Source: Prochlorococcus sp. AG-459-D04 (GTDB lineage: Bacteria > Cyanobacteriota > Cyanobacteriia > PCC-6307 > Cyanobiaceae). From it: 51,726 nt of DNA. Below, piece after piece: positions 1 through 51,726 of this stretch (positions are counted from its first letter, which is position 1; each line of letters starts with the position of its first letter). Location: assembly GCA_003212035.1 (NCBI GenBank), contig QCRA01000005.1, positions 1 through 51,726 on the forward strand, given 5' to 3'. The position numbers and the translations under genes are program-made. The notes under the pieces are model-generated. The model had not been told where the DNA came from. It searched no databases and saw nothing but the letters and a program-made list of their open reading frames with translations.

Positions 1-1
1 T

Positions 2-430
2 TGTTTTTTAAACTTAAGGATAATACCTCAATTACTAAGTCTTAAATCGGGGATTTTAGATAAAGAAATTATTAATAAAGTTAAAGAAAAAATTAAGTCA
101 GAATTGCTGAATCACAACCCAATAAATGCTCTAGTTCATGGTGATTTATGGTCAGGTAACGCAGGAATAGACAAAAATGGAAAGGGAGTTATATTTGATC
201 CTGCATCTTGGTGGGCAGATAATGAAGTAGATATAGCTATGACAAAACTATTTGGAGGTTTTAGAAAAGAATTTTATGAAGAATATCATAGAATTTTTCC
301 TAAAAAAAACGGATTTGAAAAAAGAATTATTATTTATAATTTTTATCACATATTGAACCATGCCAATATGTTTGGAGGAGGGTACTTAAAACAAGTTCAA
401 GATTACGTAAAAGCAATTCTTAATATGTAA
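2..430 (+). CDS. Fructosamine kinase family protein, 3' part only
   Basis: The reading frame is open from base 2 to the TAA at 428-430, so the gene begins before the window. An in-frame TTG at 104 is internal. The visible C-terminal part has the kinase-like catalytic motif HGDLWSGNAG, followed by a DPASWWADNEVDIAMTKLFGGF stretch, split here as DPASWWADNE and VDIAMTKLFGGF, which holds the metal-binding Asp. This pattern is typical of the fructosamine/ketosamine-3-kinase family (aminoglycoside phosphotransferase fold). These cytosolic enzymes phosphorylate ketosamines on glycated proteins or metabolites so that the adduct falls off. The physiological substrate in picocyanobacteria is not known. 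It converges with the CAAD gene, with 7 bases between the stops. Confidence 0.88.
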   Translation, partial: CFLNLRIIPQLLSLKSGILDKEIINKVKEKIKSELLNHNPINALVHGDLWSGNAGIDKNGKGVIFDPASWWADNEVDIAMTKLFGGFRKEFYEEYHRIFPKKNGFEKRIIIYNFYHILNHANMFGGGYLKQVQDYVKAILNM

Positions 431-437
431 TCTTTAA

Positions 438-803
438 CTAACCTAAATATGTCTTCTTAAGATTTTGTACCTTATCTAAAACAGCTTCACGATTTTCACT
501 GGTACGAAGATTTTGCCAGCTCCATTGACCGACAACAATGACGCCTAGTAGTTCTAGTAAACCAGGAAGAATTGGAAAAAAGTTTATCGTGTCAATGACA
601 ACTTTAATTATTATCTGAGCTATTACGACAACAGCAATTATGCCTGCCGCCTTGCCGTACTTACCCATTTGAGTCCAATCAACATTACCAAGGGTTTCGT
701 TGACTTTTCCCATAACATCAGAGTACTTCTCTGAAAAACTTTTGGTTTCTGAGCTTGTATCGGAGCCGGAGTCTTGGTTTGACTCTGGAGTGTTATCACT
801 CAT
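438..803 (-). CDS. CAAD-domain thylakoid membrane protein
   Basis: This 121-residue protein has an acidic, Ser-rich N-terminus (about 1-25), an amphipathic stretch, two closely spaced hydrophobic segments (about 52-72 and 75-95), and a conserved WSWQNLRTSENRE region followed by a Lys-rich C-terminal helix. This is the layout of the CAAD domain, first described as an appendage on some cyanobacterial aminoacyl-tRNA synthetases and related to the plant thylakoid-curvature protein CURT1. Here it stands alone. Stand-alone family members are thylakoid membrane proteins, so a role in membrane organisation is inferred. The start is an ATG, with a 294-base intergenic region upstream. Confidence 0.8.
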   Translation of the reverse strand: MSDNTPESNQDSGSDTSSETKSFSEKYSDVMGKVNETLGNVDWTQMGKYGKAAGIIAVVVIAQIIIKVVIDTINFFPILPGLLELLGVIVVGQWSWQNLRTSENREAVLDKVQNLKKTYLG

Positions 804-1097
804 GAATTCAGTTAACTTAATATATGAACCAGACAGTATCGGAAAAAACGTCTATTGACTACCTTTTTGTTGTGTAAAATTCCGAACCGAAACATTTTGT
901 ATTTTTTTAGAGGCGTTGGTATGCGGGCTTTCTGAAGATATTTAAACTTAAAATTTATTTATAAAAACTTCACATTATCATCTAGTTCTAACAAAAACAT
1001 TAATAAATCAGAGCAATAAGAAAAATTTAAAAGTCTAAAATTTTTATTTTAATTATTATGTTTTCATAGTTTAGCTCGCAAAAATTAAAAGATCGAA
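804..1097. other. Intergenic region with a GC-rich patch (candidate sRNA/leader)
   Basis: This is a divergent gap between the CAAD gene and the moeB-like gene with no convincing ORF. Most of it is very AT-rich, but 880-937 is clearly richer in G and C. That part includes TTTAGAG (906-912), GCGG (923-926) and TTCTGA (930-935) in the same order and similar spacing as in a second gap at 20815-20852. A structured RNA or a shared regulatory element is possible. I do not recognise a named family. Confidence 0.3.
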
Positions 1098-2246
1098 ATG
1101 TCCAAAGATATCAAATTTAATTTCTTAAACTCTGATGAAGAAGAAAGATATCAAAAACATTTCACCCTCAAAGAGATAGGTTATGAGGGTCAACTAAATT
1201 TTAAAAACAGTTCAGTATTATGTATTGGAGCTGGTGGACTTGGGTCTTCTGTTTTGTTTTATCTAGCTGCAGCAGGAATTGGGAGAATCGGAATAGTTGA
1301 TAACGATCAAGTGGAAAAGTCTAATCTCCAGAGACAGATAATTCATGAAACAAATAATATTGGCAATCTTAAAATTGATTCTGCCAAGGAAAGAATTAAA
1401 AAATTCAATCCTAATTGTGAAATATTAACCTTTTCAGAGAGAATTAATCCTAAAAATGCTCTTGAGACAATAAAGGGGTTTGATGTCATTTGTGATTGCT
1501 CTGATAACTTTGGAACAAGATATTTAATAAATGATTCATGCCTGATATTAAATAAACCCCTTGTATTTGGGAGTGTTCAGGGCTTTGAAGGGCAAGTGAG
1601 TGTTTTCAATTTAAATAAAAATAGTCCTAATTTAAGAGACTTACTTCCAGAATCACCTTCAAAAAATGCTGCCCCTAGTTGTGCAGAATACGGGGTTGTA
1701 GGCGTTTCAACAGGTTTAATAGGAATTCTTCAAGTTAATGAAATTATCAAAATTATTTTGAAAAAAGGTGAAATTTTAGATGGAAAGATTTTAATTTTTA
1801 ATCTATTGAATATGAATATGAAAAAATTGCATCTCAAAAGTGATCATTCAAATAAACAAATAAAAAATCTGTCTCAGTTTGACGGGTTTTATAATATCGA
1901 TGAATATTGTGAGAAAAATAATAAAATCAACAGTATTAATGCTAATGAATTTAACAGTTTATACAAAGCAAAACCCAACAAAATTCTTTTAATTGATGTT
2001 AGAGAAAATGAAGAATTTTCTACTTCTGCAATAAAGGGATCTATATCAATTCCCTTAAGCCATTTGAACCGGGAATCTGACTTAAAATTTATTCAAAAAG
2101 AAAGTTTAAGTAAAGAGGTTTTCACTATATGTAAATCGGGTAAACGTTCTGAAAAAGCGTCAAGAATCTTGTCTCAATTCAAAATTCAGTCAAGATCTAT
2201 TGAAGGCGGGATTGAAAAGATAAAGAAAATATTGTGCAATAAATAA
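1098..2246 (+). CDS. moeB: MoeB/ThiF/HesA-type adenylyltransferase with C-terminal rhodanese domain
   Basis: This 382-residue E1-like enzyme has the nucleotide-binding GAGGLGS at about 44-50, conserved SNLQRQIIH near 75-83, the dinucleotide-fold DCSDNFGTRY near 133-142 and the PSCAEYGV motif with Cys195. A rhodanese domain fills about 280-380, with active-site loop CKSGKRS (Cys345). Such proteins adenylate the C-terminal Gly-Gly of a small sulfur carrier (MoaD, ThiS or similar) and load sulfur on it. The two CxxC zinc pairs of classical MoeB/ThiF are not visible: the first site reads NLRDLLPESP and the C-terminal pair is absent. Which carrier it serves cannot be told from the window; the moeB name is a family label. 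Confidence 0.85.
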   Translation: MSKDIKFNFLNSDEEERYQKHFTLKEIGYEGQLNFKNSSVLCIGAGGLGSSVLFYLAAAGIGRIGIVDNDQVEKSNLQRQIIHETNNIGNLKIDSAKERIKKFNPNCEILTFSERINPKNALETIKGFDVICDCSDNFGTRYLINDSCLILNKPLVFGSVQGFEGQVSVFNLNKNSPNLRDLLPESPSKNAAPSCAEYGVVGVSTGLIGILQVNEIIKIILKKGEILDGKILIFNLLNMNMKKLHLKSDHSNKQIKNLSQFDGFYNIDEYCEKNNKINSINANEFNSLYKAKPNKILLIDVRENEEFSTSAIKGSISIPLSHLNRESDLKFIQKESLSKEVFTICKSGKRSEKASRILSQFKIQSRSIEGGIEKIKKILCNK

Positions 2247-2258
2247 GTTTAAGAATAT

Positions 2259-3419
2259 TTAGTAATCTACACCTCTTTTCAAATCAACTCCAACATTTGC
2301 ATAATGCTTATGACAAACCATTTCAGAGTAAACATCAGCAAGTTCAAAGTATGAAGGTTCATTTTTACACCTACCAGTTATGACAACTTCTGTTTCTGCA
2401 GGTTTTTTTAAAAGTGTTTGATGTATTGATTCCATAGGTAGCAGCTCTAGATCAACAGTTGGATTCAATTCATCTAAAATAATTGTTTTATACAAACCAG
2501 ACAAAATAGCAGCTTTAGCAATTTCCCAAGCTCTTTCAGCTTCAACATAATCAATTGGTTGTTGCTGACCTCTCCATACGATAGCATCTCTACCTGAACG
2601 CAAATGATCAACTAAATGAGGGTAACTCTCTCTCAAAGCTTCTATGGCAGCATCTTCGGTATAACCATTCCCACCTTTTAACCACTGTAAAATTAAAACT
2701 CTATGGCTTTTATCTTGAGATATCCCTTTACCGATAGCTTGAAGAGCCTTACCTAGAGCACTTGTGGATTTACCCTTTCCTTCACCTGTATAAATTTCAA
2801 TTCCACCCCTAGAACTACTTTGTCTGGTTAGTGTTGATAAGTCTCTTGCCAAACGTGGTCTCATTTCTGAATGGAGTTGAGATATTCTTACCAAAGAGGA
2901 AGGGGCTGCCCTTCCGGTAATAATTATTTCTAATCCATCTGGACGCTTTTGAAGAGAGTCAACTACTTCATTGATATCAAGCATTCCTAAATCAAGAACT
3001 GGGTTTAACTCATCTAGTACAACAACAGAATAAAGAGAACTTGCAATCGCTCCTTTGGCAATATTCCAACCTCTCTCAGCTTCACCAACATCAAACTTTG
3101 TCACTTGATCAGCAGTAAAGAATTCAGATCTTCCTGTCCTAACATGGTCAATTAAATGTGGAAAGCCTCTTTGCAAAGCCTCTATAGCCGAATCCTCGTC
3201 ATATGGCCTCTCAGGACCTTTTAAAAATCTTAGAAGTAAAACTCTTGACTGTCTTTTTTCGCATATTCCTAATCCTATTGTCCTCAGAACTACTCCTAAA
3301 GCAGCCTGACTTTTTCCCTTACCCTCTCCATCATAAATATGTAATTGACCTTTTGATCTCTCTTTACTGTCACTTGCAGTGACAATTCCAATTCCTCTAT
3401 TTCTACTAGTATTCGTCAA
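2259..3419 (-). CDS. P-loop NTPase with two tandem CobO-like (cob(I)alamin adenosyltransferase) domains
   Basis: This 386-residue protein is an internal duplication. Each half has a Walker A GEGKGKS (about 31-37 and 212-218), a conserved AIEALxxxxPHLxDHxRxGR block, and a Walker-B-like LDELNP (about 135-140 and again about 180 residues later), then ITGR. A single copy of this arrangement is the CobA/CobO family, which transfers the adenosyl group of ATP to cob(I)alamin. Prochlorococcus makes its own corrinoid, so a cobalamin-related role is plausible. The doubled form may be a dedicated paralogue. The start is TTG at 3419; no ATG lies between the upstream stop (3444-3446) and the first domain. 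It converges with the moeB-like gene. Confidence 0.82.
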   Translation of the reverse strand: MTNTSRNRGIGIVTASDSKERSKGQLHIYDGEGKGKSQAALGVVLRTIGLGICEKRQSRVLLLRFLKGPERPYDEDSAIEALQRGFPHLIDHVRTGRSEFFTADQVTKFDVGEAERGWNIAKGAIASSLYSVVVLDELNPVLDLGMLDINEVVDSLQKRPDGLEIIITGRAAPSSLVRISQLHSEMRPRLARDLSTLTRQSSSRGGIEIYTGEGKGKSTSALGKALQAIGKGISQDKSHRVLILQWLKGGNGYTEDAAIEALRESYPHLVDHLRSGRDAIVWRGQQQPIDYVEAERAWEIAKAAILSGLYKTIILDELNPTVDLELLPMESIHQTLLKKPAETEVVITGRCKNEPSYFELADVYSEMVCHKHYANVGVDLKRGVDY

Positions 3420-3527
3420 TTGAACAAAATTAATAGATTTAATCTAATATATAAATAAGAATATTATTAAAGATTTAATAATAAATTCAACCTATTCATA
3501 TGTAATTTAAATTTTAAAGTAATTAAC

Positions 3528-4352
3528 ATGTTCAATCAACTAGAAATTCTCTCTGATGAACAAAGTGAAAAGCTTTATACAATTAGAAGATACATTAAGA
3601 ATCTTGAAAGTGTTTGTATTGCTTATTCCGGAGGAGTTGACAGCACATTAGTAGCATCATTAGCATTCGAGCAATTGGGTAGCAAAGCAATCGCAATAAC
3701 TGGAATTTCACCTGCATTAGCTAATACTCTTCGCGAAGAAGCAAAAAGTCAAGCAAAATGGATTGGAGTAAAGCATTTAGAAGTTAAAACATCAGAATTA
3801 GACCAATCAAGTTACAGTAAAAATCCTAAGGATCGGTGCTTTGCATGCAAAAAAGAGCTCCACAAACATACTACCTACCTTTCAAAAAAACTTAAGTACA
3901 AGATTGTTTTAGATGGGGTTAATCTTGATGATCTTAAAGATTACAGACCAGGTATACAAGCCTCAAAACAAGCAGGAGTTATCTCTCCCCTTGCGAAATT
4001 TAAATTCTCAAAAAAAGACATCAGAGATATATCAAGAGCATTAGGTTTTCCTTGGTGGGATAAACCTGCTCAACCTTGCTTATCATCAAGATTTCCTTAT
4101 GGCCATGAAATAACAAGTGAGAGGCTAAAAATGGTTGAGAAAGCAGAAGAATACCTTAAAGAAGGAGGCTTATCGGAGGTTAGAGTTCGATGCCAAGGCT
4201 CAACTGCAAGAATTGAAATTCCCGAAGATGAATTAAAGCATTTTTTTAACAAATATAACTTTAATGAATTAGTTCAATATTTTTCTAGTTTAGGATTTAA
4301 TTGCACAAGCTTAGATCTTGAAGGACTAATAAGCGGAAAATTAAATAGGTAA
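3528..4352 (+). CDS. larE: LarE-family ATP-dependent sulfur transferase
   Basis: This 274-residue protein of the PP-loop ATP pyrophosphatase superfamily has the pyrophosphate loop AYSGGVDST at about 32-40. The conserved PCLSSRFPYG segment near 183-192 carries Cys184, and there is an extra pair RCFACK (Cys104, Cys107). LarE adenylates and then thiolates a pyridinium precursor for the nickel-pincer nucleotide cofactor. One-cysteine LarEs give up their own Cys sulfur. Three-cysteine LarEs, as in Thermotoga, bind an iron-sulfur cluster and can turn over; this protein has the three-cysteine pattern. No larB, larC or nickel racemase gene is in the window. It converges with speD, 8 bases apart. Confidence 0.85.
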   Translation: MFNQLEILSDEQSEKLYTIRRYIKNLESVCIAYSGGVDSTLVASLAFEQLGSKAIAITGISPALANTLREEAKSQAKWIGVKHLEVKTSELDQSSYSKNPKDRCFACKKELHKHTTYLSKKLKYKIVLDGVNLDDLKDYRPGIQASKQAGVISPLAKFKFSKKDIRDISRALGFPWWDKPAQPCLSSRFPYGHEITSERLKMVEKAEEYLKEGGLSEVRVRCQGSTARIEIPEDELKHFFNKYNFNELVQYFSSLGFNCTSLDLEGLISGKLNR

Positions 4353-4360
4353 ATATTGTA

Positions 4361-4795
4361 TTAAACAGCTGCTCTAATTTGTTTAGGTACTGCTAAAGGT
4401 GGATTTCGCTCAATGACACGCAAAGAATGTTCCTTAGCCACCAAAGATTCAATTAAATATTGACTAGCTAGTTCAGGCATCATATTTTGACCACATGTAA
4501 AAATATCGACTGCCGAATAATTAGATTCAGGCCAAGTATGTATTGAAATATGAGATTCTGCCAGTAATGCAATTGCGGTAACCCCCTGAGGCTCAAATTT
4601 ATTACTTATCAAATTTAAAACTGTTGCATTTGCCAATTTAGCAGCTCTGTTTAAAATACAGCGCAAAAAGGATTCATCATTTAATTTTTCGCCATCGCAT
4701 CTATAAAGTTCCAACAAAAGGTGTTTACTTTGATGGCTTGATTTTTGCTCATCACTTAACGAACTTAAAACTTGACTTTTTTTGTAGATTTCCAT
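4361..4795 (-). CDS. speD: S-adenosylmethionine decarboxylase proenzyme
   Basis: This 144-residue protein of the small bacterial type has the signature LLAESHISIHTWPE at about 78-91. Self-cleavage between Glu80 and Ser81 would give the alpha and beta chains and the catalytic pyruvoyl group on Ser81. The conserved Cys101 lies in VDIFTCG. The enzyme makes decarboxylated SAM, the aminopropyl donor for spermidine; the spermidine synthase gene is not in the window. The ATG start is well placed, and an N-terminal extension of about 25 residues precedes the conserved LLLELYRCD core. It runs in the same direction as recF, 52 bases downstream of it. Confidence 0.93.
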   Translation of the reverse strand: MEIYKKSQVLSSLSDEQKSSHQSKHLLLELYRCDGEKLNDESFLRCILNRAAKLANATVLNLISNKFEPQGVTAIALLAESHISIHTWPESNYSAVDIFTCGQNMMPELASQYLIESLVAKEHSLRVIERNPPLAVPKQIRAAV

Positions 4796-4847
4796 TTAAG
4801 AAATTTATATGGAATTAAGATTAGCTAAAAATCATTCCTTTTTAAAA

Positions 4848-5939
4848 TTATAAGTGAATCATTTGTGACGAGCATAAGAAAGACTGATTAAATTTATCTA
4901 AATGTGTCGCACTTATAAAACATTGACTATCTTTACCAACAGAATTTAATAACAAATTTTGCCTGGTTAAATCTAATTCCGCCAAAACATCATCCAATAT
5001 GAGTATTGGAGGGACATTTAATGTTTTAGTTAATAAATCGAGTTCAGCCATCTTTAAAGCCAAGATAAAAGTCCTTTGTTGTCCTGACGAACCATATTTT
5101 CTAACTGAAACATTATTGATTAGAAACTCAACATCATCACGATGAGGTCCAAAATTACATTTACCAGTCAATGCTTCAATTGAACGTTGATTTAAGAGTT
5201 GTTCTGCTATTTTTTTACTAATAACTTCTTCTTCTTCTTCTTCTGGACTTATATTTTGAATCCCCGAAAGATAATTAATATCTATTTGCTCTTTAGATTT
5301 ACTTAAATGATTATGCCAATATTCAACATATGGTTTTATTTTTAATAGAGCCCTTCTTCTGCGCCTAAAAATTCTTGTACTTATTATTGACATTTGAATA
5401 TCAAAGCTTTCAACAATATCTGAGGATTGGGTTTTTAAGAAACTTTCCGAACGCCAAAAATGACTTCTTTGCTTTAAAAGCCTATTAAATCTAATTATCA
5501 GATCTAAATATACTGGTTCAAGTTGAGATACGACTTTATCAATCCATGTTCTTCGATAACTTGGTTCACTCCTCACAATATCTATATCATTAGAACAGAA
5601 ACATACACTCCGAATATAATTCTTTATTTCACTCTGTTTTTTCAGGATTGATTCATTGACGTAAATTCTTTTAGGGCCTTTTCGGAATAGATTTAACTTT
5701 AAATCGTCTTTAAAATTGATCTGTCCTATGACTACAGCCATATCACTGTCATTCTCTATTAAATCTTTATCGCTCAATGCTCTATTTGATTTCAGTTGGC
5801 TTAAAAATTCAACTGATTCTAGTAAATTTGATTTGCCAATACCGTTACAGCCAAGAACAATTGTTCTTTGCTCTTTTAAATCAATTTCAAAACTTTTATG
5901 GTTTCGAAAATTTTTAATTTTTAATTTATTTAAAAAAAT
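4848..5939 (-). CDS. recF: RecF recombination/repair ATPase, start codon unresolved
   Basis: RecF is an SMC-like ATPase that helps load RecA onto gapped DNA. The frame gives FLNKLKIKNFRNHKSFEIDL, then Walker A GCNGIGKS (bases about 5829-5852), a central coiled segment, the signature YGSSGQQRT, and Walker B ILILDDVLAELD. The family usually starts a few residues before the NFRN motif, but here there is no ATG, GTG or TTG between the in-frame stop at 6012-6014 and the P-loop. The first TTG (5777) would remove the P-loop. The coordinate given uses an ATT codon at 5937-5939, where the family start is expected. The site abuts a run of A and T (5932-5946), so slippage or a sequencing error is the alternative. 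Upstream is tRNA-Arg on the other strand. Confidence 0.82.
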   Translation of the reverse strand: MFLNKLKIKNFRNHKSFEIDLKEQRTIVLGCNGIGKSNLLESVEFLSQLKSNRALSDKDLIENDSDMAVVIGQINFKDDLKLNLFRKGPKRIYVNESILKKQSEIKNYIRSVCFCSNDIDIVRSEPSYRRTWIDKVVSQLEPVYLDLIIRFNRLLKQRSHFWRSESFLKTQSSDIVESFDIQMSIISTRIFRRRRRALLKIKPYVEYWHNHLSKSKEQIDINYLSGIQNISPEEEEEEVISKKIAEQLLNQRSIEALTGKCNFGPHRDDVEFLINNVSVRKYGSSGQQRTFILALKMAELDLLTKTLNVPPILILDDVLAELDLTRQNLLLNSVGKDSQCFISATHLDKFNQSFLCSSQMIHL

Positions 5940-6016
5940 TTTTTTTGTGCATTCATTAATTAAATTAGCTAAGTTTAAAATATTTAGATTTTCTTTAAAG
6001 AAATTGAAAAATTAAA

Positions 6017-6090
6017 GGGCATGTAGCTCAGTTGGATAGAGCATCAGATTCCGGTTCTGAGAGTCGGGGGTTCGAATCCCTCCATGCTCG
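6017..6090 (+). tRNA. tRNA-Arg (anticodon CCG)
   Basis: A full cloverleaf of 74 bases is visible: acceptor GGGCATG pairs with CATGCTC (one G-T pair), D-arm GCTC/GAGC, anticodon stem TCAGA/TCTGA with loop TTCCGGT giving anticodon CCG, and a T-arm with GTTCGAATC. CCA is not encoded. It reads the CGG arginine codon, rare in a genome this AT-rich. It sits between recF and a GNAT-like gene, both on the opposite strand. Confidence 0.96.
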
Positions 6091-6101
6091 TAACATCATT
6101 T

Positions 6102-6548
6102 TTACAGTTTATATCCCATTACTCTTATTCCATTTGGATCTAGTATGAATCCATTTTCCTCTAAACTTAGAAACGAAGATAATGGTGCCTGTACAGAAAT
6201 ACTGCATCCAGGCATTTCTCTATTTATTTTCTCAAGAGTTATTTGGAGCAATATTGAATAATAAAGTTGCTGATTATTACCTGGCAATGCACTTAAATTC
6301 CACAAGTTTGCATTCAATCCCCTATCTGACGTAACCCTTACAAAGCCATATAATTTATTTTTTAATTCACTCTGTATGGCAAAAAAGAAATTACTTTTCT
6401 CAATAGCCTCGGAAAGAGGTTTTATTGGAAATGTATCACAACCACAATTAGCTAAAAGTTTATTAACTTCTTTAGCTAATGGGATTTGAGAAGAGTTAAC
6501 AAAGTAACCTTCTGGAAGAACAAGTTTTTTTGTAGAAAAATATTGCAA
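6102..6548 (-). CDS. Putative GNAT-family acetyltransferase
   Basis: This 148-residue protein has a pattern suggesting a GNAT fold: a central FFAIQSELKNKLYGFVRVTSDRG (split as FFAIQSELKN and KLYGFVRVTSDRG) resembling strands beta-4 and the loop, followed by LWNLSALPG and a C-terminal LEENGFILDPNGIRVMGYKL typical of the family's last strands. The acetyl-CoA pyrophosphate loop is not clearly canonical, so the activity and substrate are uncertain. The start is TTG at 6548, one codon after the ppc stop and in the same frame; the next ATG is far inside the protein. Co-transcription with ppc is likely. Confidence 0.55.
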   Translation of the reverse strand: MQYFSTKKLVLPEGYFVNSSQIPLAKEVNKLLANCGCDTFPIKPLSEAIEKSNFFFAIQSELKNKLYGFVRVTSDRGLNANLWNLSALPGNNQQLYYSILLQITLEKINREMPGCSISVQAPLSSFLSLEENGFILDPNGIRVMGYKL

Positions 6549-6551
6549 TTT

Positions 6552-9521
6552 TTAACCTGTATTTCTCATGCCAGCGGCTATCCCATTGATAGTTAAAAGT
6601 GCCCCCCTTAACAGTTCACTTCTACTGTAAGCTCTTCTAGATTCATCTTTATCAATTACAAACTCGCTTATTGGGGGTTGTCTTGTCTGGTCTCTTAGTC
6701 TTCTTAGAAGTGAAACCTGCAAAAATCCCAATGGAATGATAGTTTTATTTCTCAAGCTTACTGATGATTTCAAGTCTCTATCAGATTCAAGAAGCTTATT
6801 TTTACCCGTAATTTCAAGTATTAAAGATTTCGTGAGATTATATTCTTCAGAAATGACTTCAAAAATATTATCAAAAGAATCTTTATTTTTTTTGCTGCCA
6901 AGAGTATCAACATAATATCTAGCGACTTCTAAATCCACCTTAGATAATGTCATTTCTACTTTAGATATAAGCATCCTAAAAAATGGCCATCTTTGATGCA
7001 AGACTCTTAATAATTCGATTTGTTGTGGATGTAAATTTAATTCAGATGATAATGCAGTACCAACTCCAAACCAACTTGGCAAAAGAAATCTACTTTGTGT
7101 CCATCCAAATACCCATGGAATAGCTCGTAAACTTGATAAATCTTTTGCACCTTTTTTTCTTCTAGCAGGCCTACTAGATATCTGTAATTTACTTATTTCT
7201 TCTATTGGAGTGACCTCTTGAAAGAAATTTAACAAATCAGGATTCTCATGCACTAATTTTCGGTAGTGAGACCTTGATGTTTCGGCCAACCTAGACATTA
7301 ATTGATTCCATTCTGGAGTTGCATCAAGTCTGTTATTTACTAAGCTATTTTGAATTACCGCTGTAGTTACAGTCTCAAGATTGTACAAAGCCAGTTCCGG
7401 AAGACTATATTTAGAAGCTAAAACTTCACCTTGTTCTGTAATTTTTATTCGCCCTTTTAAAGTGCCGCTTGGTTGAGCCAATATTGCCTGATAGGCTGGT
7501 CCTCCTCCTCTACCTACAGAACCACCTCTTCCATGAAAAAGTCTTAGCAATATATTATTCCTACTAGAAAGATTTTGAAGAGCTATTTGGGCTCTATGAA
7601 TTTCCCAATTACTAGAAACAAACCCTGAATCTTTATTACTATCAGAATATCCAAGCATTAATTCTTGCAGAGGTTTAAAAGATTCTCCAACTTTTGGCAA
7701 TAATGATCTGTAGAAGTCTAATTTAAACAACTTTTCCATTACTTCTGGTGCTCTTTTAAGATCTTCAACAGTTTCAAAGAGAGGAACAACTAATAATTTT
7801 GATTTTTGCGAATTTCGATCAAGAAGTCCCATTTCTTTTGCCAGTAAGAGAACTTCAAGCAAGTCAGATGCACTATGACTCATTGAAATAACATAAGAAT
7901 GACATATACGACTTCCAAATTCTTGCTGTAGTCTCTTAACCATTTTAAAAACGGAAAAGGTTTCTTCTGTCGTTTTTGTCCAATTAGCTTCAGATGGAAT
8001 TAAAGGCCTTTTAGTATTTAATTCGTCTATGAGCCATTTAATTTTCTCTTCTTCAGACATTTGGTCATATTTAACAGTTAAATCAAGATAATTTGTAAGC
8101 TCTTGTATCGCGTCACTATGCCTTGTACTCTCTTGACGAATATCTAAACTTGCTAAAGAAAATCCAAAAATATGAACCTGAGTAAGTAGTGTGTTTACTG
8201 ACTCGCAAGTTAAATCTGTACTAATCAAGCTATTTTTAATAAGTTCAAGATCATAAGTAAATTCGTTTACTGACTTGTAATATAAGTTTTCAACTTTATC
8301 TAGATTTTTGTTTTCAATTTCTCCCTCTAAATCAAATTTCCACCCACTATCAGCCAATAAGTTATTTCTTTCTTGTGTTAACCGTAATTTTTCTAAAATA
8401 TAACTTAATTTCAATCTGTAAGGTTCTGATCTATACCTTGTAGCCCTAGCTTCATATATTTCTGGGAACTTAACCCTGTCAGTTTCCAGTGACTCCAATA
8501 GAGAAGAACTGACTTGACTCCATTGCATCGAGACACTTAATTGATCTCTAAGATTAGATGTTGCAATAATATATCTTTCCAACATCAACTGCCTTTGATA
8601 GCATGCAGTTCTCCATGTTATCTCAGGAGTGACCGATGGATTACCATCCCTATCGGAGCCTACCCAAGAACCAAAGTTACAAAAAGATTCAGAGGGTAAC
8701 TGAACATCTGGATAATTTTCGGTGAGTGCTTCAGCGATCCTGCCTCTCAATTGAGGCATCGCATTAAATAAAACTTGCTGAAAATAATGCAGAGCATAAT
8801 CTACTTCGTCTAAAACTGATGGTTTAAATTGATGCAATTCATCTGTTCTCCACCAAAGTCTTACTTCCTCTTTTAATTGGGTTTTTAGAGAATTTTTTTC
8901 TTCTTTTGTTAGAAATTGCTCGATCTGTATTTTTTTTAACAAATTTGCTACTCTTGTTTGCTTATGTCTAATCGTATGTCTCACTATCTCAGTTGGATGT
9001 GCCGTGAAAACTAAACGTATATCCATTTCCTGCAATAACTCTTCTAATTTCCCTGGTGGTACATTTAATTTCCTCAACCTATAAAATAATTCTCTAAAAG
9101 TAACTGGAGCATTTTGCCTAGCCAATGCTGGGGCAAAAGGATCAAGATTGTCTGGTGATTTTTGAACATCCTTATTAGTAAAGCTTTGTATATATCTATC
9201 CTCCTCAACTCTTTGTTCCAAAATATTCACAAGTTGAAAATACAATGAAAAAGCCCTTGCTGCTGCAATAGATTCTGCTAAGTCCATAGAATTTACAATA
9301 TCCACAATTTCATTCTTAAAAGTTTTTGAACTTTCACCATCAATTTGTTTTGAATAACTTAATTCTTTAAGCTGTATCAATCTCTCTGCTTGATCATCAG
9401 GGCATTCTTCTCTGAGCACAGATTCCCACAAATCTTCAATTAAAAGACGATTTTTATCAAGCGGATCATTATTACTTATCAGATCCACGTTATTATTTTT
9501 TATCTGTTGAAAAGATTCCAT
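6552..9521 (-). CDS. ppc: Phosphoenolpyruvate carboxylase
   Basis: This 989-residue enzyme is of normal cyanobacterial length. Catalytic signatures are present in order: [16 protein letters not shown] with the essential His, [25 protein letters not shown], the glycine-rich [14 protein letters not shown] loop, and the C-terminal RNTG. It fixes bicarbonate onto phosphoenolpyruvate to give oxaloacetate, refilling the incomplete TCA pathway and feeding amino-acid synthesis; icd further along serves the same 2-oxoglutarate-forming branch. It is cytosolic. A 53-base gap separates it from upstream gshA on the same strand. Confidence 0.98.
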
Positions 9522-9574
9522 ATAGTTATTATGTCATAAGTGAAAATGTTCAGATCAAATATTTATTTAAATAA

Positions 9575-10693
9575 TCAAACATTCTCGCTTTCACTTCTAA
9601 TCATATCTTCGATAGAAATTTTCATTATTTTCTCTATTGAAAGACCTTTTTCATATTGATTTATCCATTTCATAGATTGATTACCTTCTTCAAGGACTTT
9701 ATGGATTGGATTCAAAAGATGTTTCATACCAAAATTTTCTGCAGTAGATGACAAATCTGATAATAAATTTTGAATCCACTCTTTACAAATAACTTTTTTG
9801 CCATCTTGCCAGTGAATTAACTCTGAATTCAGACTATCTTTGGCAGCATTTATTTCATTTTGATCACATATTTCTGATAATTCTTCCATAGAAAAAACAC
9901 TGGCATTCAAAGGATCTAAGGTATCTATATTTTCGAAAAGATTTAAAATTCTTAGTTCTATCATGGCCGTTATCCCTAAAAGCAGATTAATATCGTGCAC
10001 AAAATCACAAATTCTTAGTTCTAAACGATCAAGAATTAAAGGTCTTTGGGGACCATTTGGGCGGATTGAAGACCAAAAATGCCTAATATTTTGCATGTTT
10101 TTATTAGATATATTTTCCTCTATCCAATCGATATAAGAATTATGATTTACAAAAAAAGGTACCTTTAATGGTGTTTTGGGAAACTGGATCCATCTCTGAG
10201 AATGATTATCCGTAATTTTATTATTTAAAAAAGGTGAACTTGCACTTAGGGATAGATATAGAGCAGCCTCAGATCTTGTAAGTCTAATAGCTGAAAAAAG
10301 TCTATCTAAATCATCTATTCCTATGTTTATATGGACACTTGAAGTTGCAATAGATGTTCCATAATTATCTTGAATAAATTGATGATAAATATTGTCAATA
10401 TCAGATCTTTGAAATTGAATATCGTGTTTAAAGCAAAGAGTGGAAGAAGGAATGATTGTTAACCTTTTTTTGTTTAGCCATTGTCTTAACTTTTTTCTTG
10501 GAGTTATTAATTTCTCATATAAAAAATTGTAATCTTTTTCAGGTGTTGTTATGTATTCAACGTTTCTGTTATCTGGCTCTTTTACAAAATCAGGAAATTT
10601 TTTTTCAATTTCAGCCGAAACACCAATATGAGAATTTAAAGTACCTGTGAAAAGTTCAACCTCAAAACCCTTATAAAGATTATTTTGACTCAT
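9575..10693 (-). CDS. gshA: Glutamate-cysteine ligase, cyanobacterial type
   Basis: This 372-residue protein resembles the cyanobacterial branch of glutamate-cysteine ligases (first step of glutathione synthesis: ATP-dependent joining of Glu and Cys). Supporting segments are GFEVELFTGT at the N-terminus, ATSSVHINIGIDD in the middle and the DRLELRICDFVHD segment that belongs to the active site of this branch. It starts at an ATG directly after the trpE stop (0 bases between), so trpE and gshA are probably translated from one mRNA. The glutathione synthetase gene is not in the window. Confidence 0.88.
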   Translation of the reverse strand: MSQNNLYKGFEVELFTGTLNSHIGVSAEIEKKFPDFVKEPDNRNVEYITTPEKDYNFLYEKLITPRKKLRQWLNKKRLTIIPSSTLCFKHDIQFQRSDIDNIYHQFIQDNYGTSIATSSVHINIGIDDLDRLFSAIRLTRSEAALYLSLSASSPFLNNKITDNHSQRWIQFPKTPLKVPFFVNHNSYIDWIEENISNKNMQNIRHFWSSIRPNGPQRPLILDRLELRICDFVHDINLLLGITAMIELRILNLFENIDTLDPLNASVFSMEELSEICDQNEINAAKDSLNSELIHWQDGKKVICKEWIQNLLSDLSSTAENFGMKHLLNPIHKVLEEGNQSMKWINQYEKGLSIEKIMKISIEDMIRSESENV

Positions 10694-12214
10694 TTATTTA
10701 TCCAAACAGGCTAATGCTTTTAGTATCCCCTTTGCTTTATTTATCGTCTCTTGATATTCATTTTCAGGAAAAGAATCAGCAACTATTCCAGCTCCTGCTT
10801 GCACTGAAACATCATATTTTCCATCTTTTGAGGGTTTAACTATCATAGTTCTTATCGTAATTGCTGTATTTAATGCACCATTAATATCAATAGATCCGTA
10901 AACACCTGCATAAGGTCCTCTAGCATCTTTTTCAAAGTGCTTAATCAATTGCATAGCTCTTATTTTTGGAGCCCCAGTTACTGTCCCAGCGGGAAAAGAT
11001 GCTTTCAACAAATCCCATACATCAGCATTGTTTTTTAAGATTCCTTCAACTTCACTAACTATATGCATAACATGTGAATATTTCTCAATAACCATTAAAT
11101 CCTTGACCTTCACAGTACCAATTTCACAAACTCTTCCAAGATCATTTCTCCCAAGATCAATTAGCATTACATGCTCAGCTATCTCTTTTGGATCTTTTAA
11201 TAAATCCTTTTCTAATTCCAAGTCTTGTTGATTATCAATACCTCTTGGTCTTGTGCCAGCTATTGGTCTTAAGCTTGCAACAATCTGACTATTTTTATTT
11301 TTTTCAGCTTTAACCATTACTTCAGGACTTGAACCAATTAGATACCATGAGCCAAAATCAAAAAATGACATATATGGAGATGGATTAACCATTCTCAAAC
11401 TTCTGTATAAATTAAAGGGATTATTATTGACTTGGGTTTGGAATTTCTGACTTATAACTATTTGGAAGATATCACCCTTTTTTATATATTCTTTTGCGGA
11501 GAGAACTGCATCCTCAAAATCTTTTTTCTTCCAATTACTTTCTAGGTTTAAATTCAAATTCTCATTTTCGTTCCAATCTAAAAATTCATTCTCTTTTAGA
11601 GGAACTCTCATTAAATTTCTAGTTTTCTGAATTTTTGATATTGAGTTTAGATATAACTCTTCAATCGAGGACTCTTTTGAAGAAGTAATATCTGCATAAA
11701 CCACTGCAGTAATACATCTTTTTATTTGATCAAAAACAACTAATTGATCAAAAAACATCCAGGAACCATAAGGGATATTGTTTTCTGTTATTTGATTTAT
11801 TGGAACGCTTGGTTCTATTCGATTTATTAATTCATAACCCCAAGAGCCATATAACTGTCCAATTGATGGTAAATCACCTAGCATGGTTGACTTATATTCT
11901 TTTGTCCAACTTTTTAAAATATCAAAAGGATCACCTTTATGTGTCTCAGTTTCGCCATTATTCCATGTTTTAATTATTTCTTCTCCATAACAAACGGCTT
12001 CCCAAAGAGGTTTAGTTGCAACAATGCTCCACCTACCCAAACTTTCACCACCTTCAACAGATTCAAGAAAAACACCATGAGAATCTTTTGAGGATAATTT
12101 TAGCCAAGTCGATAATGGAGTCTCTAAATCTGCTGGCCAAGTTTGAGTGATAGGTATAAAATTTTTACCTTCTTTGTAAGCCTTTAAAAAACTATCTTTC
12201 TTTGAGCTGATCAT
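10694..12214 (-). CDS. trpE: Anthranilate synthase component I
   Basis: This 506-residue chorismate-using enzyme converts chorismate plus ammonia to anthranilate, the first committed step of tryptophan synthesis. The C-terminal chorismate-binding domain shows GDIFQIVISQ, PSPYMSFFDFG, the catalytic IAGTRPRG, ELEKDLLKDPKEIAEHVMLIDLGRND (ELEKDLLKDP then KEIAEHVMLIDLGRND), and FPAGTVTGAPKIRA. The partner glutaminase TrpG is not adjacent, as is common in cyanobacteria. Isochorismate synthase is a related family, but the DLGRND and PAGTVTGAPK context supports TrpE. It lies between psaD (59 bases upstream) and gshA. Confidence 0.95.
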   Translation of the reverse strand: MISSKKDSFLKAYKEGKNFIPITQTWPADLETPLSTWLKLSSKDSHGVFLESVEGGESLGRWSIVATKPLWEAVCYGEEIIKTWNNGETETHKGDPFDILKSWTKEYKSTMLGDLPSIGQLYGSWGYELINRIEPSVPINQITENNIPYGSWMFFDQLVVFDQIKRCITAVVYADITSSKESSIEELYLNSISKIQKTRNLMRVPLKENEFLDWNENENLNLNLESNWKKKDFEDAVLSAKEYIKKGDIFQIVISQKFQTQVNNNPFNLYRSLRMVNPSPYMSFFDFGSWYLIGSSPEVMVKAEKNKNSQIVASLRPIAGTRPRGIDNQQDLELEKDLLKDPKEIAEHVMLIDLGRNDLGRVCEIGTVKVKDLMVIEKYSHVMHIVSEVEGILKNNADVWDLLKASFPAGTVTGAPKIRAMQLIKHFEKDARGPYAGVYGSIDINGALNTAITIRTMIVKPSKDGKYDVSVQAGAGIVADSFPENEYQETINKAKGILKALACLDK

Positions 12215-12273
12215 ATTAATAATGTCAACCCAAATTATAATTATTTTCTTCGTTTATATCAACTTTAAGGAAG

Positions 12274-12696
12274 TTAATCAAAAGTATTCTTAGATGTAAA
12301 TTTCAATCCAGCTGGATTTGGATTCTCACCTATTCTTCTAGGATTGTGACCTACTTTCTCTCTGCCTTCGTTTACTTTTTCCGAGAAAACACCATCTTTT
12401 GGGTGTAAAAATTCAATATCCCCACCTGGGAAAATTCGATAAATTTTAAAATCTTCAATTCTTGGTTTGAAGGCTCTTAATTGTGTCCCTAACGCAAGGC
12501 ATTGTTCTTTTCTTGCAAAGTACATTAAATTATCACCTTCATGCATAATAGCCGCTCCACCAGTGGGCAATTCAAATGCTTGTTCCTTTGAACTTTTCCA
12601 TACAATTGCATATTTTTCTTCGGTTTCTGCTGAGTTTAATAAACCCCCAGTACTTCCTATATGCTTTGGAAATTGACCAACTAAAGTTTCAGTCAT
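12274..12696 (-). CDS. psaD: Photosystem I reaction centre subunit II
   Basis: This 140-residue PsaD is the stromal extrinsic subunit that docks ferredoxin and helps hold PsaC on photosystem I. Recognisable segments are [20 protein letters not shown] (about 27-46), [40 protein letters not shown], and a C-terminal [20 protein letters not shown]. It is expected to be highly expressed. The upstream 111-base gap before the kinase gene is AT-rich and would hold its promoter. The other acceptor-side partner psaC is at 41.4 kb. Confidence 0.98.
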
Positions 12697-12807
12697 CCTA
12701 AATTTTGAGTTATTTCTAATAAGAAATTAGCATTCATATTTTGCAAAATTCAAAATTAATAAGAAATTTTCTACATTATTTAATATATGTACAACTTAAT
12801 TCTCATT

Positions 12808-14172
12808 TCATTTTGAATCTGAAATCGGAAAAAATACTGTCAAACCAGTATCTCGTCTTTGTGTGACATGCCCTCCTAAACTAGCTAACAACTTTTGAGT
12901 GGCATTCTGACTCAGTTGTAAACTTCCAGTTTGAGGGTTCCAATTTAAAACAGGACCAATATCAGAACCGTTATCTTTTTTTTGAATTTCTTTTTGATTG
13001 TTATCTAATTTTTGTACTTTTAGTTGAAGTTTGAGTTTTTGACCGGCTGGTCTTAATTCTAAAATCAATGTACTACCCTCTTTTAATCCTCTAGTATTTT
13101 TGTCAATTAATCCTCTTAACATTAATTCTAATTTTTCAGAATCACTTAAAATTTGTGGAAGTTGTTTTGGGATATCTATCTTTAAAGAAATACCGCGACG
13201 ATTTAATTGTTTATTCCACAAAGGAGCAAGCTTTTTAAAAATTTCGGCTAAATTAATTTTTGCCAAGTTATTCAATGATGGTTGTTCATTACTTACTAAT
13301 TCTGCTGCATTAAAGATTAAACCAAACCTATCAATTTGTTCATTACATTCATTATCTATTTGAATTAAACGATTTCTCATTGATTCATCCATTTTATATT
13401 TTTTTAAAGTAGAACTTATGAGAGTTCTTATTGTTGCCAGAGGAGTTCTTACTTCATGAGAAATTGCTCGTAATAATTTTGCTTCAGTTATTTGCACATT
13501 TTTTTCATCATTAATTACGGAATTCTGTATATTATGATTTTGCGCGATATTTGCTAATTTTGCCGACAATATTGGCCAAAATGATTTTTCAAATTGATTG
13601 TTAATATTAAGGTTACCTAAATTATTGATTGCATTACGAAATTTTACACCCTCATCATAATTTTCTTGATTTAATTTTGCATGCATTAATTCAATTGAAA
13701 GTTTTAGGCTTTCTTCATCACACTTCACTAGTAGAATTTTCTTATCTTTTTCTCCTACAATTGATAATACGCATTGAAAATTTGGAGTTATTATCATCAA
13801 AAAAGGTTCATAACCATCTTCTTGACAAAGATTTAAGACTTTATAATTACTAACTAAATCAAAATCTTTTTTTATTTTTTCTGAATTATTGACTGGTAAA
13901 AAACCTGCATTCTCATTTTGAAAATATGGAAACCCCTCAGGAGACCAAAGCCATCCATCAAATTGATTTAAAAATTTTTTATCATTAAAAGTTGGCAAAG
14001 GCGAGGCAACCCAAATACCCCCTTTTTTATAATTCTGAGAAAGGAAATTTTTTTGAATAACTTCTAAAGAAGCCCACCACATTCTTCTGGATGTATCATC
14101 ATCCACATATATCGTTTCAACTCCTTTAATCAAAAGGTCTTGAATTTTTTTTATAGTTATTTGTGCTTTCAT
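12808..14172 (-). CDS. Histidine-kinase-like protein with a degenerate ATP-binding domain
   Basis: This protein has 454 residues from the ATG at 14172. A unique N-terminal region of about 220 residues precedes a clear HisKA motif, LLRAISHEVRTPLATIRTL, with phospho-acceptor His near 239. The following catalytic domain is eroded: the N-box reads LRGLIDKNTRGL rather than NLIDNA-like, no DxGxG loop is seen, and the G2 region reads SLQLSQNATQKLLASLGGHV. No transmembrane segment is seen, so it is probably cytosolic. It overlaps the rodA stop by one base (TGATG), which implies translational coupling with the cell-elongation gene. The cognate regulator is not in the window. Confidence 0.75.
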   Translation of the reverse strand: MKAQITIKKIQDLLIKGVETIYVDDDTSRRMWWASLEVIQKNFLSQNYKKGGIWVASPLPTFNDKKFLNQFDGWLWSPEGFPYFQNENAGFLPVNNSEKIKKDFDLVSNYKVLNLCQEDGYEPFLMIITPNFQCVLSIVGEKDKKILLVKCDEESLKLSIELMHAKLNQENYDEGVKFRNAINNLGNLNINNQFEKSFWPILSAKLANIAQNHNIQNSVINDEKNVQITEAKLLRAISHEVRTPLATIRTLISSTLKKYKMDESMRNRLIQIDNECNEQIDRFGLIFNAAELVSNEQPSLNNLAKINLAEIFKKLAPLWNKQLNRRGISLKIDIPKQLPQILSDSEKLELMLRGLIDKNTRGLKEGSTLILELRPAGQKLKLQLKVQKLDNNQKEIQKKDNGSDIGPVLNWNPQTGSLQLSQNATQKLLASLGGHVTQRRDTGLTVFFPISDSK

Positions 14173-15440
14173 CAACTTCTTAGTGATCTAGAACGTTTCA
14201 ATATAGATAAAACAAATCCTATAGATATAAAATTAGTCACCAACGAAGTTCGACCATAGCTCATAAAGGGAAGGGGAATCCCAGTAACTGGTCCTAATCC
14301 AATAGTCATAAATAAGTTAATAATTATTTGAAATAAAAAAGTTGAGACTATACCAATAACAATTAGAGATTCAAAGTTAGTCCTAGCAATTGTTGCAGTA
14401 TTAATAAGTTTTTTTATCAAAAAAAAGAACAAAACTAAAACTATCATGCACCCCATAAAACCCAACTCTTCGCCTAAAGCACTGAATATAAAATCAGTAT
14501 GTTGTTCCGGTATAAATTGCAAATTAGTCAATTTACCTTGTAGTAAACCAGCCCCAAATAATCCTCCAGAACCAATTGCAATTTGACTCTGTATCAAATG
14601 ATATCCTCCACCTAATGGATCTCTATTTGGATCTAAAAATAAAACTAATCTATCTTTTTGATATTCTTTTAAACCATATTGCCACAAAATTGGTGTCAAT
14701 TTTGCTACTAATAAATGGAACGAAATAGCGAGAGCAGAAAAAATAATTTTCTTTTTCGAAGATCTATAAGCAAGATATCCTATAACTGGAATCCAGAAAA
14801 TAAGAAGAATTGGTAAGGTTAGATATAATGTAGAAGTGACGATACAAAACACTAATATCAAAATCCACTCTATGGGCATTTGCGACCAATAGAGCATTAC
14901 ACATGTCATAACAAGCAAAACTAAAGAGGTCCCTAAGTCCGGTTGAAAGAAAATTAATAACCATGGAATAAATACTATTAATAAAGGCGATACTAAATCT
15001 CTTATGGTTAAAATTATTTTTTTCTCGAGTACTAAAGCAAGAGTTAATACAGTGCTAAGTTTAGCTACTTCTGAAGGCTGAAAAGAAAATATGCCAAAGT
15101 TTAGCCATCTTTGCGCTCCAGAAACTGAAATCCCAAAAAAATAAATTAATAATAATGATATTAAAGTACACAAATAAAATGGAACCAAATACTTTCTAAT
15201 TTTCTCTAAAGGTATATAAGAAATAAAAAATGCTAAAAAATAACCTAAAAAACCAGTAAAGATATGACTTAAATAGTTCGATACTAAAAAATCCCCCTGA
15301 ATACTTTTTATTAATAAACCCGAAATTATAACTAAAAGCAGGGGAATTATAAGTATTGGAGAAAATAAAAAACCTCTTTTAAAGTTGTCTTTTTTTTGTA
15401 AAAATCCTCTCTTATTGAATAAAGAAATTCTCCTAAACAT
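14172..15440 (-). CDS. rodA: RodA-type peptidoglycan glycosyltransferase (SEDS family)
   Basis: This 422-residue polytopic membrane protein with about 10 hydrophobic segments belongs to the FtsW/RodA/SpoVE family. The conserved GAQRWLNFGIFSFQPSEVAKL, split here as GAQRWLNFG and IFSFQPSEVAKL, is followed by FFQPDLGTSLV, DPNRDPLGGGYHLIQSQIAIGSGG (DPNRDPLGGGYH then LIQSQIAIGSGG), PEQHTDFIFSALGEELGF and GIPLPFMSYGRTSL. The family polymerises lipid II glycan strands during cell elongation. ATG at 15440 is preferred over the TTG one codon upstream; it lies 3 bases after the mrp stop. Order mrp-rodA-kinase suggests one transcript. Confidence 0.93.
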   Translation of the reverse strand: MFRRISLFNKRGFLQKKDNFKRGFLFSPILIIPLLLVIISGLLIKSIQGDFLVSNYLSHIFTGFLGYFLAFFISYIPLEKIRKYLVPFYLCTLISLLLIYFFGISVSGAQRWLNFGIFSFQPSEVAKLSTVLTLALVLEKKIILTIRDLVSPLLIVFIPWLLIFFQPDLGTSLVLLVMTCVMLYWSQMPIEWILILVFCIVTSTLYLTLPILLIFWIPVIGYLAYRSSKKKIIFSALAISFHLLVAKLTPILWQYGLKEYQKDRLVLFLDPNRDPLGGGYHLIQSQIAIGSGGLFGAGLLQGKLTNLQFIPEQHTDFIFSALGEELGFMGCMIVLVLFFFLIKKLINTATIARTNFESLIVIGIVSTFLFQIIINLFMTIGLGPVTGIPLPFMSYGRTSLVTNFISIGFVLSILKRSRSLRS

Positions 15441-15443
15441 CAA

Positions 15444-16514
15444 TTAACTTTTAACAAACTGATTCTTAATTAATTTAGCTAAATTACCAAATACAACAGA
15501 ACTTTCTTTATTGGGCTGGCTTATTGAGATTGGTACACCTTTATTACTCTCATCAACGAGAGGGATTTCAATAGGAATTTTGGCTAATAGTGGTAAATCA
15601 TTTTCTTTAGCTAATGTTTGTCCACCACCTTTACCAAAAATTTCGTATTTTTTACTTGGCATATCCGGCGGTATAAATACTGACATGTTTTCTACAATTC
15701 CCAGTAAAGGAACTCCTAGTTGTTTAAACATTGCTAATCCCCTTCTTGCATCTTGCAAAGATACTTGTTGAGGAGTAGTGACAACAATAGCTCCAGAGAT
15801 GGGCACAGATTGAGAAAGGGATATTTGAGCGTCTCCTGTTCCTGGAGGCAAGTCAATAACCAAAAAATCAAGATTATTCCATTCAACTTGGTACAAAAAT
15901 TGTCGAATAATACTATTAAGCATTGGTCCTCTCCATATAACTGGCTGACCTTCCTCTATGAGGAAACCCATTGATACCAAAGAAATTCCATATTTATTTA
16001 TTGGTATTAACCTTTGATCACTGCCACTACCTTCTGTAACCTTTGGATTCTGTTCAGCAACTCCCATCATTGAGGGAGTATTAGGTCCATATATATCAGC
16101 ATCCAGCAAACCAGTTTTTAAACCTAATTTAGCAAGAGAACAAGCGAGATTAACCGCAATGGTACTTTTTCCAACTCCACCTTTACCACTGCTAACAGCT
16201 ATGATATGTCTGATTCCATCAATCTTTTGCAACTCAGGCGGATTACTTTGATTTTGAGATTCTGTTTTAGAAGGATTGTTATCTATCTCTATTTGAACAT
16301 CATCAATATCTTCAAAATCCAGCAGTACTTTTCTAACCTCTTGCACAATTTTATCTCTCTGAGAATTTGCAAATGATGGTAATGATAATGTTACGATTAC
16401 TCTCGGTATAGTTACTCTTACGTTTTTAATCCAACCTAATTCAATTACATTTTTCTTTGATCCAGCATCTAGAACTTTTTGTAAGGCAAAATTCGCATCT
16501 TCTATTGTGGTCAT
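15444..16514 (-). CDS. mrp: Mrp/ApbC-family P-loop ATPase
   Basis: This 356-residue protein has an N-terminal MIP18/DUF59 domain (about 5-85) and a ParA/MinD-like ATPase with deviant Walker A SSGKGGVGKST near 109-119, DADIYGPNTPSMMG, and IDLPPGTGDAQISL. The family is linked to iron-sulfur cluster assembly and transfer. The CxxC that binds the cluster in ApbC is replaced here: the segment after VENMS reads VFIPPDMPSKKYEIFGKGGG, and I see only one cysteine in the protein. Loss of this motif is shared by cyanobacterial Mrp as I know it, so the chemistry may differ. The 157-base gap upstream separates it from divergent hemF. Confidence 0.9.
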   Translation of the reverse strand: MTTIEDANFALQKVLDAGSKKNVIELGWIKNVRVTIPRVIVTLSLPSFANSQRDKIVQEVRKVLLDFEDIDDVQIEIDNNPSKTESQNQSNPPELQKIDGIRHIIAVSSGKGGVGKSTIAVNLACSLAKLGLKTGLLDADIYGPNTPSMMGVAEQNPKVTEGSGSDQRLIPINKYGISLVSMGFLIEEGQPVIWRGPMLNSIIRQFLYQVEWNNLDFLVIDLPPGTGDAQISLSQSVPISGAIVVTTPQQVSLQDARRGLAMFKQLGVPLLGIVENMSVFIPPDMPSKKYEIFGKGGGQTLAKENDLPLLAKIPIEIPLVDESNKGVPISISQPNKESSVVFGNLAKLIKNQFVKS

Positions 16515-16671
16515 TAAATTTTTAAATATTTTGACAAGGTAGTCGACCGTTTAAAAGATTAAGAACTATGTCGAACTATCAAATAATAGGCAATAAGGAT
16601 CCCCTAAGAGAAATTATAAAGGGAAACTTATAATTAACCAAAAAATTTTTTATTCAAGAATTATTAAATAC

Positions 16672-17700
16672 ATGTTAAAAGAACCTCCTAAACAATCTAG
16701 AGAAAAAACTAAAAATCTCTTATTAACTCTACAAGACGAAATTTGTTCAGGGCTTGAAAATATAGATGGCAAAGGGAAATTTACAGAAGAATCCTGGCTA
16801 CGAGACGAAGGTGGTGGTGGAAGATCAAGAGTATTGAAAAATGGTTCTATTTTTGAGCAAGCAGGAGTAAATTTCTCGGAAGTACAGGGAAAAGAATTAC
16901 CTCAATCTATAATCTCTCAAAGACCCGAAGCAAAAGGTCATGAATGGTTTGCTACGGGAACTTCTATGGTGTTGCATCCTAAGAATCCCTATATTCCTAC
17001 AGTTCATCTGAATTATCGATATTTCGAAGCTGGTCCTGTTTGGTGGTTTGGGGGAGGTGCAGACCTAACCCCTTTTTATCCTTATCTTTCTGATGTGAGG
17101 AATTTTCATAACGAGCATAAAAAAGCTTGTGCGAAAGTTGATAAAGATTTGCATAAAGTTTTCAAACCATGGTGTGATGAATATTTCTTCTTAAAGCATA
17201 GAAATGAATCTAGAGGCATAGGAGGTATTTTTTATGATTACCAAGATGGTTCAGGCAATATTTATAAAGGAAATAATCAAAATGGAGAGGCATCAAAAGC
17301 TTCACAAAATATTGGCATATCTAATTTAAATTGGGATAATTTATTTTCTTTAGCAGAAAACTGTGGGCAGGCATTCCTCCCTTCCTATTTGCCAATTATT
17401 GAAAAAAGAGCTTCTCAAACATATTCATCGAAGGAAAGAGAATTCCAGCTTTATCGAAGAGGTAGATATGTCGAATTCAACTTAGTTTGGGATAGAGGGA
17501 CGATTTTTGGACTACAAACAAATGGCAGAACTGAATCTATATTAATGTCCTTACCGCCTTTAGCTAGATGGGAATATGGATATAAAGCTAAAAAGGGTTC
17601 TCGAGAAGAATTTCTCACTTCATTTTTTACAAAACCTCAAGATTGGTTAAATGATAAAGAGTTAGAGAAATTCTGCATAGAGAATAATATTTTTGACTAA
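16672..17700 (+). CDS. hemF: Oxygen-dependent coproporphyrinogen III oxidase
   Basis: This 342-residue HemF decarboxylates two propionates of coproporphyrinogen III using O2, giving protoporphyrinogen IX for heme and chlorophyll. Signatures are GGGGRSRVL, the [20 protein letters not shown] segment, [25 protein letters not shown]-like [20 protein letters not shown], and [20 protein letters not shown]. It is cytosolic and acts as a homodimer. It converges with the CCB gene. The ATG start fits the family length, and the upstream shared region with mrp (16515-16671) is AT-rich without an obvious operator. Confidence 0.97.
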
Positions 17701-17728
17701 AAATTATCGAAGAAAATTTTTACGTATC

Positions 17729-18286
17729 CTAAATAGGTGTTTTAAATAAAGAACCGTCACTTTTCAATTGAAGTTTTTCTCCTAGTTCATTTTCTAAAGA
17801 GATTAATTCATCCCTATGCGCTCTTAGTCTCATTAAAGTTGAATCATTTTCATTTTTATTGATCAGCCTTAATTCAAATTTCTCCTCTCTTGCTGATTTT
17901 TTAAAATAAACAATTCCAGACAAAGGGCCACCAATTAATCCCAAAAGAATAGGCCACCAACTTAATTCAGGATATATTTGAATAATTACTAATCCCAAAG
18001 AACAAGAACCAAAACCGCCAAGAATACCTAAAAAAATTGCTAAAAATTTACTTGAGACAACTTGGCCTTTGAATATTAAAATTTTTTGTTCAAAATCTCC
18101 TCCTGTTTGCTTCCATCCCCTCAAATTAAGCCATTCACATAAACCATTTAAAACCTTAACTGGCTGCTGAGAAGATGAAATCTCAACGATGGTTGTTCTA
18201 TCTTTACTAGAAGCCCTTAGAAAAAAAAATAATCCTATGGCCAAGAGAATAGTCAGCAATAATGTTGAATTTAAGGAATAGGACAT
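17729..18286 (-). CDS. Cofactor assembly of complex C subunit B (CCB)-like membrane protein
   Basis: This 185-residue protein has an N-terminal membrane segment (about 7-25), then a soluble stretch with VLNGLCEWLNLRGWKQTG, then two more hydrophobic segments (about 82-104 and 112-127) and a charged C-terminal tail. This matches the CCB2/CCB4-like cyanobacterial family, whose plant relatives help attach heme c-i to cytochrome b6 of the b6f complex. Its placement next to the tetrapyrrole gene hemF is suggestive only. The assignment comes from motif memory; a generic membrane protein remains possible. Confidence 0.65.
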   Translation of the reverse strand: MSYSLNSTLLLTILLAIGLFFFLRASSKDRTTIVEISSSQQPVKVLNGLCEWLNLRGWKQTGGDFEQKILIFKGQVVSSKFLAIFLGILGGFGSCSLGLVIIQIYPELSWWPILLGLIGGPLSGIVYFKKSAREEKFELRLINKNENDSTLMRLRAHRDELISLENELGEKLQLKSDGSLFKTPI

Positions 18287-18451
18287 TAAATAAATTTTTT
18301 CTAGTAACTCGAAAATAAAAATTAAAGTTACATCATATTATAATTTTTTAGATTTATTCTGTAAAATATTCCCATTGGATACAAACTCTTAATTAAATAA
18401 AACCTTAATTAATACACTAAATTTTAAATTACTTTTAAATACTTATTAAAA

Positions 18452-19087
18452 ATGACTATCGAAAATAAAAATATTGATCTTCTTCATAGCGATTTAACAG
18501 AAGATTTATTCAATCTTTATAGAAAATCACCTTACCTAGCTATTGATACTGAAGCAATGGGTTTAATTCATGGAAGAGATAGACTCTGTTTAATACAAAT
18601 ATGCAATGAATTTAAAAAAACATCCTGTATCAAAATTAAACTTAATACATCTTCTTCGCCTAATTTAAAAGCACTTCTTGAAGATGACAAAATTACTAAA
18701 ATATTTCACTATGCGAGATTTGATGTAGCAGCTCTTAAATGCAATCTTGAAATTAATACAAAAAATATTTTTTGTACAAAAATTGCTAGTAAGTTGGCAA
18801 GAACTTATACAAATAAACACGGTTTAAAGGATTTAATTAATGAATTGTTAGGCATAGAACTGGACAAAAGCTCGCAAAGTAGTGATTGGGGTAGCAACGA
18901 AGATTTAACAAAAGATCAATTAGAATATGCAGCGAATGATGTTAGATATTTAATTGAAGCGATGCATAAATTAAAAGTTATCTTAGAGAGAGAGAATAGA
19001 TATAAATTAGCTCAAAAATGTTTTGAAACAGTTCCTGTGCATGCTGATTTAGACATACTAAAATTCTCAAATATATTTGAACATTAA
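18452..19087 (+). CDS. rnd: RNase D-type 3'-5' exoribonuclease, short form
   Basis: This 211-residue DEDDy exonuclease domain shows all three ExoN motifs: IDTEAMGL (Asp32, Glu34), IFHYARFDVAAL with the second Asp, and YAANDVRYLIEAM with the Tyr/Asp pair. It ends soon after motif III and lacks the HRDC domains of E. coli RNase D, which is usual for cyanobacterial copies. It probably trims tRNA or other structured RNA 3' ends. It is cytosolic. It ends 3 bases from the stop of a convergent small gene. Confidence 0.88.
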   Translation: MTIENKNIDLLHSDLTEDLFNLYRKSPYLAIDTEAMGLIHGRDRLCLIQICNEFKKTSCIKIKLNTSSSPNLKALLEDDKITKIFHYARFDVAALKCNLEINTKNIFCTKIASKLARTYTNKHGLKDLINELLGIELDKSSQSSDWGSNEDLTKDQLEYAANDVRYLIEAMHKLKVILERENRYKLAQKCFETVPVHADLDILKFSNIFEH

Positions 19088-19090
19088 GAA

Positions 19091-19357
19091 TCAATCTTCA
19101 GTCAAAAAATTATCTTCACCATCAAGAGTTTCCATTAGCTTATCAAGTATTTTTGAAGAACTTAATTTATTTACATCATTGTTTTCACAAATTTTTAAGA
19201 CATTTTGCGCAACTTGTATTTTTTCTTGAATAGTTTTCGATCCTTCTTTTGCAATTTGAATCTCTACTTTCTTCTTGGCAGAAGACAAGCTTATACTCAT
19301 AAGTTTTGCAATCTCTGCACAAATTTTTAGATATTGCCGATCATTTATTGGATACAT
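19091..19357 (-). CDS. Conserved hypothetical small protein
   Basis: This 88-residue, mostly helical and charged protein has no motif I recognise. Features seen are an N-terminal YLKICAEIAKLMSISLSSAKKKV helix region (YLKICAEIAKLM then SISLSSAKKKV), a basic centre and an acidic C-terminal tail ending LDGEDNFLTED. There is no signal peptide or membrane segment. It lies 34 bases downstream of the lipid-A-disaccharide-synthase-related gene on the same strand and is probably co-transcribed with it. Confidence 0.6.
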   Translation of the reverse strand: MYPINDRQYLKICAEIAKLMSISLSSAKKKVEIQIAKEGSKTIQEKIQVAQNVLKICENNDVNKLSSSKILDKLMETLDGEDNFLTED

Positions 19358-19391
19358 AAAAGAATTAATAATTAATAAGCTAATGCCATTT

Positions 19392-20621
19392 TTAAGATAA
19401 CAAATAAAGGTTTATGGCCTCTACGATTTTCTTACTTGCTCCGGATTTCCCCATTCTTTTTTTTCCAATTTTCGCTTGTTCTAATCTATCAACTTTTCCT
19501 TTTAAAAGTAAACTTAAACGTTTTAAAAGAATTTTTTTATTCTTGCAAACTATAACACTTCCTCCTAATAATCTTGATTGCCTTTTTGCAAATGATTTTG
19601 TAAATTGTGGTCCAGGTCCTGGTAGAGAAAGAGATGGGATTCCAAGGCCAGCAATTTGCTCTGTAGCAGTTCCTGCATTAGACAAGCCAACTTCTGCCAT
19701 ATTGGCCCATGAATTGAATTTACCTTTCCCAATCACTACATATTGATCTTTCTTTTTCCATACTGAATCTTCATCAATTAGAAATTTAACTTTACTCTGT
19801 TTTATAAATCCATATTTATTTAAATTACTTTGAATTTGCATAACATTCGCATTAATGCTCAAAGGCAAAAGTATTACCAAATCCTTTGATAAATCAAAAT
19901 CTTGCAAACAATTAAGAAAATTATCAAGACTGTTAAGAGCTTCAGGGTATCTACTTCCAACTAATAAAATAATCCTTTTAAAAGAAATAATATTTGATAT
20001 CTTTTCGTTTGATACATTAACGAAATCCATCATTGGATTACCCAAGTATTTCGCATCAATATTTTTTCTATTCAAATTATTAGCTGTAATTTTATCTCTC
20101 ATAATTAAATTTTTACATCTGGGAGATTTCATTAAAAACATTTCCCATGGATCCCATTCAGAACCTTTCAACTTATGATATAAATCGCTTATATCCCAAC
20201 CTGGCGCACTACTCCAAGTATGATCACTTTTTGGAGTTCCAATGAAACTAAATTCGCATTCTGAACTCCAAGCGTAAAATAATGGCAAGAGATCGCCTAC
20301 TGCGATAATTTTGCAGTTATGTTTTGACTTATGTTTTACAAGTAGAAAATTTCTTAAATTATCGATTAAAAATCCTGCAAAAAAATCAAGCACAAATCCT
20401 TTCAGACTTTGATTACTAAAACCTCCACTAGGAAGCTCTTTCAAATATCCTACTTTACGAAAATTCTTTGATTTTATGGAATTAAATACATCTCCATTTC
20501 CTACCAATGGTAAAACTTCAATATTTTTATTTTTTGTTTTTTTTAGTAATCGTTTAATTATTTCTGATGCGATTACATCTTCTCCATGACCATTACATAT
20601 AAATAATATAGAATGAGACAC
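19392..20621 (-). CDS. Lipid-A-disaccharide-synthase-related glycosyltransferase
   Basis: This 409-residue protein starts at GTG 20621, giving MSHSILFICNGHGEDVIASE. The open frame continues upstream to 20810, but that extension is the antisense of tRNA-Cys and should be excluded. Family features are the N-terminal NGHGED loop, PLVGNGDVF, the mid-region AVGDLLPLFYAW, and a C-terminal donor-binding-like AEVGLSNAGTATEQIAGLGIPSLSLPGPGPQ (AEVGLSNAGTATEQ then IAGLGIPSLSLPGPGPQ). The cyanobacterial LpxB-related family has this shape; the sugar lipid it makes is not established. No signal peptide is seen. The tRNA-Cys gene lies immediately upstream on the other strand. Confidence 0.8.
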   Translation of the reverse strand: MSHSILFICNGHGEDVIASEIIKRLLKKTKNKNIEVLPLVGNGDVFNSIKSKNFRKVGYLKELPSGGFSNQSLKGFVLDFFAGFLIDNLRNFLLVKHKSKHNCKIIAVGDLLPLFYAWSSECEFSFIGTPKSDHTWSSAPGWDISDLYHKLKGSEWDPWEMFLMKSPRCKNLIMRDKITANNLNRKNIDAKYLGNPMMDFVNVSNEKISNIISFKRIILLVGSRYPEALNSLDNFLNCLQDFDLSKDLVILLPLSINANVMQIQSNLNKYGFIKQSKVKFLIDEDSVWKKKDQYVVIGKGKFNSWANMAEVGLSNAGTATEQIAGLGIPSLSLPGPGPQFTKSFAKRQSRLLGGSVIVCKNKKILLKRLSLLLKGKVDRLEQAKIGKKRMGKSGASKKIVEAINLYLLS

Positions 20622-20663
20622 CTTACTGTTAAGATCATAAAAAGACTTAATCGAATCTTTTTT

Positions 20664-20734
20664 GGCGGCATGGCCAAGTGGTAAGGCAGAGGATTGCAAA
20701 TCCTTTATCCCCAGTTCGAATCTGGGTGCCGCCT
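20664..20734 (+). tRNA. tRNA-Cys (anticodon GCA)
   Basis: This 71-base cloverleaf has acceptor GGCGGCA paired with TGCCGCC, anticodon stem GAGGA/TCCTT around loop TTGCAAA with anticodon GCA, and a T-arm CCCAG/CTGGG with loop TTCGAAT. CCA is not encoded. A short T run (20734-20738) follows directly and may aid termination. The antisense reading of this tRNA produces a spurious N-terminal extension on the adjacent gene. Confidence 0.96.
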
Positions 20735-20932
20735 TTTTCAAATTAGTAAATAATTTCGCTGAAAAGCGTTCCAAACACAAAAGATTATTGTAGCGATTCT
20801 TAATATTCAAGACGTTTAGAGATGGGCGGTTAGTGAGCGGCTAGTTTTCTGATAATTTATCAGATCTCTTTTAACCTGTTTTTATTATCTCATTTGGCGA
20901 AAATAAAAAAAGGATAGTGGGTTTAAATCTTT
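20735..20932. other. Intergenic region with GC-rich patch and 7-bp palindrome
   Basis: No ORF of note lies between tRNA-Cys and the next small gene. At 20815-20852 a GC-rich stretch carries TTTAGAG, two GCGG copies and TTCTGA, similar in order to 906-935. It runs into the palindrome CTGATAATTTATCAG (20849-20863), with 7-base arms around one base. A small RNA or regulatory element is possible; nothing named is recognised. Confidence 0.3.
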
Positions 20933-21223
20933 TTAAGCAAAAATACTTTTTTCTTTTGCAAATCTTTTAATGGTCTCAAGACTATTTGATAATCTTGAAA
21001 GACGATCTTCCTCAAATAAATATGGAGGAAAGAATTCAGATATAACTCTCATAAAAAAATTTCCATAAAAATCAATCAGCGAATCTACGCGGTTTCCAAA
21101 TTTAACACTGTTATGACTCAAAACTATTTCCTTATCGAGTAATAATAGAATTTCCTTTAAAATTTCATTACTTAATGCTTCATGATTAATACAGTTGTTT
21201 ATTAACGTTGATATTGGTATCAA
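20933..21223 (-). CDS. Hypothetical protein
   Basis: This 96-residue open frame has a coding-like composition: leucine-rich amphipathic helices such as EILKEILLLLDKEIVL and a charged C-terminus. I recognise no domain. The start is a TTG at 21221-21223; an in-frame stop lies just upstream (21227-21229) and there is no early ATG. No membrane segment is seen. It is isolated from neighbours by gaps of 136 and 198 bases. Confidence 0.5.
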   Translation of the reverse strand: MIPISTLINNCINHEALSNEILKEILLLLDKEIVLSHNSVKFGNRVDSLIDFYGNFFMRVISEFFPPYLFEEDRLSRLSNSLETIKRFAKEKSIFA

Positions 21224-21290
21224 ATTCTATTTGCTTGACAATATTATTGATTTATCTCTCTTTTTTATTGATAAATAATACCTGATATCG

Positions 21291-21321
21291 ATTAATAAAT
21301 AAATTTAATTGATTTATTAAT
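21291..21321. repeat. 10-bp perfect inverted repeat
   Basis: ATTAATAAAT (21291-21300) and its reverse complement ATTTATTAAT (21312-21321) are separated by 11 bases between two small minus-strand genes. It is all A/T, with no T run after it on either strand, so it is a weak terminator candidate and could be chance in such AT-rich sequence. Confidence 0.3.
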
Positions 21322-21359
21322 TAATTTCATCAGATTATTTATATAAAATTTGAATTATT

Positions 21360-21572
21360 TTAGTAATCATTATCTGCTACACACATACCTAAACATCTAA
21401 CACCATTTGATGCGGTCCTTTTGCAGTGATTACATAAAATGGGATCTTTCTCTGAGGTAAGGTTTATTTTTAAATTATTTTGGTCTTTAACACTTACTAA
21501 CTCTTGTGTTGAATCAAATAGAGTCATTCTTGGAATCATCACTTGATTCGATACTAACAACAAGTGAAGCAT
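21360..21572 (-). CDS. Small putative zinc-binding protein
   Basis: This protein has up to 70 residues. The C-terminal third reads CNHCKRTASNGVRCLGMC, a C-x2-C-x9-C-x3-C pattern suggesting a treble-clef or zinc-ribbon-like knuckle. The ATG at 21572 overlaps the upstream gene by 59 bases. Internal ATGs at 21539 or 21527 would give 59 or 55 residues and a smaller overlap, and look more natural. No family is recognised. Translational coupling with the upstream unknown gene is likely, whichever start is used. Confidence 0.55.
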   Translation of the reverse strand: MLHLLLVSNQVMIPRMTLFDSTQELVSVKDQNNLKINLTSEKDPILCNHCKRTASNGVRCLGMCVADNDY

Positions 21573-22158
21573 TAGTGTTGGAAGAGGGTATATCCATAAT
21601 TTTTACAGTTTCTTTAGGCTCATCAATAACTTGATTTTCTTCAGTACTTTCATCAACTGCACAGGCTTCAAGAGCCTCTCTAAGTAGTGAATCAAAAGTT
21701 GCTCCAGGCAATCTATGTCTAGCAACCTCAAGAAAAGTTCTCGGTAACGATTCAGATGCAGCATCTCGTAAAGCAGGATTATTCTTTCTATGTTCTTGTT
21801 CTTCTTCTATTGATTTAATAAACCTAAGTGTGACATCTCTTTTGGTAGAAGCTTTTATCAGCGTATCGTTTTCCGGATTACTAACATTAGGTTCATTTTC
21901 GAGATCACTAAGTCTTTTTTCCAAACTATTTAAAACTTCATTAGCTTCTTTACTAATATGCGCTAATTGACCATCGGACAAATTAGGTAAATCAGCGACA
22001 AAAACTTTCCCATGATCCCTTAGTGTCAAGAAAGTTGGCCTTGGGCCTTGAGCCTGTCTACCAATTGATTCAGAATTATTACCTATTGGTCTTTTTGGAG
22101 GTGTAGGGCCAGCTGAACTACGTCTACGTGTAATTCTTTGATTATTTGCAAAGGGCAT
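21514..22158 (-). CDS. Conserved hypothetical protein, helical core with disordered ends
   Basis: This 214-residue protein has a basic, Pro/Ser-rich N-terminus (about 1-45, with RITRRRSSAGPTPPKRP), then a helical core from about 45 to 165. The core includes TFLTLRDHGKVFVADLPNLS, a charged coiled stretch ISKEANEVLNSLEKRLSDLE, and SLPRTFLEVARHRLPGATFD. An acidic, Ser-rich tail follows. There is no signal peptide, membrane segment or catalytic motif I recognise. It looks like a soluble picocyanobacterial lineage protein. Confidence 0.65.
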   Translation of the reverse strand: MPFANNQRITRRRSSAGPTPPKRPIGNNSESIGRQAQGPRPTFLTLRDHGKVFVADLPNLSDGQLAHISKEANEVLNSLEKRLSDLENEPNVSNPENDTLIKASTKRDVTLRFIKSIEEEQEHRKNNPALRDAASESLPRTFLEVARHRLPGATFDSLLREALEACAVDESTEENQVIDEPKETVKIMDIPSSNTNASLVVSIESSDDSKNDSI

Positions 22159-22290
22159 TGAATAAAGGTTAAATCTTAATACTTAAACTTCCGATATAAT
22201 TCGGCGGTAATTTTATTATATTACACCTAACTTTTTCATTTGGGTATAAAAAATAATTTTTTAAAACTCATTTAAAAAAGATAAAAAAAT

Positions 22291-23334
22291 TTAATTTAAA
22301 ATTTCTGGCAAAAATTTACTAATTGTTGATTCATTTTTTCGAACTATCTTTCCAATTTCCCAACTATCTATATCATAATCTTTACAGATAGTTAATATCG
22401 CATCCTTAAATTGTTTATCAATAATTAAACAAAATCCCACTCCAAGATTGAAAGTATTCCAAAAATCTTTTTCAGGAATAGATCCTTTCTCTTTGAGGAA
22501 TTTAAATAAAATTGGTATTTCCCAAGAACTGGTATTGATGTAAGGGATAAAATCAGAAGGTATACATCTTGGTAAATTTTCTGGAATTCCTCCTCCAGTT
22601 ATATGAGACATTGCTTTAATTTCTATATTTTCAGATAAGATTTGATTAATCACATTATTGTAAATTTTTGTAGGTTTCAATAACTCATCATAAAAATTTA
22701 AGTGAGAAACTTTTTCAAATTCTTTATCTATTTGATTATTGTTTTGAATAATTTTTCTTACTAAACTAAAGCCATTACTATGAACTCCATTACTTTTTAA
22801 AGCAATTATTAAGTCATTTTCAGAGACTTTTTTACCATTAATAAGCTTATCCTCATCAACTATTCCAACACAAAATCCCGCAAGATCATACTTATTTTTC
22901 GAATAAAATCCAGGCATTTCAGCAGTTTCTCCGCCGAGTAATGAACAGTTATTTTCTCCGCAGCCATGTGAAATTCCCTGAACAACCCTCAATAATTTTT
23001 TCTTATCAAGCTTACCAGTAGCAATATAATCCAGAAAAAATAAAGGTTTTGCACCACTAGTAATGATATCGTTCATGCACATAGCAACTAAATCAATACC
23101 AACCTCAAAGTGAAAGTTTTTACTTTGGGCTAATTCTAATTTTGTTCCAACACCATCAGTTCCTGAAACAAGAACTGGTTTTTTAAAACTATCCATAGGA
23201 ATTCTAAACAAACCTCCGAACCCACCAATACCCTCAATCACATTAGATGTATGAGTCCCTTCAACTGCCTGCTTAATTTCTGAAACAAATTCTCGCCCAG
23301 CTTCTATATCAACACCTGATGTTTTGTAATCCAT
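22291..23334 (-). CDS. purM: Phosphoribosylformylglycinamidine cyclo-ligase
   Basis: This 347-residue AIR synthetase performs the fifth step of purine synthesis: ATP-dependent ring closure of FGAM to AIR. Signatures are the N-terminal YKTSGVDIEAG, VSGTDGVGTKLELA, DLVAMCMNDIITSGAKPLFFLDY (DLVAMCMNDII then TSGAKPLFFLDY), LLGGETAEMPGFY, and SHITGGGIPENLPRC. It is cytosolic and dimeric. It diverges from panC-cmk, with a 97-base shared upstream region. Confidence 0.97.
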   Translation of the reverse strand: MDYKTSGVDIEAGREFVSEIKQAVEGTHTSNVIEGIGGFGGLFRIPMDSFKKPVLVSGTDGVGTKLELAQSKNFHFEVGIDLVAMCMNDIITSGAKPLFFLDYIATGKLDKKKLLRVVQGISHGCGENNCSLLGGETAEMPGFYSKNKYDLAGFCVGIVDEDKLINGKKVSENDLIIALKSNGVHSNGFSLVRKIIQNNNQIDKEFEKVSHLNFYDELLKPTKIYNNVINQILSENIEIKAMSHITGGGIPENLPRCIPSDFIPYINTSSWEIPILFKFLKEKGSIPEKDFWNTFNLGVGFCLIIDKQFKDAILTICKDYDIDSWEIGKIVRKNESTISKFLPEILN

Positions 23335-23431
23335 GAAATAAAAATGATAGACTTTCCTATATAGATATTCCTCCCCAGATTGCTTTTGTCCAGTAATTAT
23401 TGATCAAATAGATTTATTTTTTAAAAACAAA

Positions 23432-24964
23432 GTGAAGAAAGTAATCATAAGGACAACTGAAGAAATAGAAAATTGGAGGAGAAATATAAATAGTGAAATT
23501 AACTTCATTCCAACAATGGGTAATCTTCATAATGGACATATTAAACTAATATCAACTGCAAAAAATGACAATTCTAATGTTAATTTAGTAAGTATTTTTA
23601 TTAATCCACTTCAATTTGATAACAAGTTAGATTTAGAGAATTACCCTAAAACAATTGATAATGATATAAAAATCTCCTTTTCAAATGGCGCAGATGTCAT
23701 CTTCATCCCAAGTAATGAAGATATATATCCACAGAATAATAAAAATATTAAATTCCTAAAAGCTCCAAAAGAATTGTCTTCTGCATTATGTGGATTAAAT
23801 CGAATTGGACATTTTGATGGCGTTTGTACAGTAGTTTATAGATTACTTAATCTCATCAAGCCAAAAAATCTTTACTTAGGAGAAAAAGATTGGCAACAAC
23901 TTTTAATTTTAAAAAATCTTGTCCTAAGAAAGAAATTAAATGTTGATATTAAATCCGTTCCTACACAAAGAGATTTTGATGGAATTCCTTTAAGTTCGCG
24001 TAATGTACATTTATCAAAAAACGAAAGAAAATTGATTAAGTTTTTTTCAAGTGAGTTATTAGAAGCAAAAAAAAATTTTCAACAAGATAAAAAGATTAAT
24101 TTAAACCAAATAATTAAAAAGCTATCAGCAAAAAAAATTTCAATTGAATATTTAGAACATTTACACCCTCATACACTCCAAAAAGCAAGACTTGAGGATA
24201 ATATTTCGTTACTGGCTGGTGCGATAAGATGTGGAGAGACAAGATTAATTGATCACGTTTTCCTAATGAAAAGAAGGCCGATTATTGCAATTGATGGTCC
24301 TGCAGGTTCAGGTAAGAGTACCGTAACAAAATTAATAGCGAAGAAACTTAAACTTTTATATTTAGATACTGGCGCAATGTATAGGGCATTGAGTTGGCTA
24401 TTGATAAAAGAAAATATTGATTATAAAAAAGAAAAAAAATTACAGAATATTCTTAAAGACATATCTATTGTTTTCAAGTCTAATACAAATTCAAATCAGG
24501 ATGTTTATATTAATAACTACTGTGTTACTGAAGAAATTAGGTCGCAAGAGATAAGTTCCATCGTTTCTAAAATTTCCTCAATAAAAGAAGTAAGAAAATT
24601 CTTAGTAGAAGAACAAAGAAAAGTCGGGAAATCAGGCGGACTTGTAGCTGAGGGAAGAGATATAGGAAGTACTGTTTTTCCTCATGCAGAACTTAAAATA
24701 TTTTTAACTGCTAGCATCGATGAAAGAGCAAAAAGAAGAAAATCTGATAAAAATAGTAAAGACTCACAAGAAATAGACCTTCATACATTAAAAGAACTTA
24801 TAAAGAAAAGAGATTTTGAAGATTCCAATAGGGAAATTTCACCTCTCACAAAAGCGAATGACGCAATAGAAATTATTACGGATGGATATACAATTAATGA
24901 GGTAGTGGATAAAATTATTGATCTTTACAATGACAAGATTCCTAAAGACACTGAGATCAAATAA
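23432..24964 (+). CDS. panC/cmk: Bifunctional pantoate-beta-alanine ligase / cytidylate kinase
   Basis: This 510-residue fusion is characteristic of cyanobacteria. Residues about 1-275 are PanC: FIPTMGNLHNGHIKLI (HIGH-like motif), SIFINPLQFD, GLNRIGHFDGVCTVV, LGEKDWQQL, and LSSRNVHLS. Residues about 282-505 are CMP kinase: P-loop DGPAGSGKSTVTK, LDTGAMYRALSW, and VAEGRDIGSTVFP. The first half makes pantothenate for CoA; the second phosphorylates CMP/dCMP. The start is GTG at 23432, consistent with the family N-terminus. It converges with the phosphatase gene, 2 bases apart. Confidence 0.96.
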   Translation: MKKVIIRTTEEIENWRRNINSEINFIPTMGNLHNGHIKLISTAKNDNSNVNLVSIFINPLQFDNKLDLENYPKTIDNDIKISFSNGADVIFIPSNEDIYPQNNKNIKFLKAPKELSSALCGLNRIGHFDGVCTVVYRLLNLIKPKNLYLGEKDWQQLLILKNLVLRKKLNVDIKSVPTQRDFDGIPLSSRNVHLSKNERKLIKFFSSELLEAKKNFQQDKKINLNQIIKKLSAKKISIEYLEHLHPHTLQKARLEDNISLLAGAIRCGETRLIDHVFLMKRRPIIAIDGPAGSGKSTVTKLIAKKLKLLYLDTGAMYRALSWLLIKENIDYKKEKKLQNILKDISIVFKSNTNSNQDVYINNYCVTEEIRSQEISSIVSKISSIKEVRKFLVEEQRKVGKSGGLVAEGRDIGSTVFPHAELKIFLTASIDERAKRRKSDKNSKDSQEIDLHTLKELIKKRDFEDSNREISPLTKANDAIEIITDGYTINEVVDKIIDLYNDKIPKDTEIK

Positions 24965-24966
24965 AT

Positions 24967-25440
24967 TCAAGAAATACTTTCCAAAAAACCGTTTACTGAG
25001 TCTTCTAAAATATCAAGGACATAATCGAAGCCCTCATCGCCTCCAAAATATGGGTCAGGAACTTCTTGCTCATTAAAAACTGATCTAAAATCTTGCATTT
25101 TTATTATTGATGCAAAACCAGTTGAAGCTGTTCTATTTTTAAGATCTTGAATATTTCTAAAATTTGAATCGTCCATCGCAATAATATAGTTAAATTCTTC
25201 AAAATCTTTGCTAGTAATCTGACGAGCCCTGCTTAAGATATTTATATCTCTTCTTTCTGCCGCAATTCTCATCCTAGAGTCAGCTTTTTTTCCAATATGC
25301 CAACTCCCAGTTCCAGCAGAATCTATAATAAAGCCATCGGTTAGACCCTTCTTTTCAAGAAGACTTATAAAGATAGCTTCTGCTGCAGGAGACCTACAAA
25401 TATTTCCCAAACATACAAAAAGAACAGAAATTTTTTTCAT
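24967..25440 (-). CDS. Low-molecular-weight protein-tyrosine-phosphatase
   Basis: This 157-residue enzyme has the N-terminal phosphate loop VCLGNICRSP (nucleophile Cys10, Arg16, Ser17), then SAGTGSWHIGKKADSR, and the general-acid loop PDPYFGGDEGFDYVLD with the catalytic Asp. It would dephosphorylate phosphotyrosine or act on a small phosphorylated substrate in the cytosol; no tyrosine kinase gene is nearby. Arsenate reductases of this fold need extra cysteines, which I do not see. It lies 31 bases downstream of pebB on the same strand. Confidence 0.93.
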   Translation of the reverse strand: MKKISVLFVCLGNICRSPAAEAIFISLLEKKGLTDGFIIDSAGTGSWHIGKKADSRMRIAAERRDINILSRARQITSKDFEEFNYIIAMDDSNFRNIQDLKNRTASTGFASIIKMQDFRSVFNEQEVPDPYFGGDEGFDYVLDILEDSVNGFLESIS

Positions 25441-25471
25441 ATGATTTCAAATTTAATAAATTATAAGACTT

Positions 25472-26233
25472 TTAAGTAGTAAATAAAACTTCTTTAATTA
25501 AAGATTCAGTAAATTCTTTGCCAAACAAACTCGACAACATTGGCCTTGCTGGATCGTTATCTCTTCTATAATTCAAATAATTATTTTGACCGTTTATTAA
25601 AGCTTTTTGCAACTCAATATTGGCTTCATTGCTTTCGAAAAGAATTTCCAAATACAAATCAAGATATTCCTTAAATGAGGTATAAAGCTGATTAGCAATT
25701 AAAAAATCACTTCTTTCACCTTTTGGTAATTTTGACCAGATTACTCCTGGAGAAAAAAATCTAGATACATCAACAGACATTTTTTCAGCTAATGGGAGTG
25801 CTAAATGACATTGATTTTTAAGTTTTATAAGTTTTTCTAATAACTCTTTATTGTATTGATTTTGTATTTTTAATGAAGGCTGAAAATCTAATACTAATAA
25901 ATAACTATTAGGTAGAGAAACAAAATCTACTCCAAAAAATGGGACGTTATAAATAGTATTAGGAATAATTAAAAAATTTAAAACAGAATAATTAGGACTA
26001 TCTATACACACTGCTCTTGCGAATTGAATTCTTTTTTTATGCGTTACACCCCAAGTAAAGAGATTCACATTTTTTTTCGATTTTTTTGAACCATAAGTTG
26101 AATCTTTGTAAGAATATTCCGAGGGTATTGTTTTTTCTAAACAGTTATATTTACTTAAATTATTTGTTAAATATTTTAAAAAATTATGCCATCTCCAATC
26201 TGGCCTGTAAAAAATAGTATCTTGTATTAACAT
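25472..26233 (-). CDS. pebB: Phycoerythrobilin:ferredoxin oxidoreductase
   Basis: This 253-residue ferredoxin-dependent bilin reductase family member has the PebB N-terminus [15 protein letters not shown], central [23 protein letters not shown], and C-terminal [21 protein letters not shown] ([20 protein letters not shown] without the first Asp). PebB reduces 15,16-dihydrobiliverdin to phycoerythrobilin with electrons from ferredoxin. It starts directly after the pebA stop, consistent with translational coupling and with reported substrate hand-off between the two enzymes. In Prochlorococcus the bilin product must serve reduced phycoerythrin or signalling; no phycoerythrin gene is in the window. 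Confidence 0.95.
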
Positions 26234-26944
26234 TCAATGAATAATCTCATTATTTAATGTAAATAGAAATTTATTGATAAATTTTTTTGTCCATTTTTCT
26301 CCAAAAAAAGATTTAAACAATTTATCTGCAGGGTCTTTTTCAAAACTGTACTTATCATATTTAATTTGATTAATCTTTATTTCTTCTGCATTTAAAAATT
26401 GATTAACAGGATTCGATTTATAAATGTTCAAATAATTTTTTACAAATGAATGGAATATATTATTTAAATCTCTATCAAGATTTAATTTATTTCCTCTACA
26501 TATAATCACCCATGGGGAAAAATACTTTTTTGAATCATATATATTCTTCATTTTATTATTATCAAATGCAGAATATTTTTTCTTAATACTACCTAAACTT
26601 GAACAATATTTTTCAAGATATTTGCTATCTTGAATTAAAGGTTGATAATCAAGTATTACTAATAACTTTTGAGAAGTTCCAAACCATAAAATATCAGCTC
26701 CTAAAATAGGAATTTCACTATCGAAATTAGGATATGCGACCGTATTAAACACTTGTAGTTTTTTGCCACCATCTAATCGTGTTATTCGCCACTTTCTATA
26801 TTCGGGAGATAAAAAAAGCCAATTTTTAATAATATACTGTGAGTCTTCATTGTGATGTTCTTTGAATTCGCTAGATATTTGTACTTCATGTCCATTTAAT
26901 TGATCAATATTTGTTTTAAGGAAATCAACTAATGAATCAAACAT
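26234..26944 (-). CDS. pebA: 15,16-dihydrobiliverdin:ferredoxin oxidoreductase
   Basis: This 236-residue bilin reductase is paralogous to the next gene. Segments are [65 protein letters not shown] ([11 protein letters not shown] then [13 protein letters not shown]) and the C-terminal [18 protein letters not shown]. It reduces biliverdin IX-alpha at C15-C16. The gene lies 6 bases after ho1 and abuts pebB, so the order ho1-pebA-pebB forms a heme-to-phycoerythrobilin operon. A cyanophage PebS would do both steps in one protein, but here there are two distinct reductases. Confidence 0.95.
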
Positions 26945-26950
26945 AAATAT

Positions 26951-27661
26951 TTAGGTCTCGGTACTTCCTTTCCTAACTTTTTTTGTAATGTAATTGAATA
27001 CAATCTTGCCTAAAACAGCAATCAAGTTACCTTCAAGCTCCTTAAACATTTTCATATTGTAAGTAAAAGCTTGATTTGCTTCATCAATAATTTGATCAGC
27101 AGTCTTTTGATTTATTGGAAGTTGATTCAAAGTAAGGGAATATTCTTCCTTGAATTTTTTTTCATCAGCAATTAATTCAAACTCATAAAAATTTAAACCA
27201 TCATTTCCCTGCAAATTTAATGCTTTTTTAGCGATCCTTTTCAAGATTTGCCCCCCAGATAAATCTCCTATATAGCGAGTGTAGTGGTGACCAACTAAGA
27301 GCTCTGGTGAATTTTTTGCGACCTCTCGGATTCTTTTAACATATTCTTTTGCTGAGTGAGAAATATTAATTTCATTCTTCCAGTTTTCACCAAAATAAAA
27401 TCTAAGATCATTTACAAGAGTTTCTTTCCTGAATAATGATTTAAAACCTATAGGTTTTATTACAGGATGTTCCTCATTGACCAGTCTTTCAATTTCCTCT
27501 TCCATAGCTTCATAAACAAAATATAAATCACTAATTAATTTTCTATAAGATTTTTTTTCAACAACTCCTTTTAAAAAACAAGCTACAAAGCCAGTATTTT
27601 CTGCCATAGTATGGGATTTTTTTGTCCCTTCTCTTAATTGTCCTGCAAGAGCAACTGCCAT
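26951..27661 (-). CDS. ho1: Heme oxygenase (biliverdin-producing)
   Basis: This 236-residue HO-1 type enzyme has the axial heme ligand in TKKSHTMAENTGF near residue 17, the distal-helix LVGHHYTRYIGDLSGGQILK with its glycine-rich motif, and FYEFELIADEKKFKEEYS. It opens heme to biliverdin IX-alpha, CO and iron using ferredoxin. It is the first gene of the ho1-pebA-pebB unit. A 57-base gap separates it from an upstream unknown gene on the same strand, which may share the transcript. Confidence 0.97.
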   Translation of the reverse strand: MAVALAGQLREGTKKSHTMAENTGFVACFLKGVVEKKSYRKLISDLYFVYEAMEEEIERLVNEEHPVIKPIGFKSLFRKETLVNDLRFYFGENWKNEINISHSAKEYVKRIREVAKNSPELLVGHHYTRYIGDLSGGQILKRIAKKALNLQGNDGLNFYEFELIADEKKFKEEYSLTLNQLPINQKTADQIIDEANQAFTYNMKMFKELEGNLIAVLGKIVFNYITKKVRKGSTET

Positions 27662-27718
27662 ATATTTTGAATAATTTTTGTAAGTGTATTTAATCTACAA
27701 GGAAAATACATAAAACAG

Positions 27719-28150
27719 CTAATTTTTGTTACCAGCGGATGTTGTAGAGAATAGCTTATAAAGTTCTTTACAAACCAAAAAAAGGTTATCTTTTTGTTCC
27801 TTTTGCGGTAGATGAGTACCAGTCATTTCCCAATCACCGATAGTAGCCACTCTCCATCTCTCGCAGGGAACAATCATACCTCGCATTATTATTCCCAACA
27901 ATTTCGGAACTCTGCCATTATTATCATTTTCAATTCTTAATTGTAAGAGTATTGCTCTACATTCAATAAGAGGACTCCAACCAGGGAAATGAAAAGCAAA
28001 ATCAATAGTATCTTGCATGGATTCATTATTTGAATTATCCCATGGACTAAAGTTTACGCTTGCATCTGGAAAATATTTCCGAAACAAAGCAGCAGTGGAA
28101 GCAATTTTATTAGCTATTTCAACATTACTTACATTTGAACTTGCATTCAT
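27719..28150 (-). CDS. Conserved hypothetical protein upstream of ho1
   Basis: This is a 143-residue soluble protein with no domain I recognise. It has an N-terminal helix VEIANKIASTAALFRKYFPD, then a Trp-rich region with DFAFHFPGWSPLIECRAILLQL, and a strongly conserved-looking stretch GIIMRGMIVPCERWRVATIGDWEMTG (GIIMRGMIVPCERW then RVATIGDWEMTG). There are two cysteines and no membrane segment. Position directly before ho1-pebA-pebB suggests co-expression, but nothing in the sequence ties it to bilins. Confidence 0.65.
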   Translation of the reverse strand: MNASSNVSNVEIANKIASTAALFRKYFPDASVNFSPWDNSNNESMQDTIDFAFHFPGWSPLIECRAILLQLRIENDNNGRVPKLLGIIMRGMIVPCERWRVATIGDWEMTGTHLPQKEQKDNLFLVCKELYKLFSTTSAGNKN

Positions 28151-28360
28151 CAGTAGCTGAGTGTTTTTTAGAAAATGACATAATTTGCTTTAACTTGCTT
28201 ATTAACTACTTTTTCTTTTAATAAAGATGTTGAAATGCTGATCAATAAACTATTCTCTATTCACATTTGAATAATAAATTTCTAGGTTTTAAAGAAAATA
28301 ACTCATCTCAAATTAAAATACGAGGAAATTCAATGAGTTATCTTTTATTAATTCAGTGCT

Positions 28361-29785
28361 ATGCCAAAATTTGAAAAATTAACTTTACCTAATGAAGGCG
28401 AGATAATAACTTTTAATCAAGGCAAACCTAATGTTCCTAATAATCCAATTGTCCCATTTATTAGGGGTGATGGTACTGGAGTTGATATTTGGCCTGCAAC
28501 TCAAATCGTTCTTGATTCGGCGATTAAAAAAAGCTATGGAGATGAAAGAAAAATTAATTGGTTTAAAGTCTATGCAGGCGATGAAGCTTGTGAACTTTAT
28601 GGAACATATAACTACCTCCCTCAAGATACTATTGAAGCAATCAAACACTTTGGTGTAGCCATTAAAGGTCCTTTAACGACTCCCATAGGTGGAGGTATTA
28701 GATCTCTTAATGTTGCTTTAAGGCAAATATTTGATTTATATAGCTGTGTAAGACCATGCAAATATTATTCAGGAACTCCAAGCCCGCACAAAAATCCCCA
28801 AAATTTAGACGTTATTGTTTATAGAGAAAATACTGAGGATATTTACATGGGAATTGAATGGGAAGCGGAGGATAATAATTGTCTTGAATTAATTAATTAC
28901 TTAAATAATATTGTCATACCAAAAAGTAAAAATTTAAAAAATAGATCTATACCAGACGGATCAGGTATTGGAATAAAACCGGTGAGTAAATTTGGTAGCC
29001 AAAGGCATATTAGAAAAGCTATTGAACATGCCAAAAGATTATCAGGAGATAAAAGGCATGTGACTCTTGTTCATAAAGGAAATATTATGAAATATACAGA
29101 AGGTGCATTTAGAGATTGGGGATATGAATTAGCAGTAAATGAATTTAGAAGAGATTGCATTACAGAAAGAGAAAGCTGGATTTTAGATAATATTCAGAAA
29201 AATCCAGAGATTACAATTGAAAATAATTCTCGAAAAATTGAACCAGGTTTTGACAAGCTTACAAATAACAAAAAAGCATTCATTTGCGAAGAAATTAAAG
29301 AAGTTATTGCATCAATATCAAATTCTCACGGAGATGGAAAATGGAGAGAACTTATTCTTGTTGATGATCGGATAGCTGATAGTATATTTCAACAAATTCA
29401 AACTAGACCTCAAGAATATTCAATTCTTGCAACCTTAAATCTCAATGGAGACTATGTTTCTGATGCAGCTGCAGCAATTGTTGGTGGCCTAGGTATGGCT
29501 CCTGGTGCAAATATTGGAGATAATGCAGCAATTTTCGAAGCTACGCACGGCACTGCGCCAAAACATGCAGGCTTAAATAAGATTAATCCAGGCTCAGTAA
29601 TTCTTAGTGGTGTAATGATGCTTGAATATTTTGGTTGGGATGAAGCAGCTAACTTAATTACTAATGGTTTAAGTAAGGCAATAGAGCAAAAAAAAGTCAC
29701 CTATGATCTAGCACGCTTAATGGAACCAAAAGTAGAACCACTGTCCTGCAGCAGTTTTGCTGAAGAAATTATCTCAAATTTCTAA
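28361..29785 (+). CDS. icd: NADP-dependent isocitrate dehydrogenase
   Basis: This 474-residue enzyme is of the cyanobacterial length. Signatures are FIRGDGTGVDIWPA, KGPLTTPIGGGIRSLNVALRQ (KGPLTTPIGGGIRSLNVALR), VYRENTEDIYMGIEW, HKGNIMKYTEGAFRDWGYE, and ATHGTAPKHAG. It oxidises isocitrate to 2-oxoglutarate, the carbon skeleton for ammonium assimilation and the nitrogen-status signal. The 210-base upstream region could hold an NtcA site, but I did not find a clear GTA-N8-TAC. Its 3' end overlaps the convergent sugar-acid kinase gene by 17 bases. Confidence 0.97.
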   Translation: MPKFEKLTLPNEGEIITFNQGKPNVPNNPIVPFIRGDGTGVDIWPATQIVLDSAIKKSYGDERKINWFKVYAGDEACELYGTYNYLPQDTIEAIKHFGVAIKGPLTTPIGGGIRSLNVALRQIFDLYSCVRPCKYYSGTPSPHKNPQNLDVIVYRENTEDIYMGIEWEAEDNNCLELINYLNNIVIPKSKNLKNRSIPDGSGIGIKPVSKFGSQRHIRKAIEHAKRLSGDKRHVTLVHKGNIMKYTEGAFRDWGYELAVNEFRRDCITERESWILDNIQKNPEITIENNSRKIEPGFDKLTNNKKAFICEEIKEVIASISNSHGDGKWRELILVDDRIADSIFQQIQTRPQEYSILATLNLNGDYVSDAAAAIVGGLGMAPGANIGDNAAIFEATHGTAPKHAGLNKINPGSVILSGVMMLEYFGWDEAANLITNGLSKAIEQKKVTYDLARLMEPKVEPLSCSSFAEEIISNF

Positions 29786-31136
29786 TTTTAAAATTATTTT
29801 TATTTTCAAAAACTTTCCAAATATTAACCAGTGAATCTTTAGTGCCAATGTTTCCAGGATGAGTAACGATGGGAAGTTTTTCGCCATTTTTTAGGTTGTA
29901 AGTTACCACTGAAATTCCAGTTAAAATCTGTCCTTCAAGATAAACATAATCTGCATTAAGTCCTTTACTAAGAATCAAATTTGTTGTTATTCCACCTTTT
30001 GAAATCAAATATCCTATTTCATACTTCAAATCTGCGACTAATTCAGCAATAAAACAAGCAAGTAAATTATAAAAATTAAATAGTTCAGAAGAATCTAAAG
30101 ACATAAATTTTCTTGAAGTAAACAAAACAGGAGTTTTTCCTTTCTCAAAAGAAAATCTAATTTCTTTCAAAAATTTATTTTTAAACAAATTCCTTCGCTT
30201 CTGATTATTATCTGATGAAGTAATTTCAAAGAATTCAAAGACATCTAATTCAAGTGGATTGCAATTACTTATCTCTAATAAATTATTCAATTGTATTGTT
30301 GAAAGTTCTACATAAGATCCAACAATTATCAGTCCTGGAAGAAAACCCTTTTCTTTATTTCTTATTCTTAAATTTGAGAAAAATATTTCACTTTGAGAGA
30401 TACTTTTTTTCTCAGAGATTGAGCTTATAAAACTTGCTGCAGTTCGAAAAAGGAATTTTTTTTGTTTAATTAATTTTTTAATTACTAAAGAAAAATTTTT
30501 TAGTTGAAAATAATTTTCTACATCTACAACTACATGTTTATTATTCTTCAAGTTCTTTAGTGTTTTAAAAACAATATTATTTTCTTCATCATTTAGCATT
30601 TCGATATCAGACAATAAAAGATTTTGAATATCTTCAAAATTTATTTGCGATTTACTCTGCTGAAATAAAAGATTCTTGACATTACTTGTCTCATATCCAA
30701 AAATTTTATCTTTTGAAAAAATTGTTTGACTAATAGGAGTTTTATCAACAAAATGAGATCCATTAATTGTTAATCTTTTACCCTCTATGAAAGCTGGAAT
30801 ATGAAAAGTAGCATCAAAAGGACCTAAGCAACTGTTTAGAGCACTTGGCTCTAAAAAGTTATGTCCTCGAAGAGTAGAGTCTCCTCTACTTATAAAAATA
30901 ATTTCTTCTTCATAGGACTGAGAAGTAATTACAGTCTTAAGATTTTTGCAAATTTCCTCTATTGTTAATTTCGCATCATTTTCCGATAGTGACCTTGTAT
31001 TTGCCAAAATAAAAAATAAATTAGATTTAAATTCAAAACCTTTGACTAAAGTTGAGCAGTCCCACTTAAGCAGTAATAAGCAATCGTGAACAGTTTGAGA
31101 GCCTGTAGGATCATCATCTATAACGACAAATTTCAT
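29769..31136 (-). CDS. Four-carbon acid sugar kinase family protein
   Basis: This 455-residue protein has two halves. The N-terminal substrate domain begins IDDDPTGSQTVHD and includes ANTRSLSE and ISRGDSTLRGHNFLEP. The C-terminal nucleotide-binding half has a GYLISKGGITTNLIL segment and ends with IVTHPGNIGTKDSL. These are hallmarks of the DUF1537/OtnK-DtnK family that phosphorylates threonate, erythronate or similar acids at the hydroxyl. The usual partners (dehydrogenase, PdxA2-like oxidoreductase, aldolase) are absent, so the substrate is open. A 13-base gap separates it from the upstream aldose-epimerase gene. Confidence 0.85.
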   Translation of the reverse strand: MKFVVIDDDPTGSQTVHDCLLLLKWDCSTLVKGFEFKSNLFFILANTRSLSENDAKLTIEEICKNLKTVITSQSYEEEIIFISRGDSTLRGHNFLEPSALNSCLGPFDATFHIPAFIEGKRLTINGSHFVDKTPISQTIFSKDKIFGYETSNVKNLLFQQSKSQINFEDIQNLLLSDIEMLNDEENNIVFKTLKNLKNNKHVVVDVENYFQLKNFSLVIKKLIKQKKFLFRTAASFISSISEKKSISQSEIFFSNLRIRNKEKGFLPGLIIVGSYVELSTIQLNNLLEISNCNPLELDVFEFFEITSSDNNQKRRNLFKNKFLKEIRFSFEKGKTPVLFTSRKFMSLDSSELFNFYNLLACFIAELVADLKYEIGYLISKGGITTNLILSKGLNADYVYLEGQILTGISVVTYNLKNGEKLPIVTHPGNIGTKDSLVNIWKVFENKNNFKIRNLR

Positions 31137-31149
31137 AAGAATTGCAAAA

Positions 31150-32004
31150 TTACTTAAGAGATTTTATTTGTATTGAGGCATTTAACCTTTTACTATCATT
31201 TGAAGGAATCATAATTTTTCTAAATCCATCAACAAAAGAATTTCGGGGACTAGTCCAAGGTTCGAGACATATCATTCTTCTTGGAGGATCACTCCAAATA
31301 ACGCCTAAATCAAAAGGATATGGATGATTTAAAGTTACTTCTCTTTTAAAAATTTTATCTCGAAAAGAGCTTCTACCGGAAGTATACATAAGTAGATCAA
31401 CTCCTAAATTAATTTTGTTTAATTCATCCAAAGTATTACTTATAGTATTTCTTTCTTGATCCAGACAATTAAGTGGATTATCAACAAACTCTAAATTTTT
31501 GAAATCTGAAACATTAAAATAAGGATGCAAACCAAAATTTATAGGCATAGCAAAGTCTGCTTTGTTATGGATTGTAATTTCAAATTTTAACAAGTTAATT
31601 TTTAAGGTAACTTCTATTTTTAGTTCGAAATCGAAAGGATAATATTTTTTGGTTTTTTTAGATGCATTTAAGAATAAGCATAAAAATTTTTCATTTTCAT
31701 TGAAGGAGTATTGCCATTGCAAATCCCTAGCGAAACCATGTTGTGGTAATTGAAAATAACCATTTCCAAATACTGAGCTAGAGGTATTGAGATTTCCACA
31801 AATTGGAAACAAGATTGGAATGCCTCCCCTAATACTTTTTGTCTTATCCATAAATCTTGTTTCATCGAAATAAAGTATTGCATTACCATCCGAAACCCAA
31901 TTTGTAATAACGCCTCCTCTTTCAGGACAAAATTCAATGTAATTATTTTTATCTAATTGAAAGACAAAAATTCCTTGTTCCTTATTAGATAATTCAAGTT
32001 TCAC
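31150..32004 (-). CDS. Aldose 1-epimerase-like protein
   Basis: This 284-residue galactose-mutarotase-fold protein shows PERGGVITNW near the N-terminus, SIRGGIPILFPICGN (the substrate Arg region), LPQHGFARDLQW with the catalytic-type His, FGLHPYFNVSD with the second His, and a late DLGVIWSDPPRRMICLEPW with the conserved acidic residue. It may interconvert anomers of a free or phosphorylated sugar; the motif set resembles both GalM and the hexose-6-phosphate mutarotase branch. The start is GTG at 32004, 9 bases after the hydrolase stop. Confidence 0.83.
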   Translation of the reverse strand: MKLELSNKEQGIFVFQLDKNNYIEFCPERGGVITNWVSDGNAILYFDETRFMDKTKSIRGGIPILFPICGNLNTSSSVFGNGYFQLPQHGFARDLQWQYSFNENEKFLCLFLNASKKTKKYYPFDFELKIEVTLKINLLKFEITIHNKADFAMPINFGLHPYFNVSDFKNLEFVDNPLNCLDQERNTISNTLDELNKINLGVDLLMYTSGRSSFRDKIFKREVTLNHPYPFDLGVIWSDPPRRMICLEPWTSPRNSFVDGFRKIMIPSNDSKRLNASIQIKSLK

Positions 32005-32013
32005 TATTATTAC

Positions 32014-32913
32014 TTAAAGAGAATCAACCCAATCCAAAATATGCTGATTAACTAATTCAGGTATCTCATCATGAGGACAATGTCCTGCATCAAGAATAAT
32101 TTCTTTTGTATTCTTTGGTGTAAATTTGTTATATAGATTTCTTTTTTTTGGAGTGTTCATCCATGGATCTTTACCTCCCCAAAGAAGTAATAGTGGTGCA
32201 TTTAGTTTTGCGAATAGCTTATCCAATGGCAATCCCTGAGGACCTGATGGGTTAAATACACTTCTAAAAACATTGAAAGCTCCAAAATCTAGAGAGGGCT
32301 TCCTTATTGACTCAACTAAAAAATCATCAACATTTTTTTTATCAACATAAACTTGATTCAAAGTTTTTTTAATATTTTTTGGATTTCTCATATTCTCAAA
32401 AATCAAACGTTGAAGAACAATATTTTTCAAAAATATGCCGGCAACTGTTTCAATTGAAGTTTGCAACATATTCTTTTTGATAGTTTTTTCTTCACTAAAA
32501 TATCCAGCAGCATTGAGTAAGATCACTCCTGCGTTTAGCTCGTTTAATTCTGCACCAGCTGCTAATGCAGCATAACCACCTAATGAATTTCCAACAACAA
32601 TTGTAGGTTTTTTTATTTTCTCTTTTACATAAGCGACAACCTGATCTTTCCATAAAGATCCTGAGTATTCGACGTCTTGAGGCTTAGGACTTTTTCCAAA
32701 ACCGAGTAAATCCATGGCATGAACTTCGTATTTTGTACTCAAAACAGGGATATTAAATCTCCAATGATCCGTAGAAGCACCGAAACCATGAATTAATAAA
32801 ATTGCACATTCTTTTGACGTTTGATCGGGCTTAGCGGAAACTGCATGAATTGGGTAATTTAAAAAATTCCAGTTATAATTTATGTCACTATCTATCAGAG
32901 CTGACTTTTCCAT
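32014..32913 (-). CDS. Alpha/beta-fold hydrolase
   Basis: This 299-residue protein has an oxyanion motif HGFGASTDHWR near 42-52, nucleophile elbow GNSLGGYAAL with Ser, a late GKDPW with the candidate Asp, and DAGHCPHDE with the catalytic His. This complete triad indicates an active hydrolase or a related enzyme. Cyanobacterial and plant relatives include chlorophyll- and ester-acting enzymes, but nothing here fixes the substrate. It is probably cytosolic; no signal peptide is seen. It sits between the antiporter and the epimerase-like gene on one strand. Confidence 0.85.
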   Translation of the reverse strand: MEKSALIDSDINYNWNFLNYPIHAVSAKPDQTSKECAILLIHGFGASTDHWRFNIPVLSTKYEVHAMDLLGFGKSPKPQDVEYSGSLWKDQVVAYVKEKIKKPTIVVGNSLGGYAALAAGAELNELNAGVILLNAAGYFSEEKTIKKNMLQTSIETVAGIFLKNIVLQRLIFENMRNPKNIKKTLNQVYVDKKNVDDFLVESIRKPSLDFGAFNVFRSVFNPSGPQGLPLDKLFAKLNAPLLLLWGGKDPWMNTPKKRNLYNKFTPKNTKEIILDAGHCPHDEIPELVNQHILDWVDSL

Positions 32914-32956
32914 TAATTGAAAATTTTATCTTAATCGATTCTAATAAACTTATTTC

Positions 32957-34324
32957 CTAAAGAAGACCCACAGGATCAGCTGCAACATCATCTGAAATTT
33001 TATTGCCATCATTTGGGGGCTTATCTTTTAGAACAATTCTTAAAAGTACAGGTGCAAGAAATGTAGTTCCTATAACCATTAATAAAATAGCTGCTTCAAG
33101 AGAAGGAGTTAATAACTTAGCGCTTGTTCCTAGCCCAAGAAAAATTAAACCAACCTCTCCTCTAGGCATCATACCCAAGCCTACAACCAATCTATTTGTA
33201 GGTTTATCACTTGAAAATACCCATCCGGCTGCAATTTTCCCAATAATCGCAACAACTAATAAAAATCCTGCAACTACAAGAGCTGATCTGCTTGTTGGAT
33301 CAAGTGGATTGATAACAGATAAATCCATTCCAGCTCCAACTAATACAAAGAAAATAGTTGCGAATAAGGAAACTAAAGGTAAAACAGATTGTTGTATTGC
33401 ATGATTATTTTTAGAACTACTAAGAATCAATCCAGCTGCAAAAGCCCCTAAAGCTGCTTCCAATCCAATGGCTGTTGCCACGAAACAACATAATACAAGT
33501 ATCACAAAAGAAGCTACTACTACGGCTCCAGGAGCCTTTAATCTATCTAATAACCAATCAAAACCTGGAGCAGCTGTTCTACTTAATGCAATAGCAGCAA
33601 TAACAAAAACTACAGCTGCTGCAACTAATTTTACAATAGGGGCAATTTCTAAAGTACCTCCGGCAGCAAGGGCGACTACAACTGCCAAAATAACAATTCC
33701 CAAAATATCGTCTAACACTGCTGCACCAATAACAATCTGTCCTTCTCTAGTTTTCAAATATCCCAATTCACCGAAAACACTTGCAGTAATTCCTATACTA
33801 GTGGCTGTCATAGATGCTCCAGCAAAAACTGCTGGAATTAGATCTACTTGAAAAATAAACATTAATCCAAGAGTTCCAAACGCAAACGGTAAAATTACGC
33901 CAGCCATAGCAACAGTAAAAGCCTGAGCACCGACAGCTACCAATTCCTCTAACTCACTTTCTAAGCCTGTTAAAAATAAAAGTGCATATAAACCAAGTGT
34001 TGCTACTGCTTGGAGCGAGGGAAAGCTTTCGAAATAAATATCAGGTACTGCTTCTGGGGGGATTGACGCTAATGAACTAATAACATTTACAAGTCCCTCA
34101 TTTAGTTCAGTTCCAGCTGAGGGCGGTATCAATAAATGGAATCCTGATGCTCCTATTACAACCCCCGCAAGAAGCTCACCTACAATAGTTGGCAAACTTA
34201 GTCTTACTAATACTTCTGCTAATGCTCTTGCTGCTAAAAAGATCAATAAAAATCTTATAACTCCGATCAACGTTTCAGCAACTTCTAAATCATGTGTACT
34301 TAATTCAGCAAGTAAAGAGTACAT
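32957..34324 (-). CDS. Cation:proton antiporter (CPA2/NapA-type)
   Basis: This 455-residue membrane protein has about 12 hydrophobic segments and the family core: LPTIVGELLAGVVIGASG, LYALLFLTGLESELEEL, FAGASMTATSIGITASVFGELG (ASMTATSIGITASVFGELG), AAVLDDILGIVIL with the paired acidic residues of the transport site, and RGEVGLIFLGLG. It likely exchanges Na+ or K+ for H+ across the plasma or thylakoid membrane. Its DNA is richer in GC than its neighbours, which follows from the Ala/Val/Gly content. It diverges from glgP, with a 132-base gap. Confidence 0.92.
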   Translation of the reverse strand: MYSLLAELSTHDLEVAETLIGVIRFLLIFLAARALAEVLVRLSLPTIVGELLAGVVIGASGFHLLIPPSAGTELNEGLVNVISSLASIPPEAVPDIYFESFPSLQAVATLGLYALLFLTGLESELEELVAVGAQAFTVAMAGVILPFAFGTLGLMFIFQVDLIPAVFAGASMTATSIGITASVFGELGYLKTREGQIVIGAAVLDDILGIVILAVVVALAAGGTLEIAPIVKLVAAAVVFVIAAIALSRTAAPGFDWLLDRLKAPGAVVVASFVILVLCCFVATAIGLEAALGAFAAGLILSSSKNNHAIQQSVLPLVSLFATIFFVLVGAGMDLSVINPLDPTSRSALVVAGFLLVVAIIGKIAAGWVFSSDKPTNRLVVGLGMMPRGEVGLIFLGLGTSAKLLTPSLEAAILLMVIGTTFLAPVLLRIVLKDKPPNDGNKISDDVAADPVGLL

Positions 34325-34456
34325 TTAAGTGTAAAAAATAAACTACCTAATTGGAAGATAGTTTATTGAGGGCCCACTTTAAGAAATATGTAAGAAAAAA
34401 GCAAAAATACTCAACAAGTGTGGATCTGAAGTTACAACAAAGAAATTTTCAAAAAA

Positions 34457-37021
34457 ATGGCTATTGTCTGTTATATGGCTAATCCAATGAACACCAACGA
34501 ACCCTTTGATCTACGTTTGCCTACCCCAGGCTGCTACTTAGATCCTGAGAAAGCTGGCATGGATTCTGATGCTGTTTTTCAAGGAATGACAGCACATCTC
34601 TTTTATACTCTTGGAAAGTTAGCTACTTCTGCAAGTCATCATGACTTGTACATGGCTCTAAGTTACGCAGTTAAAGATAGGCTAATGACAAGATATTTAG
34701 CCAGCCAAGAAGTTATAAGAAAAAAACCACAAAAAACAGTCGCCTACTTATCAGCAGAATTTTTAATAGGTCCACAATTAAGTAATAATCTTCTCAATTT
34801 AGGAATAACTCAAGAGGCAGAAGATGCTTTAAAAAGATTTGGTATTGAATCATTGTCAACGATTCTTGAAGTTGAAGAAGAACCTGGATTAGGTAATGGT
34901 GGACTAGGCAGACTTGCAGCATGTTACATGGAATCATTAGCATCTCTACAAGTTCCAGCAGTTGGTTATGGTATTAGATATGAATTTGGTATATTCAATC
35001 AATTAATTAGGGATGGCTGGCAAGTTGAAGTAACTGATAAATGGTTAAAAGGTGGATGGCCATGGGAACTTCCACAACCGGACGAATCATGTTTCGTTGG
35101 TTTTGGAGGCAGAACTGAAAGCTATAGAGATGATAAAGGTAACTACAGATCAAGATGGATCCCTTCCGAACATGCTATTGGAGTACCTCATGATGTTCCA
35201 GTTTTAGGATATAGAGTTAATACATGTGACAGATTAAGATTGTGGAGAGCTGATGCAACAGAAAGTTTTGACTTTTATGCATTCAATATTGGGGATTATT
35301 ATGGTGCAGTAGAAGAGAAAGTTGCATCTGAAACTCTTTCAAAAGTTCTATATCCAAATGACGGAACTGACGAAGGTAGAAGATTAAGACTTAAACAACA
35401 ACACTTTTTTGTAAGTTGTTCACTTCAGGATATGTTGAGAAGCCTTGAAAAAAGATCAATACCAATAACAGAATTCTCCAAGCACTGGACAGTCCAATTA
35501 AATGATACCCATCCTGCTATTGCGGTTGCAGAACTAATGCGACTTCTCATTGACCAATATCAAATAGGTTGGGATAAAGCTTGGAATATAACAACCTCCT
35601 CAGTTGCCTATACCAACCACACATTACTCCCAGAGGCTTTAGAGAAATGGGATTTAGGTTTATTTAACGATCTTCTTCCTCGTCATCTAGAAATTATTTA
35701 TGAAATTAATTGGAGATTTCTACAACAATTAAGATTACGTTATCCTGGTGACGACAAGATCCTTCAAAAACTCTCAATAATTGATGAAGAAGGCTCCAAA
35801 TCAGTTAGGATGGCACACCTGGCTACAATTGGAGCACATCATATAAATGGTGTGGCAGCTCTTCACTCAGATTTAATAAAAAGACAACTTCTGCCTGAAT
35901 TCGCAGCTCTTTGGCCTGAAAAATTTACAAATGTAACTAATGGAGTTACTCCAAGGAGATGGGTTGCCCTATCAAATCCATCACTATCGAATCTTTTAGA
36001 AGAAGAAGTTGGTCCAAACTGGATAACAAATATGGAACTTCTTAAGAAGTTAGAAGAAAAAAAGCATGACAACAATTTTTTGCAAAAATTTGAGGAAACC
36101 AAACTAAATGGTAAAAGAAAATTAGCTAGCTTTATCCATTCAAAAACTGGAATACTGGTTGATCCATCAAGTTTATTTGATGTTCAAGTAAAAAGAATTC
36201 ATCAATATAAAAGGCAACATTTAAACGCCCTACAAATTATTGCCCAATATTTAAGAATCAAAAATGGTACAAACAATCATGAAGTCCCAAGAACAATAAT
36301 ATTCGGAGGTAAAGCTGCACCAGGTTACTTTATGGCAAAGCTGATGATTAGATTCATTAATGGTATTGCTGATGTAGTTAATTCTGATCCAGATATGGAT
36401 GGTTTATTAAGAGTTGTTTTTCTACCAGACTATAACGTTAAACTTGGTGAAATAGTTTATCCTGCAACAGATCTTTCAGAACAAATCTCAACTGCTGGAA
36501 AAGAAGCATCTGGAACGGGAAATATGAAGTTTGCCATGAATGGAGCTTTAACGATTGGAACCTTAGATGGAGCAAATGTGGAATTAAGAGATCTTGTGAA
36601 AAAAGAAAATTTCTTTCTTTTTGGTAAAACTGAAAGCGAAATTATGGACTTAAAAAATAATAACTACTCTCCTAAAACTTTTATTGATCAATGTCCAGAG
36701 CTCAAAGAGGTTATACGCCTAATCGAAATTGGCCACTTTAGCAATGGGGATAAAGAATTATTTAAACCTTTATTAAATAGCCTTACAGGACATGACCCAT
36801 TTTTTGTTATGGCTGACTTTGAAGATTACTTAAATAAACAGGATGTAGTCAGTGAATGCTGGAATAATAAAAAATCTTGGAATAAAATGGCATTACTAAA
36901 TACTGCTAGATCAGGATATTTTTCTTCAGATAGATCTATTAGAGAGTACTGTAAATCCATTTGGAAAGTATCTCCAATGCCTGTTGAAATCACTTGCGAC
37001 GTGGAAGAATTAACTAATTAA
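34457..37021 (+). CDS. glgP: Glycogen phosphorylase
   Basis: This enzyme has 854 residues from the ATG at 34457; an ATG at 34475 (MANPMNTNEPFDL) matches the usual N-terminus better and may be the true start. It is a GT35 enzyme. Clear segments are EPGLGNGGLGRLAACYMES, QLNDTHPAIAVAELMR, VKRIHQYKRQHLNALQI, GGKAAPGYFMAK, and the pyridoxal-phosphate site region KEASGTGNMKFAMNGALTIG with its Lys. It releases glucose-1-phosphate from storage glycogen, mainly at night. Its end overlaps the convergent hypothetical gene by 8 bases. Confidence 0.97.
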   Translation: MAIVCYMANPMNTNEPFDLRLPTPGCYLDPEKAGMDSDAVFQGMTAHLFYTLGKLATSASHHDLYMALSYAVKDRLMTRYLASQEVIRKKPQKTVAYLSAEFLIGPQLSNNLLNLGITQEAEDALKRFGIESLSTILEVEEEPGLGNGGLGRLAACYMESLASLQVPAVGYGIRYEFGIFNQLIRDGWQVEVTDKWLKGGWPWELPQPDESCFVGFGGRTESYRDDKGNYRSRWIPSEHAIGVPHDVPVLGYRVNTCDRLRLWRADATESFDFYAFNIGDYYGAVEEKVASETLSKVLYPNDGTDEGRRLRLKQQHFFVSCSLQDMLRSLEKRSIPITEFSKHWTVQLNDTHPAIAVAELMRLLIDQYQIGWDKAWNITTSSVAYTNHTLLPEALEKWDLGLFNDLLPRHLEIIYEINWRFLQQLRLRYPGDDKILQKLSIIDEEGSKSVRMAHLATIGAHHINGVAALHSDLIKRQLLPEFAALWPEKFTNVTNGVTPRRWVALSNPSLSNLLEEEVGPNWITNMELLKKLEEKKHDNNFLQKFEETKLNGKRKLASFIHSKTGILVDPSSLFDVQVKRIHQYKRQHLNALQIIAQYLRIKNGTNNHEVPRTIIFGGKAAPGYFMAKLMIRFINGIADVVNSDPDMDGLLRVVFLPDYNVKLGEIVYPATDLSEQISTAGKEASGTGNMKFAMNGALTIGTLDGANVELRDLVKKENFFLFGKTESEIMDLKNNNYSPKTFIDQCPELKEVIRLIEIGHFSNGDKELFKPLLNSLTGHDPFFVMADFEDYLNKQDVVSECWNNKKSWNKMALLNTARSGYFSSDRSIREYCKSIWKVSPMPVEITCDVEELTN

Positions 37022-37469
37022 TATTTTTCTTATCTGGTGAATCTGGGGTTTGATGAAATAATCTATTCAAAATTAATCTATCCATATTCAATGGGTCTGG
37101 GGCTAATTCATTTGCAATTTCTTTAAATTTTGATTCAATATTGTTGGAAATTTTTGTATCAAATATTCTTTCCATTAATGCTTCAATTGAATATAAATAG
37201 GCATTAACACCTTCCAATTCATCTAAAGCTTCAGTAATTTCTATATCAGAAATATGTTTTTCTTTTGGACTAGTATCTTCATCTGATTCTCTTGCAGATA
37301 ATTCTCTCTGCAACTCATCAGTAATCTTAGTACAGAGAGTTCTGAACGATTGAATGGATGCCCAATTCAATTCTTGTTGCTGCTTAAAAGTAGGAAATTC
37401 TCTAATTAAACGATCATGCTCTTTATAAAATCTCTGACAATCAGAGCATTGACATGGTTCTTCAGTCAA
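37014..37469 (-). CDS. Hypothetical protein with N-terminal cysteines
   Basis: This 151-residue protein starts at TTG 37469. It opens with PCQCSDCQRFYKEH, three closely spaced Cys with a possible fourth ligand nearby, then helical charged segments (NWASIQSFRTLCTKITDELQ and DIEITEALDELEGVNAYLYS) and a disordered tail ending SPDKKNIN. No family is recognised. The Cys cluster could bind a metal. It follows the next hypothetical gene on the same strand after 32 bases. Confidence 0.6.
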   Translation of the reverse strand: MTEEPCQCSDCQRFYKEHDRLIREFPTFKQQQELNWASIQSFRTLCTKITDELQRELSARESDEDTSPKEKHISDIEITEALDELEGVNAYLYSIEALMERIFDTKISNNIESKFKEIANELAPDPLNMDRLILNRLFHQTPDSPDKKNIN

Positions 37470-37501
37470 AAGAAAAAATTTATTCTTTCTATATCATCTC
37501 A

Positions 37502-37834
37502 CTATTTGGGCAAAATTGTAGGACCATCCAATAATTCGTCATTTTCATCGAGTGAATCCGGACTATCTGGCAAAGGTATCTCAATACTAGTAACCAAATT
37601 AATAACATCCCTTAGTCTCATAGAATCAGCAAACCAACCCATTGCTTGTTCGGCATCGCCTCTTTTTTCGGCATCATTTGCTTGATCTTCGTGCGCTTCG
37701 GCTAATAGAGCAAGCCAGCATAGACATCTTGCCTGAACTATTGAAAGATCTAAATCATTAGGTTGAGATTTAGAAATGCGTTCATGCTCTTGTTGTATTA
37801 AGAGCTTTAAACGCATATCATGCAACTTAGCCAT
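37502..37834 (-). CDS. Conserved hypothetical protein, helical with acidic tail
   Basis: This is a 110-residue soluble protein. The helical body HDMRLKLLIQQEHERISKSQ leads to an Ala-rich segment CLCWLALLAEAHEDQANDAE and an acidic Pro-rich C-terminus LPDSPDSLDENDELL. No catalytic motif or membrane segment is seen, and I do not recognise the family. The ATG start is clear. Upstream is the tRNA-Arg(CCT) gene on the same strand, 77 bases away. Confidence 0.6.
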   Translation of the reverse strand: MAKLHDMRLKLLIQQEHERISKSQPNDLDLSIVQARCLCWLALLAEAHEDQANDAEKRGDAEQAMGWFADSMRLRDVINLVTSIEIPLPDSPDSLDENDELLDGPTILPK

Positions 37835-37911
37835 AAAAGATTTACTACTAACTATACGCTAGCTAGAGAGTAGCAACTTTGCACATATACTACATATAGT
37901 TTTTTATTTTA

Positions 37912-37985
<74 letters not shown>

Positions 37986-38020
37986 AATAGATGATTTTTG
38001 GAGTATTTAGCATTATGCTA

Positions 38021-38395
38021 AATGAAAGCAGGAGAGGCAATCGCGAGAAAGTTTTATTTTGTTTCCAAAATAAAACTTTCTTGAGGAAAGTCCGGGCTCC
38101 CATATGGTCAGGCTTGCTGGGTAATTCCCAGTGCGGGCAACCGTGAGGATAGTGCCACAGAAACATACCGCCTAATACTTTATGTATGGCAAGGGTGCAA
38201 GGGTGTGGTAAGAGCGCACCAGCAACATTGAGAAGTGTTGGCTAGGTAAACCCCGGCTGGGAGCAAGGCTTAGTAGATTTATGACCATTACAAAATCTAC
38301 TTTTAAGCGCCGCTTGAGATTGTGAAGTAATTCCAGTCCTAGATAGATGATTGCCCATCTTTATTAAGATGAACAGAACCCGGCTTATGACCTGC
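38021..38395 (+). ncRNA. rnpB: RNase P RNA, 3' end apparently cut
   Basis: This is the catalytic RNA of RNase P, which matures tRNA 5' ends. Type A elements are visible: a 15-bp perfect hairpin (38047-38061 with 38066-38080), the P4 strand GAGGAAAGTCCGGGC (38083-38097), CCACAGAAACA (about 38155), and the 3' conserved ACAGAACCCGGCTTATGACC (about 38373-38392). The closing helix P1 should pair the 5' AAATGAAAGCAGG with a 3' complement. Only CCTGC (38391-38395) is present and the sequence then changes to antisense rimM. So the gene appears truncated within P1 at the inversion boundary. Start is estimated from the P1 position. Confidence 0.93.
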
Positions 38396-38632
38396 ATGAT
38401 TTCTTGTATTTATTCCTTTAAGCTTTACTATAAAGGTTTCTTTACCAGGCTGTTTAAAACCAGATATAAGTTCTATTTTAGAAGGAGGTTCATTTTCTTT
38501 TTGTAACCATCTCATTCCAGGTTTTATAAATCTTTCTTCAAAATCACTTAGAGATTTAACCTTTAACTGCCCATTAATTCCATGACATGATGTTATTAAT
38601 CCAACAATCAACCATTCATTTTTATTTATCAT
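38393..38632 (-). pseudogene. rimM: RimM ribosome maturation factor, N-terminal part only
   Basis: The ATG at 38632 begins [20 protein letters not shown], followed by [20 protein letters not shown] and [14 protein letters not shown]. This is the first barrel domain of RimM, which binds ribosomal protein S19 during 30S maturation. After about residue 80 the frame runs on for 17 codons through antisense of rnpB to a stop at 38339 and no longer resembles RimM. The missing C-terminal domain lies on the opposite strand at 39253-39414. See the inversion entry. Confidence 0.85.
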
Positions 38633-39252
38633 AAAATTATATTAGAAAGAATGTTTTATGGAATTATCTGCTAAACCAATACTTCCCGGATCTTTTGTTG
38701 TTGTAAAAGACAATATCTCTATATATAGAGGATATAAAGGGTTTGTACAAAGAGTTACAAAAAAAAAGGCAGCTGTTTTGTTTGAAGGGGGTAATTGGGA
38801 CAAACTCATAACTTTTCAGCTAACGAATTTAGAAATAGTATAAAAATTAGATTTTACCTTTAGCTATAAATTTTTCTATTAAAACTTTAGCTGCATTTGT
38901 TTCTGCTTGTTTATGGGATTTGCCGAATGCAGATGATTCTTTGAATCCTTCGATAAATATATTGCAAGAAAATCTTTTAGGGTCCCCATTTTTTTTTGAG
39001 ACTTCAATTATTTTATAGACTGGCAAATTAAAACCTTTACTTTGACACCACTCTTGCAATACTGTCTTAGATTTGAATTTGTATGGAGCTTTTAAAAATA
39101 TTTTTGAATCTTCCTCCCAAAAATCATCTAACCAAAGATTTACTTCCTGAATTGAATTAAAGCACTTATAAATAGCACCGATTAAAGCTTCTGTAGCTTC
39201 AGCAATAATAGTATTTTTTGAATTTTCATCACCAAGAGCTTTAGGTCCTCTA
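38396..39252. other. Inverted segment bounded by broken genes
   Basis: This block holds rimM 5' (minus), ndhS (plus) and rnc 3' (minus). Both edges cut genes: rnpB P1 and rimM on the left, rnc and rimM on the right. Flipping it would give rnc 3', ndhS on the minus strand, then rimM 5' reading into rimM 3', with all RimM parts on the plus strand. Even then, about 45 RimM codons and the first half of rnc are missing, so sequence was lost at both edges. Edge coordinates are good to about 10 bases. Confidence 0.8.
38658..38843 (+). CDS. ndhS: NDH-1 subunit S (ferredoxin-binding)
   Basis: This 61-residue SH3-like protein has the hallmark GFVQRVTKKKAAVLFEGGNW followed by DKLITFQLTNLE, matching NdhS, the subunit of photosynthetic NDH-1 that helps ferredoxin donate electrons for cyclic electron flow. 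Databases also label this family NAD(P)H dehydrogenase assembly protein/DUF3252. It acts on the cytoplasmic face of the thylakoid. The gene itself is intact, but it lies inside the inverted segment, 25 bases from rimM and 3 from the rnc stop. Confidence 0.9.
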   Translation: MELSAKPILPGSFVVVKDNISIYRGYKGFVQRVTKKKAAVLFEGGNWDKLITFQLTNLEIV

Positions 39253-39257
39253 ATTAT
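38847..39257 (-). pseudogene. rnc: Ribonuclease III, C-terminal part only
   Basis: The readable frame begins near [20 protein letters not shown] (around 39251) and continues through [20 protein letters not shown], the linker KSKTVLQEWCQSKGFNLPVY, and a full double-stranded RNA-binding domain ending AAKVLIEKFIAKGKI. This is the second half of RNase III. Before it the frame is unrelated sequence that reaches a TGA at 39309-39311, and the catalytic signature ERLEFLGDS-like region is absent from the whole window. The break coincides with the right edge of the inversion. The TTG at 39059 is internal, not a start. Confidence 0.85.
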
Positions 39258-39414
39258 TAATTTAGAAAATGAGAAAAATAATTTACTCGTTGTCGAGCTA
39301 TTTAAAAATCAAAAAAAAGTTCTCATACCATTTGTTAAAGAAATAGTTCCATTAGTAGATATTAAAAATAATTTTATACTCATCAATCCTCCAAGTGGAC
39401 TCTTAGAACTATAA
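39253..39414 (+). pseudogene. rimM: RimM C-terminal part (opposite strand to its N-terminal part)
   Basis: The plus-strand frame reads [20 protein letters not shown], then [20 protein letters not shown], then [13 protein letters not shown] and a TAA at 39412-39414. This is the standard end of bacterial RimM (the PRC-barrel domain, with IPFVKEIV and the NPPSGLLEL terminus). No start codon or N-terminal domain precedes it on this strand. It faces the glmS 3' end, 31 bases away. Confidence 0.85.
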
Positions 39415-39445
39415 ATTTAAAAAATACAAGGTTGGAATAAACTAA

Positions 39446-41341
39446 TCATTCCACAGTTACACTTTTAGCTAAATTTCTTGGTTGATCCACATCAAGACCT
39501 CTATGAGCTGCGATATGATAACTCAATAGTTGTAAAGGCAATATATTTATTAGAGGTGAAATCCATTCATTAGATGAGGGAACTTTCATTAAATAATCAA
39601 AGATTTCAGTGCCATTACATTCGGGAGCAATCCCAATCAAATATGAATCTCTAGCTTTTGCTTCTTGAGCATTACTTATAACTTTATCAAAAACTTCACC
39701 GGGGGAGGCAATTGAAATTACGGGTACTTTTTTATCTAATAAAGCTATTGGACCATGTTTCATTTCACCAGCAGGATATCCAGCAGCATGAATGTAACTA
39801 ATTTCTTTAAGTTTTAGCGCGCCTTCAAGAGCAATTGGATAATTTATTCCTCTTCCTAAAAAAATAACATCTTTAATATTAAAAAAGTCATGTGCTAGTT
39901 TTTCTGAAGATTTATTATGTTTCTCTAAGAGATCTTCCAGTAATGGCGGAAGTTTTATAAGTTCATTTATTAATTCTGCTATTTCATCAGGACTTTGATT
40001 ACCTTTAATTTGAGCAAATTTTATAGCTAATCCATAAAAAGAAAGTAATTGAGCAAAAAAAGTTTTCGTTGCTGCAACTCCAACTTCTATTCCTGCGCAG
40101 ATATCAATTATATTAGAAACCTGCCTTCCTATGGAACTCTCTTTTCTATTTGTTATTGCAATAAGATTAGGTTTAAATTTTTTATCTTCAATTGAAGAAC
40201 GTCTTTTAATTTCCATATCTATAGCAGCAATAGTGTCAGCAGTTTCTCCAGATTGAGTGACTCCAATAGTTAATGTATTTGGCAATAATGGTGGTGGTGA
40301 ATATCGAAATTCGCTTGCATAAAAGACATTTGTAGGAATACCTGAAAATTGTTCTAATAAAAAGCTACCTACCATTGCAGCATGTTTACTTGTACCACAA
40401 GCGATAATTTCAATTCTTTCTATTGATTCAAAAAAATCTGTATCGAAGGGATATTTAATTTGATATTGACCATTATCTAAGTTCTTAATTAAATAATTTT
40501 CCAACCAGTTTTTTGCAGTCTTTGGCTGATCATATATTTCTTTTAACATATAGTGTTTGAAGTTCATCTTATCCATTATTTGCTCTGAGACTTTTAGAGA
40601 GACTGGATTTCGATATTGTCTCTCGTTGCTTGAGTCATATATTTCAATTCCAAGCGGAGTTAATAAAGCTATTTCTTCATCCTCCATAGGCAAAATAATA
40701 TTCGTAAAGTTTGCAATGGCTGGAGTGTCACTAGCACAAATAAATTCTCCTTCACCCAAACCAATAATCAAGGGAGCTTGTTTTCTCGCAACTACTAAAG
40801 AGGTTGGGGCCCCAGACCATAAAACTGCTAAAGCATAAGATCCTTCTAAGTCAGATATTACATTTCTCACAGCTATTAATAATGTTGAACCATTATTCTC
40901 AAGATTAAGTTTACCTAATGTATTTAACTCTCTTTGAATTAGATGGGGAATTACCTCGGTATCTGTATCAGAATTAAAAATAATGCCCTCTTCCACTAAT
41001 TTATTCTTTAAATCTTGGAAATTTTCAATAATCCCATTTTGAACAACTGCTATGTTTCCTGAACTATCGGTATGCGGATGTGCATTTTTAACCTCAGGCT
41101 TTCCATGAGTTGCCCATCTAGTATGCCCTATACCCACAGTTCCAGGAATATTGTGATTATTAAGATTATTTATTAAATTCTTGAGTTTTCCTTCTGCTTT
41201 ATTACAAGAAATACAATTTGTTTCGGAATTTATTATTGCAATACCTGCAGAGTCATAACCTCTGTATTCAAGTTTTTCTAAACCATTAATTAATAGTGGT
41301 AAAGCTTTTTTATATCCAGTTACAGCAACTATTCCACACAT
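39446..41341 (-). CDS. glmS: Glutamine:fructose-6-phosphate aminotransferase
   Basis: This 631-residue enzyme has an N-terminal glutaminase domain starting MCGIVAVTGYK with nucleophile Cys2, GYDSAGIA, and GHTRWATHGKPEVKNAHPH; two SIS domains with ACGTSKHAAMVG and the TQSGETADTIAAI sugar-phosphate site; and the C-terminal DQPRNLAKSVTVE. It makes glucosamine-6-phosphate, the entry to peptidoglycan and lipopolysaccharide amino sugars. It is cytosolic. No ribozyme-type leader is seen upstream; the 80-base gap to psaC is AT-rich. Confidence 0.98.
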   Translation of the reverse strand: MCGIVAVTGYKKALPLLINGLEKLEYRGYDSAGIAIINSETNCISCNKAEGKLKNLINNLNNHNIPGTVGIGHTRWATHGKPEVKNAHPHTDSSGNIAVVQNGIIENFQDLKNKLVEEGIIFNSDTDTEVIPHLIQRELNTLGKLNLENNGSTLLIAVRNVISDLEGSYALAVLWSGAPTSLVVARKQAPLIIGLGEGEFICASDTPAIANFTNIILPMEDEEIALLTPLGIEIYDSSNERQYRNPVSLKVSEQIMDKMNFKHYMLKEIYDQPKTAKNWLENYLIKNLDNGQYQIKYPFDTDFFESIERIEIIACGTSKHAAMVGSFLLEQFSGIPTNVFYASEFRYSPPPLLPNTLTIGVTQSGETADTIAAIDMEIKRRSSIEDKKFKPNLIAITNRKESSIGRQVSNIIDICAGIEVGVAATKTFFAQLLSFYGLAIKFAQIKGNQSPDEIAELINELIKLPPLLEDLLEKHNKSSEKLAHDFFNIKDVIFLGRGINYPIALEGALKLKEISYIHAAGYPAGEMKHGPIALLDKKVPVISIASPGEVFDKVISNAQEAKARDSYLIGIAPECNGTEIFDYLMKVPSSNEWISPLINILPLQLLSYHIAAHRGLDVDQPRNLAKSVTVE

Positions 41342-41421
41342 ACGAATTTTTTTTTCAATTATATTGAAATAAAATGCGTATTTACTAAAACATGGACTCT
41401 CTTAAAACTGCACTATAAAAA

Positions 41422-41709
<288 letters not shown>

Positions 41710-41800
41710 TTACAAAGAAATTAAAAAAATTAAGATATGCTTCACTCTTGTTAACTCTAGGGCATAAAATCATATAGATAATTAGTAATTTACATAAACT

Positions 41801-42040
41801 ATGTCACAAGAAATCCTCGAAAAAGTCTGTTCTATTGTTTCAGAACAATTAAGCGTTGAAGCAGGAGAAGTAAAATCAGATTCAAATTTCCAAAATGATT
41901 TAGGTGCAGATTCTCTTGATACTGTTGAACTAGTGATGGCTCTTGAAGAAGCATTTGATATTGAAATTCCTGATGAAGCAGCTGAAGGAATCGCAACTGT
42001 TGGCGATGCAGTAAAATTCATCGAAGAAAAAAAAGGTTAA
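41801..42040 (+). CDS. acpP: Acyl carrier protein
   Basis: This 79-residue acidic protein carries the phosphopantetheine attachment site in [17 protein letters not shown] (Ser38). It shuttles growing acyl chains in type II fatty acid synthesis. fabF follows after 6 bases, so the two are an operon. A long reverse-strand frame over this gene is a shadow of its codon bias. Confidence 0.98.
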
Positions 42041-42046
42041 TAAAGA

Positions 42047-43291
42047 ATGCCAAATTTCCATCGAGTAGTTATTACTGGTATCGGAGCAGTAACTCCAATT
42101 GGTAATAACATTGATGAATATTTAGTCGGTCTTCAAACAGGAACTAATGGGGTCTCAGATATTACTCTCTTTGATCCTGAACAACATCCCTGCAAATTTG
42201 CAGCAGAAGTAAAAAATCTTCAATCTGAAAATTTTATTGAAGCTAAAGAATCCAAAAGATGGGATCGTTTTTCCCAGTTTGGAGTTATTGCTGCAAAGCA
42301 AGCCTTTAATGATTCTGGACTTGAAATTACTGAAGATAATGCATCAAGAATTGGAGTGATTATTGGTTCTGGTGTTGGAGGCTTACTAACTATGGAAAGT
42401 CAAGCTCAAATATTGAGTCATAAAGGGCCTAAAAGAGTAAGTCCATTTACAGTTCCAATGATGATTCCTAACATGGCAACTGGATTGGCTGCAATCGCTT
42501 TGGGTGCAAAAGGACCAAGTTCCTCTGTTTCCACCGCTTGCGCTGCCGGTTCAAATGCAATTGGTGATTCATTTAGACTACTCCAACTTGGGAAAGCAGA
42601 TGCAATGATCTGTGGGGGAGCAGAAGCAAGTATTACGCCTCTCGGAGTAGCTGGTTTTGCCAGTGCCAAAGCTCTTTCTTGCAGAAATAACAGCCCTCAA
42701 ACTGCTAGCAGACCTTTTGATGCAGAAAGAGATGGATTTGTTATTGGAGAGGGATCTGGAATTCTTGTTTTAGAAACTTTAGAAAATGCACAAAAAAGGA
42801 ATGCTAAAATTTATGCAGAAATAGTTGGATATGGAACAACATGTGATGCTCATCATATTACTGCTCCATCTCCAGGAGGGGTAGGAGGCGCCGAAGCTAT
42901 CAAATTAGCAATTAAAGACGCTTCTCTTAGCCTTGAAAAAGTTGATTACATAAATGCTCATGGAACAAGTACATCAGCTAATGATAAAAATGAAACTTCT
43001 GCAATTAAATCTATTTTTAAAGACAGATCTTACCTCATTCCTGTAAGCTCTACTAAGTCGATGACAGGTCATCTCTTGGGGGGCTCAGGAGGTATAGAAG
43101 CTGTAGCTTGTATACTTTCTTTGACACATAATTTTATCCCTCCTACAATTAACTACGTTAATCCTGATCCTGAGTGTGATCTGGATTATGTACCAAATAA
43201 TGCGAGAGAAGCTCGAATAGGAGTTGCTCTTTCTAATTCTTTCGGCTTTGGTGGTCACAATGTTTGCCTTGCTTTCAGCAAAATGAATTGA
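42047..43291 (+). CDS. fabF: 3-oxoacyl-ACP synthase II
   Basis: This 414-residue condensing enzyme shows VVITGIGAVTPIG at the N-terminus, catalytic Cys in SVSTACAAGSNAIGDS, first His in NAHGTSTSANDKNE, Lys/second His in KSMTGHLLGGSGG, and a C-terminal SNSFGFGGHNVCL. It elongates acyl-ACP with malonyl-ACP and is important for longer and unsaturated chains. Co-transcribed with acpP. A 43-base gap leads to tktA on the same strand, which may share the transcript. Confidence 0.98.
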   Translation: MPNFHRVVITGIGAVTPIGNNIDEYLVGLQTGTNGVSDITLFDPEQHPCKFAAEVKNLQSENFIEAKESKRWDRFSQFGVIAAKQAFNDSGLEITEDNASRIGVIIGSGVGGLLTMESQAQILSHKGPKRVSPFTVPMMIPNMATGLAAIALGAKGPSSSVSTACAAGSNAIGDSFRLLQLGKADAMICGGAEASITPLGVAGFASAKALSCRNNSPQTASRPFDAERDGFVIGEGSGILVLETLENAQKRNAKIYAEIVGYGTTCDAHHITAPSPGGVGGAEAIKLAIKDASLSLEKVDYINAHGTSTSANDKNETSAIKSIFKDRSYLIPVSSTKSMTGHLLGGSGGIEAVACILSLTHNFIPPTINYVNPDPECDLDYVPNNAREARIGVALSNSFGFGGHNVCLAFSKMN

Positions 43292-43334
43292 AGACAACCA
43301 ATTCTGTATTTCCAACTTAACTTAATTTAAAACA

Positions 43335-45341
43335 ATGGTCGCTGCATCTGTTTCATTAGAATCACTTTGTGTAAATAGTATAAGAATGCTTGCTGTAGAT
43401 GCAGTAAATAAATCTAATAGTGGACATCCTGGATTACCAATGGGATGTGCTCCTATGGGTTATGCATTATGGCAAAACATACTTAATCACAACCCGAATA
43501 ACCCAAACTGGTTCAATAGAGATCGTTTTGTATTATCAGCTGGTCATGGCTGCATGCTGTTATATTCCTTGCTTCATTTGACAGGATATAAATCAGTATC
43601 CATAGAGGACATTAAAGAATTTAGGCAATGGGGATCAAAAACTCCTGGACATCCAGAAACATTCGAAACTGAAGGTGTAGAGGTTACAGCTGGTCCTCTT
43701 GGAGCTGGAATTTCAAATGCAGTTGGTTTAGCAATAGCTGAAACTCACTTAGCTGCTAAATTTAATAAGCCTGATTGCAATATAGTTGATCACTATACTT
43801 ATGTAATAATGGGTGACGGCTGTAATCAAGAAGGTATCGCATCAGAGGCCTGCTCATTAGCTGGTCATCTTAAGCTCGGAAAATTAATTGCACTCTATGA
43901 CGATAATCAAATTACAATTGATGGTCGAACCGACGTTTCTTTCACTGAAGATGTTTTAAAAAGATACGAAGCTTATGGATGGCATGTACAACATGTTGAA
44001 GATGGGAATCATGATGTTAAAGGAATAACTGAAGCTATCGAAAAAGCAAAATTGATTACAGACAAACCTTCAATTATAAAAATTTCTACGACCATAGGTT
44101 ATGGTTCGCCTAATAAATCAGATACTGCTGGAATTCATGGAGCAGCAGTTGGAGAAGAAGAAGCTGCATTAACTAGAGAGTTTCTTAATTGGGAATATCC
44201 TCCATTTGAAATACCAGATGAAGTATATGCGCATTTTAAAAAATCGATAACCAAAGGGGGAAATTTAGAGAAAGAATGGGATTCTAAATTTGAACAATAT
44301 CAAAAAAAGTATCCCTCCGAAGGAGCAGAGTTAAAAAGAATGTTAAAAGGCCAATTACCTGAGAATTGGGACTCAGATCTTCCCTCTTATACACCTGATG
44401 ATAAAGGTTTAGCCACCAGAAAGCATTCACAAATATGCTTAGGTGCGTTAGGCCCTAACCTGCCTGAATTAATTGGTGGATCCGCAGACTTGACTCACTC
44501 TAACTACACAGATATCAAGGGCGAAACCGGATCATTTCAACCTCATAGTCCTGAAAAAAGATATTTACATTTTGGTGTACGAGAGCATGCTATGGCAGCA
44601 GTACTTAATGGTATTGCCTATCACAATAGTGGTCTTATTCCTTATGGTGGAACTTTCCTTGTTTTCGCCGATTATATGAGAGGTTCAATGAGGCTTTCAG
44701 CACTCAGCGAATTAGGAGTGATTTATGTCTTAACCCATGATTCAATTGGTGTAGGAGAAGACGGGCCAACCCATCAACCTATTGAAACTATCCCCTCTCT
44801 TCGCGCCATGCCTAACATGCTAGTTTTCAGACCAGGAGATGGAAATGAGACAAGTGGAGCTTATAAGCTTGCTATTCAAAATCGAAAAAGACCTTCAGCC
44901 CTTTGTTTAAGTAGACAAGGAATGCCAAATCAAGAAAATACTGCAATTGATAAAGTTGCTCTTGGAGGATATGTAGTTTCCGATTGCGAAGGAACACCAG
45001 ATCTAATATTTATTGGTACTGGAAGCGAACTGAATCTTTGCATTGAAGCAAGCAAGGAAATTTCCAGCTTAGGTAAAAAAATTAGAGTTGTTTCTATGCC
45101 TTGTGTAGAACTTTTTGAAGAGCAAGAAGAATCTTACAAAGAAAGCGTTTTACCTAGTAGTGTGAAAAAGAGAGTAGTAGTAGAAGCTGCCCATTCATTT
45201 GGTTGGCATAAATACACAGGTTTTGAAGGGATTTGTATTACTATGGATAGATTTGGTGCATCAGCACCAGGTGGAGAATGTATGAAAAATTTTGGATTTA
45301 CAGTCGAAAATGTAGTTAATAAGACAAAGGAAATTCTTTAA
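43335..45341 (+). CDS. tktA: Transketolase
   Basis: This 668-residue thiamine-diphosphate enzyme has [19 protein letters not shown], the cofactor-binding [19 protein letters not shown] (GDG...N motif), [29 protein letters not shown] with the catalytic Glu, and [18 protein letters not shown]. It interconverts sugar phosphates in the Calvin cycle and pentose phosphate pathway. It needs thiamine diphosphate, whose pyrimidine half is made by the convergent neighbour thiC, 13 bases beyond. Confidence 0.98.
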
Positions 45342-45354
45342 CTAACATTGATAA

Positions 45355-46725
45355 CTACGCTGAAGTATTACATTCTTGAAGTTTATCTTTTAACTGATCA
45401 AGAGATTCATCTGAAATCTTTGAATTCATTGGACAATGTTTTGGACCACACATTGAACAAAACTCGGCCTTTTTAAAAATTTCGTCTGGTAGTGTCTCAT
45501 CATGATATTGCTTTGCCCTTTCTGGATCTAATGAAAGTTCGAATTGTTTATTCCAATCAAAGTTATACCTTGCATGACTAAGTTCATCATCTCGATCACG
45601 AGCCCCAGCTCTATGTCTTGCTATATCAGCAGCATGAGCAGCTATTTTATAAGCAATTAGTCCTTCTCGTACATCTTCTGCATTTGGGAGACCTAGATGC
45701 TCTTTTGGGGTTACATAACATAACATAGAAGTTCCATACCACCCTGCCATCGCCGCCCCAATAGCACTTGATATATGGTCATAACCAGGGGAAATATCTG
45801 TTACTAATGGACCAAGTACATAGAAAGGAGCTTCAGAGCACTCTTCCATTTGCTTTCTCACATTAAACTCAATTTGGTCCATAGGTACATGACCAGGGCC
45901 CTCAACCATGACTTGAACATTATGTTCCCATGCTCTTCGAGTAAGCTCGCCAAGGGTCTTCAATTCAGCTAGTTGAGCATCATCAGAAGCATCATGCAAA
46001 CATCCAGGCCTTAGTGAATCTCCTAAAGAAAAAGTACAATCATATTTCTTAAAAATCTCACAAATATCATCAAACCTTGTGTAGAGTGGATTTTGCTTAA
46101 AATGATGCAACATCCATTGGGCTAAAATACCTCCACCTCTACTGACAATTCCAGTAATTCTTCCTTTAACTTTTGGCAAATGCTCTATTAATAGACCAGC
46201 GTGAATAGTTTGATAATCTACGCCCTGCTGACAATGTTTTTCAATAATATGAAGAAAATCGTCCTCTGTCAGTCTATCTATTGAACCATGTACACTTTCT
46301 AAAGCTTGATATACAGGAACAGTGCCTATGGGAACAGGAGATTCTTGAATAATTGCTTGCCGCACTGCATCTAAATTTACTCCTCCCGTAGAAAGATCCA
46401 TAACCGTATCAGCACCATATTTAACAGCGAGTTTGAGCTTCTCTACTTCTTCATTAATATCACTTGCATTAGGTGAAGCACCAATATTGGCATTAACTTT
46501 GCATCTAGAAGCAATACCTATAGACATTGGCTCAAGATTCAAATGATTAATATTAGCTGGAATAATCAATCTTCCTCTTGCCACTTCCTCCATTATTAAA
46601 GAAGAAGGTAGATTCTCTTTTTTAGCAACAAAATCCATTTCTTCGGTGATATGTCCGTTTCTCGCAAAATTCATCTGAGTTACATTTTCTTTTCCGAGGC
46701 GAGGTTTAATCCAAGAACTTCTCAT
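45355..46725 (-). CDS. thiC: Phosphomethylpyrimidine synthase
   Basis: This 456-residue radical SAM enzyme converts aminoimidazole ribotide to hydroxymethylpyrimidine phosphate for thiamine. Seen are [20 protein letters not shown], the [17 protein letters not shown] segment, [25 protein letters not shown], and the C-terminal [11 protein letters not shown] (C-x2-C-x4-C) cluster site. The start ATG at 46725 has a TPP riboswitch 45 bases upstream, so expression should fall when thiamine diphosphate is plentiful. It converges with tktA. Confidence 0.98.
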
Positions 46726-46770
46726 AATTTCTTAATTTTAAAAGTAGTATTACTAAAGTTTGATCACATT

Positions 46771-46852
46771 TCCACTTCCCTGCATCAAAATGAATGATTC
46801 AGGTTCAAAGGGTATGATCTCAGCTAAGTTAAATTTCTTAGCACCCCTAGTA
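46771..46852 (-). promoter_or_regulatory. TPP (THI-box) riboswitch upstream of thiC
   Basis: On the minus strand the THI-element landmarks appear in order and spacing: ACTAGGGGTGCT (the P2/P3 GGGGUGC), CTGAGATCATACCCTTTGAA with the CUGAGA motif, AACCTGA, and GATGCAGGGAAGTGG at the 3' end. Together these form the thiamine-diphosphate aptamer. Its expression platform would lie in the 45 bases before the thiC ATG; I see no strong terminator with a U run, so translational control is possible. Confidence 0.92.
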
Positions 46853-46920
46853 TTAATTTATTAATAGCTCTTTTCTAAAAAATAGTCATCTCATATTGCG
46901 TGAAAATAAATAAAATTATT

Positions 46921-47136
46921 TTATTTAACCTTTTGATAAGACTTTATCTTTTTTAAAATATTTTTTCTATCCAATTGTCTGCTAATACCCTTCTCCAAAA
47001 TAATTACAATCCCCATTAATCCAATAGGTAAATAAAAAATCTTCCTGGAATTTTCCCTAAATATCAATCCGATAGCTGATATCAGAATCATAAAAGGCGC
47101 CACAAAAGATAAAATAAATCTTTTATTAATTTTCAT
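46921..47136 (-). CDS. Small two-helix membrane protein (DUF3188-like)
   Basis: This 71-residue protein has two hydrophobic segments (about 8-25 and 34-48) separated by a short basic loop NSRKIFY, and a strongly basic C-terminal tail. This resembles the cyanobacterial DUF3188 family, whose function is unknown. Its ATG overlaps the amidohydrolase stop by 4 bases (ATGA), which implies translational coupling. It is the last gene of the ruvB-TPR-amidohydrolase run. Confidence 0.65.
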   Translation of the reverse strand: MKINKRFILSFVAPFMILISAIGLIFRENSRKIFYLPIGLMGIVIILEKGISRQLDRKNILKKIKSYQKVK

Positions 47137-48317
47137 TTAACAATAGTGTTCATTTTTTCTTTGTTTAATTTTACTATGGATTCTGTTATCACTTTAACTC
47201 CAACAGCAATAGCTCTTTCATCTGGATCAAATTTTGAACTATGAAGAGGAGCACAACCATTTGAACTAGAAACGCCAAGCCTAAACATAGCTCCTGGAAT
47301 ATCATTTAAGAATTCAGCGAAATCCTCAGCTCCTAATGATGGTTTTTGTAATTCAATAACATTTTCTTGACCCAAAACCTTAATTCCCGAATCTCTGAAG
47401 ACTCTATTAATCTCAGAATTATTATTAACTGCCGGAGTAATTTCTCTAAATATTACTTTTGCTTCAGCTCCGCAACCTTTAACTAAAGAATTGATATTTT
47501 CATTAAGCCAACAACCAATATTCGCAAATACCTTACGATTAGTGCATCTAACAGTGCCAATTAAATTAACCTTTTCTGCAAGAACATTGAAAGCATTACC
47601 ACCATTTATTTTCCCAAAAGTTATTACTACAGGATCTAAAGGATCTAACTTACGTGTTATTGATTCTTGAATTCCCGAGACAACTTTAGAGGCTACCCAA
47701 ATAGCATCAACTCCTTCATGAGGTCGAGCACCATGGCCTGATTTTCCTTTAATCTCAACCTTAAGTTCTCCAGCAGCAGCAGTTAAACTTCCCTCTTTAA
47801 TTCCAATAGTCCCTACGGATAAATCAGGGTAGACATGAACTCCCAAAATATTGATTAAACCATTAGTTGCTCCATCCTTAATCATCCATCTAGCGCCACT
47901 CGCAATTTCTTCAGCGGGCTGAAAAATTATCCGAGTCCCAAAATTTAGTTTTAAATCCTTAATAATTTTTGCCACACCCAATCCAATCGAGATATGCAAA
48001 TCATGACCACAGGCGTGCATAACACCATCTACTTTTGAAGAAAAACTTAATTTAGTTTCCTCAAATATTGGTAAAGCATCCATATCCACTCTTAAACCTA
48101 TAATGCCTTTATCTAGGGGACCAAAATCAGCTATAACTCCAGTCCTGCCTATAGATTCTCTAACATTCCAACCAATATTTTTTAAAAAACCGCTTATCAA
48201 GATTGCTGTTTGATTTTCAAGTCCACTTAATTCGGGATGTGCATGGATATGTCTTCTCAAGTTAATTAATTCATGATTAAACGAATCAATTTTTTTATAC
48301 AACTGGTCTCTATTCAT
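47133..48317 (-). CDS. M20-family amidohydrolase
   Basis: This 394-residue zinc-dependent amidase/peptidase is of the N-acyl amino acid hydrolase group. It shows RRHIHAHPELSG, RVDMDALPIFEE, the metal-ligand motif HACGHDLHISIGLG, FQPAEEIASGARWMIKDG with the catalytic Glu, and KSGHGARPHEGVDAIWVAS for the dimerisation domain. Relatives act on N-acetyl amino acids, indole conjugates or acyl peptides; the substrate cannot be set here. It lies 3 bases downstream of the TPR gene. Confidence 0.92.
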   Translation of the reverse strand: MNRDQLYKKIDSFNHELINLRRHIHAHPELSGLENQTAILISGFLKNIGWNVRESIGRTGVIADFGPLDKGIIGLRVDMDALPIFEETKLSFSSKVDGVMHACGHDLHISIGLGVAKIIKDLKLNFGTRIIFQPAEEIASGARWMIKDGATNGLINILGVHVYPDLSVGTIGIKEGSLTAAAGELKVEIKGKSGHGARPHEGVDAIWVASKVVSGIQESITRKLDPLDPVVITFGKINGGNAFNVLAEKVNLIGTVRCTNRKVFANIGCWLNENINSLVKGCGAEAKVIFREITPAVNNNSEINRVFRDSGIKVLGQENVIELQKPSLGAEDFAEFLNDIPGAMFRLGVSSSNGCAPLHSSKFDPDERAIAVGVKVITESIVKLNKEKMNTIVK

Positions 48318-48320
48318 TAC

Positions 48321-49109
48321 TTATTTTAAATCGATAAAGTTCATTAAATCTTTTATTGGTTCAGGAGGCCATCTTCTTATTGTTTTTAACCATTCTTGAT
48401 CACTATATCTAGGATCTAATTCAGTTACCGCTATCCAATTACTCTCTGCTTTCCCAGATTCACCCTTTGACCAATTCAAAGCGGTTAAAGCTGCCCTAGC
48501 ATCTGCAAAAGTTGGATAACGTCTAATTAATTTTTTTAATTCTTTTTCAGATTCATCAATATTTCCTAACTGAAAATCTGCTAAGGCCAAACTTGATCTA
48601 GCCATGGCAAATCCAGGATTATATAAAGCAGCTTTTGAATATAAATCTCTTGCTTTATCCCAATGTGATGTAGATCCCTCTACATTAGCTAAATTATATA
48701 ATGCAGAGAAATTTTTACTATCTTGCGAAATAACGAAATTATAATCTTTTTTCGCTTGCGACCATAAACCCAATGCTTCCTCAGCTATCCCCCTGTTGAT
48801 ATAAGGATCTATTTCACTAGGATTCAAACTTATTGCCTTATTTTGGTCATCTATTGATCCTTTTATATCTTCCAAAATGAGTCTCACATTTCCTCTATTG
48901 CTATAACCTGCGGCATCATCAGGATAAGAATCGAGATATTCATTCCATTCTCGTAAAGCTAGATTAAATTTTCCGCCTGAACTTAGATCTAATGCATTTT
49001 TAAACATATCCTCTCTCAAAGACAATGAATAGCATGGTGCAATGTAAAAAATATTCAAAAAAATAAAAATTAATAAAAAATAAACCTTTATTTTTTTAAA
49101 AGTCATCAT
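48321..49109 (-). CDS. TPR-repeat protein with signal peptide
   Basis: This protein has 262 residues from the ATG at 49109 (another ATG lies at 49106). The N-terminal hydrophobic run [21 protein letters not shown] suggests export, possibly a lipoprotein if the Cys is modified; the run is given as [10 protein letters not shown] and [11 protein letters not shown]. Tandem tetratricopeptide repeats follow ([60 protein letters not shown]). It probably scaffolds a periplasmic or thylakoid complex. Its start overlaps ruvB by 14 bases; a TTG at 49121 would overlap more and is less likely. Confidence 0.82.
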
Positions 49110-50154
49110 TTTTTGAATCAATGTACTTTTTTCCTAAAGCAGTAAGCAATCTTCCTCGAGGAGTTCGCCTGAGGAAACCAATTTTGATGAGATATGGCTC
49201 AACTACAAATTCTAACATTGAAGAATCATCACCCAAGCCGGCTGCAATTGAATCAAGGCCAGTTGGAACATCATAATTTTGGTTAAGAAAAGATAAATAG
49301 TGTCTATCTAAAGAATCCAATCCTTTTTCGTCTATTTGATAAGAATTTAAAGCTTTTTTTATTAAATCCGGGGATATTGTATTAGTTTTCATAACAACTT
49401 GAGCATAATCTCTAACTCGTCTTAATAACCTTAAAGCAATTCTTGGAGTCCCTCGAGATATTTTTGCTAAATTATAAGATGCCTCATCATCTAAATTGAG
49501 GTTTATTAATCGGGAGAAATTAACAATAATTTGTTTTAATTCATCATATGAGTAAAATTCAATTTTCTGAGATATGCCAAATCTATCTCTTAGAGGTGCA
49601 CTTATTGAAGCTAATTTAGTTGTCGCGCCAATCAGAGTAAACCTTGGAAGATTAATTGTTCTGCAACGTGCTCCTCTATTAGCTCCCATAGTTAAGTCGA
49701 GTCTAAAATCTTCCATTGCAGAATATAACAACTCTTCAGTTAACCTATTTAAGCGATGTATCTCATCGATAAATAAAACTTCACCTTCATTCAATCCAAG
49801 AAGTAATCCTACAATATCTCTTGGTCTTTCAATTGCTGGTGCAGTTGCTATCCTACATTTTGTCTGCAATTCATGGGCTATTAAAAAAGCAAGAGTAGTC
49901 TTTCCTAAACCTGGCTGTCCATATAAAAGAGTATGCTCCAAAGGTTCTTTTCTAAAAATTGAGGCATCTATAGCTATTTTTAAAGAAGATTTAAGTTGTT
50001 CTTGGCCAATAAATTCTTTTAAAGTATGAGGCCGGGCTAAGTTCAGATTCTTATTTCTCTTTTCACCTGGAATGATTTTTGAATCAACTAGCCTAAGCTC
50101 TTTTTTACGAAGAGAAAAGTCATTATCGCCTATATTGGATGAAATTATTGCCAT
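49096..50154 (-). CDS. ruvB: Holliday junction branch migration helicase RuvB
   Basis: This 352-residue AAA+ motor has Walker [19 protein letters not shown], Walker [16 protein letters not shown], sensor [21 protein letters not shown], and the C-terminal winged-helix segment [16 protein letters not shown]. It drives branch migration together with RuvA (not in the window). The N-terminal 40 residues are a variable extension usual in cyanobacteria. It is divergent from smpB, with 52 bases between starts. Confidence 0.98.
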
Positions 50155-50206
50155 AATGAAAGGTTAATTGCAATTGTTCTGAGTAGAAAGATTTTTTACA
50201 ACTAAA

Positions 50207-50701
50207 ATGGCAAAAAATTCAAGCAAAGTTAAAAGAAACACTAATAAAGCAAATGATTTTAAACTTTTAGCTGAAAATAGATATGCAAAATTTCAATATG
50301 CAATATCTGAAACAATCGAAGCTGGAATTGAGCTTTTAGGGACTGAAGTAAAGTCCATTAGAAACGGAAAAGCCAATTTAAGAGATGGATACTGTTCATT
50401 TAGAGATGGTGAGATCTTATTATTAAATGTTCACATTTCACCACATAAAAATGTGGGGCCTTTCTTTAATCATGATCCATTAAGAAATAGAAAGTTGCTA
50501 CTACATAAAAAAGAAATAATAAAAATGAAATCTAATACTGAAAAAAAAGGAATGACTATTGTTCCATTATCTCTATATTTAAAAGGCTCATGGATAAAAC
50601 TAACTATAGGGGTCGGCAAAGGGAAAAAATTACATGACAAACGACAAGACGAAAAACAAAAAAGTATAAAAAAAGAAATCAACTCTGCATTAAAAAGATA
50701 A
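50207..50701 (+). CDS. smpB: SsrA-binding protein SmpB
   Basis: This 164-residue OB-fold protein acts with tmRNA to rescue stalled ribosomes. Recognisable are [55 protein letters not shown], and the basic C-terminal tail [20 protein letters not shown] that reaches into the ribosomal A site. The tmRNA gene is not in this window. It converges with a small unknown gene, 27 bases away. Confidence 0.98.
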
Positions 50702-50728
50702 AAATATTATTCAGAATTATTGTAAATA

Positions 50729-50974
50729 TTAATTTAAGCTGACTGAACTTGGAGGTGGGGAAGGATCTGGATCTGCAATTAACATATGTTGTAATACAGT
50801 TTCAGGCCTTTCACTATCTCTCCAGCGAATTTTGTATGCAGGCATTTTTGTACCCCTACTGGTAGTTTGCTCTACTGGTTCAATAACCCATCCTCTTCTT
50901 GATCGGCCTTGAGGATTTCTTTTTACTACTGCATCCGCATGTTTGAAACGGAAACCAACACGTTCACCACTCAT
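50729..50974 (-). CDS. Small basic conserved hypothetical protein
   Basis: This 81-residue protein is rich in Arg and Lys at the N-terminus (GFRFKHADAVVKRNPQGRSR), with a middle segment GTKMPAYKIRWRDSERPETV and a Pro/Ser-rich tail. The spacing of hydrophobic and basic residues suggests a small beta-barrel, but I recognise no named family. It lies 29 bases downstream of lysS on the same strand and is likely co-transcribed. Confidence 0.65.
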   Translation of the reverse strand: MSGERVGFRFKHADAVVKRNPQGRSRRGWVIEPVEQTTSRGTKMPAYKIRWRDSERPETVLQHMLIADPDPSPPPSSVSLN

Positions 50975-51003
50975 TTAAAAAATTTCGTATTGGATTAATT
51001 AAT

Positions 51004-51726
51004 CTATTTTACTTCATTCAAGGGTAACTTTTCACTTTTTTTGGAAGTTATTTCTGGTTTTAACAATGGGAAAGGGATTACATCTCTAATTGATGCGCTA
51101 TTCGTAATTAACATAATTAGCCTATCAATCCCTATACCTAATCCTCCAGTTGGCGGCATTCCAATCTCTAAAGCGTTCAAGAAATCTTCATCTATACAGT
51201 GAGCTTCAAGATCTCCTTCATCTCTAAGAGATTGCTGTAATTGCATTCTTTCTCTTTGATCAACTGGATCTATCAACTCACTAAAAGCATTTGCCAGCTC
51301 TCGTCCAACAATGAATAATTCAAATCTCTGAACTATTTCTTTATTATCAAGATGGGGCCTAGCTAAAGGAGAAATTTCAACAGGATAATCGATAACAAAA
51401 GTAGGCTCTATAAGTTTTGATTCTACTTTTTGCTCGAAGACCTCATTTAAAAGTCTTCCAATAGTATTTACTTTATTAGAGAAATCAACATTTATATTTT
51501 TAACAGCTTGTTTTGCTGCTATAAAGTCTCCACTAAAAGAATCAAAATCAATTCCTGTATATTTTTTTACAATATCTTTCATGGAAATTCTTAACCAAGG
51601 TTTAGAAAAATCAATTTCTTTATTTTGATAATTTATAATTAAAGAACCACATGCGTCAGTTACTATATCTTTTATCAATTCTTCAGTTAAATTCATCATA
51701 TCGACATAATCAGAATAAGCTTCATA
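51004..51726 (-). CDS. lysS: Lysyl-tRNA synthetase, C-terminal part (runs off the window)
   Basis: The frame is open from the end of the window to the stop at 51004; two ATGs at 51697-51699 are internal. The class II catalytic core is visible: [20 protein letters not shown] near motif 2, [20 protein letters not shown], and motif 3 in [17 protein letters not shown], which binds ATP. These match class II LysRS. A short charged tail follows. The N-terminal anticodon-binding domain lies outside the window. Confidence 0.96.

Follow-up and report, generated by a model that had tools for sequence, protein, structure and literature searches.

A flipped block that splits rimM and truncates rnc in a Prochlorococcus contig is probably an amplification artefact

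The window analysed here, a stretch of 51,726 nucleotides from the assembly of Prochlorococcus sp. AG-459-D04, carries a block of 872 bp (38392-39263) that is inverted relative to the corresponding region of its relatives, with both flanks on the opposite strand. The block separates the two ends of rimM, and part of rnc and the middle of rimM are missing at its edges. We argue that the flipped block probably arose in the laboratory rather than being a new arrangement of genes. The reading that we favor, and regard as very likely, is a chimera with two junctions produced by multiple displacement amplification (MDA) and fixed in the assembly.

Gene content of the inverted block

The features of the region, as read on the contig, are the following.

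38025-38402, plus strand: rnpB (RNase P RNA, class A), essentially intact to junction 1 (Rfam RF00010; colinear with relatives to 38395)
38392-38395, no strand: junction 1, a 4-nt identity (CTGC) between the rnpB 3' side and the rimM side (comparison with relative L004)
38392-39263, minus strand: inverted block, 872 bp, opposite to both flanks in relatives, including the four aligned along the window
38393-38632, minus strand: N-terminal part of rimM, about codons 1-80, open frame (protein alignment, Pfam)
38658-38843, plus strand: ndhS, intact, inside the inverted block (ORF, Pfam NdhS)
38847-39263, minus strand: 3' part of rnc, about the last 138 of 245 codons, open frame (protein alignment, Pfam dsrm)
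39254-39263, no strand: junction 2, a 10-nt identity, TTATTAATTT (comparison with relatives; the copies in G029 form an inverted pair 1001 bp apart)
39254-39414, plus strand: C-terminal part of rimM, about the last 53 of 179 codons, open frame, ancestral orientation (protein alignment, Pfam)
39446-41341, minus strand: glmS, the intact right flank, in ancestral orientation (ORF, relatives)

The first-pass annotation of this DNA had described the two halves of RimM on opposite strands around an inverted block of about 0.86 kb, with ndhS and the 3' part of rnc between them, and protein alignment, Pfam matches, open reading frames and comparison with relatives and with intact rnc all confirm this description. 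Residues 1-82 of a relative's intact RimM align at 38387-38632, where the N-terminal part, encoded on the minus strand, begins at 38632 and ends near 38393 (Pfam RimM, E 2.6e-16), and residues 126-179 of 179 align on the plus strand at 39250-39411 (Pfam PRC_RimM, E 8.7e-9). Residues 105-245 of the 245 residues of RNase III align on the minus strand at 38850-39272, a fragment that retains the end of the RNase III domain and the dsRNA-binding domain (Pfam dsrm, E 7e-13), and ndhS lies whole within the block (Pfam NdhS, E 4.5e-25). The same annotation had counted about 45 RimM codons and the first half of rnc as missing; placed by the breakpoints, the losses come to about 46 RimM codons and roughly the first 107 codons of rnc. 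The remaining rnc and rimM fragments contain no stop codons and their frames are open.

The supposition that rnpB was damaged together with rimM and rnc did not survive comparison with its covariance model. The match at 38025-38402 covers positions 1-367 of the 367 positions of RF00010 and scores 243.5 bits (gathering score 100). It extends 7 bases beyond junction 1, so that at most those 7 bases are foreign. A damaged rnpB is thus ruled out, because the model matches over its whole length. Within rnpB, positions 38046-38081 form a near-palindrome (89% self-match on the opposite strand), which is presumably a long hairpin of this RNA.

We compared the constraint on the three fragments with that on their homologs, leaving out 1, 7 and 7 gapped or short rows (rimM N-terminal part, rimM C-terminal part and rnc, respectively) as well as identical sequences. 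The pN/pS ratio of the N-terminal part of rimM is 0.163 against a median of 0.176 for the nearest ten (rank 53 of 95 from the top), and that of the C-terminal part, which has one private residue, is 0.134 against 0.148 (rank 56 of 88 from the top). Since the fragments are open and these ratios are ordinary, rimM shows no apparent sign of decay. The 3' part of rnc has a ratio of 0.297 against a median of 0.160, which ranks third of 89 (nearest ten) or second of 89 (all) and tops a smaller set of 21. We do not count this value as decay, and reject the idea that relaxed constraint proves the event to be real, because three pieces were tested and rnc has no private residue, every residue occurring in some relative. 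The overall pattern fits a very recent event or none at all, as a very recent event would leave no trace.

Ancestral order and anatomy of the junctions

In relatives the order is rnpB(+)-rnc(+)-ndhS(-)-rimM(+)-glmS(-). Loci were collected by searching 37900-39500 against the own genome and 59 relatives, and by searching the N-terminal part of RimM against GTDB genome contigs, where the best 80 of 142 loci were compared segment by segment. All three segments have the ancestral order and orientation in 78 of these 80 loci; the other two (L040 and L075) have two segments, both in ancestral order. The relatives' genomes gave 29 loci, some of them apparently the same records as among the 80, and here 28 have three segments and one (L027) has two, all ancestral. 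Aligning the block to other Prochlorococcus genomes, a check that the first-pass annotation had proposed, thus finds the ancestral order in all 109 loci; among these loci, compared in full, none has the arrangement of the window or spans a junction.

The junctions themselves were searched with 191-base queries centred on each of them against 266 genomes of the genus, the own genome included. The own contig matches both queries over their full length (E 3e-96), and the best matches outside the own genome cover one side only (E 2.4e-44 for junction 1 and 3.7e-46 for junction 2). Matches to the junction 1 query occur in 207 of the 265 other genomes and matches to the junction 2 query in 222 of 265, and among the matches listed none spans either junction; low-identity spans could be missed among these matches, and the genomes that match neither side are uninformative. 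The same junctions in an independent genome, as a heritable inversion would predict, were found in none of the genomes examined.

Along the remainder of its length the window is colinear with G004, G023 and G029 except for the inverted block and an indel at about 20.7-21.3 kb beside a tRNA, and G019 is colinear with it over 14457-51726 with the same two exceptions. With the rest of the window colinear, the inverted arrangement lies beyond chance. The one other non-colinear place with respect to these four relatives is a stretch of about 0.5 kb of differing sequence (20744-21260) directly after the tRNA gene at 20664-20734.

Compared with L004, the window is colinear up to 38395, then runs on the opposite strand from the middle of rimM to the middle of rnc, and returns to the original strand from 39254. 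About 362 bp are absent at one edge of the block (the 5' part of rnc and the spacer after rnpB) and about 138 bp at the other (the middle of rimM, 46 codons). The breakpoints joined at the two junctions lie about 1.23 kb and 1.01 kb apart in L004, and each junction joins opposite strands. The overlaps are CTGC (4 nt) and TTATTAATTT (10 nt), and the relative G029 already has two copies of the latter, in opposite orientation and 1001 bp apart. If the region were joined at random, the two sides would share a run of at least 4 nt with a probability of 0.027, and of at least 10 nt with a probability of 3e-5 per random pair of places. Given these low probabilities, microhomology probably guided both joins. 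The overlap statistics speak against random breaks and yet do not separate MDA from template switching in vivo. At both junctions we find the traits by which MDA chimeras are recognized, namely an inverted second segment, a deletion, a short overlap and a distance within 5-10 kb. To these is added that the junctions are unshared with independently derived genomes, among the matches listed and in the 109 loci compared in full.

A probable amplification chimera and its rivals

The assembly comprises 1,144,341 bases in 67 contigs and is 71.8% complete; the window is its contig C5. This completeness and this number of contigs suggest a single-cell assembly, with phi29 amplification beforehand. In the favored reading, phi29 multiple displacement amplification of one Prochlorococcus cell would be the setting, and both the single amplified cell as source and the switches in the tube are inferred parts of it. 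A displaced 3' end may have annealed, through the 4-nt match, some 1.2 kb away on the opposite strand, after which about 0.87 kb would have been copied in the inverted direction, until the 10-nt match returned copying to the original direction; or the two switches may have come in the reverse order. The roughly 362 bp that include the rnc 5' part and 138 bp of rimM would have been skipped between the switch points. The chimeric path would have been assembled, and the true path not, because the switches came early or local coverage was thin.

Published accounts of MDA chimeras agree with this anatomy. Inversions made up 406 of 475 chimeras, with the two segments less than 10 kb apart in 337 of the 406, and at more than 70% of the junctions priming relied on 2-21 nt of complementary sequence (PMC1855051). 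Another study gives overlaps of 3-13 nt for more than 95% and distances mainly below 5 kb (PMC5372508). The present case resembles the inverted chimeras of Lasken and Stockwell 2007 (PMC1855051) in its opposite-strand joins, intervening deletions, short complementarity and distances of about 1 kb. In two single cells of Prochlorococcus MED4, about one chimera per 10 kb was reported, 80% of them inversions; the 454 assemblies held 7 chimeric contigs per cell, and one wrong join was backed by several chimeric reads, possibly from an early rearrangement (PMC2731171). For a Prochlorococcus single-cell workflow, 1.5 misassemblies per 100 kbp are given for three benchmark cultures (PMC6122165).

Several observations count against an artefact. 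One-junction chimeras make up about 96% in the material reported (PMC5372508), so that chimeras with two junctions are a minority; unlike most, the one proposed here has two junctions that restore the outer orientation, and unlike chimeras confined to reads it is fixed in an assembled contig. Single-cell assemblies of P. marinus also tended to have the fewest misassemblies among the benchmark strains of one report (PMC5519541). We also looked for further pieces on the opposite strand. The 80 GTDB loci (778,285 bases, by their names mostly single-cell assemblies) contained none of 80 bp or more where they aligned with three references, and 180 kb of the own contigs C1-C3, compared with G004, contained none of 100 bp or more. 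As about 958 kb of control sequence holds no other such inversion, surviving chimeras of this kind are rare, and we count this result against the artefact.

The main rival is a real and very recent inversion with flanking deletions in the lineage of the cell, made by microhomology-mediated template switching or end joining in vivo. Such an event would have cut short rnc and rimM but spared ndhS and rnpB. Microhomology at the junctions is equally expected of template switching in vivo, and we count it for this rival; an inversion with flanking deletions formed by template switching at a replication fork would bear the same sequence signature as an MDA chimera. It differs in that it would be inherited and would cost the cell rnc and rimM, and no independent genome examined shows it. 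The contig is continuous over both junctions, and the missing pieces are found nowhere else in the assembly. Looking for intact rimM and rnc elsewhere in the assembly had been proposed in the first-pass annotation; queries with whole RNase III and RimM proteins hit nothing but the fragments on C5 among the 67 contigs, and with the missing DNA the hits are confined to the rnpB flank and to short, weak matches (best E 2.1e-4 and 0.0035), so that extra copies of either gene are rejected at both the protein and the DNA level. The unrearranged sequence is therefore absent from the assembly, as it would also be after a real deletion. A phage origin of 37900-39500 finds no support, as the region has no match in the phage collection at megablast sensitivity.

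The first-pass annotation had also reasoned that a streamlined genome could hardly tolerate damage to all three genes, and from this it had put a template-switch chimera or misassembly in the lead. That lead is upheld by the junction anatomy, by the absence of a spanning match among the matches listed and by an assembly that resembles one from a single cell. The reasoning behind it is weaker than stated on two points: rnpB is essentially intact, and loss of rnc and rimM is not clearly lethal. The RNase III genes of Synechococcus PCC 7002 are dispensable and both can be removed (PMC10989914), and an E. coli strain that lacks rimM has been described and shows a prolonged growth arrest (PMC13246957). 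A real inversion is further favored by the rnc ratio near the top of its distribution and by the lack of a second such inversion in 180 kb of the same assembly or 778 kb of GTDB loci. Against it stand the joint loss of two conserved genes in a streamlined genome, fragments free of stop codons with ordinary constraint on rimM, an anatomy that is the routine product of MDA, and the lack of a span among the matches listed from the 207 and 222 genomes that match the junction queries. On balance we consider a real inversion unlikely, at something like one chance in eight in our judgement.

A purely computational misassembly, in which the assembler followed two wrong edges that linked separate chimeric reads of low frequency, or a paired-end bridge, while most molecules were correct, is more improbable still. 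Such errors do occur, at about 1.5 per 100 kbp in the benchmark cultures of a comparable workflow (PMC6122165), and in one MED4 cell extra depth is reported to have corrected 5 of 7 chimeric contigs while two new ones formed (PMC2731171). If correct molecules were dominant, however, the rnc 5' and rimM middle pieces would be expected, and they were not found; this argument is weak, because short contigs may have been discarded. Least credible of all, and close to negligible, is the idea that the arrangement has a function, for instance as a programmed invertible switch or through trans-joining of a split rimM; the inverted geometry speaks for it and nothing more. The flanking inverted pairs measure just 4 and 10 nt, none of the 109 loci has the arrangement, and no match listed from the genus spans a junction. 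An invertible switch is rejected outright, since sequence was lost at both ends and the block therefore cannot flip back.

Implications and observations at neighboring loci

The biological interest of the arrangement is low and its use is as a caution. It offers a worked case of how amplification chimeras can mimic gene loss and gene inversion in single-cell genomes, and counts of rnc or rimM losses or of local inversions drawn from the AG-459-D04 assembly would mislead. There is a slim chance that the inversion is real and fresh in a wild Prochlorococcus cell, the product of two template switches that deleted the start of RNase III and the central portion of RimM but spared rnpB and ndhS. A streamlined ocean cyanobacterium would then survive, at least briefly, without this RNase III and without RimM, a 16S maturation factor, and the event would bear on the dispensability of both in a minimal photosynthetic genome.

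The compared loci hold variation of their own. In Prochlorococcus scB241_528O2 (L084:5679-7883) two genes lie between rimM and glmS. The first encodes a C-5 cytosine methylase (Pfam DNA_methylase, E 6.8e-86), and the next a 331-aa protein that has no Pfam match and a weak match to a type II restriction enzyme (PADLOC, E 2.7e-5); judging from these matches, the insertion is likely a restriction-modification system. The methylase also follows rimM in genome G002 (L026:2809-3870), with 97% identity over 354 residues, and L027 has a weak partial match to the L084 methylase (52% over 48 residues). In L019, from genome G034, the rimM-glmS spacer seems to be interrupted, as its match is split, and the L084 methylase was not found in the stretch examined. 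To the left of rnpB, three of the 80 loci (L081:2720-3184, L090:2243-2706 and L108:2726-3187) differ over about 0.46 kb, which replaces about 70 bp.
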